From positions 1 to 46,894 of the forward strand of contig JAFQEY010000078.1 of assembly GCA_017398765.1 (NCBI GenBank): a stretch of 46,894 nucleotides of DNA, given 5' to 3'. Below the pieces are notes generated by a model. That model worked only from the letters and a program-made list of their open reading frames with translations, was not told the DNA's origin and did not search any database. The first letter of the stretch is position 1, and every line of letters starts with the position of its first letter. The DNA comes from Akkermansia sp. GTDB taxonomy: Bacteria; Verrucomicrobiota; Verrucomicrobiia; Verrucomicrobiales; Akkermansiaceae. Below, piece after piece: positions 1-46,894 of the stretch. The position numbers and the translations under genes are program-made.

Positions 1-61
1 ACTCTATTATTGCTTGTTTACTCATTTTGAGTGACATGTGTATATGTTAGTGCCTGATTTA

Positions 62-140
62 TGAGGCATCCAGCTTTTCACGTGTCAGCCTAACTCGTGA
101 AAAGTGTCAGTTCGGTGACTGGATTTTTGAGGCAATGCGG
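62..140 (+). repeat. Intergenic repeat, left copy
   Basis: The modules TGAGGCATCCA, CGGTGACTG and TTTTTGAGGCAAT-GCGG appear here and again, as reverse complement, near the right end of the window (46756-46803). This copy also carries an extra inverted pair, CTTTTCACG and CGTGAAAAG. It looks like a dispersed intergenic element of unknown role. Nothing coding was recognised in it. Confidence 0.6.
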
Positions 141-207
141 CCCGTCCCCGATTAGCAGCGGGGGCGGGCTTAGGCGGGCGGCAATGGCGAAAACGCAAAG
201 ATTTTTC

Positions 208-236
208 TTGACAAAAAAGCAGGCAGAATCTACAAT
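208..236 (+). promoter_or_regulatory. Sigma-70-type promoter upstream of the XRE gene
   Basis: TTGACA at 208-213, a 17-bp spacer and TACAAT at 231-236. Transcription would start near 243 and meet the hairpin at 282-320 before reaching the XRE gene at 333. The promoter may therefore make a roughly 75-nt RNA or an attenuated leader. Confidence 0.7.
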
Positions 237-281
237 GCGTTCAGCTTTCTAGGAGAGGCTTCAAGCCTTCTTTCTAAACAA

Positions 282-320
282 GGCCGCCGGTACTGCTAAA
301 TTAACCGGCGGCCTTTATTA
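282..320 (+). terminator. Hairpin terminator or attenuator before the XRE gene
   Basis: A perfect 10-bp stem (GGCCGCCGGT at 282-291, ACCGGCGGCC at 304-313) is followed by TTTATTATT. It sits 13 bases before the start of the XRE gene, so it either ends a short RNA or attenuates that gene. Confidence 0.65.
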
Positions 321-332
321 TTCTTCACCGAC

Positions 333-533
333 ATGAACGACCCCGAATTCACACCGGAACGAGTCAAAGCCCTGCGGGCACAGCTAGGGCTCAGCCAGGC
401 CAAATTTGCCCGCGCTCTGGGTCTGGCCCTCTCTACCGTGTGCCATTGGGAGCAAGGCATACGCACCCCTGACGGCGCGACCTCTAAGCTACTCCGCATC
501 CTCGAACAACACCCGGAGTTGATAACCACATGA
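333..533 (+). CDS. Small XRE-family helix-turn-helix regulator
   Basis: The 66-residue product is almost entirely one Cro/C1-type HTH. An ERVKALRAQLGLSQAKFARAL helix pair leads into the recognition segment ALGLALSTVCHWEQGIRTP and a short terminal helix. The pattern resembles the C-terminal DNA-binding half of HigA/MqsA-type antitoxins, but no toxin gene is adjacent. The ATG at 333 lies just after a terminator-like hairpin and has no clear Shine-Dalgarno sequence. The stop codon overlaps two ATGATGTACAC repeats followed by TATAAT, which could be its own operator and promoter (inference). A second, internally deleted copy of the same locus lies at 1220-1334. It probably regulates its own or a neighbouring transcript; the target is unknown. 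Confidence 0.8.
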   Translation: MNDPEFTPERVKALRAQLGLSQAKFARALGLALSTVCHWEQGIRTPDGATSKLLRILEQHPELITT

Positions 534-594
534 TGTACACCCATGATGTACACTACGGAACAAAAGCACTTATAATAAAGCTAAATAATCCCAC
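513..594 (+). repeat. Direct repeat, copy 1 (XRE 3' end plus downstream promoter)
   Basis: About 82 bases covering the last codons of the XRE gene, the doubled ATGATGTACAC motif and TTATAATAA. They recur with only scattered mismatches at 1253-1334, showing that the XRE locus was duplicated. Confidence 0.8.
531..576 (+). promoter_or_regulatory. Possible operator with tandem TGATGTACAC boxes and a -10
   Basis: Two ATGATGTACAC boxes are spaced 14 bases apart. The second contains TGTACA (547-552), which sits 18 bases before TATAAT (571-576). The layout is that of an operator overlapping a promoter and is kept intact in the second copy at 1271-1316. A transcript from here would end at the hairpin at 608-646, giving only about 60 nt. 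The link to the XRE protein is an inference. Confidence 0.5.
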
Positions 595-607
595 CCCATC
601 CCGCTGG

Positions 608-646
608 AACCCTCCCCACCTTAACCGGTGGGGAGGGTTTACTTTT
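608..646 (+). terminator. Intrinsic terminator after the XRE locus
   Basis: A 12-bp perfect stem (ACCCTCCCCACC at 609-620, GGTGGGGAGGGT at 627-638) is followed by TTACTTTT. A shorter version (CCCACC/GGTGGG) follows the second copy of the locus at about 1330-1360. Confidence 0.75.
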
Positions 647-808
647 AATGCCTTTTGCTTTTTTTGTTACTTTTACAGGCATAATAACACATAAGGGGTG
701 CGGGTGATTTGTTGAAAAATGGGCTTGACTTTGGGCAGCGGTGTGGGATGATGAGGTCACGCAAGCGGGGAAGCCCGCAAGCGTGGTTTTATTTTAATCA
801 TAATAAGG

Positions 809-856
809 ATCAGCTCCCGGGTGTTCGCCGCATTTACCGGGGGCTGATTTTTTTAT
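809..856 (+). terminator. Intrinsic terminator in a gene-free stretch
   Basis: The stem ATCAGCTCCCGG (809-820) pairs with CCGGGGGCTGAT (837-848) and runs into seven T residues. The region 647-889 has no convincing gene. It also holds a second hairpin around 770-808 (CACGC...GCGTGG) and a TTGACT near 726, so a short noncoding RNA ending here is possible but unproven. Confidence 0.65.
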
Positions 857-889
857 TGTCATTTTTTATTGTTTTTTTGCGTTATTTGC

Positions 890-918
890 TTGACTATCAA
901 TATATAACGTAGCATAAT
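890..918 (+). promoter_or_regulatory. Promoter of the 24-codon ORF
   Basis: TTGACT at 890-895, a 17-bp spacer and CATAAT at 913-918. The predicted transcript starts near 925 and carries the 24-codon ORF at 980 behind a strong ribosome binding site. Confidence 0.65.
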
Positions 919-979
919 CCACCCGCCGCAGGGTGCGGCTAGGTCGAAAAGGAAACAACCCGGAAAGGAGGTGGATGAA

Positions 980-1054
980 ATGAGACCTATAACACCAACG
1001 GAAGCGGTTATGCTGGAAATGCTCATGGAGCTGATTCTCCTGCTGAGCCGCTAA
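980..1054 (+). CDS. 24-residue hydrophobic small protein
   Basis: The ORF encodes 24 residues: a polar start (MRPITPTEA) and a Leu/Met-rich tail containing LMELILLLSR, which could form an amphipathic or membrane-associated helix. It is supported by an almost perfect Shine-Dalgarno (AAAGGAGGTGG at 964-974, close to the full anti-SD complement) about 6 bases before the ATG. It also has its own TTGACT/CATAAT promoter at 890-918, and a hairpin just after the stop. Such a strong ribosome binding site is rare in this window, which argues for real translation. The function is unknown. A type I toxin, a membrane small protein or a translated leader are all possible. Confidence 0.55.
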   Translation: MRPITPTEAVMLEMLMELILLLSR

Positions 1055-1060
1055 CAAAAA

Positions 1061-1091
1061 GCCCCGGTTCCTCTGCAACGGGAACCGGGGC
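1061..1091. terminator. GC-rich hairpin after the 24-codon ORF
   Basis: An 11-bp perfect stem (GCCCCGGTTCC / GGAACCGGGGC) is flanked by A5 on the left and A8 on the right of the plus strand. The T-run is on the minus side, so it is a clear terminator only for minus-strand transcription. On the plus strand it is a stable 3' hairpin. Confidence 0.5.
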
Positions 1092-1103
1092 GAAAAAAAA
1101 GAG

Positions 1104-1132
1104 TTGACAAACGGCTCTTATCTGGTTAAATA
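1104..1132 (+). promoter_or_regulatory. Promoter of a short transcript
   Basis: TTGACA at 1104-1109, a 17-bp spacer and TAAATA at 1127-1132. The transcript would be about 70 nt and end at the terminator at 1175-1210. This repeats the promoter, short RNA, terminator, XRE order seen at 208-333. Confidence 0.6.
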
Positions 1133-1174
1133 GAGCCATCCGTTGGTGTAAGAAATTCATTTCACACCTCTTTT

Positions 1175-1210
1175 AAAGCCCCGGGGTTGCAGCCTGGGGC
1201 TTTTTCTTTT
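1175..1210 (+). terminator. Intrinsic terminator before the XRE remnant
   Basis: The stem AAAGCCCC / GGGGCTTT is followed by TTTTTCTTTT. It lies 10 bases before the truncated XRE copy at 1220, mirroring the hairpin before the intact copy. Confidence 0.7.
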
Positions 1211-1219
1211 CCCCTCATC

Positions 1220-1273
1220 ATGAAAGACACAGAATTTTCCCCGGAACGCATCCCGGAGCTGATAACCACATGA
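1220..1273 (+). pseudogene. Internally deleted XRE regulator remnant
   Basis: A 17-codon in-frame reading frame starts MKDTEFSPER and jumps directly to the PELITT end. These match the first ten and last six residues of the intact XRE protein at 333-533. The whole HTH, about 50 codons, is missing. The flanking hairpin, the doubled ATGATGTACAC boxes and TATAAT are all retained. It is a deletion derivative of a duplicated locus. Whether the 17-residue peptide is made is unknown. Confidence 0.75.
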
Positions 1274-1334
1274 TGTACACCTATGATGTACACTGTGAAA
1301 CAAAAGCACTTATAATAAGACTACATAATCCCAC
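1253..1334 (+). repeat. Direct repeat, copy 2
   Basis: Matches 513-594 with about 10 mismatches, including both TGATGTACAC boxes and the TTATAATAA segment. No function is visible in the rest of 1335-1470. Confidence 0.8.
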
Positions 1335-1470
1335 CTCAGTCGGTGGGGAGGGTTTGTTTTGCCGCGGCAGCCAGGGTGTGCCATCCCTCCCATGGGAGAC
1401 TTGAGGAAGAAAGCCTGAGCTATTCGGCACAGGTACACGGGCAATAAAACGGGCGGCATGCATTAAAACA

Positions 1471-1499
1471 TTGACAAAAACAAGTTAAGCCACTAAACT
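1471..1499 (+). promoter_or_regulatory. Promoter of cdsA
   Basis: TTGACA at 1471-1476, a 17-bp spacer and TAAACT at 1494-1499. The start point would be near 1506, giving a leader of about 39 nt before the cdsA ATG at 1545. Confidence 0.75.
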
Positions 1500-1544
1500 T
1501 GATTTGCGCAAAGCAACTTACACATATATACCTGCACCGTCACC

Positions 1545-2435
1545 ATGTCCCCCAAACTTAAAACCTTTCTGGAACGAGGACTCAGCACCGTTATCCTGCT
1601 CGCCATACTCGGCGGTGTTCTCTATGTAAATCAACCTATCGCCTACGGTGTTCTGATTTGTCTGCTGTGTAACCTGACAACATGGGAGTGGTTCAATATG
1701 CTCAAAGGCAGCGGCACAAACCGCGGGCTGGTGCTCGCCGGAGGCCTGGTGTACCCCTGGGTTCAATTATTGGTAACAATGGCAGCCGCAGCGGGGAAGA
1801 TTTCTTGCTCCATGGAAGTCATTATACCACTTGTCGGGTTGGTGTTGTTCGCCATCGTGGCTTTTATCTGTGAATTGTTCAGCATGGATTACCGCAACAA
1901 GGATGCAGCACTTGCCCTGGCCTCCGTGAGTCGCACGATTCTGGCGTTTATCTACCCGGTCTGGTTGTTTTCTTTTGCGCTGTGCTACATCTCAACCCCG
2001 GAAGGTGTCGGCATCTTACTGTGGCTGATTCTTTTCACCAAGATGAGTGATATCTGGGCGTATGTCAGCGGTGTTCTACTGGGGGGCAAATGCATCAAAC
2101 GCCGCTTCAGCCCGGTGGTTTCCCCCAAAAAAACGTGGGAGGGCATCATCGGCTCCGCCATCATTACCCTTACCTGCGGTGCATTTCTTCTGCAGGTGAT
2201 AGTTGGAGAAACTCTTAAAAGCCTCTCGGATATACAGCTTGTCTACATGGCTCTGGCTCTCCCTCTGTTCTTTCTGGCAGTGGCCGGGGATTTGGCGGGC
2301 TCCCTCATCAAACGTGGTCTTGCTGTAAAGGACAGTGGCTCTATACTGCCGGGAATCGGTGGTATTTTTGACCTGATAGACTCCCCGGCATTCACCGTTT
2401 CAATTGTTACCATGTTGGGGCTTCTCCTGTGGTGA
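1545..2435 (+). CDS. cdsA: Phosphatidate cytidylyltransferase
   Basis: The 296-residue integral membrane protein makes CDP-diacylglycerol from phosphatidic acid and CTP at the inner membrane, the branch point of phospholipid synthesis. Several hydrophobic segments are evident, from about residue 15 onward. The CdsA signature is near the C-terminus: SPKKTWEG in the middle, then AGDLAGSLIKRGLAVKDSGS and LPGIGGIFDLIDS. In the classical signature this last part is LPGHGG-x-x-DR-x-D, so the His and the Arg are replaced by Ile and Leu while the Asp residues stay. Length is normal. The next gene, a diacylglycerol-kinase-family enzyme, begins 19 bases later and probably shares the transcript, which joins two lipid functions. 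The ATG at 1545 fits the promoter at 1471-1499. Confidence 0.93.
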   Translation: MSPKLKTFLERGLSTVILLAILGGVLYVNQPIAYGVLICLLCNLTTWEWFNMLKGSGTNRGLVLAGGLVYPWVQLLVTMAAAAGKISCSMEVIIPLVGLVLFAIVAFICELFSMDYRNKDAALALASVSRTILAFIYPVWLFSFALCYISTPEGVGILLWLILFTKMSDIWAYVSGVLLGGKCIKRRFSPVVSPKKTWEGIIGSAIITLTCGAFLLQVIVGETLKSLSDIQLVYMALALPLFFLAVAGDLAGSLIKRGLAVKDSGSILPGIGGIFDLIDSPAFTVSIVTMLGLLLW

Positions 2436-2454
2436 GAGTTGCGTGTGTTTCTTT

Positions 2455-3447
2455 ATGACTACCCCCATACCATTACTGATAAACCCGAAAGCCGGTAGCC
2501 TTTTTCGCTCCGGGCTCAAGGCGTGGTTGGATTCCCACCGCGCAGAGTTTCGTATCATCCCTACAAACAGTGCAGAGGATTTAACAGCCAAGGCTCGGGA
2601 ACTGGCTGAGAGTGGGGAACCCGTAGTGGCAGCAGCCGGGGGAGACGGCACGCTGATGTGTGCCGCGCAAGGTATCATCGGCACAGGTGCGGCTCTGGGA
2701 ATACTGCCCTGTGGTACGATGAATGTTTTCTCCCGCGAACTCGGCATCGGCTCCCGCCGTTTTGACACAGCTCTGGAAGCCATGCACGGAGCGGTTCGGC
2801 AGGAGGTAGACATCTTCACCGTCAACGGTAGACCATTTCTGCAATTGGCAGGCTTCGGCCCGGATGCCGGCATTATCCGCCGCATCACCCCACGCATGAA
2901 AAAGCATTTGGGTGCAGCCTCCCACATCATCACAGGAATGCAGGTTGCGGTAGAGCACCACCCCATCATCACCGTTACCCTGCCGGACGGAGAGGAAGTC
3001 TGCGGCACACAGGTAATTCTGGGAAACGGTAAACGCTACGGAGGGGAAGGCCACCTCTTTGCCAACGCTCGTTACAATGACGGGTTGTTGGATGCTGCCA
3101 TTATCCAGCTGGAAAGCACGGGTATTCTCTTTGAGGTTATTTCCTACATGCTGATGCGGGGTGCCACGGACCGCAACACAACAGATTTTACCCAGCTGCG
3201 GCAATTTTCCTCCTGCACCATCACGGCTGAGGACACCATAGACTACCAGCTTGACGGCGATTATGCCGGCACACTCCAAGCCGGAGATAGTGCCATTATT
3301 GAGCGACTTCCGCATCCCCTGCAAATCTGTGTGCCAACTCTTCCGGAGCCGGTAACGCACTTTGGTCGGCTTCTTGCCCACCCGGTGCTCGAAACCATGC
3401 GCAAGCAGATTGAACGTATCAAGGAGACTGTTCACCCACGCGAATAA
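2455..3447 (+). CDS. Diacylglycerol kinase-family (YegS/BmrU-like) lipid kinase
   Basis: The 330-residue cytosolic protein has the DAGK catalytic fold. INPKAG at the N-terminus and the nucleotide-binding AAAGGDGTLMCAAQG (about residues 60-74) are followed by ILPCGTMNVFSRELG. A second beta-rich domain contains NGKRYGGEGHLFANARYNDGLLD, as in YegS and related lipid kinases. The likely reaction is ATP-dependent phosphorylation of diacylglycerol or a related lipid or sphingoid base; the substrate cannot be read from sequence. I chose the ATG at 2455 because the conserved domain starts right after it. An earlier in-frame ATG at 2404 would overlap cdsA and add a Cys-rich tail. It sits directly behind cdsA and could feed phosphatidic acid to it. 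Confidence 0.85.
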   Translation: MTTPIPLLINPKAGSLFRSGLKAWLDSHRAEFRIIPTNSAEDLTAKARELAESGEPVVAAAGGDGTLMCAAQGIIGTGAALGILPCGTMNVFSRELGIGSRRFDTALEAMHGAVRQEVDIFTVNGRPFLQLAGFGPDAGIIRRITPRMKKHLGAASHIITGMQVAVEHHPIITVTLPDGEEVCGTQVILGNGKRYGGEGHLFANARYNDGLLDAAIIQLESTGILFEVISYMLMRGATDRNTTDFTQLRQFSSCTITAEDTIDYQLDGDYAGTLQAGDSAIIERLPHPLQICVPTLPEPVTHFGRLLAHPVLETMRKQIERIKETVHPRE

Positions 3448-3539
3448 TTAACCGCCCGCACAGGGAAGCAGGGTGCTGCAAGATTCCGCCCGGCAAGCCG
3501 CAGTGTAAGCCCTGCACTGCCTTGGTTTACGGTACACAC

Positions 3540-3803
3540 CTATGACAGTGCGGAGATATCAGCATCATCCGGTACTTGGATGAGTTTGATGCGACCGGCG
3601 GACCCGTGCAGCAGCTCAACTGCTGATTTGGAGATGCCGAGAGTCTTTGCCATGAAAGAGACAATTTCTTTGTTGGCTTTACCCTCTACCGGCGGAGCTG
3701 CAATCTTGACCCGCAGCACACGCCCGATTTGCGGGTAATCTTCCTCCCAACCCAGTATTTCATTTTTGCGGGCACCGGGGGTTACTTTAAGGGCAATTTT
3801 CAC
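3540..3803 (-). CDS. DUF167 / YggU family protein
   Basis: The 87-residue protein has the hallmark KVTPGARKNEI near its start and VKIAAPPVEGKANKEIVSFMAK in the middle, followed by a C-terminal strand containing GSAGRIKLIQV. These define the UPF0235/DUF167 family. Structures are known but the biochemical role is not settled. Length is typical. Its ATG overlaps the stop codon of the CbiX-like gene (3800-3803), so the two are translationally coupled. It is the last gene of a secDF, CbiX-like, DUF167 set and converges on the lipid kinase gene. Confidence 0.88.
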   Translation of the reverse strand: MKIALKVTPGARKNEILGWEEDYPQIGRVLRVKIAAPPVEGKANKEIVSFMAKTLGISKSAVELLHGSAGRIKLIQVPDDADISALS

Positions 3804-4669
3804 GGCTGAGGGGTTTGGGAATAAGAGGTGAGAAGCGCGGCAACCACAGGAAGCCGCTGGAGCGTTTTGCCGGAGTCGGCAGCCTGCCGCTCCGTGGGGA
3901 GGTCACGGGAGGTGTGGAGCCCCTCCGTCAGCAGAAAAGGCAGCAGCAGGATGTGGCGGGAACTCATGCAACGCAGCACGTCTGCCGCCTCCGGCTCCTG
4001 GTGAAAATAGCTGCAGGAAACCTCTGTACCGGGCAGTAGTTCACGCAGGCGGCGGCAGAAGAGCCGCGGCTCCGGCGGGGGGTCCGGCAGGTTGGATCCG
4101 TGCGCTACCACAAGCACACCGGTCTCCTCCTGCAACAGGGGGCGGATAACTGCGGCGGCGGCTTCAGCCAGCCAGGGAGAGGCTCCCAACACGGGTTGGT
4201 AGTACAGCTGCGGTTGCTCTGTGCGGGTGGCGTAGGCTGCTTGAATGCCGGTGGTGAGCCTGGTGCCGCTGCTGCTGCCGCTCTGCATGAACATGGGGTA
4301 CACCAGCACGGGGGCATCCGCCGGCGGCAGCTCAGCTGTGCTCAGGTTGCCCAGGTGGCAGCGGTACACGCGGGCGCGCGGCATGCGGATACCCGGCGGG
4401 TCAAGCGTGAGTCCTTTCTCATTGTAACTCACCAGCAGGTAATAGCGTTTCCAGCGGTAATGCCGCAACCACACCAGCACCACTACTCCCAGAATTGCCA
4501 GCTGCGAAACGGCAAAGTGAAAATAAATGAGCCCGCGCAGGTGTTGCTCCTGCGCGGGGGTAAGATTGGCTTCCTCAAGCCGTGCTCCGCAGCTCAGTGA
4601 GCCCCAGAGTGCTGCCGCAAACGCAACGGCGCATACTGTGAACAGCAGAAAAAATCGGCGACGCGTCAT
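3800..4669 (-). CDS. Membrane-anchored CbiX/sirohydrochlorin-chelatase-like protein
   Basis: The 289-residue protein begins with two hydrophobic helices (about residues 4-24 and 46-68). Two CbiX-like half domains follow. The first contains PVLVYPMFMQSG and YYQPVLGASPWL. The second contains VLVVAHGSNLPDPPPEPRLF, VSCSYFHQEPEAADVL and ILLLPFLLTEGLHTSRDLP. The VAHGS and final LTEGLHTSRD-like segments match the metal-chelatase fold (CbiX/SirB type) that inserts Co or Fe into tetrapyrroles. No other cobalamin or siroheme genes are nearby, and membrane tethering is unusual, so chelatase activity is only a suggestion. The ATG at 4669 was chosen; a TTG six bases upstream is possible. It lies 23 bases after secDF on the same strand. 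Confidence 0.7.
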   Translation of the reverse strand: MTRRRFFLLFTVCAVAFAAALWGSLSCGARLEEANLTPAQEQHLRGLIYFHFAVSQLAILGVVVLVWLRHYRWKRYYLLVSYNEKGLTLDPPGIRMPRARVYRCHLGNLSTAELPPADAPVLVYPMFMQSGSSSGTRLTTGIQAAYATRTEQPQLYYQPVLGASPWLAEAAAAVIRPLLQEETGVLVVAHGSNLPDPPPEPRLFCRRLRELLPGTEVSCSYFHQEPEAADVLRCMSSRHILLLPFLLTEGLHTSRDLPTERQAADSGKTLQRLPVVAALLTSYSQTPQP

Positions 4670-4692
4670 AGGCAATGCGGCAGCAGCGTGAA

Positions 4693-7239
4693 TCAGGCTT
4701 CTGTGCCGGCAGCTTCATCTGCCTGCTGCAGCTCGGCGCGCAGGTCATTGCGGCGGTCAAACCACAGCACCACGGGCGAGGCGATGTAGATGGAGGAGTA
4801 CGTACCCACGATGATACCCAGCAGCATGGTGACAGAGAAGTCGAACATGGCCGGACCGCCCAGCGCGATGAGTGCTATCAGCACCGCAATCGTGGAACCG
4901 GAGGTGAGCAGGGTACGTGACATAGTGGAGTTGATGGCCTCGTTCATGATGTTTTCCAACTTCTCCTTCGGGTCTGCCAGGCGGAGCTGCTCGCGGATGC
5001 GGTCATAAATCACAATGGTGTCGTTGATGGAGTAACCGGCCACGGTCAGGAAAGCACCGATGTGGATGATGCTCAGCTCTGTACCGCAGACTATCACCAG
5101 GAAGATGATGGCCGCCACGTCGTGTGCCGTGGATATCATGGCCCCCATGGCAAAGCTCCATTCGAAGCGGATAGCCAGGTAGATGGTGATACCTGCCAGA
5201 CCCGCCAACAGGGCAAGGCACGCAGTCTTGAAGAAGCTGGAACCCAGCGCGGCACTCACTTCCTCCACAGACGGAGCCTGAATGCTCTTCATATCCGGGA
5301 ACTTGGCGCGCAGCTCGGCATCAATCAGCTGAGCTTCCTCCTTGGAGGCACAGCGAATCTTGATGTTGTGGTCGGTGGCGTTGGAGAACTCCTGCACGGT
5401 CGGCTCCTTGGAGAGCTTCATGCTGCTCACATAATCTTCCACGGCCTTGTAGTCCAGCTTGGAATCCCCCGGAATGACGTAGGTGGCGGTGGCACCGCCG
5501 GTAAAGTCGATACCCAGGGCATCCTCCCCGCGCACAAAGAAGCTGTAAAGAGCAAAGAGGATAATGCAACCGGCAGAGATGAGCCCGGCGGTCTTGCGGT
5601 GTTTCATGAAGTCGAACTGCTTACCCTGGAAGGGGGCTTTACCGAACTTCAGGTTCTCAAAAAGCTTGAAGTGCTCTGTCCAGAAGAAGAGTACGCGGGT
5701 GACAACCACGGCACCGATGAGCGAGGTGATGATACCCACGGTGGTGGTGACAGCAAAGCCTTTGATGGAGCCGCTGGCAATCCAGAACAGAATGACGGCG
5801 GTAATCAGTGAGGTGATGTTGGAGTCCCAAATGGCGGAGAAAGCTTTTTCGTATGCATTGCGCAGGCAGATGATGAAGGGACGCCCCAGCTGTTGCTCCT
5901 CGCGCATGCGCTCGTAGATAAGCACGTTGGCATCCACCGCCACGCCCATGGTCAGCAGAATACCGGCAATACCCGGAAGCGTCAGCACAAAGCCGAACAA
6001 ACTCATGAGCCCCAGAAGTGCCAGAGCGTTGAAGGCCAGCCCCACCATGGCCACCACACCTGCGCTGCGGTAGTACCAATAGCAGAACAGGAACACGCCG
6101 AGCATGCCGAGCAGACCGGCAATGGCACTCTGCTCCAATGCGCTCTTGCCCAGCTGGGCGGAAACGTCCTTGCGACCCTCCACTTTCAAATCACTGGAGA
6201 GGGGGTTGGCAAGTGCCTTGGATATATCCTCAGGCTCACCCTTACCGTTGAGACCGGAGATATTGAATTCCTTGTGCAGCACAGCCTGCACCACAGGAGC
6301 GCACTTAATTTCACTGTTGAGCACCACGGCCAGACGGTCGGCACCAATCTGCATGGCACCGGTGAGTTTGCCCATGCTGGCGGCACCGGCGCGGTTGAGC
6401 ACCACATCCACATAGCCCTTGCGCACGTAGTTCGGTGCTGCATTGGCAACCTCCTTACCGGTGATATAGATCCCCTTCTGGTGGGCAACATGGGGCTTCT
6501 GCAGCACCATGTAGTAGACAATCTGTTCACCTGTCTTTTTATCCAGCAGGGGCTCGCCCGTTTCTTCGTTAGTCTGCGGGCTGGGCAGAATCATGTAGTC
6601 ATTCAGCCCGAATTTGGAGGGGATGCGGGGCAGCGCAGGCTTGCGCACACCGCGTTCCTCGCGGGCAAGAGCCTCTCGGTAGGCTTTCATCTTCACCTCA
6701 TAGGCGGCAATTCCTTCCTGCGTTTCCGGGTCGGCAATCACGTCATCACTGTTGCGGTAGACTGCCAACAGCTCCAGCTTGGCCATCTTGGTGAGCATCT
6801 TCACCATGGCATCCAGCTTTTCCCGGTTGCGCTCCGGGTCGGAATCCTGCTGGGGAATCTGGATAAGAATCTTATTGTTGGAGTGCAGAATCTGCACTTC
6901 GCTCGTGCCGGTAGAGTTGAGGCGCTGCTCCAGAATATCACATGCCTGCTGCATATCCTGCTCCGTGGGCGGAGTCAGCGTGCCGTCATCGCCCATTTTC
7001 GGCTGCACCTCCAGCGTAAGCTCCACACCGCCGCGTATGTCAATGCCGTAGTGCATGCCATTGACCAGCAGGGAGAGCAGGGAGAATGAGGAAAGCCCCA
7101 GTATGAAAAACAAACCGGCCACGCGCTTGGCCTTCTCATTTTCCGTGGCAAGATACCAGAAGAAGAGAACCAGCAGCAATATTCCCGTGCAGAAGTAGAA
7201 AGCCGGCGAATTGATGAGAGTTTGGATGAATTCGAACAT
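4693..7239 (-). CDS. secDF: Fused protein-export membrane protein SecD-SecF
   Basis: The 848-residue protein is SecD fused to SecF. It uses the proton gradient to help SecYEG pull proteins across the inner membrane. A first helix (about residues 10-30) is followed by a large periplasmic region with GIDIRGGVELTLEV and EQRLNSTGTSEVQI. The SecD membrane block contains GVAVDANVLIYERMREE (about residues 430-445). The SecF half begins near residue 545, carries GIDFTGGATATYVIPG, and has the second RND signature SINDTIVIYDRIREQ (about residue 735). Length is in the range of known SecDF fusions, though the first periplasmic region carries extra sequence (about residues 150-215). I preferred the ATG at 7239 over an upstream in-frame start at 7278. 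Confidence 0.95.
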   Translation of the reverse strand: MFEFIQTLINSPAFYFCTGILLLVLFFWYLATENEKAKRVAGLFFILGLSSFSLLSLLVNGMHYGIDIRGGVELTLEVQPKMGDDGTLTPPTEQDMQQACDILEQRLNSTGTSEVQILHSNNKILIQIPQQDSDPERNREKLDAMVKMLTKMAKLELLAVYRNSDDVIADPETQEGIAAYEVKMKAYREALAREERGVRKPALPRIPSKFGLNDYMILPSPQTNEETGEPLLDKKTGEQIVYYMVLQKPHVAHQKGIYITGKEVANAAPNYVRKGYVDVVLNRAGAASMGKLTGAMQIGADRLAVVLNSEIKCAPVVQAVLHKEFNISGLNGKGEPEDISKALANPLSSDLKVEGRKDVSAQLGKSALEQSAIAGLLGMLGVFLFCYWYYRSAGVVAMVGLAFNALALLGLMSLFGFVLTLPGIAGILLTMGVAVDANVLIYERMREEQQLGRPFIICLRNAYEKAFSAIWDSNITSLITAVILFWIASGSIKGFAVTTTVGIITSLIGAVVVTRVLFFWTEHFKLFENLKFGKAPFQGKQFDFMKHRKTAGLISAGCIILFALYSFFVRGEDALGIDFTGGATATYVIPGDSKLDYKAVEDYVSSMKLSKEPTVQEFSNATDHNIKIRCASKEEAQLIDAELRAKFPDMKSIQAPSVEEVSAALGSSFFKTACLALLAGLAGITIYLAIRFEWSFAMGAMISTAHDVAAIIFLVIVCGTELSIIHIGAFLTVAGYSINDTIVIYDRIREQLRLADPKEKLENIMNEAINSTMSRTLLTSGSTIAVLIALIALGGPAMFDFSVTMLLGIIVGTYSSIYIASPVVLWFDRRNDLRAELQQADEAAGTEA

Positions 7240-7419
7240 GTTGCGAAATTGTACAGGTGAACCGCAACAGTTTGCCACGTTTTACGCTCAGGTCAAGCTT
7301 GCAGTGTGGCATTTCCCACAGGGATTAAAAGTTTATGGCGTTTATTTAGCGTAACCGAACCGGCGCAGCTCTGTGTTCTGCGCCGGCTACGGGTCGTATG
7401 GCTTGTCAGCAGAGCGGGT

Positions 7420-8142
7420 TTATCTCCACTCAATGACAATTTCAGCGCGTATTTCTCCGTCGCAGGTGATGAGGTGGCGGGTGAAACTCCCCTGCGCGAA
7501 ATGTGTTATATGCATGGTATCCCCGGTGTGGCTTTCACGGCGGAAATTGATTCGGTAGCGTTGTATTTCCTCTCCCGGTTTCAGCTTCTCGGGCAACGTG
7601 TCAAGCACCCAGATAAGGTAGGCACTATTGTTGATATGACCGTTAAAATCCACATCACGCCGGGAGGCTGTCTGCTCTGCCTCTGCAGCGGGAGCAGCCT
7701 CTGCTTCCCACTCCGGGTAATTTGCCGGGCTGCAGATGGTGACGGCGGGCTTATCCAACGGCAACTCCGTACGCTTCAATGGTATGGGCCGCCGAGTGTC
7801 AAAATGAATGATAACCCACTGCAAATCTGCCCGCGCCAACACGTTTCCCGCCTCGTCTGTCATCTCCACAAAACGGCCTGCCAGCAAAGCTCCGGCCTTG
7901 CCTGTGTTGGTGCGCAGATAGATTTTTTCTTTCCACTCCGGGCGGCGAAGAAGCTCAAAATCCCCCTGCACCTGAACCCAGGCAGTTCGGTTAGACATCA
8001 CCCAATCATAACCGAACCCGTAGCTGTCTGCATGTTCCTCTGCCATTTCCTGACAAAAGTGCTGAAAACACTCCGGTTTCATCAGTTTATCGGCACCGCA
8101 TTCATAACTCGTGATGCAGTGCGGAAGTATGAGATCTTGCAT
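7420..8142 (-). CDS. Acyl-ACP thioesterase
   Basis: The 240-residue soluble protein has two hot-dog domains in tandem, as in the plant FatA/FatB-like family found in bacteria. It would release free fatty acids from acyl carrier protein. The N-terminal domain carries FCQEMAEEHADSYGFGYDWV and WVQVQGDFELLRRPEWKEKI. The second domain has the family signature DVDFNGHINNSAYLIWVLDTLP, which includes the catalytic Asn-x-His-type segment. It has its own promoter at 8150-8178, from which transcription would begin within about a base of the ATG. Length is normal for bacterial members. Chain-length preference cannot be read from the sequence. Confidence 0.88.
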   Translation of the reverse strand: MQDLILPHCITSYECGADKLMKPECFQHFCQEMAEEHADSYGFGYDWVMSNRTAWVQVQGDFELLRRPEWKEKIYLRTNTGKAGALLAGRFVEMTDEAGNVLARADLQWVIIHFDTRRPIPLKRTELPLDKPAVTICSPANYPEWEAEAAPAAEAEQTASRRDVDFNGHINNSAYLIWVLDTLPEKLKPGEEIQRYRINFRRESHTGDTMHITHFAQGSFTRHLITCDGEIRAEIVIEWR

Positions 8143-8149
8143 GGAGTAT

Positions 8150-8178
8150 ACTCTAGCTTACCTGTCAGCAAAAGTCAA
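8150..8178 (-). promoter_or_regulatory. Promoter of the thioesterase gene, apparently leaderless
   Basis: On the minus strand, TTGACT (8178-8173), a 17-bp spacer and TAGAGT (8155-8150). The expected start point is about 8143-8142, and the ATG begins at 8142, so the mRNA would have essentially no 5' leader. Confidence 0.6.
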
Positions 8179-8221
8179 GTAAAAGCAAACGAGACGAGCC
8201 CACCACGCTGCCCGGATAACA

Positions 8222-8252
8222 TAAAACCCGCAGCTATTAACTGCGGGTTTTA
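8222..8252 (-). terminator. Terminator of tRNA-Glu
   Basis: AAAACCCGCAG and CTGCGGGTTTT form an 11-bp stem around an 8-base loop. It lies just downstream of the tRNA on the minus strand and has flanking T-rich ends in both directions. Confidence 0.75.
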
Positions 8253-8258
8253 GTGAAG

Positions 8259-8330
8259 CATCCCCACGCGGATTCGAACCGCGGTTCTATGACTGAGAAT
8301 CATATGTCCTAACCCCTAGACGATGGGGAC
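8259..8330 (-). tRNA. tRNA-Glu (anticodon CTC)
   Basis: A 72-nt cloverleaf reads on the minus strand. The acceptor is GTCCCCA/TGGGGAT, the D arm carries AGGGGTTAG, the anticodon stem TATGA/TCATA closes the loop TTCTCAG (anticodon CTC), and the T arm is CGCGGTTCGAATCCGCG. The discriminator is G and CCA is not encoded. It reads GAG codons. Confidence 0.95.
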
Positions 8331-8361
8331 ATTCAGATGCTCGCTGTGTGTCAGCCGGGGC

Positions 8362-8390
8362 AATATATCACGCTCACAATCACTTGTCAA
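8362..8390 (-). promoter_or_regulatory. Promoter of tRNA-Glu
   Basis: On the minus strand, TTGACA (8390-8385), a 17-bp spacer and TATATT (8367-8362). It is close to perfect consensus and about 30 bases from the tRNA 5' end. Confidence 0.85.
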
Positions 8391-8423
8391 GACTTTTTTT
8401 ATTTTTTCTGTTTTACTCTCCAT

Positions 8424-8457
8424 CAAAAAAAAACGCACCCGGCTTCCGACGGGCGCG
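8424..8457 (-). terminator. Terminator of the small lipoprotein gene
   Basis: On the minus strand the stem CGCGCCCG / CGGGTGCG (8457-8434, one G-T pair) is followed by a run of nine T residues. Confidence 0.8.
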
Positions 8458-8480
8458 TGAATGAAAGGTTAGTAGTAATG

Positions 8481-8609
8481 TTACTTCTTCACGGGAGTGA
8501 CCACGATGGGCTCCACGGGAGTATCCACAGCGGCAGGAGTCTGCTGCTGTTGCTGCTGGCAGGAAACAAATGCAGCTGCGGTAAGGGCGAGAATGGTGAT
8601 GTATTTCAT
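8481..8609 (-). CDS. 42-residue predicted lipoprotein
   Basis: The ORF is short, but it has a clear terminator 24 bases after its stop. It begins MKYITILALTAAAFVSC, a typical signal peptide ending in a lipobox-like AFVSC, so the mature protein would be lipidated at Cys17. The remaining 25 residues start with six Gln and continue as a Pro/Val/Thr-rich tail ending VKK. Small Gln- or Pro-rich lipoproteins of this type may resemble entericidin-like peptides or surface spacers, but no family assignment is possible. It is isolated between tRNA-Glu and another tiny secreted protein. Confidence 0.7.
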   Translation of the reverse strand: MKYITILALTAAAFVSCQQQQQQTPAAVDTPVEPIVVTPVKK

Positions 8610-8742
8610 TGTGCTTGTCTTTCTTGGTTGTTATGCTGCTGAAATAAGCTGCGCGCAGGTCTTTCAGCTGATATTCTATATATCCGCATTAAAATAATAA
8701 AGCAAGCTTAAATTTAAAGAAAATCGAAAAAACGAATAATTT

Positions 8743-8913
8743 TTACCATTCCTGGTCAGAAAAGGGGGTAGCAGAGACATTCCAGCCGCCATTTCCACCG
8801 CAGTAGGGGCAGGCTCCTTTGGAGGTTTCACCGGTACCGAGACATTGAGAGCAGCAGCAGGAAGCCGGCAGAAGAGAGCAGACTGCAGCAAGAAAAAGGA
8901 AAAGACGCTTCAT
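8743..8913 (-). CDS. Small secreted protein with DnaJ-like zinc-finger motif
   Basis: The 56-residue product has a signal peptide (MKRLFLFLAAVCSLLPAS). The mature part is organised around CSQCLGTGETSKGACPYCGGNGGW. The spacing CxxCxGTG...CxxCGGNG is that of the Cys-rich zinc modules of DnaJ and related zinc-ribbon proteins. It therefore looks like a single exported zinc-binding hairpin, or a fragment of one. No DnaJ J-domain is nearby. It reads away from mnmE, whose start lies 105 bases to the right on the other strand. The function is unknown. Confidence 0.65.
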   Translation of the reverse strand: MKRLFLFLAAVCSLLPASCCCSQCLGTGETSKGACPYCGGNGGWNVSATPFSDQEW

Positions 8914-9018
8914 GACAAGAGCCTTTTTATCACAGGGAAAAGCGAACTGCAAGGGCATTTGGTACAGTGCGGGACAAAAAGTGTTGCAAAAGGGGATTAA
9001 GTATGAGAGGATGCAGGC

Positions 9019-10347
9019 ATGAATTCCGATACGATAGCCGCCATGGCCACACCGCCCGGGACAGGGGCACTGGCAGTACTGCGAATCAGCGGAGCAGATG
9101 CAATGGGGGTGTTGCAGCGCTGCACGGGAAACCCCCGCGTGCCGGTGCCGCGCCGTGCCACGCTGGTGCGGGTGCGGGATGCGGCGGGGCAAGTGTTGGA
9201 TGAAGCCGTTGCCACCTATTTTGCCGCACCGGCCAGTTTCACAGGAGAGGATGTGGTGGAACTGAGCTGCCACGGGGGCATGCTGGTAAGCCGGCGAGTA
9301 CTGGAGCGGGTGCTGGCCTGTGGTGCCCGCCCGGCTGAGCCCGGGGAATTTTCCCGCCGCGCATTCGAGAACGGACGCATGGATTTAACGCAGGCAGAAG
9401 CCATCATGGACATTATTTCTGCCGGGAGCGATTTGGCACTGAGGGCGGCACAGAATCAGTTACAGGGGGCGATTCGCACGCGCGTGGAGCAGATAGCCCG
9501 GCAGCTGATAGCTGTAACAGCACATGTGGAGGCTTACATTGATTTTCCGGAGGAAGACATCAGCCCGAATACGATGCAACAACTGGTCAGCGAACTGGAC
9601 GAGGTAAGCCGACAGCTGCAACGCCTGCTGGAAACAGCAGATGAAGGGCGAATTTTGCGGGAAGGCATTCGCACGGCCATCATCGGTGCTCCGAATGTGG
9701 GGAAATCCAGCCTGCTGAATATGCTGCTGGGCTATGAACGCGCTATCGTCAGCAATACCGCCGGAACTACCCGCGACACGATTGAGGAAAGCGTGTCAGT
9801 GGGCGGGCTCTGCCTGCGCTTGATTGATACGGCCGGGCTGCACAGCAGCGATGATGCCCTGGAGCGCGCCGGCATGGAACGCAGCCTGCGGGCTGGTGCT
9901 GAGGCCGATTTATTGCTGGTGGTTGCGGATGCCTCCGAACCGCGCACGGAACTGCCGCTGGAGGCAAATGGAGCTCAGCGGCTCTATATCCTCAACAAGT
10001 GTGATCTGACAGAACACCCGGATTGGGCAGACAGTCAGGCACTGCGGATTTCCTGCCGCACCGGGCAAGGCAGAGAGCAGTTGGAAAAGGCTATCGAAAC
10101 ACTTTTTCTGCACCGACACCCTGAAACAGATACCATGGCGGTCATCAATCTCCGCCACCGCCATGCCCTGCAGGCAGCACTGACTGCTGCCATGAACGCG
10201 CGCGCGGCAATTCTGGCGGGGGATTCACCGGAATTCGTAGCCGTCGATTTACGGGAAGCTCTGGACAGAGCAGGAGAAATCACAGGACGCATTGATACAG
10301 AAGATATTCTGAATCACATATTCTCTACTTTCTGTCTGGGAAAATAA
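9019..10347 (+). CDS. mnmE: tRNA modification GTPase MnmE
   Basis: With MnmG, MnmE installs the (carboxymethyl)aminomethyl group on wobble U34 of several tRNAs. The 442-residue protein has the complete domain order. The N-terminal tetrahydrofolate-binding domain begins with DTIAAMATPPGTGALAVLRIS, and the helical domain follows. The inserted G domain starts near residue 222 with GAPNVGKSS, then GTTRD, DTAGL and NKCD. The protein ends FCLGK, whose Cys is the conserved penultimate-region cysteine of the family. Length is close to that of the E. coli protein. The neighbouring mnmA gene (27392-28483) thiolates the same nucleotide but is not in the same operon. Confidence 0.96.
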   Translation: MNSDTIAAMATPPGTGALAVLRISGADAMGVLQRCTGNPRVPVPRRATLVRVRDAAGQVLDEAVATYFAAPASFTGEDVVELSCHGGMLVSRRVLERVLACGARPAEPGEFSRRAFENGRMDLTQAEAIMDIISAGSDLALRAAQNQLQGAIRTRVEQIARQLIAVTAHVEAYIDFPEEDISPNTMQQLVSELDEVSRQLQRLLETADEGRILREGIRTAIIGAPNVGKSSLLNMLLGYERAIVSNTAGTTRDTIEESVSVGGLCLRLIDTAGLHSSDDALERAGMERSLRAGAEADLLLVVADASEPRTELPLEANGAQRLYILNKCDLTEHPDWADSQALRISCRTGQGREQLEKAIETLFLHRHPETDTMAVINLRHRHALQAALTAAMNARAAILAGDSPEFVAVDLREALDRAGEITGRIDTEDILNHIFSTFCLGK

Positions 10348-10538
10348 AATAATCACAACGCGTTGAAACAATTGGGATAAGACACCAATTTGCAGAAATA
10401 CTCAGCAGGAGAGCTCGCCGGAACTCCCCCACCCCGGCATCTGAGCAGATATCATATTCTGTGATATGAATCACTTTTTGGTATACAGCCGCGGCTTGCA
10501 GTTGCAATATGCAGGTACCCGGGTATAGAATAGGGGGC

Positions 10539-11420
10539 ATGAGAATACTGATATTCGGCGGTTCAGGCAGGACAGGACAGGTTATGTGCCGGGTGGCGGC
10601 AGAGCGGGAAGCAGATGTGCTGGCTCCACCGCATGACGTGTGCCCGCTGGAGAATGCAGAGGCGGTTTCAGACACAGTGCTGAACTGCGGTGCGGATTTG
10701 GTCGTGAATTGTGCAGCTATCAGCGGCTTAGAGGCCTGCGGTGATGACCCGCTGAGTGCTCACCTCATCAATGCAGTGGCTCCGGCAGCCATGGCACTGG
10801 CGTGTCGGCATACCGGGGCTCGCTTCGTGCATCTTTCCACGGATTATGTGTTGGATGGCCGCCGCAGCGGACTGAAAGATGAAACCGCCAAATGCCGGCC
10901 GGTGTGTGTGTATGGTGAAAGCAAGCGCGAAGGTGAATTACAGGTGCAGGAAGCGTGGGAGGAAAGCATCATTGCCCGTGTATCCTGGATTTGCGGAAAC
11001 CCCGCCAAGCCGGGATTCCCTGAGAGTATGCTGACAAGAGCCCTGACCGGACAGGCCTTAGCCGCCATTGCGGACAAAACTTCATTGCCCACTGATGCGG
11101 AGGATATTGCCCATGCTGTATTGGCTCTGGCAGAAGCGAAATCCAGAGGTATTTTCCACGTCTGCTCAACCGGCGAACCCATGAGCTGGTGGGACTGTGC
11201 CGCAATTGCCCTGCAAGAGGCCGTGAGCCTGCACGCTCTGCCTGCGCTGCCTGAGCTTGCCCGGCAGCAGCTTGATGCCGTGTCCTTTTTCCGTGAACCA
11301 CGCCCACGCCATACAGCCATGATTTCTACCCGCCTGCCGCAGCTCTATAGCATGCCCACTGCAGAGCAAACAGTGCGCCGTGCCGTGCGCAGATTTCTGG
11401 CCGCCCGGGGGCAGATATAG
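10539..11420 (+). CDS. RmlD-like dTDP-4-dehydrorhamnose reductase family protein
   Basis: The 293-residue protein is an extended SDR. It starts MRILIFGGSGRTGQV with the NAD(P)-binding GGxGxxG, has VVNCAAISG and VHLSTDYVLDGRR, and carries the catalytic YGESK (Tyr-x-x-x-Lys). This arrangement matches RmlD, which reduces dTDP-4-keto-rhamnose, and also MAT2B-like relatives. No other dTDP-rhamnose genes are in the window, so the substrate is uncertain. The ATG at 10539 was chosen because the Rossmann motif starts there and GGGGG immediately precedes it. A weak TTGCAA/TATAGA promoter at 10502-10529 would give a leader of only about 3 nt. Confidence 0.82.
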   Translation: MRILIFGGSGRTGQVMCRVAAEREADVLAPPHDVCPLENAEAVSDTVLNCGADLVVNCAAISGLEACGDDPLSAHLINAVAPAAMALACRHTGARFVHLSTDYVLDGRRSGLKDETAKCRPVCVYGESKREGELQVQEAWEESIIARVSWICGNPAKPGFPESMLTRALTGQALAAIADKTSLPTDAEDIAHAVLALAEAKSRGIFHVCSTGEPMSWWDCAAIALQEAVSLHALPALPELARQQLDAVSFFREPRPRHTAMISTRLPQLYSMPTAEQTVRRAVRRFLAARGQI

Positions 11421-11467
11421 CCTGCTGCCTTATTTTCGGCTCGCCAAGGGCGGCGAAAGTGTGTAAA

Positions 11468-12100
11468 ATGTGGGGCGTGAGCAGAATACAGACATATACC
11501 GGGCGCTCCATGGGGTGCAATGCTTACCTGATTGAAGGCCCGGAGGGCTATGTGCTGGTGGATGCCCCGGACGGTGCCGCTTCCTGGGTGGCTCAGCAGT
11601 TGCCTCACGGAGCCTCCCTGAATCACCTGCTGATTACCCACCAGCATTTTGACCATGTAGAGGAAGCCGCGGCTCTGCAGGAACGCTTCGGGTGCACCGT
11701 GCATGCTCACAGCTCCTATAGCCCCGCTCTCACGCTTGAAGAATTGGGAGCCGGGTGGGGATTGCCGCCGGTATCATCCTTCCGGGTGGATGATGCTTTC
11801 GGCAGCGCAAAAATCAGTGCCGACTGGGGTGGGCTGAGCTGGAAAATATTTCACATTCCGGGGCACGCGGCAGATGGCGTAGCCTACCTGCTGCAAGACG
11901 AAAACCGCGTGTTTGTGGGGGATATCCTGTTTGCCGGCTCAGTGGGGCGCACAGATTTCCCCGGCGGCAGCATGTCACAGCTGGTGCGCGGTATCCGCAC
12001 GCACCTGCTGACTCTTGACCCGCACACAGAGGTATTCTGCGGGCACGGACCCACCACCACCATTGGTGAGGAGTTGCTCAACAACCCCTACACCGCCTGA
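11468..12100 (+). CDS. MBL-fold metallo-hydrolase, glyoxalase II-like
   Basis: The 210-residue cytosolic protein shows the metallo-beta-lactamase motif THQHFDH (about residue 57), followed by the metal-binding IPGHAADG, VGDILF and CGHGPTTT. It resembles the compact GloB-like hydrolases that cleave thioesters such as S-lactoylglutathione, but the extra C-terminal domain of true GloB is missing. The physiological substrate is therefore open. ATG at 11468 is preferred; a GTG at 11459 is in frame. The gene lies between the RmlD-like gene and the helicase, all on the plus strand with short gaps. Confidence 0.85.
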   Translation: MWGVSRIQTYTGRSMGCNAYLIEGPEGYVLVDAPDGAASWVAQQLPHGASLNHLLITHQHFDHVEEAAALQERFGCTVHAHSSYSPALTLEELGAGWGLPPVSSFRVDDAFGSAKISADWGGLSWKIFHIPGHAADGVAYLLQDENRVFVGDILFAGSVGRTDFPGGSMSQLVRGIRTHLLTLDPHTEVFCGHGPTTTIGEELLNNPYTA

Positions 12101-12133
12101 TATGATATTTTTTCAACGAAAACAAGAAGCTAT

Positions 12134-13336
12134 ATGACATTTGAAGAACTGGGGCTGGCCGCACCCATCCTGGCGGCTGTGAAGGATTGCGGGTACGAAT
12201 CCCCCACTCCCATTCAGGAGCAGGCTATTCCGCAAATCCTGCAGGGAAAAGACGTCATTGGTGCGTCTCAGACCGGTACCGGTAAATCCGCCGCCTTTGC
12301 CCTGCCGCTGCTCAGCCGCATAGAGCACACCGGCCGCCCGCAGATTTTGGTGCTGGAACCTACCCGTGAGCTGGCTGACCAGCTGGCAGATGCCTTCCGC
12401 GCCTACGCAGCCCACACAGAAATCACCGTAGGCCTGCTCTATGGCGGCGTGGGCTACGGCAAGCAGACAGAAGAACTGAAGAAGGGGGTAGACGTGGTGG
12501 TGGCCACCCCCGGGCGGCTCATTGACCACTTCTACCGCGGCAATATGAAGTTCAAGGAGGTAAAGACTCTGGTGCTGGATGAGGTGGACCGTATGACGGA
12601 TATGGGCTTCCTGCCCATCGTCCGCAAAATTGTGAATCTCTGCCCGTGGGAGGGACGCCAAACTCTGTTTTTCTCTGCCACCATGCCGCAGATTCTCCAG
12701 GGTTTTGCCAAGTGGTGTCTGACTGACCCGGTGGAGATTGCCATTGCGCGCCGGGAGGTAGCGGCCACCATTTCCCACGCTTTTTACCCCGTGGGTCTGG
12801 ACCAGCGGGATGAACTGCTGCTGGCTTTGGTGAAAGCCACCGAGTTCCGCAACCTGATGATTTTTACCCGCACCCGAAAAGAGGCAGATGCCGTCTCAAA
12901 CATGCTTTCCCGCACCGGTTGGGACAAACAAGTTACCTGCATGCACTCTGATATTCCCCAGAAAGAACGCATGGCGGCACTGAAAGGATTCAAGGAAGAC
13001 AAGTTCCGCATCCTCGTTGCCACAGACGTGGCAGCCCGCGGTATCGACATCAACGGCGTGACCCATGTCATCAACTACCGTGTACCGGAAAACCCGGAGG
13101 ACTACGTACACCGCATCGGGCGTACCGGGCGTGCAGAAGCCACGGGTGATGCCTTTACCCTGCTGACGGCAGATGAGGTTGATTTTGCCAAGAGCGTGGA
13201 AAGCTTCATCAACCAAAAAATAGAACGCCGTAAGCTGGAGGGGTTTGACTATGCCTACACCGCTCTGCTGGAGACCGCACCGGTACGCCCACTGCGTAAA
13301 CCGCGCCCGGCTGCGCCCAAACGCCGCCGCCGGTGA
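12134..13336 (+). CDS. DEAD-box RNA helicase (RhlE-like)
   Basis: The 400-residue protein unwinds or remodels RNA using ATP. Motifs appear in order: the Q motif (YESPTPIQEQAIPQIL), motif I (ASQTGTGKS), PTREL, TPGR, motif II, SAT (FFSATMP), then helicase-C ARGIDINGVTHVINY and HRIGRTGR. Motif II reads DEVD instead of DEAD, a variant that should keep the key Asp and Glu. The tail after about residue 385 is short and basic (RKPRPAAPKRRRR), an RNA-binding type of extension. Length is typical of compact RhlE-like proteins. It precedes ruvC by 12 bases, so the two are probably co-transcribed. Confidence 0.93.
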   Translation: MTFEELGLAAPILAAVKDCGYESPTPIQEQAIPQILQGKDVIGASQTGTGKSAAFALPLLSRIEHTGRPQILVLEPTRELADQLADAFRAYAAHTEITVGLLYGGVGYGKQTEELKKGVDVVVATPGRLIDHFYRGNMKFKEVKTLVLDEVDRMTDMGFLPIVRKIVNLCPWEGRQTLFFSATMPQILQGFAKWCLTDPVEIAIARREVAATISHAFYPVGLDQRDELLLALVKATEFRNLMIFTRTRKEADAVSNMLSRTGWDKQVTCMHSDIPQKERMAALKGFKEDKFRILVATDVAARGIDINGVTHVINYRVPENPEDYVHRIGRTGRAEATGDAFTLLTADEVDFAKSVESFINQKIERRKLEGFDYAYTALLETAPVRPLRKPRPAAPKRRRR

Positions 13337-13348
13337 TAGCTTGTCCCC

Positions 13349-13855
13349 ATGCGCGTTGTCAGCATAGACCCCGCTATCCGCAACACGGGATACGCCGTGC
13401 TGGAGGGGGATTTCCGCAGCCCGAGAGTACTCACCTACGGCACGCTTTCCCTGCCGACCAAATGGCCGCAGAGTGCCTGCCTGCGCAGCATTCACGAGCA
13501 TGTGTGCGGACTTATCCGCGATTGGCAGCCGGATGAACTGGCCATAGAGGGTATCATCTACGTCCAATCTCACCGCACAGCCATCTCCATGGGCTCCGCC
13601 CGCGGTGCCACCGTGCTGGCGGCCGCCCTGCATGATTTACCCATCATGGAATACCCACCGACTTGTGTAAAGCTCGCCACAGTGGGACGCGGAGCGGCAG
13701 GAAAACCACAGGTGGCATTCATGATGCGTGCCCTGCTGCAGCTCAGCGAAACCCCTGCCCCGGATGCGGCAGATGCTCTGGCCATAGGCTACTCTCACAT
13801 GGTGGCGGCAGACCCCTTGCGTGCCCACCTCTTCCGCGAGCGGAAGTACATTTGA
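13349..13855 (+). CDS. ruvC: Crossover junction endodeoxyribonuclease RuvC
   Basis: RuvC resolves Holliday junctions by paired nicks, normally with RuvAB. The 168-residue protein keeps all four acidic catalytic residues in the expected places: Asp7 (SIDPAIRNTGYA), Glu67 (LAIEGI), and Asp139 and Asp142 (APDAADALAIGYSH). The spacing matches the E. coli enzyme, whose residues are at 7, 66, 138 and 141. ruvA and ruvB are not in the window. It follows the helicase gene closely, and a small secreted protein gene begins 4 bases after its stop. Confidence 0.94.
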   Translation: MRVVSIDPAIRNTGYAVLEGDFRSPRVLTYGTLSLPTKWPQSACLRSIHEHVCGLIRDWQPDELAIEGIIYVQSHRTAISMGSARGATVLAAALHDLPIMEYPPTCVKLATVGRGAAGKPQVAFMMRALLQLSETPAPDAADALAIGYSHMVAADPLRAHLFRERKYI

Positions 13856-13859
13856 TACC

Positions 13860-14168
13860 ATGAAAACGCTGCTTATCAGCCTCCTGATATGCTGCGCAGC
13901 GGAGCACGCTGTTGCCGTACGCATTTCCGCACCGGGTGGCGGTATCTCCCACCCCAAGGCTGAGCCCCATACGGAAACACCCCAATCACGCAAAGGCTCC
14001 GCCGACTGGGAGCCAAATGACACCCGCCGCCCGCGCACCGGACAAAGCGGCTGGCAATATACCCCAGGTAACAAGTGGCGAGCACCCCGTGATGCCAAGG
14101 CGGAAAAACGCCGGGAATATGACCGCATCCGCCGGCAGAACGCCACCCCGCGTCTGCGCATCGATTAA
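13860..14168 (+). CDS. Small secreted basic protein of unknown function
   Basis: The 102-residue protein starts with a signal peptide (MKTLLISLLICCAAEHAVA). The mature part is Pro/Gly/Arg-rich and low in hydrophobic residues, with GWQYTPGNKWRAPRDAKAEK near the end and a very basic tail. No known domain was recognised. It may be a periplasmic or surface protein. The ATG at 13860 is 4 bases past the ruvC stop, so it is probably translated from the same mRNA. An earlier in-frame ATG at 13821 would overlap ruvC and place the signal peptide inside the protein. Confidence 0.6.
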   Translation: MKTLLISLLICCAAEHAVAVRISAPGGGISHPKAEPHTETPQSRKGSADWEPNDTRRPRTGQSGWQYTPGNKWRAPRDAKAEKRREYDRIRRQNATPRLRID

Positions 14169-14218
14169 GCAGCCAGCATCATACCAAACCGGGGCGGGTA
14201 AAGGCTGCTCCGGATAAC

Positions 14219-14256
14219 GCAAAAGAGCCGATGCTTTGTTGCACCGACCCTTTTGC
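14219..14256. terminator. Terminator-like hairpin between convergent genes
   Basis: GCAAAAGAGCCGATGC pairs, with a few mismatches, to GCACCGACCCTTTTGC across the loop TTTGTT. It lies between the plus-strand secreted protein gene and the minus-strand arm-domain-like gene and could serve both. Confidence 0.5.
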
Positions 14257-14305
14257 AATGAAAAACAATCTTTATCAGAGCTACGCGGTTGCGTACCGCT
14301 CACTT

Positions 14306-14533
14306 TCAGGCAGCAATGCCGAAATGGCGTTGAATATCCTCAAAAATGCGGTCACGAAGACGGCGGGCTTTCTCTATATTGCGCGTCTTGAGAGAGAAGC
14401 GCAAGCGCTCAGCCGTGGCATCCGGTTTGTGAACCGTCACATGGCACCACCATACGCCGCGGTTGTTCCACAGGTGGTGGTTGAGGTTATCATCGTTAAT
14501 ACGAAGCGCGATTTTTGTCTGTTGAGGTGTCAT
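14306..14533 (-). CDS. Small protein resembling an integrase arm-binding domain
   Basis: The 75-residue product contains LWNNRGVWWCHVTVHKPDATAERLRFSLKTRNIEKARRLRD. The pattern is two beta-strands with aromatic residues, then a SLKTR-type turn and a helix. It resembles the N-terminal arm or AP2-like DNA-binding domain that many tyrosine recombinases carry. No catalytic core follows, so it is either a stand-alone DNA-binding protein or a remnant of a mobile element. The ATG at 14533 was preferred because the longer upstream extension looks unrelated. A plus-strand ORF over the same region (14231-14563) was rejected. Confidence 0.55.
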   Translation of the reverse strand: MTPQQTKIALRINDDNLNHHLWNNRGVWWCHVTVHKPDATAERLRFSLKTRNIEKARRLRDRIFEDIQRHFGIAA

Positions 14534-14680
14534 TGTATGGAAATGCTTGAAACTAAAATGTGAGCTACCGGACTCACAGGGCATCCGCGTTCGTTTTCAG
14601 AACGTTGGCGGCTTTTCCCGCTTACCTTATTCAGGAGACTCAGGTGGCCGCCGATACGTTCAAAAAAAAATCCGAATTTT

Positions 14681-14959
14681 TTAGTAAAGGATACCTGCCT
14701 TTTTCAGAGTGTTGTAAGCACCGTTCTTGGAGATGGTGCGGAGAGCCTTGCAGGAAAGCTTCATGCGAATGAAACCACCCTTGCCGCCATTGAGCTCGGG
14801 CACCCAGATACGCTTCTCCTGAAGGTTCGGATACACTGTACGGTTCACCACCTTCGTGACGTGACGACCGATACCGCCCTTCTTCTTGGCAAGACCGGAA
14901 CGGTGAATGCGGCGGCCTTTGTGAGGCATGGCAAACGTGATATTGCAGATTCTGGACAT
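14681..14959 (-). CDS. rpmB: 50S ribosomal protein bL28
   Basis: The 92-residue basic protein starts MSRICNITFAM and contains VVNRTVYPNLQEKRIWVPE and RMKLSCKALRTISKNGAYNTL. This matches bL28, a small component of the large ribosomal subunit. The usual GNNVSHANNKTKR stretch is replaced by a longer HKGRRIHRSGLAKKKGGIG segment, an insertion-type variant. It is isolated on the minus strand. Nothing coding was recognised in 14960-15220. Confidence 0.92.
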   Translation of the reverse strand: MSRICNITFAMPHKGRRIHRSGLAKKKGGIGRHVTKVVNRTVYPNLQEKRIWVPELNGGKGGFIRMKLSCKALRTISKNGAYNTLKKAGILY

Positions 14960-15220
14960 AAGATTTTAAGGTGACGTTTTAAGTTTTGCGGAGCACCATT
15001 ATACACCATTTCCCCACCTCGTCAAGCAAAACCCCCAAAAAAATTGAAGAAAATCCAGAATTCACAATGCAGAATGTAAGATTGAGAGCTGAGAGAACAG
15101 ACCAAATTTTCACTCAGCGAGCCTCTGCCACCGCAGCGAATGTTAAGCCGACACAGCACCGGAAGAAAAGAGACAGGATACACACTTGCCATAAAGTTCA
15201 CGCTTTGGTAGTATGAAGCC

Positions 15221-16006
15221 ATGGCATATCTGGAGCTGCAGCATGTGAGTGTGCATTATCCGGTGCGCAACACCTGGGGTGCTACCGGGGAGGTGGTGCG
15301 TGCCGTGGATAACGTGAGCCTTTCCGTGGATAAGGGGCAGATTCTCGGCTTGGTAGGTGAGTCAGGCTGCGGCAAGTCTACTCTTTCTCGCGCCATTATG
15401 CAACTGCAGCCGGTAACTGCCGGAAAAATTCTGCTCCGGGGAGAAAATCTGACCGCTCTTCCTCCCCGAGAGGTAAGGAAACGCCGTCTGGATTTTCAAA
15501 TGGTGTTTCAGGATCCCTATGCCAGCCTCAATCCGAGATTCAGCATCTTTTCCACCTTGCAGGAAGCCCTTACGCGCCGGGAAAAATTGCCGCGCAACAT
15601 GCATGAGCAAGCAGTAGCAGAGCTGATGGAGCGTGTAGGCCTCAGCCCAGAGCACATGTACAAGTACCCGCATGAGTTTTCCGGCGGTCAGAGGCAGCGT
15701 ATCGCCATTGCCCGTGCTATTGCGCCGCGCCCGGCCCTGCTGCTGGCAGATGAACCGGTCTCCGCGCTGGACGTCTCCATCCAAAGCCAGATTCTGAACC
15801 TGCTCACGGAGCTGACTCGGGATATGGGACTGACCATGATTTTCATCTCCCACGATTTGTCTGTGGTACACTATCTGGCAGACAGGATAGCGGTGATGCA
15901 ACGCGGCTGCCTGGTGGAACAAGGCTCTGCAGATGATGTGTTCCACCGCCCACAGGCGGACTACACACGCCGTCTGCTGGCAGCTATCCCGCGCCTGAAT
16001 GACTGA
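15221..16006 (+). CDS. ABC transporter ATP-binding protein, OppF/DppF-like
   Basis: The 261-residue ATPase has all ABC motifs: Walker A GESGCGKST (about residue 47), Q-loop FQDPYASLNPR, signature FSGGQRQRIAIARAI, Walker B LLLADEPVSALD and the His-switch ISHD. The sequence matches the peptide/nickel-transport class that is normally paired with a second ATPase, two permeases and a binding protein. None of these partners is encoded here, so it is an orphan in this window and its cargo is unknown. The C-terminal RRLLAAIPRL segment is typical of the OppF/DppF group. The ATG at 15221 follows a gene-free stretch. Confidence 0.88.
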   Translation: MAYLELQHVSVHYPVRNTWGATGEVVRAVDNVSLSVDKGQILGLVGESGCGKSTLSRAIMQLQPVTAGKILLRGENLTALPPREVRKRRLDFQMVFQDPYASLNPRFSIFSTLQEALTRREKLPRNMHEQAVAELMERVGLSPEHMYKYPHEFSGGQRQRIAIARAIAPRPALLLADEPVSALDVSIQSQILNLLTELTRDMGLTMIFISHDLSVVHYLADRIAVMQRGCLVEQGSADDVFHRPQADYTRRLLAAIPRLND

Positions 16007-16049
16007 TTGATAGATTGCAATGCGCACTTTTCGCTTGCAAGCCACACCG

Positions 16050-16069
16050 CCGTCAGTATATACTGACGG
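16050..16069. promoter_or_regulatory. Perfect 20-bp palindrome immediately before a start codon
   Basis: The arms CCGTCAGTAT and ATACTGACGG form a perfect inverted repeat with no spacer, ending one base before the ATG at 16071. It covers the normal ribosome-binding position. It could be an operator for a dimeric repressor or a translational hairpin. Confidence 0.65.
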
Positions 16070-16070
16070 T

Positions 16071-16997
16071 ATGCTCAAAAAACTCATATACGGACTTGTG
16101 CTGGCGGCCATTGTGTCACCGGCAATGGCTGCTGTGGATTGGATGACCGATTTGGAGGCTGCCAAGTCAAAAGCGGCAGCGGAAAATAAGGCACTATTGT
16201 TGGATTTCACCGGGTCTGACTGGTGCGGTTGGTGTATCCGCATCCGCCGGGAAGTGTTCGATAAGCCCCGCTTTGCGGCTTATGTGAAAGACAAGTTTAT
16301 CCCCGTGGAGATAGACGTACCCAATAATCCTAATTTTGACAAAGAGCTTCGCCGGCGTAATGAAGAGCTCTGCCAACAATACGCGGTAGAGGGATTCCCC
16401 ACCATCATGGTGACAGATGCGCAGGGAACGGTTGCCGGCGGTTTTGTGGGCGGTATTGTTGACCCTGCCGCAGTAGAGGCCATTCTGAACGAAGGTCTGA
16501 ACAATGTCCGCAAACTGGAAGAAGCACAAAAACTCTCCGGGGTGCAAAAAGCACAGGTACTGGCAGAGGTGTACAAATCACTGCCGGAGGATTTGGTGGG
16601 TGCCGCAACCCCGCTGCTCAAAGAAATCAAAGCACTGGATCCGCAGGATACTGTGGGGTTGAACAAATTGGCCCAAGCGCGGGAGCAGAAAGAGAACTTC
16701 CTCCGCGGACTCGCTGAAATCGACAGCGAAGAGCAGTTGAGCACCTACCTTGAAAAAGCATTGGCAGAAGCATTCCCGGAAAACCGCCCGATGATGCTGC
16801 AGCTCAAGGGGCAGTTAATGATTAATCAGGCAAAGACAGAGGCAGATATCCTGGCGGCACGGGATGTTCTGCTGGAATCTGTGGGGAATGATGCCGCCAT
16901 GCGTACCAAGCTTGAGCAATATTTCTCCAACCCGGCAGAGCTGCTGAAACGCACCAAGGCCCGGCGGAATGACAGACGCAACAATTCCGGCAAATAA
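16071..16997 (+). CDS. Exported thioredoxin-like protein
   Basis: The 308-residue protein has a signal peptide (MLKKLIYGLVLAAIVSPAMA) followed by a thioredoxin fold. LLLDFTGSDWCGWC supplies a redox CxxC (C52 and C55), and a cis-Pro-like segment lies in YAVEGFPTIMV. It is like the DUF255/thiol:disulfide interchange proteins of the periplasm. The C-terminal half, from about residue 145, is a helical region rich in Glu, Ala and Lys with no recognised domain. It ends in a basic tail KARRNDRRNNSGK. The likely role is thiol exchange in the envelope. An ATG 51 bases upstream would read through the palindrome at 16050-16069, so 16071 was chosen. Confidence 0.8.
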   Translation: MLKKLIYGLVLAAIVSPAMAAVDWMTDLEAAKSKAAAENKALLLDFTGSDWCGWCIRIRREVFDKPRFAAYVKDKFIPVEIDVPNNPNFDKELRRRNEELCQQYAVEGFPTIMVTDAQGTVAGGFVGGIVDPAAVEAILNEGLNNVRKLEEAQKLSGVQKAQVLAEVYKSLPEDLVGAATPLLKEIKALDPQDTVGLNKLAQAREQKENFLRGLAEIDSEEQLSTYLEKALAEAFPENRPMMLQLKGQLMINQAKTEADILAARDVLLESVGNDAAMRTKLEQYFSNPAELLKRTKARRNDRRNNSGK

Positions 16998-17054
16998 GAC
17001 CTCCGCCCCGGTTCTGAGACTCCGCCCCGCACACGGCTCTGCCTGATAATCTTC

Positions 17055-17083
17055 TTGACATTTGTCTTGTGCAGGCGTATGTA
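17055..17083 (+). promoter_or_regulatory. Promoter of ndk
   Basis: TTGACA at 17055-17060, a 17-bp spacer and TATGTA at 17078-17083. This gives a leader of about 20 nt and shows that the upstream in-frame ATG at 17062 is inside the promoter. Confidence 0.75.
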
Positions 17084-17109
17084 TGTGCCAACGCAACAAC
17101 TCAGCAAAT

Positions 17110-17562
17110 ATGTATAATCGCGACGAAAAGACTCTGATTCTGTTCAAACCGGACTGCGTGCGCAAAAACCTTTCCGGGGAAATCCTGCAGCGTCTGCTGG
17201 CGGAGGGTTTCCGCCTGCGCGGCATGAAAATGATGCAGCTCAATGATGAGCTGCTGCGTGAACACTATGCCCATATCATCGATTTGGTGATAGATGGCAA
17301 GCCCCTGTTCCCCACGCTGAATGCCTTTATGCAGAGCAGCCCCGTGGTCGCTCTCGTCCTGTCCGGCCCCGGTGTCATCACCCGCGTGCGCACCATCCTT
17401 GGCCCGACCAATTCCATGAAGGCAGACAAGGGAACAATCCGCGGTGATTTCGGCACTAACAGCATGCTCAACATCTGCCACGCTTCAGATTCCCCTGAAA
17501 GCGCGGAAGCGGAAATCAAGCGTTTCTTCTCAGAAGCTGAGCTCTTTGATAACGTGGACTAA
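17110..17562 (+). CDS. ndk: Nucleoside diphosphate kinase
   Basis: Ndk moves the gamma-phosphate of ATP to NDPs through a phospho-His intermediate. The 150-residue protein begins DEKTLILFKPDCVRKNLSGE. It has the active-site NICHASDSPESAEAEI, whose His is the phosphorylated residue, and ends EAELFDNVD. Length matches the family. The ATG at 17110 was chosen because the first beta-strand starts just after it and the promoter lies upstream of this point. A shared terminator separates it from the convergent amidase genes. Confidence 0.95.
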   Translation: MYNRDEKTLILFKPDCVRKNLSGEILQRLLAEGFRLRGMKMMQLNDELLREHYAHIIDLVIDGKPLFPTLNAFMQSSPVVALVLSGPGVITRVRTILGPTNSMKADKGTIRGDFGTNSMLNICHASDSPESAEAEIKRFFSEAELFDNVD

Positions 17563-17592
17563 TCACTGCTTTCGGTTATTTTCACACACCTC

Positions 17593-17631
17593 AAAAAAAA
17601 CCGCCCTGCTTCCGGCAGCGGCGGTTTTTTT
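17593..17631. terminator. Bidirectional terminator between ndk and the amidase gene
   Basis: The stem AAAACCGCC (17597-17605) / GGCGGTTTT (17620-17628) has an A8 tract on the left and a T7 tract on the right, so it can stop both convergent transcripts. Confidence 0.85.
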
Positions 17632-17635
17632 CAGT

Positions 17636-18748
17636 TTATTTCCTGCGGCGAGAATCTGATTTTTTGCGCGCTGCGGGGCGGCGTTTGCGCGGGGAGGCTT
17701 TCTTGTTGCCGGTATCAGCTTTTTTTACCGGAGCGTCTACCTTGGCAGGCTCGGCAGGCGGCGGCGGGGGCGGAGGAAGAGCCTTGAGCTGCGTTTCCGG
17801 ATTCATCACCCCGGCAAATGTGCTGATGCCGTCAGCCAGGGCCAGAGCCAGGCGGTTTTGATACTCATCACTGCTGAGCAGCTCAGCCTCCTCCGGGTGG
17901 GTGGCATACCCCAGCTCCACCAGGGCCGCCGGGCAGCTCAATGAGTTCAGCAGGCTATAGCGTGAGCGCCGGCAACCACCATCCTTTGCCTCTGCCCGGT
18001 GAACCATAGCCGCCTGCAGAGCAACAGCCAGTGCCGCATTGGCGGCATCATGCTCATTGACCGGGCGCACTTCCTCACCGGGCTCAGCCGGAGCCGCGGT
18101 GTAGGTTTCTGCCCCCCTCATATCACTGCGCCCCTTGTTGAGGTGGAGACTGATAAAAACGGCATTCTCCGCCCGGGCAGCCATATCGACTCGGAATTGG
18201 TCTGAGAGATGCCGGTTATCCTCACGCGTGAGCTGTACCTCCATGCCGCGTTTCTTCAGCTCTGCTGCCAGTTTTCCTGCCACCATCAGCACCACATTGG
18301 ATTCACGTATACTATCTGTCACAGTGCCGGGGTCATGCCCACCATGACCGGGGTCAATGATTACCGTCCGGACCGGGCGGCGGTTGGTGATATAGGTAGG
18401 CCGCAGCACCGGATCTATCAATTTCAGCAAATCAGTGCGAGAAACAAGCAAATCCCCCTTATCATCCGAGCGGGTGGGATGACTGAGCTCGCAGCGCAGG
18501 CCATGGATGCTCAGTTCCGCAGGAGCCGGGCCGAAGATGAGGGTAACGGTGCCGTTCCCCACGGCGCGACCGGCTCTGTCCCGAGGCTGCGCTATGGGCA
18601 TGAACTTGTAAAAACTGCGAATCTCCTCCAGAGCAATATAGCCGGAATTCTCATTATCGGCACTGTTCCACATAGCACCATCTGCGGTGACAGCGAAACA
18701 GGGCAGAGACAACCCTGCCAGAGCAAGAAACAGGGCAAAGCATTTCAT
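17636..18748 (-). CDS. N-acetylmuramoyl-L-alanine amidase, AmiC-like (second copy)
   Basis: The 370-residue exported enzyme would cleave the stem peptide from peptidoglycan. A signal peptide (MKCFALFLALAGLSLPCFA) is followed by a beta-rich N-terminal domain. The Amidase_3 catalytic domain has IIDPGHGGHDPGTV (Zn His), a conserved Glu in IRESNVVL, SLHLNKGRSD and VELGYATHPEEAELL. The C-terminal tail has a run of eight Pro and then a strongly basic Lys/Arg region (SPRKRRPAARKKSDSRRRK). This kind of tail may bind the wall or DNA-like polyanions. Its start overlaps the stop of the paralogue at 18745-18748, so the two are translated together. Confidence 0.9.
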   Translation of the reverse strand: MKCFALFLALAGLSLPCFAVTADGAMWNSADNENSGYIALEEIRSFYKFMPIAQPRDRAGRAVGNGTVTLIFGPAPAELSIHGLRCELSHPTRSDDKGDLLVSRTDLLKLIDPVLRPTYITNRRPVRTVIIDPGHGGHDPGTVTDSIRESNVVLMVAGKLAAELKKRGMEVQLTREDNRHLSDQFRVDMAARAENAVFISLHLNKGRSDMRGAETYTAAPAEPGEEVRPVNEHDAANAALAVALQAAMVHRAEAKDGGCRRSRYSLLNSLSCPAALVELGYATHPEEAELLSSDEYQNRLALALADGISTFAGVMNPETQLKALPPPPPPPAEPAKVDAPVKKADTGNKKASPRKRRPAARKKSDSRRRK

Positions 18749-19836
18749 CCGCGTTTGTTCCCCCTCTGTTTGCGGGAACCAATAGTGGTTTTCCCCATGC
18801 TGGAACCGGATATACTGGTGCGAACTCTCCCCTTGCTGCCACCGTTGGTTGCTACCCGGCTATTGCCTTTGGGGCGATTTCGGCAAACGACACTGCTGTA
18901 GCCGACAATTCCCTCACAAATACTGCGTGCCAGCTTTTCCTGGTATTTGGCTCCGGAGATAAGCCGCCCCTCTTCCGGGTGGGAAACAAACCCTCCCTCA
19001 AACAAAATAGCCGGGCGCTCAATGGTGCAGAGCACCGAGAAACGGGCACGCTGAATACCGCGATCCGTGGCATTGGTGCTCTTGATAGCCCGGCTGTGAA
19101 TAGCTGTTGCAAGGGCTATATTCTCACTGTCCTGATCATTTCCTGCCAAATCTGCCATACGCCGGGTGCGGGCAAAGGGAGAGGTTGTACCATGGGGTGC
19201 CAGGGTAAATGTTTCAATGCCCTCTGCCGCACGGCGTCCGGAGTTGTGGTGTATGCTCACAAAAATGGAATTCGGGCAGCGGTTAGCAATGGCAACGCGC
19301 TGCTGGAGCGTCAGGAACACATCTTTATCACGGGTCATCACCACGCGGTAGCCACAATCCTGCAGCATCTTACGCAGTTTCAACGCCACCGCCAGGTTAC
19401 AATCCTTCTCCCGTGCATAGGGGCTGACGGCCCCGGCATCGTGCCCACCATGCCCGGGGTCTATCACCACCGTGTGCAGCGTCCCCGCGTTATTAGAAAA
19501 CTGCGGACGCAGCACCGGATCCACCAGCTTGCGCACATCCGTGCTGGATATCATCAACTGCCCCGCATAGCTGCGAATCGGGTAGGACAACACATAGCGG
19601 TAGTTATTCACGTAAAAATCCTGGTGGTTATTCCGCAGAGAAACGCGGTGCGTTCCCTGATAAGTCACCATGCTGCCTCGGGCTGCCACCGGATCCAGCT
19701 TGTAATTTCTGCACACCTCTGACAACCTCACATACTCTATGCCGTCAATGGATTCCGTATTGTAGACACCCTGAGCACAAACACGCCCCAACAGGCACAC
19801 TACCAAGGCCAGTGCGAGTATCAGACATTGCTTCAT
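18745..19836 (-). CDS. N-acetylmuramoyl-L-alanine amidase, AmiC-like (first copy)
   Basis: This 363-residue paralogue of the following amidase starts with a signal peptide (MKQCLILALALVVCLLGRVCA). An N-terminal domain shares DPVLRP with its partner. The catalytic domain carries VVIDPGHGGHDAGAV, EKDCNLAV, FVSIHHNSGRRAAEG and ILFEGGFVSHPEEGRLI. The C-terminal tail, KGRVRTSISGSSMGKTTIGSRKQRGNKRG, is basic and Ser/Gly-rich. The tandem pair suggests two amidases acting at the same step, perhaps cell separation. A promoter at 19863-19891 lies upstream. The ATG at 19836 leaves a 20-nt leader; an in-frame ATG at 19851 is also possible. Confidence 0.9.
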   Translation of the reverse strand: MKQCLILALALVVCLLGRVCAQGVYNTESIDGIEYVRLSEVCRNYKLDPVAARGSMVTYQGTHRVSLRNNHQDFYVNNYRYVLSYPIRSYAGQLMISSTDVRKLVDPVLRPQFSNNAGTLHTVVIDPGHGGHDAGAVSPYAREKDCNLAVALKLRKMLQDCGYRVVMTRDKDVFLTLQQRVAIANRCPNSIFVSIHHNSGRRAAEGIETFTLAPHGTTSPFARTRRMADLAGNDQDSENIALATAIHSRAIKSTNATDRGIQRARFSVLCTIERPAILFEGGFVSHPEEGRLISGAKYQEKLARSICEGIVGYSSVVCRNRPKGNSRVATNGGSKGRVRTSISGSSMGKTTIGSRKQRGNKRG

Positions 19837-19862
19837 TTGATTAGTTCCCATAGGTTATTCTC

Positions 19863-19891
19863 AGTCTAGCATTTTCCTCCCCACGCGACAA
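19863..19891 (-). promoter_or_regulatory. Promoter of the amidase pair
   Basis: On the minus strand, TTGTCG (19891-19886), a 17-bp spacer and TAGACT (19868-19863). Confidence 0.65.
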
Positions 19892-19992
19892 GCGGAAAAT
19901 CAACAATGACGGAAAGAAAAACGCCACGCATTGCGGAAGCCCCGGCAGGGGTGCTCATGCCCGGTAGCATCAGTGTCTTCTGCAAGCCCGGA

Positions 19993-20020
19993 TTGACAAG
20001 CGGGAATAATTTGGTAGAAT
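19993..20020 (+). promoter_or_regulatory. Promoter of the TPR-like lipoprotein gene
   Basis: TTGACA at 19993-19998, a 16-bp spacer and TAGAAT at 20015-20020, about 37 bases before the ATG at 20057. Confidence 0.7.
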
Positions 20021-20056
20021 GGCAACATCGGGTGCAGTTTCCCCCGGTGTTTCAAT

Positions 20057-20863
20057 ATGATTCAAGTGAGCTCTTTCAGGTTTTTTTGGATGATACTGCT
20101 GAGCAGTCTGCTGACTGCCTGCGGGATTCAGATTCAACTGGAAAACGCTGTACCGGCAGAGGTGCATCTTGGGCGGGGAGCTTGTGTGACCGTGCGGGAT
20201 ACGACACATTCTCACTGCCCGGTAAATCGAGATGCAGCACGGACACTGTGCCGCGCCTTTTATCATCGATTGGCAGATGACGGTTACTACAGCCCGGCCC
20301 CGTGGGGAGGCTGCGGTATAGGCGGTGCGGAAATTGAGCTGACAGACACACACGTTCACCATGGCGACAAAGGGAAAAGTACCACCTCTCGACTTTGTAC
20401 TACAGTAGAGGTCAATGCAGGCTACCGCAACCTGTACCGCCGGCATGAGGACGAGCTTTTATCTCAGGACAGCCACGGCTGCTATAATATTGCTGATGCG
20501 GCTGACAGCATTGCCCGCCGCACACTCCGTATACTGACACCGCACGTGGCGACCTACAGTGAGTACGTGGAACCAAATGACCAAAACCCCGCGCTGGAGC
20601 AAGGAGCCCGCGCCTGTGCTGCAGGAAACTGGCGTGCGGGGCGCAGCTATGCGCAGCAGGCTCTTGAGGCGAACCCGAATGAGGCTGAGGCATACTACCT
20701 GCTGGGTCTTATTGAGCGGTATGAGCAGAATTATACCCAATCAGATGAGATGTTCCGCAAAGCAGCTGCCCTGGGTAACAAAAGTAAGTACGCAAAGGGC
20801 ATTCGCGGAAATGCAAATATTCAGCAAAACGCGGCAACCTTCCGTCAACAGGTGGGGGGCTAA
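20057..20863 (+). CDS. Predicted lipoprotein with TPR-like repeats
   Basis: The 268-residue protein starts with a lipoprotein signal (WMILLSSLLTACG, lipobox LTAC). A Cys-containing beta-rich N-terminal region follows, about residues 25-150, with no match I recognise. From about residue 175 the sequence becomes helical with TPR character: GNWRAGRSYAQQALEANPNEAEAYYLLGLIERYEQNYTQSDEMFRKAAALG. This suggests a protein-protein interaction role at the outer membrane or periplasm. It sits alone between the divergent amidase pair and a LysR gene. Confidence 0.75.
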   Translation: MIQVSSFRFFWMILLSSLLTACGIQIQLENAVPAEVHLGRGACVTVRDTTHSHCPVNRDAARTLCRAFYHRLADDGYYSPAPWGGCGIGGAEIELTDTHVHHGDKGKSTTSRLCTTVEVNAGYRNLYRRHEDELLSQDSHGCYNIADAADSIARRTLRILTPHVATYSEYVEPNDQNPALEQGARACAAGNWRAGRSYAQQALEANPNEAEAYYLLGLIERYEQNYTQSDEMFRKAAALGNKSKYAKGIRGNANIQQNAATFRQQVGG

Positions 20864-20892
20864 GTAAAAAATCCTGCAAACCAGGTCAAAGG

Positions 20893-21795
20893 ATGTTTGA
20901 GAATCTGTTTTCAGAACACGGCTTGTCGCTGGAGCGTCTGCGCACGTTGCAGCTGGTGTCAGAAGCAGGCAGCATTGCCGCCGCCGCACGCGGAGATACC
21001 ACCCGGCAAAGCCAGTATTCCCGCCAGCTCAAAGAGCTGGAGCAGTTTTTCGGAACAACACTCACACGCCGCCAGGGGCGCGAGCTGAAACTGACTGCCG
21101 CGGGGCAGGAACTCTTGCAGATTGTAAATGCCGCGTTTGTTTCATTGGATGACTTCAAATGCCGGGTGTCAGAAACCGGGTATCGCTACAAATTGGGCTG
21201 TGGGGACAGCATTCTTGCCTGGATGGTGGCCCCGGTTCTGGAGCAAGCTGTGCAGGAGGGGGAAAATTGGCAATTCTCTTTCTTCAATCTGCGCAATGCA
21301 GACGTTTCCCGCCAGTTGCTGGATATGGAGCTGGATTTGGGAATCCTGCGGACAAATGCTATTTCTTCGGACTTGCTGAAACATTTGCCTATTGCCAGGG
21401 TGAAGTATGCACTCTATGTGCCGCCTCATTTGCAGAAATATGCACCGGATTTTGAGAGAGCCCTCACACAGTTACCCATTGCCACTCTGGGGAGCGGTTC
21501 ATTTTTCACGCGGTTACAGGCGGTGCTGCAACCGCTTGGGCTGAACCTGGCGCACCTGAATGCCACGCAGTCATTCCCCTTTGCCTTGCGATTATTGCAG
21601 ACGGGAGGTTTTGCCGCCATTTTACCGGATATTGCCCGGATTGAGCTCCCGGAAGATGTGCTGAAGCTGGAATCACCCGCTTTGGAACCGCTTACCCGCC
21701 AGTTGAGTCTGGCCTGGAATCCCCGTTTATTACGGGTACGCCCGGCAGCGGAAGAGGTGATTCGTTTCTTTATTCGAACACTGACACGGAGATAA
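20893..21795 (+). CDS. LysR-family transcriptional regulator
   Basis: The 300-residue protein has an N-terminal winged HTH (LRTLQLVSEAGSIAAAARGDTTRQSQYSRQLKELEQFFGTTLTRR, about residues 16-60). A LysR-type effector-binding domain of about 220 residues follows, with VKYALYVPPHL and LLQTGGFAAILPDIA in typical positions. The effector and targets are unknown. It lies 29 bases after the lipoprotein gene on the same strand and upstream of asd, so a link to amino acid metabolism is possible but unsupported by any other sign. A weak AAAGG precedes the ATG. Confidence 0.85.
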   Translation: MFENLFSEHGLSLERLRTLQLVSEAGSIAAAARGDTTRQSQYSRQLKELEQFFGTTLTRRQGRELKLTAAGQELLQIVNAAFVSLDDFKCRVSETGYRYKLGCGDSILAWMVAPVLEQAVQEGENWQFSFFNLRNADVSRQLLDMELDLGILRTNAISSDLLKHLPIARVKYALYVPPHLQKYAPDFERALTQLPIATLGSGSFFTRLQAVLQPLGLNLAHLNATQSFPFALRLLQTGGFAAILPDIARIELPEDVLKLESPALEPLTRQLSLAWNPRLLRVRPAAEEVIRFFIRTLTRR

Positions 21796-21869
21796 AGCTG
21801 CGGAAAAGCAGAACTCCCTTACACGCCCCTCTGTCAGGGGAAATTTACCCGGCGTAAGAGAGATTATGC

Positions 21870-21897
21870 TTGCACATTCAGCGCGTTAGTGTATACT
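21870..21897 (+). promoter_or_regulatory. Promoter of asd
   Basis: TTGCAC at 21870-21875, a 16-bp spacer and TATACT at 21892-21897, giving a leader of about 40 nt. Confidence 0.65.
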
Positions 21898-21944
21898 CGC
21901 ACGCGCAAGACGCCTGACAAGATACCTGCGTCTGCTTACTGAAC

Positions 21945-22961
21945 ATGAACATGACTAATCCCAGAGTAGCTATCGTTGGCGCCACCGGTGCAGTGGGCGT
22001 CGAGATTCTTTCCTGCCTTGAGACCCGCTGTTTCCCGCTGGCCTCACTTAAACTTCTGGCCTCTCATCGTTCTGCCGGTAAACAGGTTGCTTTCCGCGGA
22101 GAAATGCTTACCGTTGAGGAACTGACCAAGGATTCTTTCCGGGACGTTGATATTGCGCTTTTCGCGGCCGGCGGTGATATTTCACGGGAGTATGCCCCCG
22201 TGGCAGGGGAGTGCGGCTGTGTGGTGATTGATAACTCCTCAGCATTCCGTCAGGATTCTCAAGTCCCGTTGGTGGTGCCGGAAATCAATGGAGCAGCCGC
22301 CTTTGACCACCCGCGCAACATCATTGCCAACCCGAACTGCACCACCATCATCACACTGATGGCACTCTACCCCCTGCATCTCAAGTTCGGGCTCAAAACC
22401 ATCATCGCCAGCAGTTATCAGGCTGTTTCCGGCAGCGGGCAGCACGGCATCACCGAGCTGGAAAACCAGGTACGCGCCATTGTGGACGGCCACCCGGTAG
22501 AAATCTCCACCTACCCCCGCCAGATTGCTTTCAACGTACTGCCGCAGATTGATAAGTTTGCTGACAACGGCTACACCAAGGAAGAATTGAAGATGCTCAA
22601 CGAGGGTCGTAAGATTATGAACCTGCCGGAGCTGAACGTGACCTGCACCTGCGTGCGTGTTCCCGTGTACCGCAGCCACTCCATTTCCTGCATCGCTCAG
22701 TTTGAGAAGCCCGTGGATGCAGAGACCGCCCGCACCTGTTTTGACGGCATGCCCGGCATCGCGCTCATGGATGATATTGCCAACAACGTGTGGCCCACCC
22801 CGCTGGATTCCACCAACGGCGATACCTGCTACGTGGGACGTATCCGCAAGGATTTGGCCGTAGAAAACGCCCTCAATCTCTGGGTGGTGGGTGATCAGGT
22901 GCGCAAGGGTGCTGCCCTCAACGCCGTTCAGATTGCTGAGCTTTTAGTGAAAGGCTGCTGA
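21945..22961 (+). CDS. asd: Aspartate-semialdehyde dehydrogenase
   Basis: Asd reduces aspartyl phosphate to the semialdehyde, which feeds lysine, threonine, methionine and diaminopimelate synthesis. The 338-residue protein has the Rossmann GATGAVG, the catalytic Cys132 in NPNCTTI and the active-site His in GSGQHGITELE. The pattern (IDNSSAFRQ, NVTCTCVRVPVYRSHS) is that of the Gram-positive/type 2 class. It begins with two possible Met codons; the first is taken here. The ispA-like gene starts 4 bases after its stop, so the two form an operon. Confidence 0.95.
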   Translation: MNMTNPRVAIVGATGAVGVEILSCLETRCFPLASLKLLASHRSAGKQVAFRGEMLTVEELTKDSFRDVDIALFAAGGDISREYAPVAGECGCVVIDNSSAFRQDSQVPLVVPEINGAAAFDHPRNIIANPNCTTIITLMALYPLHLKFGLKTIIASSYQAVSGSGQHGITELENQVRAIVDGHPVEISTYPRQIAFNVLPQIDKFADNGYTKEELKMLNEGRKIMNLPELNVTCTCVRVPVYRSHSISCIAQFEKPVDAETARTCFDGMPGIALMDDIANNVWPTPLDSTNGDTCYVGRIRKDLAVENALNLWVVGDQVRKGAALNAVQIAELLVKGC

Positions 22962-22964
22962 GTC

Positions 22965-23849
22965 ATGGATATCAAAACCCTTATCAAAGAGACAGCCGCC
23001 AAGGTGGAAGCCCGCCTCAACGAGCTGCTGCCCGGCGAAGATGTCGCCCCGGTGACACTGCACAAGGCCATGCGCTACAGCATTTTTGCCGGTGGTAAGC
23101 GCATCCGCCCGCTGCTGTGTCTGGAGGCCGCCAAAGCCTGTGGCGGCAGTGCGGACGCTGCGTTGAATGCCGCCTGCGCATTGGAGGCCCTGCATACCTA
23201 CACGCTCATTCACGACGACCTGCCCTGCATGGATGATGATGACCTGCGCCGCGGGCGACCCACAAACCACAAGGTATTCGGGGAGGGGGTAGCGGTGCTG
23301 GCCGGTGATGCCCTGCTGACGGAGGCATTCGCCATGCTTGCTCGCGTGCCGGCCAATGAGCGCTACGATGCCAAGGACTATATCACCGAGTTTGCCTTCC
23401 GCACCGGAAGCCTCAATCTGGTGGGTGGACAGGTGCTGGATTTGGAGGGAGAAGGCCGCCAACTGAGCGTAGATGAACTGCGTGCCATTCACCATGGCAA
23501 AACCTCTGCTCTTATCATCGCCTCCCTCCGTTTGGGTGGCATGGCCGCCGGCTGCACCGCTGAGCAGCTGGATGCCCTCACCGCCTACGGGCGTGACCTT
23601 GGTCTGGCCTTCCAGATAATTGATGATATACTGGATGTAACCTCCTCCCCGGAGGTGCTGGGCAAGAGCATCGGCAAGGATGCCCGTGAGCAGAAAGCCA
23701 CCTACCCCGCCCTGGTGGGGCTGGAGAACGCCCGTGCAGAGGCGCGCGCTCTCACCGCTGCCGCCCGGGCTGATTTGGATGTATTCTCAGCTCGCCGCGC
23801 AGAAAACCTGCTCGCCATCAGTGATTACCTGCTGAAGCGTGATTACTGA
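22965..23849 (+). CDS. Polyprenyl synthetase, farnesyl/geranylgeranyl diphosphate synthase type
   Basis: The 294-residue prenyltransferase condenses IPP with allylic diphosphates. The first Asp-rich motif is DDLPCMDDDDLRRGRP (about residues 84-99) and the second is FQIIDDILDV (about residue 217), with GKRIRPLL and GGQVLDLEGEG between the usual positions. It is most like IspA-type enzymes. Chain length depends on residues around the first motif, and C15 to C20 cannot be separated confidently here. The enzyme would supply quinone and undecaprenyl-carrier precursors. It follows asd by three bases, an unusual but plausible pairing. Confidence 0.92.
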   Translation: MDIKTLIKETAAKVEARLNELLPGEDVAPVTLHKAMRYSIFAGGKRIRPLLCLEAAKACGGSADAALNAACALEALHTYTLIHDDLPCMDDDDLRRGRPTNHKVFGEGVAVLAGDALLTEAFAMLARVPANERYDAKDYITEFAFRTGSLNLVGGQVLDLEGEGRQLSVDELRAIHHGKTSALIIASLRLGGMAAGCTAEQLDALTAYGRDLGLAFQIIDDILDVTSSPEVLGKSIGKDAREQKATYPALVGLENARAEARALTAAARADLDVFSARRAENLLAISDYLLKRDY

Positions 23850-23930
23850 TTCCCCTCCCCGGAAGAAATGGGAGATGCAGGAGTAAAGGCTTGCGGGATA
23901 GGTGACGGGATGCTATACTGAGCACGTAAT

Positions 23931-24611
23931 ATGAAGCCCCTGACAAAATTAGGCGAAAAACAGATGGAGGACGGTTCCCTGTGGGAACTGTGGGAGCGTG
24001 ATGGCGTGCTGACTATTCAGCGCGACGGGATGCCTTGTGCCAATTCCTTTACCTATGGCAGTGAACAGGCATTGGCGGAAATTGCGGTATCCCCCATCTC
24101 CCGTGCCGGGCAGCCATGCATTCTCATTGCCGGTCTGGGGCTGGGCTATGGTCTGGCCAAGGTGGTGGAATGCCTGCCCAAAGAGAAGGCTCGTTTCATT
24201 GTGGCGGAGCCGGTGGCTGAGATTGTGGCATGGAACCGGCAGTACGGCGAACACACCGCACTGTGGGAAGACAAGCGTGTGAGCGTAGAGACAGTGCCGG
24301 CAGCACAACTTTGCACCAAGCGCACCGGCTCGCTGCATGCAATCATCATGCGCCACACACACGCGCGCTGTGAGATGAAACTGAATGAGGCACAGGCATA
24401 TTTCAACGCGCTCAAGGGCGGCAGTCTGCTGGCTATTTCTCTGGCCAAGAGCGATAAGAGGCTGGAGAGTACGCTGCGCAAGGCAGGGTTTGAAACAAGC
24501 ATTACACCTGTTCCGGCATCATCCAAGGGCAAACAGCAGCGCATGCACATTCTGCTGCTGGCACGCCGCGGGCGTTTTGTTCCCTTTGCCGAGCGCAACA
24601 GTGCATCCTGA
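23931..24611 (+). CDS. Rossmann-fold methyltransferase-like / spermidine-synthase-like protein
   Basis: The 226-residue protein begins with a short beta region and then contains ILIAGLGLGYGLAKVVE. This is the glycine-rich SAM-binding loop, and it is followed by RFIVAEPVAEIVAWNRQY, which fits the acidic loop of class I methyltransferases and of spermidine synthases. No target-binding motif is clear, so the substrate is unknown. Both ends are polar, and no signal peptide is present. It precedes the FtsB/DivIC-like gene by 27 bases and may be co-transcribed with it. Confidence 0.7.
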   Translation: MKPLTKLGEKQMEDGSLWELWERDGVLTIQRDGMPCANSFTYGSEQALAEIAVSPISRAGQPCILIAGLGLGYGLAKVVECLPKEKARFIVAEPVAEIVAWNRQYGEHTALWEDKRVSVETVPAAQLCTKRTGSLHAIIMRHTHARCEMKLNEAQAYFNALKGGSLLAISLAKSDKRLESTLRKAGFETSITPVPASSKGKQQRMHILLLARRGRFVPFAERNSAS

Positions 24612-24638
24612 GCGGATTCTGCCCCCCCCTGATTACAC

Positions 24639-25025
24639 ATGTTTGACCTGTTCCGCAAACGCCGCCGCACCCTTGAAGAGCTGGAAGAAGTACGCTCCGG
24701 ACGGGCTGCGGGTATCCGCGCGGTCATTACTGTGGTGGGTATTATTTTTCTGGTGCTGGTATCGTTTCTGGTGTCCATGCTTGCGCTCACACCCATGCTG
24801 GAGCTTCAGGCTCTGAGGCAGCAGAAAAAACGCGTAGAGGAGCTGCTGATTCTCAAACGCAAGGAAGAAAAAGAAGCGCATGACCGCTTCCGCTGGACCG
24901 CTGACCCGGAATATTTTGAACAAATTGCTCGCGATAGAGCCAATATGGTCAAGGAAGGGGAGACGGTAATTCGACGGGCTGAGGAGGAAGAGCCGGCACC
25001 TGCTGAAGTGCCGAAACAGCACTGA
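24639..25025 (+). CDS. FtsB/DivIC-like septum-formation initiator family protein
   Basis: The 128-residue protein has a basic cytosolic N-terminus (MFDLFRKRRRTLEELEE), one transmembrane helix near residues 30-52 (AVITVVGIIFLVLVSFLVSML) and a coiled-coil-like segment with LRQQKKRVEELLILKRKEEKE. It ends in the typical RDRANMVKEGETVIR, which matches the FtsB/DivIC family consensus near its C-terminus. These proteins join FtsL and FtsQ in the division complex. The extra Glu/Pro tail is short. It precedes a convergent leuB gene. Confidence 0.85.
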   Translation: MFDLFRKRRRTLEELEEVRSGRAAGIRAVITVVGIIFLVLVSFLVSMLALTPMLELQALRQQKKRVEELLILKRKEEKEAHDRFRWTADPEYFEQIARDRANMVKEGETVIRRAEEEEPAPAEVPKQH

Positions 25026-25071
25026 TTGCTCACCTGCTCCCGGAAATCATGTGCGCCCCCCTTTCTGCGGC

Positions 25072-25103
25072 AAAAAAAATCCGCCCCCGGTAATCGGGAG
25101 CGG
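25072..25103 (-). terminator. Terminator of leuB
   Basis: On the minus strand, stem CCGCTCCCG / CGGGGGCGG (one G-T pair) with loop ATTAC, then ATTTTTTTT. Confidence 0.8.
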
Positions 25104-25126
25104 TTGCAGAAAGGTGACTGCATCTA

Positions 25127-26221
25127 TCACAGAGCCGCGATGATGGCATCCCCCATGCCGGCTGTGCCGACGCGGATTTCTCCCGCAGCACCGGTAGCCA
25201 GATCTGCAGTGCGGTAGCCGGCGGCGATAACGGCGCGGACGGCGCGGTCCACATCATCCGCAGCGGCGGTTTCACGGCAGGTATAGCGCAGCATCATGCC
25301 CATGGAAAGAATCTGGGCAATGGGGTTGGCAATGCCCTTTCCGGCAATGTCCGGGGCAGAACCGCCGGAGGGCTCGTAGAGGCCGAAGAAGCTATCTGCC
25401 CCCTCACAGAGAGAGGCACTGGGCAGCATACCCAGTGAGCCGCAGACAATGGCCATCTCATCCGTCAGGATATCACCGAAAGTGTTTTCCGTAACCAGAA
25501 CGTCAAACTGCCCGGGATGGCGCACCAGCTGCATGGCGGCGTTGTCTACATACATGTGGGTGAGCTCAACCTCCGGGTATTCAGCCGAGATGCTGTTCAT
25601 GACCTCACGCCACATGACAGAGGAGGCCAGCACATTGGCCTTATCTACACTACAAAGCTTTTTGCTGCGTCCGCGCGCCGCCTCAAACGCCACACGGGCA
25701 ATTCGCTCCACCTCACTCTTCTTATAAACCAGCGTGTCAATACCCACTATTTCCCCATCGCGCTCACCATAGAATTTCGGCTCACCAAAGTACATACCGC
25801 CGGTGAGTTCCCGCACACAGAGAATATCAAACCCATTGGGAATGAGTGCGGTCTTGATAGGGGAAGCCTCTACCAGCTCCGGCAGGCAAATGCCGGGGCG
25901 CAGGTTGGCATACAGAGAAAAATGCTTGCGCAGCGGCAGCAGAGCCCCACGCTCCGGGCGTTCATCCGGCGGGAGAGAATCCCACTTGGGGCCGCCCACG
26001 GAACCAAAGAGGATGGCATCTGCCGCCTCACAGGCGGCCAGAGTCTCTGCCGGCAATGCTTTGCCGCAGTTGTCAATGCCCGCACCGCCAACAAAGCAGG
26101 CCGTTCTTTCCGTGGCAAAGCCGTGTTTCTTTTCCAGAGCATCCAGCACACGCAGTGCCTGCTCCATCACCTCGGGGCCTATTCCATCACCCGCTAAAAC
26201 AGCTATTTTGTATGTATTCAT
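25127..26221 (-). CDS. leuB: 3-isopropylmalate dehydrogenase
   Basis: LeuB oxidises and decarboxylates 3-isopropylmalate in leucine synthesis. The 364-residue protein opens [23 protein letters not shown] and has [24 protein letters not shown] and the signature [27 protein letters not shown], along with [24 protein letters not shown] near the C-terminus. Residue pattern and length are standard. It is monocistronic here: it is bounded by a terminator and divergent from the DUF3472 gene, with no leuA, leuC or leuD in the window. Confidence 0.96.
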
Positions 26222-26302
26222 GCTCGTGAAAGAGTTTAGCTCTCCCGCTGCGCTTTGTCAAGAGAATGCCCTCCCGGCGGGGGGCCGCGTAAAACAAATC
26301 GC

Positions 26303-26331
26303 TTGTCATGCTAACATAAAACCTGTATAAT
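26303..26331 (+). promoter_or_regulatory. Strong promoter overlapping a false start codon
   Basis: TTGTCA at 26303-26308, a 17-bp spacer and a perfect TATAAT at 26326-26331. The ATG at 26330 is inside the -10 box, so the gene must begin at the ATG at 26342. The predicted start point near 26338 leaves only about 4 nt of leader. Confidence 0.75.
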
Positions 26332-26341
26332 GAGCGGCGAT

Positions 26342-27316
26342 ATGAGAGTTACCTCCCGAATTCTGACAGGGTTGGTGGCGCTGGCAGGGGCAATTGCTCC
26401 GCAAGCACTGGCCGACCGCTACGCCGATTACTGGAAGCCGGAAAACATGGCAAAGCTCATGTGCCCTTCCGTCCACATCGGCTATCTGCCGTCCGTAGAC
26501 AACTGCTCGGCTGCTTATCAGGAAACAGTTATTGAGAAGAGCGCACCGGGTACGTATTTCAGCTGCAATAACTTCTCCAACGGCTATATCGGTGTGCAGG
26601 AGCTTGCCGGTAAACGCGAGGACGGTTCCCCTGTACGCGTGGCTATCTTCTCCATTTGGGATGCCAGAGATTCCGGGGATAACCCGCATGCTGCCCCGGA
26701 ACATGAGCGTGCCAAGCTGGTGCAACGTGGGGAAAATGTGCGTACGGAACGCTTCGGCGGGGAAGGCACGGGCGGCAAGTCCATGCGCGTGTTTGACTGG
26801 AAAGAGGGAGAAGTAATCCGCACCCTCGTCATCGAGAAAGCAGACGGTGAGCATTTTCGCAGAATTGCCGGCTATCTCATGAATCCGGCAACCGGCAAAT
26901 GGGAGCTGCTGAGCTGCTGGCGTGTGCAGGCCCTGCGCCGCGGACTGGGCGGAGGCTGTGGTTTTGTGGAGGATTTCCGCCGCAACATTGAATCCAAGAA
27001 GTATGAACGCCGTGCTACGTTCGGGCCTGCTTTCCGGTGGAACGGTCAGCAGTGGATTGCTGCCACGGAGTTCCGCTTTACCAAGGACGGCAACCCCAAC
27101 ACCAATATCAACTGCCGTTTCAACCCGCAGCGCGGCTTCTTCTCCCTGGCCACCGGCGGTAATATTGCTGAGGAAGCCGACTTCAAGGTGTTTGAGACTC
27201 GACCGCTTCCGGTGCCGTCCTCAGCTCAGGAGCCGGGGCAGGATGTGATGGAGCTCATCAATGCCCCCCTGATGCCGATTACCGAATACGAGGACAACGG
27301 AGCAGAAATCAAATAA
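26342..27316 (+). CDS. Exported DUF3472-domain protein
   Basis: The 324-residue protein has a signal peptide (MRVTSRILTGLVALAGAIAPQALA). A region with SVHIGYLPS, YQETVIEKSAPGTYFSCNNFSNGYIGVQE and VAIFSIWDARDSG is typical of the DUF3472 domain found in secreted proteins, sometimes near carbohydrate-active enzymes. A second beta-rich stretch follows with GFVEDFRRNIESKKYERRATFG. The function is unknown. The start at 26342 is fixed by the promoter described above. Cys residues are more frequent than in most neighbours and may form disulfides. Confidence 0.75.
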   Translation: MRVTSRILTGLVALAGAIAPQALADRYADYWKPENMAKLMCPSVHIGYLPSVDNCSAAYQETVIEKSAPGTYFSCNNFSNGYIGVQELAGKREDGSPVRVAIFSIWDARDSGDNPHAAPEHERAKLVQRGENVRTERFGGEGTGGKSMRVFDWKEGEVIRTLVIEKADGEHFRRIAGYLMNPATGKWELLSCWRVQALRRGLGGGCGFVEDFRRNIESKKYERRATFGPAFRWNGQQWIAATEFRFTKDGNPNTNINCRFNPQRGFFSLATGGNIAEEADFKVFETRPLPVPSSAQEPGQDVMELINAPLMPITEYEDNGAEIK

Positions 27317-27345
27317 GCTCTTGTCTGAGTATGATTTTCGGACGG

Positions 27346-27376
27346 GGCGTGAATCCGAACCCACCGGATTCACGCC
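27346..27376. other. 12-bp perfect hairpin between convergent genes
   Basis: GGCGTGAATCCG and CGGATTCACGCC flank a 7-base loop. There is no T-tract on either side, so it is a weak candidate for a Rho-independent terminator. It may protect the 3' ends of the DUF3472 and mnmA messages. Confidence 0.5.
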
Positions 27377-27391
27377 TCTCCCGTCTCTGCA

Positions 27392-28483
27392 TCAGGCAAG
27401 AATTTCCTCAAAGAAACCACCACCGAGGAGACGTTCGCCACGCAGGGTATCCGGTGCGTAAAAGGCACACACCTGCCCCAGTGCAACGGCTCGAACAGGT
27501 TCGTCAAAATCCAGCAGCACACGCCCAGCGGAAAGCGGGGTACAGGTGGCCGGCACAGCGGCTGCGCGGTATCGCGGCTGCGCCATCACCCGTTCCGGCA
27601 GAGGCTGCAGCGTGTTGGTCACACCACCCACCACAGCACGGCGGGTATACAGGCCGGGAGTCTCCTGCCCCTCAAACCCCAAAATAAGCCTGTTGCGCGC
27701 CAGATCCTTGCCCACCACCACATAGGCCACCCCCTCACGCGGAGAAGCAACGTGGTGCCCCTTGCGCTGCCCCATGGTGAAGAGGTGCAAGCCGTCATGC
27801 CTCCCCAACACCCTGCCGTTGAGATCCACAATATCACCGGGATTGTCCGGCAGATAGTGGCGCAGAAAATCACTCATCTTCACCTGCCCGATGAAGCAAA
27901 TACCCTGAGAGTCCTTTTTCTCTGCATTCGGCAACCCGAAACGACGGGCAATCTCCCGAACCTCCGGCTTAGTAATGCTCCCCACGGGAAAGACTGCGTG
28001 AGCCACCTGCTCAGGGCGCATGAGTGCCAGGAAATAGGATTGGTCCTTATTTGTATCCGCCCCACGCAGTATATAACTACCCTCTCCCGCAACATCTGAC
28101 CGCTGAGCATAATGCCCCGTTGCCACAGAGGAAAACCCCTGCTCCAGCGCATAGTCCAGCAGGACACCAAACTTCATTTCACGGTTGCAGAGCACGTCCG
28201 GATTGGGCGTGGAGCCGTTGCGATACCCCTCTATGAGATAATTCACCACGCGGTTGCGGTACTGTTCTATCAAATCCACCACGCGGAACTCTATACCCAG
28301 CCTGCGGCAAACGCCCAGTGCATCCTCAATATCCCGCTCCCACGGGCACTCACCGGGAATATTCTCATCATTCACCCAGTTTTTCATATAGGCGGCCACC
28401 ACCTCATGCCCCTGCTCCGTGAGCAGTGCAGCGGCCGCCGCGCTGTCCACTCCGCCGCTCAGTGCTACCAGTATACGTGCCAT
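27392..28483 (-). CDS. mnmA: tRNA-specific 2-thiouridylase MnmA
   Basis: MnmA adds sulfur to U34 of tRNA-Lys, -Glu and -Gln using a persulfide relay and ATP. The 363-residue protein has the PP-loop SGGVDSAAAAALL, the catalytic Cys in PDVLCNREMKF, the second Cys in SQGICFIGQ, and ATGHYAQR. The C-terminal domain (GRVLGRHDGLHLFTMGQRKG) is complete. The substrate tRNAs Glu and Gln are both present in this window. tsaE lies 4 bases upstream on the same strand, so the two genes are probably one transcript. Confidence 0.95.
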   Translation of the reverse strand: MARILVALSGGVDSAAAAALLTEQGHEVVAAYMKNWVNDENIPGECPWERDIEDALGVCRRLGIEFRVVDLIEQYRNRVVNYLIEGYRNGSTPNPDVLCNREMKFGVLLDYALEQGFSSVATGHYAQRSDVAGEGSYILRGADTNKDQSYFLALMRPEQVAHAVFPVGSITKPEVREIARRFGLPNAEKKDSQGICFIGQVKMSDFLRHYLPDNPGDIVDLNGRVLGRHDGLHLFTMGQRKGHHVASPREGVAYVVVGKDLARNRLILGFEGQETPGLYTRRAVVGGVTNTLQPLPERVMAQPRYRAAAVPATCTPLSAGRVLLDFDEPVRAVALGQVCAFYAPDTLRGERLLGGGFFEEILA

Positions 28484-28487
28484 AGTA

Positions 28488-28940
28488 TCAGTTCTCCGTG
28501 ATATATCTTACCTCTCGCGTGCCCTCTCCTGCGTGTGTGAGAACCAGCCAGTGCGTGTCCGGCGGCATCAGCTCTCCCTCAAAACGGTCTGCCCATTCCA
28601 CCAGCAGCACATGGGAGCCGGACAAATACTCATCCCACCCCATACCCAGTGCCTCATCCGGCGATTTCATGCGGTAAAAATCAAAATGCGCCACGGGCAG
28701 CGAGCCGTCATTGTGCTCATGCACCAGCGAAAACGTGGGGCTTGCTCCCGGCTCTCCCGCGCCCACTCCGCGCAGTATCCCCTGCACCAGATGCGTCTTC
28801 CCCGCACCCAGATTACCCACCAGCCCCAGCACATCTCCCGGCTCCAGCTCAGCGGCTATTTGCTGCCCCAATGCATCCATGGCTGATTCAGATTCGACCA
28901 AAATCAGGCTGTTTTTGAAAATTTTTTGCAAATTTTTCAT
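28488..28940 (-). CDS. tsaE: tRNA threonylcarbamoyladenosine biosynthesis ATPase TsaE
   Basis: TsaE works with TsaB and TsaD to make t6A37 of ANN-decoding tRNAs. The 150-residue protein has Walker A GNLGAGKTHLVQGI (about residue 42), the conserved SPTFSLVHEH, HFDFYRMKSPDEALGMGWDEYL, and VEWADRF. These are the family motifs in order. Length is normal for TsaE. The N-terminus carries a short, polar extension of about 20 residues that could instead be skipped by starting at a later Met. It is the first gene of the tsaE-mnmA pair, two tRNA-modification genes. Confidence 0.92.
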   Translation of the reverse strand: MKNLQKIFKNSLILVESESAMDALGQQIAAELEPGDVLGLVGNLGAGKTHLVQGILRGVGAGEPGASPTFSLVHEHNDGSLPVAHFDFYRMKSPDEALGMGWDEYLSGSHVLLVEWADRFEGELMPPDTHWLVLTHAGEGTREVRYITEN

Positions 28941-28958
28941 AAAATGATGAAATTTTTC

Positions 28959-28986
28959 TTGCCAAAAGCATCGGCATGCCTATAAT
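28959..28986 (+). promoter_or_regulatory. Promoter of rplU-rpmA
   Basis: TTGCCA at 28959-28964, a 16-bp spacer and TATAAT at 28981-28986. It lies close to the minus-strand start of tsaE, so the two transcripts diverge. Confidence 0.75.
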
Positions 28987-29030
28987 GTGCCAGCCCGCAT
29001 GAGCGGGTGCAACACAAAAATCAACAAATT

Positions 29031-29351
29031 ATGGCATACGCAGTTTTCACTTCCGGCAACAAGCAGTACCGCGTGACGGTCGGTGACGTGCTCACCGTGG
29101 ACCGCATCGCCGGGCTGGAGAAGGATGGCGAGACCACGTTCGACCAGGTACTTCTGGTTGAGGATGGCGAGGCAACGAAGGTTGGCACCCCCACGGTGGC
29201 CGGCGCAACGGTGACAGCCAAGGTGCTGGATCCGGAGGCTCGCGGCGCCAAGGGTATTGCTTTCAAGTTCAAGCGCCGCAAGGGTTTCCACAAGAAGAAG
29301 GGTTTCCGCGCCGCTCTCACCAAAGTACAGGTTACCGCTATCAACGCCTGA
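29031..29351 (+). CDS. rplU: 50S ribosomal protein bL21
   Basis: The 106-residue protein begins AYAVFTSGNKQYRVTVGDVLTVDRI and contains GTPTVAGATVTAKVLDPEARGAKGI. KFKRRKGFHKKKGFRAALTKVQVTAI at the end is the conserved L21 tail. bL21 is a component of the large subunit. The ATG at 29031 matches the family's start; an in-frame ATG at 29007 lies in the leader. The rpmA gene follows 31 bases later, the standard gene order. Confidence 0.96.
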   Translation: MAYAVFTSGNKQYRVTVGDVLTVDRIAGLEKDGETTFDQVLLVEDGEATKVGTPTVAGATVTAKVLDPEARGAKGIAFKFKRRKGFHKKKGFRAALTKVQVTAINA

Positions 29352-29382
29352 TTATTAACCCCTATCTCGATTTTTACAAGTC

Positions 29383-29631
29383 ATGGCACATAAGAAAGGT
29401 CAAGGTTCCGTTCGCAACGGTCGCGACTCCCGCAGCAAGCGCCTCGGCGTGAAGAAGTTCGGTGGTCAGGCTGTCATCGCCGGTAACATCATCGTCCGCC
29501 AGCGCGGCACCAAGTTCAAGCCCGGCAAGGGTGTGGGCATGGGACGCGACTACACGATTTTCTCTCTTGTTGACGGTCGCGTATTCTTCGACCGCGAGGG
29601 TCGCCGCGTCAACGTTGCTCCTGAGGCTTAA
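29383..29631 (+). CDS. rpmA: 50S ribosomal protein bL27
   Basis: The 82-residue protein starts [30 protein letters not shown] and has [24 protein letters not shown], the canonical L27 sequence. The N-terminus starts directly at the mature AHKKG, so no processing by a Prp-like protease is implied. bL27 lies near the peptidyl transferase centre. It shares a promoter with rplU and ends at a strong terminator. Confidence 0.97.
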
Positions 29632-29656
29632 GCCGCGAGCATTTTCCGCTTATTCC

Positions 29657-29692
29657 AACGCAGATTCCGCTCAGGAGTCTGCGTTTTTTTTA
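29657..29692 (+). terminator. Terminator of rplU-rpmA
   Basis: The 12-bp stem AACGCAGATTCC / GGAGTCTGCGTT has one G-T pair and a GCTCA loop, followed by eight T residues. Confidence 0.85.
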
Positions 29693-29739
29693 GGGAAGAA
29701 GAGGAAGCCGCTAACAGCCGCGGCACAAAAACTCGGGAG

Positions 29740-31704
29740 GTGACGGTGATTTGGCTTCCCGAAAGGAGAAAAAAAAGATATAACAACGGCGTGCCGATTT
29801 GTCCGCGATGTTCTGCCACGATTCACACGGGAGCTGATGACCAGTGCCCGGCGTGCGGCTATAGTCTGCTGCGGGCAAATACCATTTTCGGGGATCGGCA
29901 GGTAGAGTTCACCCGAGTGCTGGATGAAGCAGGAGCCCTGACACACCAGGAACGCATGGAGCTGATGCACCTGCTGGAAGATCTGGAGCGCAATCTGCCG
30001 CCTATAGGACTCTGTATTTACCTGACGGATAACGGACAGGTGCAGCATATACGCACCCACGCACACTGGATACTCAACCACGCCCGCATCCACCACCCGT
30101 CCTTTGGCAAGCGTGAACAGCGCAAAGCCATAGAGGACGCTGAGTTCCGCGAACGCCGCCCAGGTGAGGAGCCTGACCCCTACCACCGCCATGAACCCGG
30201 TTTTCTCTCTGCTCTCTGGAGCGGTATCAAGAGCCGGTGGCGAGACACGTTTCACCCGTATCCACCGCCCGTGAGGCAGGAGTGGATGCTGATACTGGTG
30301 ATGGATGTGCAGCTGGAAACGGCCTGTTTCACCTGGGGATACATGCTGGACCCCTACATCAACCCGGACAGCATCAACAGCTGCATCATCAGCGCACGGC
30401 TTCAGTTCCGCGAGCGAGCCATGGTCACCGGGCTCAAGAAGGTAATGCGCAGTGTTGTCCACAACATTGCACTGGAGGCTCACAGCGTGAACCGCCGCCT
30501 GCGCCGCCGCATGATGCCGCCGCCCGCAGCACCACTGCTGCTGGCAGGGGCTCTGCTACTGCCACTGAGTGCCGAATCTCCCGCACAAGAGCCTGCTTCA
30601 CCACCCGTTCCGGTGCATCTGGAGCAAGATGATACCGCAGAAGAGGTTCCCCCGGTTCCGGCCACACCTTCCGCCCCGGCGGCTGAAACTTCCCCGGCAC
30701 CGCCGGCACCTGCGCCGGTTCCGACCGGTAATCCGGATGTCCCGCGCTGGAACGCAGAACACTACAGACTGCTCATGGCAGGTGAGCTTGCCACGGGATA
30801 TGTCTCCCTCTTCCCCGCTCCGCCGGAACCTGCCGCAGATGAGAATAAGAAAGGCAAAAAAACTGAGCCGAAAAAGCCGGAGCGGCGGCAACGCCCCGCA
30901 CGCCGCAGCAGGGAGAACCGGGAGAGTGATACAACGGTGCCGGTGCAATACCATGCGGACTACACGCAGGAGTCATTTTCCGGGCTCATAGATCCGCAGG
31001 GCTTGCTCAGCACCATGGAGCAGAATGATGTGCTGTATGTGCTCAATGAGCTGAATACGCGTTCTAATTTTCAGATATACGTGACCCTGTTCAAGGGGAC
31101 TCAGCAGATACCTACGAACATGACCACGGCAAACCTGCTGACTGCCACCGCCCGCTCCAGCGACTATGCCGTGATGCTGCGCTATCCGCTCGGTATGCCC
31201 ACTGCCATTGAGATTGCCTACAAGGGTATACCTACGGAAAAAATATCCCGCACGGAATGGCTGGAAGGCGTACGCACGGCTGCCGCATCTGATGGGGAAG
31301 GCGGACTGAGCGGATTGTTGGCAGCCATTCGCAGCATATCTGACAGCATCTCCCCGGTCTCACGCAGTTTCCGCACCGTGGGAACGGCTCATGATATCAA
31401 ACTGCCTCCCCCTATTGAGATTACTTATCGCCCGGAAGAAGAAAAAGAGGATGATTCGCTCAAAAAGAAGCTGGTCAATATGGCAACTGATCCTATCAAC
31501 CTGCCATATTTCATCACACTGGGGGTTGTTGTCCTGCTGGCGTTACTGACCTTTGCCTATTATTTTCTGGTGCGGCGCAGGGGAGCCATTCTGTTGGAAA
31601 CACAACCGGATTTGCGCTTATCCTCTCCCTATGGTGCCGGAGTCAGCCGGTATGTCCGCTATCTGGAGGGCAAGGAAGCCAGCCACGCCAAGCGTTTGTT
31701 CTGA
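29740..31704 (+). CDS. Membrane protein with zinc ribbon and two TPM-like domains
   Basis: The long protein (654 residues from the GTG at 29740) begins with a zinc ribbon, CPRCSATIHTGADDQCPACGY (about residues 21-41). A first TPM-like domain follows (about residues 55-240), with RVLDEAGALTHQERMELMHLLEDL. A hydrophobic stretch comes next near residues 265-285. A Pro/Ala linker leads into a second TPM-like unit (about residues 405-500), with SGLIDPQGLLSTMEQNDVLYVLNELN. A final transmembrane helix lies near residues 588-610 (YFITLGVVVLLALLTFAYYFLV). TPM domains occur in envelope-repair and photosystem-assembly proteins. Start is uncertain: GTG codons at 29740, 29746 and 29791 are all in frame. 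Confidence 0.65.
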   Translation: MTVIWLPERRKKRYNNGVPICPRCSATIHTGADDQCPACGYSLLRANTIFGDRQVEFTRVLDEAGALTHQERMELMHLLEDLERNLPPIGLCIYLTDNGQVQHIRTHAHWILNHARIHHPSFGKREQRKAIEDAEFRERRPGEEPDPYHRHEPGFLSALWSGIKSRWRDTFHPYPPPVRQEWMLILVMDVQLETACFTWGYMLDPYINPDSINSCIISARLQFRERAMVTGLKKVMRSVVHNIALEAHSVNRRLRRRMMPPPAAPLLLAGALLLPLSAESPAQEPASPPVPVHLEQDDTAEEVPPVPATPSAPAAETSPAPPAPAPVPTGNPDVPRWNAEHYRLLMAGELATGYVSLFPAPPEPAADENKKGKKTEPKKPERRQRPARRSRENRESDTTVPVQYHADYTQESFSGLIDPQGLLSTMEQNDVLYVLNELNTRSNFQIYVTLFKGTQQIPTNMTTANLLTATARSSDYAVMLRYPLGMPTAIEIAYKGIPTEKISRTEWLEGVRTAAASDGEGGLSGLLAAIRSISDSISPVSRSFRTVGTAHDIKLPPPIEITYRPEEEKEDDSLKKKLVNMATDPINLPYFITLGVVVLLALLTFAYYFLVRRRGAILLETQPDLRLSSPYGAGVSRYVRYLEGKEASHAKRLF

Positions 31705-31721
31705 TTTTACCGAAAAAAAGA

Positions 31722-31748
31722 ACGGCAGGTACCGGTAATACCTGCCGT
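31722..31748. terminator. Bidirectional hairpin terminator between TPM-like gene and pepP
   Basis: ACGGCAGGTA and TACCTGCCGT form a perfect 10-bp stem with a 7-base loop. The minus side is followed by a T-rich run (TCTTTTTTTC), so it is strongest for pepP. The plus side is followed by GCGTATTTTAC. Confidence 0.75.
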
Positions 31749-31777
31749 GCGTATTTTACGGATAACGGGAAACCAAT

Positions 31778-33076
31778 TTACGGGCGCATGAGCCGCTCAA
31801 TTTCTTCCGCATCCAGCGGGGCATTCGGGATAAGGTCTTCCGCACCGTCCTCCAGAATGAGGATGTCTGTCTCAATGCGGATGCCGATGTTTTCTGCCGG
31901 GATATAGATACCCGGCTCCACCGTCCAGACCTGACCGGCAGCAAAAACGGGTGCATCCGGGCTGACATCATGCACATCCAACCCCAGTGAGTGGGAGGTA
32001 CCGTGCATGAAATATTTGCGGACACAGAGCGGGTTTTCCGGCTGTGCATCCACCTCTTCCTGTGTGAGCAGACCAAGTTTTACCAACTCTCCTGCCATGA
32101 ACACACGCACACGCCGCTCATACTCTGCCTTGTCCAGACCGGGCCGCATGATTGAGACAGCGTAGCGGTGCGCTGCCAGCACAGCATCATACACCGCACG
32201 CTGGCGGGGGGTGAACTTGCCGCCGGCGGGGACGGTGCGGGTCATATCTCCTGCGTAACCGCCGTATTCTGCACCTATGTCAAAGAGAATCAAATCCCCC
32301 TCCCGGCATTCCTTATGGTTGGTGATATAGTGCAGCACACAGGTATCTGCCCCGGAGGCAATGATGGGGTGGAAAGAAAACTTGCGTGCGCGGCGCTTGA
32401 TGTAGCCGGCACTCAATGCAGCCTCCAATTCCCACTCACCCATGCCGGGGCGAATGCTCGGCAGAAGCTCGGTAAAGCCCTCACCGGTAATGCGGCAGGC
32501 TTGGCGCAGTTGCACCAGCTCCTCCGGGGCTTTCACCAGACGCATCTCTGCCAGCAGCGGGTAGAGGCTTTTCACCTTGGTATCAGGGTAAGATGCTTTG
32601 AGTGCTGCGGCCATGCGCTCATTGCGAGTCTGCACATAGGTGAGGCGGCGCGGGTGGTTATCTGTCTCCAACCACAGCTGGCCGGCTGCCGGCACCCACT
32701 CTGCCAGCAATGCGTTGTAGGTATCTGTCCAACGCACGTCCTGAATACCGGAGAGCAGCGTAGCTGTTTCGCGGGTGAGTCGTGCTCCCTCCCAGATAAC
32801 AATGTGTTCATTGGTCTCCCGCAGCAGCAGGGTGTCTGTGTGACTGCCGTTCTCCCCCACGCGCATGAGCAGCACCGTTTCCTCCTGATCAATACCGGTC
32901 AGGTAAAACAGGTTCGCGTTCTGGTGGTGCGCCAGCGTGCCGTCTGCATTGGTCGGGTATATATCATTGGCATGCACAATCACCAGACTTCCTGCCGGCA
33001 GCTGTGCCGCCAGCTTATCCCGCGTGCGGGTGTAGAATGATGATGGTATCGGTTCGTATCTCAGTGTGTGAATCAT
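31778..33076 (-). CDS. Xaa-Pro aminopeptidase, M24B family
   Basis: The 432-residue enzyme removes N-terminal residues next to proline. The N-terminal domain (about 1-175) is of the creatinase type. The catalytic pita-bread domain has the dinuclear-metal ligands in LFDIGAEYGGYAGDMTRTV (two Asp), HGTSHSLGLDVHD (His), TVEPGIYIP (Glu) and IGIRIETDILI (Glu). This matches the PepP type. Length is as expected and no signal peptide is present. It stands alone on the minus strand, diverging from the peptide locus, which starts about 150 bases to the right. Confidence 0.93.
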   Translation of the reverse strand: MIHTLRYEPIPSSFYTRTRDKLAAQLPAGSLVIVHANDIYPTNADGTLAHHQNANLFYLTGIDQEETVLLMRVGENGSHTDTLLLRETNEHIVIWEGARLTRETATLLSGIQDVRWTDTYNALLAEWVPAAGQLWLETDNHPRRLTYVQTRNERMAAALKASYPDTKVKSLYPLLAEMRLVKAPEELVQLRQACRITGEGFTELLPSIRPGMGEWELEAALSAGYIKRRARKFSFHPIIASGADTCVLHYITNHKECREGDLILFDIGAEYGGYAGDMTRTVPAGGKFTPRQRAVYDAVLAAHRYAVSIMRPGLDKAEYERRVRVFMAGELVKLGLLTQEEVDAQPENPLCVRKYFMHGTSHSLGLDVHDVSPDAPVFAAGQVWTVEPGIYIPAENIGIRIETDILILEDGAEDLIPNAPLDAEEIERLMRP

Positions 33077-33271
33077 GGTACGGAAAATGGCGGTAATCTG
33101 CTCCCGCCATTATACGCAGCTCCCGCTTACATGGCAATCAGAATTTCCGCCATTCCCGCACGCCGCCTCAGCATGTACACCACACAAATACAGATAACAC
33201 AGGAATCTCCCTGAAGTGGATGTTTTATCTTGAAAAGAGAGTTCTATTATGATAAAAAAAACACGAACCGC

Positions 33272-33424
33272 ATGCGTATATCAACATATACATGCGAACG
33301 GAAAAAAAATCAAACTCTACATCATAAAAACATGCTTACTCCGATAGTTACTACCGGTTCGGCTCAGGTTGAGGGGGGCTGCTGTGACTGCTTCTATATG
33401 CGCTGCGCCTGCGATTACCAATAA
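33272..33424 (+). CDS. Candidate RiPP precursor peptide 1
   Basis: This reading frame is 50 codons from the ATG at 33272; a shorter start at 33332 gives 30. It ends ...QVEGG then CCDCFYMRCACDYQ, with five Cys in the last 14 residues. The second frame beside it ends ...QEAG then YCVCFTANYSCNYQ. The two align without gaps over the last 30 residues, with 11 identities including Glu, Gly, C-x-C-F, C and Y-Q at the end. Both tails stop at the same Gln. A Gly-Gly or Ala-Gly before the Cys-rich tail resembles a leader cleavage site. The downstream radical SAM/SPASM genes make a modified peptide likely. No known family was recognised. A third frame at 33249-33347 (MIKKTRT...) has the best ribosome binding site (AAGAGAG) and may be a translated leader. 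Confidence 0.65.
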   Translation: MRISTYTCERKKNQTLHHKNMLTPIVTTGSAQVEGGCCDCFYMRCACDYQ

Positions 33425-33536
33425 GGCAAATATCAATCCCCGTACGATAGCGAGCATTTTAACAGTTACACAAGCGAATCAGGAGGCAGGTTATTGCGTC
33501 TGTTTCACAGCGAACTACAGCTGCAACTACCAATGA
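33384..33536 (+). CDS. Candidate RiPP precursor peptide 2, overlapping peptide 1
   Basis: A 50-codon frame starts with GTG at 33384 behind GAGGGGGG, an excellent Shine-Dalgarno at five bases' distance. It overlaps peptide 1 by 41 bases in another frame. No ATG, GTG or TTG occurs in this frame between 33387 and the Cys-rich end, so the start must lie inside peptide 1; TTG at 33369 is the only other standard choice. The C-terminal 14 residues YCVCFTANYSCNYQ share C-x-C-F-x5-x-C-[DN]-Y-Q with peptide 1. Two of the five Cys of peptide 1 (core positions 1 and 9) are Tyr here. The leader half is Ala/Ile/Thr-rich and unlike that of peptide 1 except close to the core. The likely role is as substrate of the radical SAM proteins downstream (inference). 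Confidence 0.6.
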   Translation: MTASICAAPAITNKANINPRTIASILTVTQANQEAGYCVCFTANYSCNYQ

Positions 33537-33551
33537 TTCCGCTGAAAGCTC

Positions 33552-33582
33552 CGGCGAGGCTGATAAGGCCTCGCTGTTTTTT
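33552..33582 (+). terminator. Terminator between precursor peptides and radical SAM genes
   Basis: The stem GCGAGGC (33554-33560) / GCCTCGC (33568-33574), with loop TGATAAG, is followed by TGTTTTTT. Position after the peptide stop and about 70 bases before the first enzyme gene suits partial termination, giving more peptide than enzyme mRNA. Confidence 0.8.
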
Positions 33583-33653
33583 CCGGGGCGGAGCCGGAAG
33601 CAGCTTTCCCGCCTCCCCATGATTGCCGCTCACCATCATCTATCCGCCATTTT

Positions 33654-35036
33654 ATGAACACGCTTACGGAAAAAGGAATATTTTTCATACCGGCCGGTGA
33701 AGAGTTCGGTCTGGCAGAAAACGAGGCACTGTACATGGTGTATGCACCGTTGCCCGGACGTTCGTTTTTGATAAAGGGGAGTGAGAAAGCCGACATAGAG
33801 GCAAAACTGCGGCAGCTGTCAGACGCAACGGGTGCAGCATCAGACCCTTTGCAAGCTATGTTTGCTGAGGAGAAACGGCAACAATGGCTCCGCTTCAACA
33901 TCACACCGGAGGATTGCCTGAACCTGACTATCCTGCCCAATCACCGTTGCAATTTTAACTGCACTTACTGCTACTCCGCAGGAGGGCGTTCTGCAGCAGA
34001 GCTGAAAGCGGCTCAGGTGGTATCTCTGGCAGCATGGGCTCTTAAACAGTGCGCACAAAAAAAGAAACCCTGCCGCATCGTGTATCTGGGCGGGGGAGAA
34101 CCTCTTTTATCCTGGGAAATAGTGCGCGAAAGCATTTTGCAGATAGAGGCATGCAACAGCGAATACCATGTCCCGCTGGAATTATCCGTCAGCACCAACG
34201 GTTCTCTGCTCACGGCGGATAAGATAGAGTTTCTGCGAGACCACAGCGTGCATGTTCAAGTGTCTTTTGAGGTACTGGAAGATGTGCAGAATGCCCAGCG
34301 CGGGCATTTCAGACTCGTGCACGCCAACATTCAATCAGCCATTGCCGCCGGCCTGATTCCCGGTATACACTCCGTCATAACTGAGATGAATGTGGAACGC
34401 ATGGAAGAGGTGGTGCGTACTGCACACGAGCAGTACCCCAGTCTGAAAAAACTGGGAATGGAACCGGTGGTGGATGCTCAGCTGCTGGCAGATGCCAGGA
34501 CTGCGGAACACTTCTACCAGCGCTTTTATGCCGGCTATATCAAAGCTGAGAAACTTTGCCGGGAGTACGGAATTGAACTACTGACAGCTTGCAGCAAGGC
34601 ACTGCAAACGGTAAGAACTCATTATTGCGCAGGACAAATCACACTCACACCCCTGGGCACTTTTTCCTCGTGCGAGGCTATCAGCAATCCTGCGGAAAGC
34701 GGCTACCGGGAAGCTGTGTTCGGCAGGTTGAATGACAACGGTGAGCCGGAATTTGACATGCAAAGCTTCCGCCGCTACCACCCGGAAAAACCGGGTTTTG
34801 AGCGCAATGAGTGCAACAGCTGTTGGGCACGCTGGAACTGCGGCGGCGGCTGTAACCACAAGCGCCGCACCCTGTCAGATGAAGTGTTCGCAGAGTACTG
34901 CCGCTTGAACCGCCGCCTCATGGAACACTTTCTGGCAGATAAGCTGCGCCGCGAATATGCTCTGGCTACCCAGGGCGCAGACCTGAATGCGGTGGTAAGC
35001 AACCTCTTCTCTCAACATAAAACATGCCATGAGTAA
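33654..35036 (+). CDS. Radical SAM/SPASM peptide maturase A
   Basis: The 460-residue enzyme has a 95-residue N-terminal region with IPAGEEFGLAE and MVYAPLPGRSFL. The radical SAM cluster follows at C99, C103 and C106 (HRCNFNCTYCYSAGGRS), then GGGEPLLS, STNGSLLT and VSFEVLEDVQNAQRG. The C-terminal SPASM domain has HYCAGQITLTPLGTFSSCEAI and CNSCWARWNCGGGCNHKRR, ending with another Cys in EYC. These are the auxiliary Fe-S ligands used by enzymes that crosslink or otherwise modify peptides. It shares length and N-terminal region with the two other SPASM proteins here. Its substrate is presumably peptide 1 and/or 2. It overlaps the next gene by 8 bases. Confidence 0.88.
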   Translation: MNTLTEKGIFFIPAGEEFGLAENEALYMVYAPLPGRSFLIKGSEKADIEAKLRQLSDATGAASDPLQAMFAEEKRQQWLRFNITPEDCLNLTILPNHRCNFNCTYCYSAGGRSAAELKAAQVVSLAAWALKQCAQKKKPCRIVYLGGGEPLLSWEIVRESILQIEACNSEYHVPLELSVSTNGSLLTADKIEFLRDHSVHVQVSFEVLEDVQNAQRGHFRLVHANIQSAIAAGLIPGIHSVITEMNVERMEEVVRTAHEQYPSLKKLGMEPVVDAQLLADARTAEHFYQRFYAGYIKAEKLCREYGIELLTACSKALQTVRTHYCAGQITLTPLGTFSSCEAISNPAESGYREAVFGRLNDNGEPEFDMQSFRRYHPEKPGFERNECNSCWARWNCGGGCNHKRRTLSDEVFAEYCRLNRRLMEHFLADKLRREYALATQGADLNAVVSNLFSQHKTCHE

Positions 35037-36384
35037 CACAGCCCCCACCCTGCCGGAGGTATACACCATACCGATCGGTGAGCATTTCGGTTGCCACAGT
35101 AATGATGTTCACCTGGCCTACGCTCCGCTGCATGCTGCCTATGGGCTCATGAATGCCGCTGAGGCTCGGCAGTTGCAGGCTGCCCTCAGCAACGGAGGCA
35201 GCACCCGTGAGCAGGAGTTTCTGGCAGCCATACAAGGGCTCTCTCCATCAGCCCTGCTCCCCACGCCGCAAACGCCGGATGATATATGGGAACTTGATTT
35301 GCTCCTGAACAATATCTGCAATTTTCACTGTTCCTACTGCTACTCTGCCGCCGGCAGATCCAACAGGCGTATGCCCGAAACCGCCTGGCACCGCGCCATT
35401 GATTTTGTTTTTGCAGAAAAAAGAAAAGACAAGCTGCCCGTGCGCATTCATTTTTCCGGTGGGGGAGAACCGCTTATCAGCTTCTCAGAGATACGCAAGG
35501 TGGTTGCCTACATAGAGAAAAAACACGCGCGCTGCGGCCGCAGGTACTCATTGGGTATTGTTTCCAACGGCAGTCTCCTGACAGATGAAATCATAACATT
35601 CATCCGCGACAGAAAGATTGATTTAGTCATCTCATTTGAGGTGCTCCCGGAGCTGCAGAACCGGGAGAGAGGTGCCTATGATAAGGTGAAAGCCAATTTG
35701 GAGCGATTACACGAGTTGAAATGCCCGTTCGGCATACGCTCACCGCTGACGGAGGATGCGCTGCCGCTGCTGCCGGTCATGCTGAACACCCTGAAATCGG
35801 AGTATCCCTATATCACACAGCTGACGGTGGAACCGGTGCACTCACCGGAATGGTACGGTACCCCGGAGAAGCTGCAGCGTTATTTTGACCTGTTTTATGA
35901 GACATACACCCAAGCATACGAACAGGCAGAGAAACTGGGTATCAGCCTGGGCAGCAACAGCTTCTCCCTGCTCAAATACCGCCGCAAGGCCAAATGCATG
36001 TGCAAAATGGTGGTCACGGCAGAGGGCACTATCTCCTACTGTGCCCGTGTAGCTTCCTCCACCGAACCGCTGTACAACAATTTTGTCTACGGCTCATGCA
36101 ACTGCCCGGATTCCGACACTGCGGTGTTCGACACGGCCAGGTTTGCTGAGATAAACCGCCACAATATCATGGAACAACCGGCATGCCGACACTGCTATGC
36201 CCGCTGGAACTGTGGCGGAGACTGCAGCCTGTTCCACCAGACATACCCCGAGGCCTGCTACGAGGTATCCTGTGACTTTACACGGAGATGCCTGGTATGG
36301 GAAATGCTGCGCAACATACGCCGGAATTTCGAAAATGAGCATCCCGGCCAGGATTTTGAGCAATATGTACGCGACTCCGTCTGA
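35029..36384 (+). CDS. Radical SAM/SPASM peptide maturase B
   Basis: The 451-residue paralogue of maturase A starts inside the end of the A gene (8-base overlap). N-terminal VYTIPIGEHFG and LAYAPLHAAYGLM match A and C. The radical SAM Cys are C97, C101 and C104 (NICNFHCSYCYSAAGRS), followed by SGGGEPLIS and SNGSLLT. The SPASM part is more divergent: MCKMVVTAEGTISYCARV, then a Cys-containing insertion (YGSCNCPDSDT), then CRHCYARWNCGGDC and SCDFTRRC. The divergence, compared with A and C, suggests a different peptide or a different bond. It is co-transcribed with A and overlaps the formyltransferase-like gene by 20 bases. Confidence 0.87.
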   Translation: MSNTAPTLPEVYTIPIGEHFGCHSNDVHLAYAPLHAAYGLMNAAEARQLQAALSNGGSTREQEFLAAIQGLSPSALLPTPQTPDDIWELDLLLNNICNFHCSYCYSAAGRSNRRMPETAWHRAIDFVFAEKRKDKLPVRIHFSGGGEPLISFSEIRKVVAYIEKKHARCGRRYSLGIVSNGSLLTDEIITFIRDRKIDLVISFEVLPELQNRERGAYDKVKANLERLHELKCPFGIRSPLTEDALPLLPVMLNTLKSEYPYITQLTVEPVHSPEWYGTPEKLQRYFDLFYETYTQAYEQAEKLGISLGSNSFSLLKYRRKAKCMCKMVVTAEGTISYCARVASSTEPLYNNFVYGSCNCPDSDTAVFDTARFAEINRHNIMEQPACRHCYARWNCGGDCSLFHQTYPEACYEVSCDFTRRCLVWEMLRNIRRNFENEHPGQDFEQYVRDSV

Positions 36385-36916
36385 CAGAACGTGTGTATTG
36401 TTCACCAACCGTTACAGCGAGTTGATACCGGCACTGATGAGGGTCAGGCGTCTGCTGTGCATTGTCCACCCCACAGAACCGCAGGAGCAGATAGGCGAGC
36501 TCAGGGCGCGCTGTCCTGCCGGAGTAGCCCTGCTCAGCTACACCCCCGGCAGGGCAGATGCCACGGCACAAGAGCTGCGCCGTTTATCCCCGAGCCTGAT
36601 TATCACCTACTCCTTCCAACACATCCTGCCGGCGGATTATTTATCCGTTTGTCCCGGCATCAATCTCCACCCCAGCCTGCTGCCGGCCTACCCGGGGCTC
36701 AACCCCTGGCAAGAACAGATAAGAGACGGGGTCAAGGAAAGTGGCTACACCATACACCGCCTGACTCCGCAGGCAGATGCCGGGCAGATTTTGTGCCGAG
36801 TTTCCTACACATGGCTGGACCCGCTGCCGGAGCCGGCTGAGCTCAGGGACAGCTCTCTTCGTCTCTACGCCATACCGCTGCTGCTGAACTTACTGGCCAA
36901 TAACAAAGATTTATGA
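36365..36916 (+). CDS. Small formyltransferase-fold protein in the peptide locus
   Basis: The 183-residue protein has the GART/methionyl-tRNA-formyltransferase core. It contains LIITYSFQHILP, the catalytic INLHPSLLPAYPGLNPWQEQI (Asn and His of the N-x-H-P-S-x-L-P motif) and QADAGQIL with its Asp. The fold transfers a formyl group from 10-formyl-tetrahydrofolate. The protein has no long C-terminal domain like Fmt. The substrate is unknown, but the position between the SPASM enzymes and a B12-type radical SAM gene, with overlaps on both sides, points to a peptide or an intermediate of peptide modification. I chose the ATG at 36365. A longer frame (36197) would reach far into the maturase B gene. 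Confidence 0.82.
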   Translation: MYATPSDRTCVLFTNRYSELIPALMRVRRLLCIVHPTEPQEQIGELRARCPAGVALLSYTPGRADATAQELRRLSPSLIITYSFQHILPADYLSVCPGINLHPSLLPAYPGLNPWQEQIRDGVKESGYTIHRLTPQADAGQILCRVSYTWLDPLPEPAELRDSSLRLYAIPLLLNLLANNKDL

Positions 36917-38307
36917 TTTCTCCCAACGCAAACAATCGAATCTTATTTGTTATCCCCGCCTACCGCATGTACAACCGCGGCATTTATATCATGCCGCTGG
37001 GTATACTGTATGTATCTGCTGCGGCACGCGCCGCCGGCGCAGAGGTAGACTGTATCAACCTTAACCACGAGAAGGAAGATGCGCTCAGCGCGCTTTCTGA
37101 GCGCATTCGGCAGAGCGGGTGCACACTGGTGGCCGTGGGCGGACTTTCCGGTGAGTTTCAGGATTTGTATGACGTGCTGCGCCATGTCAAACAGAACCAC
37201 CCGCATATCACCACCATTGCAGGCGGCGGTATCATTACCGCCGCACCGAAAGTTGCCATGCAGGCTCTTGAGTACGCCGATATAGGCATTATCGGTGAGG
37301 GAGATGAAACCATTGTTGATTTACTGCAAACAATCAAGCGTGGAGGCAGCATCAGCACTGTTGCGGGAATTATCTATGAACACAAGGGTGAGTGGATAAT
37401 GAGCAAACCGCGCCCCGATGTTCAGGACCTGGATTCTCTGCCACTGCCGGATTATGAGAGTTTCGGCTTTTCTCATTATCTGGCCACCAACAACATGGGC
37501 TACGGTAAACGGAAAGAACTTCTTTCTCCGGTAAATATAGTGGGTAGCCGCTCCTGCCCCTATCGGTGTACATTCTGTTTTCACCCCTCCGGGCGCACCT
37601 ACCGGGAGCGCAGCCTGGACTCTGTTTTTGCGGAAATAGACTACCTGCTCGCAACATACCCCGGTATTAACCACATTGCCATGAGAGAGGAGCTCTTTGC
37701 CTCCCGCCCGGAACGTATCCGCGAGTTCTGCCGCAGAATCTCCGCTTACAAGCTGTACTGGACTATCCAATTACGGGTGGACAACGTATCCGCACCGGTG
37801 TTGGAGGATCTGAATCAGGCCGGGTGTTTTGCGGTGTTTCTGGGTACGGAAAGCATGGATAACACCGTGCTGCGCAGCATGAATAAACGCGTTACTGCGG
37901 AGCAATCATGCCAGGTGCTGGAAATGGCAAAACAGGCAGGTGTCCCCATCCGCACCGGGCTTATTTTTGGTGATAAGGCAGAAACCCGGGAGAGCTACCG
38001 GCGCACACTGGACTGGTACCACCGGCAGGATTCGTACAATACAGAGCAAAGGCGGCCTTTTATCACCGTGGATATGCTGGTTCCCTTTCCCGGCTCTGCA
38101 ATCTACCGCTATGCCTGCAGCAAGGGAATCATACGTGATGAGGTGGAATACCTGCGCATGGGGTGCCCGCTGGTCAATCTGACTACCATGTCTGAGGAGG
38201 AATTTCTGGAGATGATGCGCAGTATTCAAGCCATCAACGGCAGGACATATCGGTATTTGAGCGGAAACACGCTGCGTGAAATCCCCCCGCCACCCCTCTG
38301 GGGCTGA
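36913..38307 (+). CDS. B12-binding-type radical SAM protein
   Basis: The 464-residue protein starts with a Rossmann-like domain (about residues 8-140) of the B12-binding type, with IPAYRMYNRGIYIMPLGILYVSAAARAAGAEVDCINL, GLSGEFQDL, AGGGIITAAP and GEGDETIVDLL. The radical SAM domain follows, with Cys at 215, 219 and 222 (GSRSCPYRCTFCFHPSGRTYRERS). The DxHxxG cobalamin-binding triplet is not seen, and the nearest is NLNHEKED, so base-off/His-on B12 binding is doubtful. Related enzymes methylate or rearrange unactivated carbons. Its ATG overlaps the formyltransferase stop (36913-36916), making the whole train a single operon. Confidence 0.83.
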   Translation: MISPNANNRILFVIPAYRMYNRGIYIMPLGILYVSAAARAAGAEVDCINLNHEKEDALSALSERIRQSGCTLVAVGGLSGEFQDLYDVLRHVKQNHPHITTIAGGGIITAAPKVAMQALEYADIGIIGEGDETIVDLLQTIKRGGSISTVAGIIYEHKGEWIMSKPRPDVQDLDSLPLPDYESFGFSHYLATNNMGYGKRKELLSPVNIVGSRSCPYRCTFCFHPSGRTYRERSLDSVFAEIDYLLATYPGINHIAMREELFASRPERIREFCRRISAYKLYWTIQLRVDNVSAPVLEDLNQAGCFAVFLGTESMDNTVLRSMNKRVTAEQSCQVLEMAKQAGVPIRTGLIFGDKAETRESYRRTLDWYHRQDSYNTEQRRPFITVDMLVPFPGSAIYRYACSKGIIRDEVEYLRMGCPLVNLTTMSEEEFLEMMRSIQAINGRTYRYLSGNTLREIPPPPLWG

Positions 38308-38320
38308 GCCGCATTCAACC

Positions 38321-39670
38321 TCACTGCGGCTCGGGGGTAAAAGGGTCGGGCATGCCCAGCTTTCTATAGGCAGCGCGAACCCGGCTCACCAGAGTATAGA
38401 GCAACAGCTTACGCGTGAACTGACAATACTGAGCAAAAACCTCTTCCCCAAGCTGCTCCCGCCTGTAGCGGCAGCCGCCGCCGCAATTCCACCGCGCCCA
38501 GCAGGTTTGGCACGCCGGCGGCAAAGAGGTACCGGGGGGCGGATAAAATGCTGCAAAAGCTTCGGGTGACACCTCCACGCGTCCCGCTCTGATTTTTCCG
38601 TACAGGTAGTGTTCAAAGTGTCCGTCTGCCTCATCGCTCTCAAACTCACAGGCAGATATAAACCCCTGTGGGGTAAGCACCGCCTGGGGGCCGCAGAAAT
38701 GCGTGCGGAGCATATCTGCACTGCCATAGTCTGTACAGGTAAGCTGCAAGCCGTGAGCCGCAGCTGTTTCCACTGCCCGGGTAAAACCCTCATAAAACCG
38801 GTGGTAAAAGGATTCTGCCGCAGCGGGGGTACAAAGAAGCCCTGCATCCACCACAGGCTCCAGACGCAGGTGGCGCACCGCCGGGTAATGCAGCCGTGTC
38901 AGCTGCACCATTTCGCTCATTCGGTGCAGGTTCAGCTCCGTGATAACCGCCCTCAGGGCAAAGGGCAACCCAAGCTCCTGCATGCGAAGCAGATTGGCAT
39001 GAACGCGGGCATACTGACCGCGCTGAGTATCCTGTATCTCCGGTATCACCTCAAAAGACACATGCACATGGACCCTGTATTGCTTGAAAAAGGCTATGTG
39101 TTCATCTGTTATAAGTGAGCCGTTGGTGATGATGATATATCCCAACTGTACATGTTGAGCCTGAGCGCGGGCAGACATCTCCGCCATACAACGAGAGATG
39201 CACCCCCAGGAAAGCAAGGGTTCACCACCACCGATAAAAGCTACCGTCAGCGCAGTACCGGGTTCTCTACGCAACGCAATAAACCACTCAAAAGCGGACA
39301 TTATCTGCTCAAAAGTCAACTCTTGCTTATTACGCCCACGTGCGGAATAACAGTATGAACAGGAAAAATTGCACCGTTGATTCGCCAGAATGCACAAACG
39401 CCGGATTCGGGGTATTTCCACCGTCCGGGTCAACAGGGCCTGCTTCTTATCTGCCGCAAAGAGGGCACGCAGCGGTTCTTCCTGCGGGGCTGTACCGGCG
39501 GCCGCAGCTGCCAGTCTCTCTCTTACCGCCACCGCCTCCTGACTATCACACAGCAGGCTTTGTCCGGTCAGCGGCGAGTATATGAGCCACCATGACTCAT
39601 CCTGCGCCCCGAGCACACTTCCTGCCGGAACCATATATACATCATCCTGCTGAAATATACCGCTGGCCAT
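38321..39670 (-). CDS. Radical SAM/SPASM peptide maturase C
   Basis: The 449-residue third paralogue faces the other way and ends 13 bases from the B12-type gene. It has VYMVPAGSVLG and LIYSPLTGQSLL at the N-terminus. The radical SAM Cys are C100, C104 and C107 (NQRCNFSCSYCYSARGRN), followed by GGGEPLLS and TNGSLIT. The SPASM part has HFCGPQAVLTPQGFISACEF and CQTCWARWNCGGGCRYRRE, ending with QYC. It is closer in motifs to A than to B. I chose the ATG at 39670 because its N-terminus then aligns with A; an earlier ATG at 39718 is possible. No precursor with the C-x-C-F motif was found just upstream of it. Confidence 0.85.
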   Translation of the reverse strand: MASGIFQQDDVYMVPAGSVLGAQDESWWLIYSPLTGQSLLCDSQEAVAVRERLAAAAAGTAPQEEPLRALFAADKKQALLTRTVEIPRIRRLCILANQRCNFSCSYCYSARGRNKQELTFEQIMSAFEWFIALRREPGTALTVAFIGGGEPLLSWGCISRCMAEMSARAQAQHVQLGYIIITNGSLITDEHIAFFKQYRVHVHVSFEVIPEIQDTQRGQYARVHANLLRMQELGLPFALRAVITELNLHRMSEMVQLTRLHYPAVRHLRLEPVVDAGLLCTPAAAESFYHRFYEGFTRAVETAAAHGLQLTCTDYGSADMLRTHFCGPQAVLTPQGFISACEFESDEADGHFEHYLYGKIRAGRVEVSPEAFAAFYPPPGTSLPPACQTCWARWNCGGGCRYRREQLGEEVFAQYCQFTRKLLLYTLVSRVRAAYRKLGMPDPFTPEPQ

Positions 39671-39825
39671 CCCGCCTATTCTATCAAAAACAAATCTCTC
39701 AGCAAGCATAAACTGCACGTCGCAGCACGGCTCATTGTTTCCCTGGTGCTCGCGTTCGGAGCCGCTGAAATCACGCCGTTATTTAGAGAAAAAGAGCATT
39801 TTCTGCAAAAAATGAAGAATAAAGC

Positions 39826-39854
39826 TTGACATCCCGGCTCAGCAGGCGTATACT
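39826..39854 (+). promoter_or_regulatory. Promoter of tRNA-Gln
   Basis: Perfect TTGACA at 39826-39831, a 17-bp spacer and TATACT at 39849-39854, 20 bases before the tRNA. Confidence 0.9.
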
Positions 39855-39874
39855 CCCGCCGTTCCAAGTAACAC

Positions 39875-39946
39875 AGGGCTATGGTGTAATTGGCAACACA
39901 TCGGTTTCTGGCACCGCTATTCGGGGTTCGAGTCCCTGTAGCCCTA
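39875..39946 (+). tRNA. tRNA-Gln (anticodon CTG)
   Basis: A 72-nt cloverleaf has acceptor AGGGCTA/TAGCCCT, D arm GTGTAATTGGCAACAC, anticodon loop TTCTGGC (anticodon CTG) and T arm CGGGGTTCGAGTCCCTG. The first pair of the anticodon stem (27-43) is a T-C mismatch. The discriminator is A and CCA is not encoded. It reads CAG codons. Confidence 0.95.
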
Positions 39947-39954
39947 GTCTGAAA

Positions 39955-39988
39955 AACGTCAACCTTTTGCGGTTGGCGTTTTTTTTGT
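39955..39988 (+). terminator. Terminator of tRNA-Gln
   Basis: AACGTCAACC / GGTTGGCGTT form a 10-bp stem with one G-T pair and a TTTTGC loop, then eight T residues. Confidence 0.85.
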
Positions 39989-39998
39989 CTCAGGGAAC

Positions 39999-40454
39999 TC
40001 AGCGGGCGGAGCCCTCATGCAGGCTAAAGGCAGCCTGCCGCCAGGTAACGGAGGGCGGTGCTTTCGTATTCAGAAAAATTTCAAGGATATCAAAGCGAAT
40101 CGGCACGGGGAATCCGAGCATGTAGAGCCAGTTGCGGGCACCGCGGCGCAGCAGGTGTCGCTTGCGGCGGTTGACAGCGCGAGAGGGGGCACCGTGCTCC
40201 GGGTGAATGGTGCTTTTCACCTCTGCAAACACAAGCGTATCTCCCTGCCGGCAGACAAGATCAATTTCACCGGAGTGTCCGGCGCGAAAATTACGGCGCA
40301 GTATTTTCACACCGTGAGCCCGCAGCCAGGAGGCGGCCACCAGCTCAGCATAGGCTCCGCGATAACGGACAGACGGAGGGGTTTCAGAATCCCAAGGGCA
40401 GCTCCATCTGTGCAACAGGTGTAAACGAGCGGCGATGATGTTCCGTAACTCCAT
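39999..40454 (-). CDS. UPF0102 / YraN family endonuclease-like protein
   Basis: The 151-residue protein has a PD-(D/E)XK-type core: GAYAELVAASWLRAHGVKILRRNFRAGHSGEIDLVCRQGDTLVFAEVKST. It contains the acidic GEIDLV and the EVK catalytic-type motif, as in YraN proteins. The biological role of the family is not established. The start is uncertain. The ATG at 40454 makes the N-terminus overlap rnhB by 71 bases; later starts would also leave the nuclease core whole. It is the last gene of a minus-strand set with rnhB, a common gene order. Confidence 0.8.
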   Translation of the reverse strand: MELRNIIAARLHLLHRWSCPWDSETPPSVRYRGAYAELVAASWLRAHGVKILRRNFRAGHSGEIDLVCRQGDTLVFAEVKSTIHPEHGAPSRAVNRRKRHLLRRGARNWLYMLGFPVPIRFDILEIFLNTKAPPSVTWRQAAFSLHEGSAR

Positions 40455-41052
40455 ATTGCTGAATGGCCTGTAGATGCGCTTTTGTTCCGTACCCGGCATG
40501 GCGGGCAAAACCATATTGCGGGTAGAGGGCATCCAGCTCTTTCATATAGCGGTCTCGTGTGACCTTGGCCAGAATACTGGCAGCTGCTATGCTGAGGCTT
40601 CGGGCATCACCCTTCACCAGGTTGAGCGATTTCAGCGGAAAACCGGGCACGGCGAGTCCGTCTATCAGGCAAAAATCCGGCCGCGGGGTCAGCCCAAGAG
40701 CCGCCCGTTGCATGGCCAGATGCGTGGCACGCAGGATATTGAGCTCATCTATCTCCCGAACATCTGCGGAAGAGACACACTTCTGCACCTGATTATCTTC
40801 CATGAGAGCCTCATAGAGCTGCTCCCGGCGGCGAGCTGTCAGCTTTTTGGAATCATTGAGCCCGGGCAGCTCATACCCCATGGGCAGAATGACCGCCGCC
40901 GCCACTACAGGACCGGCAAGCGGACCGCGCCCGGCTTCATCTATGCCGCATATTCGGCTGAACCCCTGAGCACGGGCAGAAGCCTCATGCTGCATGTCCG
41001 GCTTACCGCCGGGTGGGAGCAATATCTCATTCTTTTTCGGGCGTTGCTTCAT
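40384..41052 (-). CDS. rnhB: Ribonuclease HII
   Basis: RNase HII nicks RNA-DNA hybrids and removes single ribonucleotides from DNA. The 222-residue protein has the acidic active-site CGIDEAGRGPLAGPVVAAAV, LNDSKKLTARRRE and LIDGLAVPG, with GDARSLSIAAASILAKVTRD. The C-terminus carries YGTKAHLQAIQQYGVTEHHRRSF. The N-terminus may begin at the ATG at 41052 (26-base overlap with the upstream gene) or at 40995; the first has an AGGA before it. The C-terminal MELPLGF region overlaps yraN. Confidence 0.93.
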   Translation of the reverse strand: MKQRPKKNEILLPPGGKPDMQHEASARAQGFSRICGIDEAGRGPLAGPVVAAAVILPMGYELPGLNDSKKLTARRREQLYEALMEDNQVQKCVSSADVREIDELNILRATHLAMQRAALGLTPRPDFCLIDGLAVPGFPLKSLNLVKGDARSLSIAAASILAKVTRDRYMKELDALYPQYGFARHAGYGTKAHLQAIQQYGVTEHHRRSFTPVAQMELPLGF

Positions 41053-42667
41053 CTGTATCCTGTTCTGAGTGTTCTGGAGCTTCCGGCGGAGCGGTGGCAG
41101 CCTTAATCTGTTCCTGCAGGCGGCTTGGCAGCGGCTCTCCTGCTTTTTGAAGATGCAGTGCCTCTATGTCTTCCAGATAGCGGCTCATGGGGGTCTCTAC
41201 GCCGCTTTCTTCACGCCGCAGCAGCTCCATAGCCGCCAGGTAGGCATCAAAGGAACGGGTGTTGGTATGCCCCAGGTGGGTGATTTCATACCAGTCCAGA
41301 TAATCCCGGCCGCGCACAGAGGCCGCAACATAAGCGCGGCGCAGCTCATTGAGCGGGCCGAGCGTTTCCTGCAGCTTATCCGGGTCAGCCCCGCTGAGCA
41401 AATCCCCAAGCAGGCGGCTGTATTCAATAACAATGGGTCTGTACCCCGGGAAACAGGAGGCACTGAGGGCCACAAGCCGCTCCACACAGGGGCGCAATTG
41501 TTTCTGCCAGTTCGGCAGCTCACGCAGGCGGTACACATTATCCAGGCTCACAGTGCGGACAATGCCCAGTTCTTCATCAAAGTAAACCAGAGAAAGAGCC
41601 TCAACCAGCTGTTCCTCACTCTCCAGCGGAGTCAGTGCCTCAGAGGCTTTCGGCAGTGCCAGTGCAGCCAGTTCCAGAGCCCACCACTTGTCCAGCATGT
41701 TCTCATCCACCCCCAGCTCGTGGAAATAGCGCGTTATCATCTCTCGCGGTGTACCCTCATCCAGTGCTCCTTCTGTAATCAGGGCCTTGAGCTGGATTGG
41801 ACCGCCCGGACTGTCCAACAGTGCCATGACCAGCACCCCGCAAGAGACATCATACACCTGCCGTGTGCCGGCATCCAATCGGTGGGGATTCTCCATGGAG
41901 ATAATCTCCTCCGGCGGGAGCATTTCTGCACGCTTAAAGAGATTGTGGTACAACTCCCTGTCTACCTGCCCGTTTTTCCAGAGCACAGCCTGCTGAATAC
42001 CTGTCACCAGCCACTCCGGCAGTCGGATATTGTCCGGGTAGGCATCTGCCTCCAACTCCCTTAACGCGCGCTCATAAAGCACCATGGAGATGATGGCGGC
42101 ATCCAGCTTCTGCAAATCAATACCGCCGCCGGGGTAGATACGAATCTGGAAGTTGGGCTGACCACCGATGATACGCACCCGCATGCGGATGGGATTGAAG
42201 CGCGGCGGGTCAGAATGCTGACCAAGCAGGCGGATGGAGATGGAGTGTTTCCACGTGGTATCAAAAGTCAGCAGATTGCACACCCGCTTGAACACATCAT
42301 CAGCACGGGAAGCTATGGCACCCATGCGCAAAGAATCCCCACCACTCACGGAAAACAGGCGGCTCTGGGAAACCACATGCTGATCCGCCCGTGCTGTCTG
42401 CGGTTTGCCTCCCGGCGCAGCAGCACGTTCAGCCGCCAATTCTCGCAGCAGTGCTTCCTCTTCCGCAGAGACAAAAGCTGCCGGCTCCGGCGGGGATTCT
42501 GTGGGCGGCGCATCGGCAGGAACCTGGGCAGGAGACGGCGTTTCCTGCGGCAAGGGGTCACCCATGTCCACTATGGTATCATCCGCAAGCTGCGGCGGCT
42601 CTGCCTTCAGAACAGCCGCTGCCAACCATGGTAGGATTAAAAGCCGGGAACATGAGCGAAGTTTCAT
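41027..42667 (-). CDS. Large exported protein of unknown function, peptidase-MA-like shape
   Basis: The 546-residue protein starts with a signal peptide (MKLRSCSRLLILPWLAAAVLKA) and a Pro/Glu-rich linker (about residues 35-100). The central region has LTFDTTWKHSISIRLLG, YPGGGIDLQKLDAAIISMVLYERALRELEADAYP and LPEWLVTGIQQAVLW. Its layout resembles the Peptidase_MA/gluzincin family, in which an HExxH helix is followed by PxWLxEGxA. Here the helix reads ERALRELEAD, so the zinc-binding HExxH is absent and a structural or regulatory role is more likely. The ending is Glu/Ala-rich. The ATG comes 9 bases after the ssb terminator T-run, so it has a second promoter or depends on read-through. Confidence 0.6.
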   Translation of the reverse strand: MKLRSCSRLLILPWLAAAVLKAEPPQLADDTIVDMGDPLPQETPSPAQVPADAPPTESPPEPAAFVSAEEEALLRELAAERAAAPGGKPQTARADQHVVSQSRLFSVSGGDSLRMGAIASRADDVFKRVCNLLTFDTTWKHSISIRLLGQHSDPPRFNPIRMRVRIIGGQPNFQIRIYPGGGIDLQKLDAAIISMVLYERALRELEADAYPDNIRLPEWLVTGIQQAVLWKNGQVDRELYHNLFKRAEMLPPEEIISMENPHRLDAGTRQVYDVSCGVLVMALLDSPGGPIQLKALITEGALDEGTPREMITRYFHELGVDENMLDKWWALELAALALPKASEALTPLESEEQLVEALSLVYFDEELGIVRTVSLDNVYRLRELPNWQKQLRPCVERLVALSASCFPGYRPIVIEYSRLLGDLLSGADPDKLQETLGPLNELRRAYVAASVRGRDYLDWYEITHLGHTNTRSFDAYLAAMELLRREESGVETPMSRYLEDIEALHLQKAGEPLPSRLQEQIKAATAPPEAPEHSEQDTDEATPEKE

Positions 42668-42675
42668 GTAAATCC

Positions 42676-42716
42676 AAAAAAAAATCCGCGCAGGAGAAGA
42701 GTAGCCCCCTGCGCGG
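42676..42716 (-). terminator. Terminator after ssb
   Basis: On the minus strand, stem CCGCGCAGG / CCTGCGCGG (perfect 9 bp) is followed by ATTTTTTTTT. It lies nine bases before the ATG of the following large exported-protein gene. Confidence 0.8.
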
Positions 42717-42730
42717 CACAGGAGCTGTTA

Positions 42731-43324
42731 TCAGAATGGGATATCGTCCTCCTCCTCAGCAGGCATGGGGGAGGGAGCCTGCTGCGGGCGGCTCTGCTGC
42801 TGGTACTGAGGCCGCTGGTAACCGCCTCCGTTGTTGTTATAACCGCCGTTGTTGTAACCACCGCCGTTGTTGTAACCACCGCCGTTGTTGCTATAGCCAC
42901 CGCCGTTGTTATTATAACCACCGCCGTTGTTATAACCGCCGGAGCGCTGCTGGTAGCCACCATTGCCCCCGCCCTGGGGAGCACCGTCTCGGCTGCCGAG
43001 CAGTTGCAGATTCTCTGCAACAATGCGGATACGGCTGCGGCGCTGCCCGGTCTGTTTGTCCTCCCATGTGTCCTGCTGCAAGCGCCCCTCAATAAACACG
43101 GGACGCCCCTTGGCCAGATACTGCGCCGCAATCTCACCCGTGCGCCCCCAGCAGGTCACGTCCAGATAAGTTGCTTCCTCGCGGCGTTCACCCTCATTGG
43201 GGCCGTTGGTCACGCGGTTAACGGCTATACGAAGCTCCGTCACAGGAGTACCGCGCGGTGTGGTGCGCACATCCGGGTCTGCGGTCAGGTTGCCGATGAG
43301 CATCACTTTATTCAGATTTGCCAT
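42731..43324 (-). CDS. ssb: Single-stranded DNA-binding protein
   Basis: The 197-residue protein has the OB-fold core (about residues 1-110), with NKVMLIGNLTADPDVRTTP, YLDVTCWGRTGEIAAQYLAKGRPVFIEGRL and SRIRIVAENLQLL. It ends in the acidic tip EEEDDIPF, which binds partner proteins. Between them is a Gly/Asn/Tyr-rich linker of about 55 residues made of repeated GGYNN/NGGGY units, unusually regular and encoded by short tandem repeats. SSB coats single-stranded DNA in replication and repair. The family mostly has 160-180 residues, so the linker makes this one somewhat longer. Confidence 0.95.
   Translation of the reverse strand: MANLNKVMLIGNLTADPDVRTTPRGTPVTELRIAVNRVTNGPNEGERREEATYLDVTCWGRTGEIAAQYLAKGRPVFIEGRLQQDTWEDKQTGQRRSRIRIVAENLQLLGSRDGAPQGGGNGGYQQRSGGYNNGGGYNNNGGGYSNNGGGYNNGGGYNNGGYNNNGGGYQRPQYQQQSRPQQAPSPMPAEEEDDIPF
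42810..42950 (-). repeat. Tandem codon repeats in the ssb linker
   Basis: On the plus strand the unit CCGCCGTTGTT-(ATAACCA or similar) recurs about every 15-24 bases across this stretch. It encodes runs of GGYNN/NGG. Such an array is prone to expansion and contraction. Confidence 0.75.
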
Positions 43325-43402
43325 AATAATGAATATGCTGATAGGTTAATAATACACGAATCCGGAGCTGATATTGAACGCCGGAAATATCTACATGGCA
43401 TT

Positions 43403-43431
43403 ATCCTACCCCCCCTGCCCCGCCTTGACAA
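43403..43431 (-). promoter_or_regulatory. Promoter of ssb
   Basis: On the minus strand, TTGTCA (43431-43426), a 17-bp G-rich spacer and TAGGAT (43408-43403), giving a leader of about 70 nt. Confidence 0.55.
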
Positions 43432-43469
43432 GAAAAAAAAGTAATACGGTCAGACTTGCATTATACTTC

Positions 43470-44900
43470 TCAGCGGGCCAATACTCCCGGTGTACCGGAA
43501 ACACCGGTTCCGGAAATGGGGCGTATGGCGATACGGTCTATATTGGCTGCCACTTTTGCGGGTAGAATAACCTGCCGGCTGACCCCTGAGAGCACATACA
43601 AGGGCCACCACTTGCCGCCGCGTCCCACCTGCACCACCCACTTGCGCGCGCTGCCATCGCTCTGCCAGCTGACCTGACAACCGCCTCTGACCTCACGCGC
43701 CTGCACCACGGGGCGAGAGGGGCGAGCAGAGCCGCTCCAGGGCATGGGGGGCGGAACCGCCAGCGTGGTGTAGCGTTTTTCCAACTCACTGCATACAGCA
43801 CCCCGGTTGGTTCCAAGCGATTTCCAGCTCCAGTAAAGCTGGCCGCTGCTCTGGCGGGCCAGCCGCCGGGAATAATCAATCTGACGGCCTATTTCAGAGG
43901 CTTTACGGCCGGGGTCATCGGAGCTGTTGACCCGCACACTGGCAATACCGGGCCAGATGGGGCGGGAGGGGTTGATACTGCTCCACCAGCCCATGAGCGC
44001 ATTGAAGCTCTGCGGGCCTTCACAGCGCCAGTATAGCTGCGGGGAGAGATAATCCACCCAGCCACGCGCAATCCACTTACGGGCATCACAAGCCAGATGC
44101 TCGTAAGCATTCACCCCGGCTTCCACGCTGCTGGGATACCCCGGCTGCCAGATACCGAAAGGGCTGATACCCACGCGCACATAAGGCTTAATGGCTTTCA
44201 CGCGTGTGTAGAGAGTCTTGACAAAATCGTCAATGTAGCCCCGGCGCTGAGCCGGGCTCTTGCCGTCTGCCACCCTATGATGAGGCGGGTACGGGTAAAA
44301 GTAGTCATCCAGATGCACGCCGTCGATATTGTAGCGGCGCACAACATCCAGAATCACGTTCATGACATGGTCACGCGCGCTGCTGTTGGCAGGATTGAGC
44401 ATGGTGGTACTGCCGGCTCGCAGCAACCAACCGGGGCTGCGGCGGGAGATGTGCCCCCTGCCCACAGGGCGGTCACCCACGGTGGCGCGAAAGGGGTTGA
44501 ACCAGGCATGCAGCTCCATGCCGCGCTTGTGACACTCTGCTATGGCAAAGGCAAGCGGATCATAACCGGGATTCACCCCCGGACCGCTCAACCAGCCGCT
44601 CCAAGGTTCCAGTGATGATTGGTAGAGCGCATCACCATTTGGTCGCACCTGTAGAATAATAGCGTTGAGTTTTAATTGATTAGCACGGGTAATGATATGG
44701 AGCAGCTCCTGTTTCTGCTGCCCGGCGGAAAGCCCGGCGCGCGAGGGCCAGTCCAGGTTGAACACCGTGGCCACCCATGCCGCGCGGAACTCACGCGGCG
44801 GCTCCGGGGCGTTCTCGTCCACCTGCTGCCAGGCGTATGCAGCCGTGCTCAAAACCAGTACCAGAAGAAGAGTCAGAAAGCGTTTCACGCTCCCCAGCAT
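43470..44900 (-). CDS. Exported GH10-like family hydrolase (DUF187 type)
   Basis: The 476-residue protein has a signal peptide (MLGSVKRFLTLLLVLVLSTAAYA). A TIM-barrel domain of the DUF187 / glycosyl-hydrolase-like 10 family follows: EFRAAWVATVFNLDWPS, NAIILQVRPNGDALYQSSLEPWSGWLSG, HAWFNPFRA, GVHLDDYFYPYP and GISPFGIWQPG. Relatives (YngK, DigH) act on peptidoglycan glycans or on denuded glycan strands. A C-terminal beta-rich part of about 80 residues, with VSWQSDGSARKWVVQVG, resembles a fibronectin-type module. It could cooperate with the two amidases in this window in wall turnover (inference). The ATG at 44900 was preferred; two further upstream Met codons are in frame. Confidence 0.82.
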   Translation of the reverse strand: MLGSVKRFLTLLLVLVLSTAAYAWQQVDENAPEPPREFRAAWVATVFNLDWPSRAGLSAGQQKQELLHIITRANQLKLNAIILQVRPNGDALYQSSLEPWSGWLSGPGVNPGYDPLAFAIAECHKRGMELHAWFNPFRATVGDRPVGRGHISRRSPGWLLRAGSTTMLNPANSSARDHVMNVILDVVRRYNIDGVHLDDYFYPYPPHHRVADGKSPAQRRGYIDDFVKTLYTRVKAIKPYVRVGISPFGIWQPGYPSSVEAGVNAYEHLACDARKWIARGWVDYLSPQLYWRCEGPQSFNALMGWWSSINPSRPIWPGIASVRVNSSDDPGRKASEIGRQIDYSRRLARQSSGQLYWSWKSLGTNRGAVCSELEKRYTTLAVPPPMPWSGSARPSRPVVQAREVRGGCQVSWQSDGSARKWVVQVGRGGKWWPLYVLSGVSRQVILPAKVAANIDRIAIRPISGTGVSGTPGVLAR

Positions 44901-44933
44901 ACCCCGCATTGTGTCTGCTTGCAAGCCGAAAGC

Positions 44934-44961
44934 TTGACTTTAACGTCTGTTGTGGTAACAT
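44934..44961 (+). promoter_or_regulatory. Promoter of the UDG-like gene
   Basis: TTGACT at 44934-44939, a 16-bp spacer and TAACAT at 44956-44961, about 32 bases before the GTG start. Confidence 0.5.
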
Positions 44962-44993
44962 TCCGCGCATAATCCAAAGCAATCTCAAACACG

Positions 44994-45920
44994 GTGAATA
45001 CGCGGGAAATGGTGCTCAGTTATCTCCGCACCCTGCAGCAGCAGGGTGTTGACCGCCTGCCGGTAGATGAGGACGCACGCGCCATACTCCGCGCCTGGAT
45101 GCTGGCTGCACGCCATGGGGGGTACACCGCCACGCCGCCACCCACGGCCGACCCCGCGCCGCAGAACACTGCTCAGCCCACCCCGCAGCAACCCCACCGG
45201 ACCGTTCGGCTGGATGACATACCCGACCCCGACCCGGAGCCGGTGGAGACCCGCCCGGAAGATGAGGTACCGTTCTTCCGCCCGGGCGGACAAAACCCCG
45301 CCGAAGCATGGGAAGCCATGGAGCGTGTACTGCCGAACTGGAAACCGCTGCGCGACCTCCGCACGCTGCGCCCCACTGCCGTGTTCGGGCAGGGCAACCG
45401 CTCAGCTGATATCATGTTCGTGGGCGATGCCGCCAACTACCATGACGAAAAAGCCGGCAAGCCTTTCCAGGGAGCTGCCGGCGGCAAGCTGGACGGCATG
45501 CTCAAAGCCATGGGGCTCACCCGTGAGCAAGTCTACATTACCCACCTTGTCAAGTTCCGCCCGGAGCAACCCCGCCAGACCCTCAACACCCGCCCGCCTA
45601 CCGAAAAGGAAATTCGGTTCTCTGCCCCGGTGCTGGATTTTGAGATTGCGCTGGTGCAGCCTCGTGTCATTGTGGCACTCGGTGTCATAGCCGCCCGCGG
45701 TATCCTGCAACGCGGCAATCTTCCCCTGGCCGCCTACCAACAGGAGCACGGCTTTTACAATGGTATCCCCGTGGTGGTCACCCACCACCCCAGTTACCTC
45801 CTGCGCACCTCTGATATCTCCGAACGCCGCAGGCTCTGGGAAGAAATGCTCTACGTCATGGAGACAGCCTCCCTGCCCATTTCCGATAAGCAGCACCGCT
45901 ACTTCCTCCCGAAAACGTAA
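44994..45920 (+). CDS. Uracil-DNA glycosylase superfamily protein lacking all Cys
   Basis: The 308-residue protein belongs to the type 4/5-like UDG fold. A disordered, Pro-rich N-terminal region (about residues 45-95) precedes DIMFVGDAANYHDEKAGKPFQGAAGGKLDGML (motif 1 region) and the closing VTHHPSYLLR motif. In type 4 and 5 enzymes four Cys hold a 4Fe-4S cluster, and VVKCRP contains one. Here the equivalent reads HLVKFRP, and the whole protein has no Cys, so the cluster is lost. The usual GEAPG of motif 1 reads GDAAN. Uracil removal is plausible but not certain. It starts at GTG (44994). Confidence 0.75.
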   Translation: MNTREMVLSYLRTLQQQGVDRLPVDEDARAILRAWMLAARHGGYTATPPPTADPAPQNTAQPTPQQPHRTVRLDDIPDPDPEPVETRPEDEVPFFRPGGQNPAEAWEAMERVLPNWKPLRDLRTLRPTAVFGQGNRSADIMFVGDAANYHDEKAGKPFQGAAGGKLDGMLKAMGLTREQVYITHLVKFRPEQPRQTLNTRPPTEKEIRFSAPVLDFEIALVQPRVIVALGVIAARGILQRGNLPLAAYQQEHGFYNGIPVVVTHHPSYLLRTSDISERRRLWEEMLYVMETASLPISDKQHRYFLPKT

Positions 45921-45942
45921 GCACGCACCACCCTTTCCGTAT

Positions 45943-46824
45943 ATGAATGCAACCGGCATATTCCGAACGGGGCTGAAGCTGTGGTCAACCAATGTTCACA
46001 GCCTTGCCCGGGATGCACTGCGGCTATACGAAACCGGCTCATACGATTATTTGGAACTTTACGCCGTACCCGGTACAAGTGATACACTGCCCGTGTGGAA
46101 ATCTCTGGGAATTCCCACGGTTATCCACGCGGCGCATTTCAAACACAACTTCAATCCGGCACGGTCGGAACAGGCGGAGAACAATCGCCGCATCTACGAT
46201 GAAACACGCCGCTTCGCCGATGAGCTGGATGCCCAATATATCATCTTCCACGGCGGTACATTCGGCTGTATCAATGAAACAGCCCGGCAACTGACCGCAC
46301 TGGGTGACCCCCGCACACTCATTGAAAATAAACCCGCTATCACGTATGACCGGGGAAAAACCCTGGAATGCCGCGGAGCCTCCCCGGCTGAAATCAAGCA
46401 CGTGACAGAAAGCTGTGGCTGTGGTTTCTGCCTGGATATTCCGCATGCGCTTTGTGCCGCGAATTTCCACGGTCTGGCTCAGGATGAGGTATTACGCGAG
46501 TTTTGCGCACTGCAACCGGTCATGTTTCATTTAGCTGATATGCGGGATATCTCACAGCTGGTGGATGACCACACACCGCTGGGTCAGGGCAGACTGGAAA
46601 TACCGCGTCTCATCCCCTCTGTACTGCCCCCCGGTTCCATGGTCACCATTGAGACCAACCGCAAACGGCATGACTCCCTGTCAGAGTTTGAGGAAGAATT
46701 GTCCGTGTTGGCTCGTATGGCTGAAATGGCCCTCTCTGCAACACCGTCCCGCCCCCCGTATTGCCTCAAAAAAAACAGTCACCGAAAAGTGGATGCCTCA
46801 AAATTGCGGTCACCGAAACTTTAG
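45943..46824 (+). CDS. TIM-barrel protein, sugar isomerase/endonuclease IV-like
   Basis: The 293-residue protein has a xylose-isomerase-like TIM barrel pattern: LELYAVPGTSDTL, VIHAAHFKHNF, YIIFHGGTFG, LIENKP, FCLDIPHAL and MVTIETNR. His, Asp and Glu in these strand ends fit the metal-binding layout of AP-endonuclease-2-like isomerases and epimerases, but the substrate cannot be told. It starts 22 bases after the UDG-like gene, so the two may share a transcript. The last 20 codons are encoded inside an intergenic repeat (46756-46840), so the natural C-terminus has probably been extended by repeat insertion. Confidence 0.7.
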   Translation: MNATGIFRTGLKLWSTNVHSLARDALRLYETGSYDYLELYAVPGTSDTLPVWKSLGIPTVIHAAHFKHNFNPARSEQAENNRRIYDETRRFADELDAQYIIFHGGTFGCINETARQLTALGDPRTLIENKPAITYDRGKTLECRGASPAEIKHVTESCGCGFCLDIPHALCAANFHGLAQDEVLREFCALQPVMFHLADMRDISQLVDDHTPLGQGRLEIPRLIPSVLPPGSMVTIETNRKRHDSLSEFEEELSVLARMAEMALSATPSRPPYCLKKNSHRKVDASKLRSPKL

Positions 46825-46840
46825 CGGATGATTGACTCAA
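46756..46840 (-). repeat. Intergenic repeat, right copy, with tandem subunits
   Basis: On the plus strand GCCTCAAAA-(AAACA)-GTCACCGAAA-AGTGGAT begins at 46763, a second imperfect unit GCCTCAAAATTGCGGTCACC starts at 46795, and a third partial GACTCAAAAA at 46834. The reverse complement matches modules of the left copy at 62-140. The first unit lies inside the TIM-barrel gene. Nothing else coding was seen to 46894. Confidence 0.65.
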
Positions 46841-46894
46841 AAACAAGGCAAATCCACCATTTTTCTGCCCCAAAATGACAGCGAGCGTAGCGAG

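Follow-up and report, generated by a model that had tools for sequence, protein, structure and literature searches.

A candidate RiPP cassette in Akkermansia combining tiny Cys-rich peptides with radical SAM/SPASM proteins, a formyltransferase-like protein and a B12-binding radical SAM protein

In this study, we analysed a stretch of 46,894 nucleotides from Akkermansia sp. (contig JAFQEY010000078.1), in the following called the window, in which two tiny Cys-rich reading frames precede a train of enzyme genes. The first frame, precursor P1 (33332..33424, + strand), encodes the 30-residue peptide MLTPIVTTGSAQVEGG-CCDCFYMRCACDYQ, for which we infer a leader of residues 1–16 and a core of residues 17–30, and has relatives in three other genomes of the genus. 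A preliminary description of this DNA had started the frame at TTG 33230 (64 residues), which is wrong, since ATG 33332 aligns with the start common to the relatives. The second frame, P2 (33444..33536, + strand; TIASILTVTQANQEAGYCVCFTANYSCNYQ), is a divergent second copy. Both frames end in Tyr-Gln as described (...CDYQ, stop at 33424, and ...CNYQ, stop at 33536), but they do not form the equal pair they had been taken for: P2 has ACG where its relative in genome G006 (L040:1827-1919; CCDCFTMGCTCNYQ) has ATG, and its core positions 1, 3 and 9 are Tyr, Val and Tyr in place of Cys, Asp and Cys. To judge from these replacements, P2 is probably decaying, or started elsewhere.

Across nine homologues, and with exceptions in single peptides, the precursors measure 30–34 residues, and a leader of 16 residues, mostly beginning MLTPIV..., precedes the core CCDxF...CxC[DN]YQ. 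The shorter tail motif C-x-C-F...C-[DN]-Y-Q proposed earlier is confined to the two genomes that have a third SPASM gene and gives way to this family-wide motif. The leader is free of Cys and conserved as protein, with an invariant Gly16, while the core of 14–18 residues has a variable middle and its C-terminal CxC[DN]YQ ranks with the best-conserved parts; precursor copies within one genome differ. Each of the ten peptides contains 3–5 Cys, and Lys is absent from all precursors. In a search with an independent profile, built from the three other genus genomes only and excluding the window, the two peptides were the top matches in their own genome (P1, E 1.4e-18; P2, E 3.1e-6; next match 0.12). 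In addition, nine of the eleven changes between P1 and its G006 relative fall on third codon positions (dN 0.029, dS 0.75). Profile and codon changes of P1 together argue that the peptide frames are conserved beyond chance. It should be noted that codon evidence is thin for such short genes: the six changes of the G006 pair P1–P3 spread 3, 1 and 2 over the codon positions, the P2 pairs show high dN, and saturation affects many of the dS values. The precursors, tested on longer frames, match no Pfam or NCBIfam family.

A terminator-like hairpin (33552-33576, + strand; 10 pairs followed by TTTTTT) lies between precursors and enzyme genes, as previously noted. As the scan of the window returned 12 terminator-like sites against 6.6 expected, the weight of this hairpin comes from similar hairpins behind the precursors of the three other genomes: these were found at the loci L040 (G006) and L039 (G008), and at L041 (G023) behind the first precursor only, where the stretch from the last precursor to SPASM-A yielded none. 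The scan of the P1 strand gave no consensus promoter ahead of this gene, and the window contains no riboswitch, two tRNAs being its only Rfam matches. A short Cys-rich frame, a terminator and then an operon, found in three genomes and partly in the fourth, is the classical layout of attenuation, in which the frames would be leader peptides, ribosome stalling at Cys codons would control terminator and operon, and the enzymes would have another substrate. We consider this very improbable, given that G023 lacks a detected hairpin ahead of SPASM-A, that the Cys-free 16-residue leader is conserved as protein, that precursor copies have multiplied with their own terminators (two identical hairpins in G008, two in G006), and that the enzymes resemble peptide maturases.

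These enzymes are encoded by overlapping genes (33654-38307), as the preliminary description had stated, in the order A-B-F-M with gaps of -8, -20 and -4 nt: the radical SAM/SPASM proteins SPASM-A (33654..35036, + strand; 460 aa) and SPASM-B (35029..36384, + strand; 451 aa; Pfam 4.9e-12; present in all four loci), a formyltransferase-like protein (36365..36916, + strand; 183 aa, catalytic domain only) and a B12-binding radical SAM protein (36913..38307, + strand; 464 aa; PF02310 1.3e-15 and PF04055 2.5e-18). The third SPASM paralogue, SPASM-C (38321..39670, - strand; Pfam 1.7e-13), was confirmed to converge from the right; its open frame runs to 39718, and its most likely start, ATG 39670, agrees with the end coordinate given before. 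The Cys motifs reported earlier are present, CxxxCxxC in all three SPASM proteins and in the B12 enzyme (at 215), and CxxCx5Cx3C in SPASM-A, B and C. Residues 10-79 of SPASM-A are predicted to fold into three strands followed by three helices, so that the N-terminus is predicted to be RRE-like. The modelled fold of SPASM-A resembles the thioether synthase CteB (PDB 5wgg and 5why, which we take to be CteB); in the fold search, matches to CteB and TigE extend over the RRE-like part, where they are few, the parts outside residues 81-424 being barely tested. TigE (PDB 8vpo), compared as enzyme alone, shares 14% identity.

No cassette enzyme reaches any NCBIfam cut-off among the matches listed, and the best models for the SPASM proteins are peptide maturases. 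For SPASM-A and C the best model, and for B the second, is the nif11-like peptide maturase TIGR04064, against which A, B and C score 102.2, 99.5 and 99.6 bits (cut-off 518.7). The PapB-family ranthipeptide maturases of the freyrasin type (NF047865) are best for B and second for A and C, with 89.4, 109.8 and 98.6 bits for A, B and C (cut-off 340). PapB-type precursors carry a series of Cys-x-x-x-Asp/Glu units, which is absent from the Akkermansia precursors. Against the CteB/SCIFF ranthipeptide maturase TIGR03974 the three proteins reach 73.5, 81.2 and 70.7 bits (cut-off 425), and the Akkermansia cassette differs from this system in having two or three SPASM enzymes together with a formyltransferase and a B12 enzyme. 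SCIFF precursors contain six Cys in about forty-five residues (PMC8326336), compared to 3-5 in 30-34 here. The label ranthipeptide was considered and set aside, as the proteins stay below both ranthipeptide maturase cut-offs and the precursors have too few Cys.

For the formyltransferase-like protein, the relatives place the start at ATG 36365, and PF00551 was matched at 2.3e-19 (70.3 bits, cut-off 26.1; searched with a longer frame that begins at 36197). Asn, His and Asp of the motif N100-x-H102 ... D138, presumably the catalytic residues by analogy with the E. coli formyltransferases, are present and invariant in four of four orthologues. By sequence, the protein thus falls into the 10-formyl-THF formyltransferase superfamily, in line with its earlier annotation, although its substrate may be something other than the peptide. 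The PF00551 domain with N-x-H...D is shared with PurN, Fmt, ArnA and the F domain of linear gramicidin synthetase (5es5, E 9.4e-9 among the matches), which formylates an amino-acid amine on the peptide synthetase. Unlike these proteins, the cassette enzyme consists of a single domain of 183 aa and sits in a RiPP-like operon, and no RiPP with such a partner appears among the literature matches listed. The assignment of the last gene of the train to the B12-type radical SAM proteins also stands, and its domain pair is shared with HpnJ, the PhpK family, ApyD and rSAM_ocin_1. It scores best against HpnJ (TIGR03471; 135.6 bits, cut-off 577.6), followed by the PhpK family (TIGR04479; 122.1 bits, cut-off 600) and the RiPP enzymes ApyD (NF050148; 118.8 bits, cut-off 750) and rSAM_ocin_1 (TIGR03975; 108.2 bits, cut-off 281.85). 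Because HpnJ is a hopanoid enzyme, family resemblance does not tell which reaction is catalysed.

The gut genus Akkermansia has been studied well, and its genomes allowed us to follow the cassette of tiny Cys-rich peptide(s), two to three SPASM proteins, formyltransferase-like protein and B12 enzyme. Strong matches to the precursors, SPASM-A and B, the formyltransferase and the B12 enzyme (the latter counted at E <1e-60) occur in the same four of 76 genus genomes (the window genome G000, G006, G008 and G023), and in none of the 76 was a strong match to one of them found apart from the others. Enzymes recurring without the peptide, or unconserved frames, had been named as what would speak against the preliminary reading; within the genus, this comparison came out in its favour and supports a candidate RiPP locus, with start codons, motif and status of the second peptide corrected. 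The DNA of the four loci, on which the comparison of cassettes rests, shows that the surroundings of the cassette differ. It is extremely unlikely that the peptides are stand-alone Cys-rich metal binders next to an unrelated enzyme operon, as four to five Cys per 14–18 residues with CC and CxC pairs might suggest: across the 76 genomes peptides and enzymes stay together while the flanks change, and the Cys-free leader is conserved too.

Weaker matches to the precursor profile, the best of them in G042 (E 0.0035), occur at E up to 1 in 36 of 76 genomes and cover parts of the profile only. Among 387 genomes of the phylum, the enzyme search gave three distant matches at E <1e-18, SPASM-A relatives in G183, G216 and G078 (E 1e-28 to 1e-23) that are far from orthologous; their loci, searched for frames of 20-110 residues with at least four Cys near the end and inspected by eye, contain no similar peptide or operon and were rejected as further examples. 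No enzyme homologues were found in IMG/VR, and the plasmid search returned SPASM relatives only, 20-27% identical in the 15 records listed out of 44.

SPASM-C has a 70-71% identical protein in G006 and is missing from the loci and genomes of G008 and G023, where only A and B match. The gene is thus present in the two genomes whose cores carry an extra Cys at core position 4. With two genomes against two, we regard this pairing as a lead from sequence comparison, confounded with subtype, as SPASM-B, the formyltransferase and the B12 enzyme split into the same two groups.

The locus displays the general features of a RiPP locus, namely a short gene-encoded precursor, whose leader is conserved and whose core varies, next to modifying enzymes of the peptide-maturase type, radical SAM proteins with SPASM ligands by Pfam and Cys motifs, whose best NCBIfam models are peptide maturases matched below cut-off. 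We therefore predict with high confidence that the cassette makes a RiPP of a family undescribed in the sources searched. In the pathway that we propose, the terminator behind the precursor gene would allow high levels of precursor and keep the enzymes, which depend on read-through, at lower ones. The leader of 16 residues may then bind the predicted RRE-like N-terminus of SPASM-A, and probably the homologous N-termini of SPASM-B and C. In the core CCDxF...CxC[DN]YQ, the SPASM enzymes would link the sulfur of Cys residues to carbon atoms, and in view of the CteB-like fold and the Cys-rich core we consider thioether-type links fairly probable. That SPASM-C adds a link using the extra Cys at core position 4 is conceivable but somewhat doubtful. 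For the B12 enzyme, we lean towards methylation of a carbon over some other radical modification. A putative peptidase would cleave behind the invariant Gly16, and the formyltransferase might cap the new amino end after cleavage, for which we see the balance as even; with no Lys in any precursor, the amino terminus is the only primary amine for formylation.

The four loci have no peptidase in common, the cassette having as neighbour an M24 peptidase (pepP) in the window and an M48 peptidase in G008. A C39 leader peptidase was rejected as candidate, being absent from G000 and G006 and represented in G008 and G023 by weak matches on other contigs. pepP itself is present in 56 of 59 genomes, and as none of 30 pepP loci, 29 of which lie outside the window genome and which were read with flanks of at most 1.5 kb, has the empty-site neighbours YraN, RNase HII or tRNA-Gln, insertion of the cassette beside it could not be shown. 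No transporter is found among the ten flanking proteins scanned. With neither exporter nor bacteriocin-type peptidase beside the cassette, the peptides could instead be precursors of a redox cofactor or metallophore for internal use, comparable to PQQ or mycofactocin, and give no secreted or antimicrobial product. The use of a precursor Tyr in PQQ and mycofactocin and the strong conservation of the C-terminal CxC[DN]YQ fit such a role, which we nonetheless judge unlikely, since the cassette occurs in only four of 76 genomes with differing surroundings, and the variable core middle and the differing copies within a genome better suit a diversifying product.

Beyond the prediction of a RiPP, we tentatively propose, with clear reservations, a new class: a Cys-rich peptide of 14-18 residues that would receive several cross-links from a relay of two to three SPASM enzymes, a C-methyl group from the B12 enzyme and an N-formyl cap from a dedicated folate-dependent enzyme. 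Its core Cys would match the SPASM enzymes in number (four Cys with two enzymes, five with three), and the cassette subtypes would have exchanged leaders, cores and enzymes. In the open-licence full-text literature, we found no paper that combines Akkermansia with radical SAM, or with RiPP or precursor peptide. If true, the cassette would represent a RiPP family compact enough for easy reconstitution, with a 30-residue precursor and four or five enzymes, and would pair SPASM chemistry with a formyltransferase, a combination absent among the literature matches listed. Cassettes with and without SPASM-C and the additional Cys would then offer a natural comparison by which one residue might be attributed to one enzyme. 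Among database proteins, P0002-P0013 are SPASM-A relatives of 50-84% identity encoded on metagenome contigs. P0121 is near-identical to P1, and equal longest contigs (3565, 4992, 9296 and 6511, respectively) suggest that P0002 and P0121, P0010 and P0126, P0056 and P0133, and P0005 and P0029 share contigs.

In the window, the cassette spans positions 33332-39718 and comprises, in this order, the 30 aa precursor peptide P1, its divergent copy P2, a terminator-like hairpin, the radical SAM/SPASM proteins SPASM-A and SPASM-B, the formyltransferase-like protein F and the B12-binding radical SAM protein M, followed by SPASM-C on the opposite strand. The preliminary description had named three SPASM enzymes, a formyltransferase and a B12-type radical SAM protein, and Pfam indeed assigns all five, while every NCBIfam family score among the at most 25 best per protein lay below cut-off. 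The overlapping enzyme train could also be confirmed, with gaps of -8, -20 and -4 nt between the genes of SPASM-A, SPASM-B, F and M, and with the SPASM-C gene converging from the other strand. The genome carrying this locus (G000) comprises 2.16 Mb at a completeness of 84%.

Three more genomes of the genus (G008, G006 and G023) encode SPASM-A relatives with 60-78% identity, each with peptides of the same build upstream. Written as leader-core, with the border after residue 16 being inferred, these are MLTPIVTVGSSQADAG-CCDVFGYGGGARCTCNYQ and MLTPIVATGSTQVEGG-CCDVFFPDCTCNYQ in G008, MLTPIVTTSSAQVEGG-CCDCFSMRCACDYQ, MITGILTVSQEYQDSG-CCDCFTMGCTCNYQ and MLTPIIATSSAQVEGG-CCDCFSMPCACYYQ in G006, and MLTPIVTVGSSQADAG-CCDVFGYGGGARCSCNYQ and MLPPIVIVNTVQADAG-CCDVSGYGGTIGCICNYQ in G023; a 43-aa database protein with the C-terminal end MLTPIVTTGSAQVDGGCCDCFYMRCACDYQ constitutes an additional precursor copy. 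Judged by these sequences, the precursor peptides are conserved across four genomes of the genus. Codon changes come from small genes and differ in cleanness between pairs: window P1 and its G006 relative differ at 11 bases, 9 of them at third codon positions (dN 0.029, dS 0.75), and P1 of G008 and of G023 at 13, 11 of them at third positions (dN 0.026, dS 0.68), while P1 and P3 of G006 form a less clean pair (6 changes, spread 3, 1, 2 over the codon positions) and pairs including a P2 show high dN and mostly saturated dS.

The G006 relative of window P2 starts with ATG and has the core CCDCFTMGCTCNYQ, while window P2 carries ACG at the aligned start position and the core YCVCFTANYSCNYQ. An upstream TTG as start would bring the frame into overlap with P1. 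We read window P2 as probably a decaying copy; translation from a different start is conceivable.

Among 76 genomes of the genus (55 with completeness of at least 90% and contamination of at most 5%), strong precursor matches (E < 1e-14) were obtained at nine places, only in these four genomes, with the next best at 0.0035. Since this profile had been built including the nine peptides themselves, an independent profile of the seven peptides of G008, G006 and G023 alone was run on the six frames of the window's own genome, where P1 ranked first (E 1.4e-18) and P2 second (E 3.1e-6), the next place following at 0.12. SPASM-A (E < 1e-40), the F orthologue (E around 1e-98) and M (E < 1e-60) were likewise restricted to the four genomes; the SPASM-A profile search also recovered SPASM-B in all four and SPASM-C in two. 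Weaker formyltransferase matches (E 1e-18 and above) in 75 of the 76 genomes are presumably housekeeping PurN- and Fmt-type enzymes, judged by frame length. The proposed comparison of peptides and neighbouring enzyme homologues in related genomes thus confines strong matches to both to the same 4 of 76.

A hairpin with T-run lies behind precursors in all four genomes. The terminator noted earlier between peptides and enzymes recurs as a terminator-like hairpin between the last precursor and the enzyme genes in the window, G006 and G008, a placement which suits abundant precursor and less enzyme, or attenuation by this hairpin; G023, where it is located only behind the first precursor, speaks against attenuation.

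In SPASM-B, F and M, identities amount to 76, 66 and 82% for the G000-G006 pair and 85, 71 and 83% for the G008-G023 pair. Unlike this grouping, SPASM-A of G008 is closest to G000 (78%), then G006 (74%) and G023 (62%). The G008 P2 leader moreover shares 44 of 48 bases with the window P1 leader and 34 of 48 with P1 of its own locus, and 59 of the 60 bases behind its stop are identical to those behind G008 P1. Leaders, cores and enzymes therefore look, from these comparisons, recombined between cassettes. At L039:2188-2563, the G008 locus, two precursor genes differ in their leaders but have identical 31-base terminator hairpins and near-identical trailing DNA, which perhaps reflects a recent gene conversion. 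SPASM-C occurs only in G000 and G006, where all five peptides, P2 included, carry Cys at core position 4; all four peptides of G008 and G023, both without SPASM-C, carry Val. Coupling of SPASM-C to this cysteine is a lead rather than a proof, based on four genomes in two groups.

Flanking genes differ among the four loci, and the common part therefore delimits the cassette. In the window the neighbours are the M24 peptidase gene pepP and a tRNA-Gln; in G006 they are the genes for polyphosphate kinase and phosphoribosylglycinamide synthetase. G008 has frames for an M48 peptidase and a lipase-3 upstream, and G023 has an AAA protein and a kinase-ankyrin protein. The latter (L041:297-2570), which combines a protein kinase with numerous ankyrin repeats, lies immediately upstream of the G023 cassette. 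No transporter was found among the ten flanking proteins scanned, a subset of the flanking frames, and a search for an empty insertion site demonstrated none.

Open-licence PMC literature yielded nothing for Akkermansia with radical SAM and RiPP or precursor peptide, an absence that is weak evidence, and no such locus for formyltransferases in RiPP literature among the titles and abstract openings of the matches listed. In the portions covered, the formyltransferase mention of PMC12858407 concerns synthetase domains; PMC4289311 tabulates two Verrucomicrobia genomes and does not mention Akkermansia, formyl or SPASM, PMC8692599 neither Akkermansia nor formyl, and PMC10352776, from the listed matches for Akkermansia and gene clusters, neither formyl, B12 nor cobalamin. 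The candidate new RiPP locus holds: the cassette is real, conserved and of RiPP type, its enzyme set is unusual, and it is new, as far as searched, at family level and of an already known general kind; all of its chemistry we infer.

Related proteins occur elsewhere. A separate SPASM protein of the window's genome (G000:C44:10523-11536, locus L086; 471-aa open frame) reaches 210 bits for the PapB family (cut-off 340); the SPASM-A search gave matches of similar strength in numerous further Akkermansia genomes, and it is possibly part of a second, widespread SPASM system. Thirteen database relatives of SPASM-A (P0014-P0026) have 631-794 residues; in the two inspected, P0014 and P0019, a pair of radical SAM/SPASM halves is fused in tandem, hinting at paired action of two such enzymes elsewhere too. 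The formyltransferase P0133 (48% identical across half of its length) and the SPASM protein P0056 (34%) have longest contigs of equal length, 9296, and may represent a more distant locus joining both functions.
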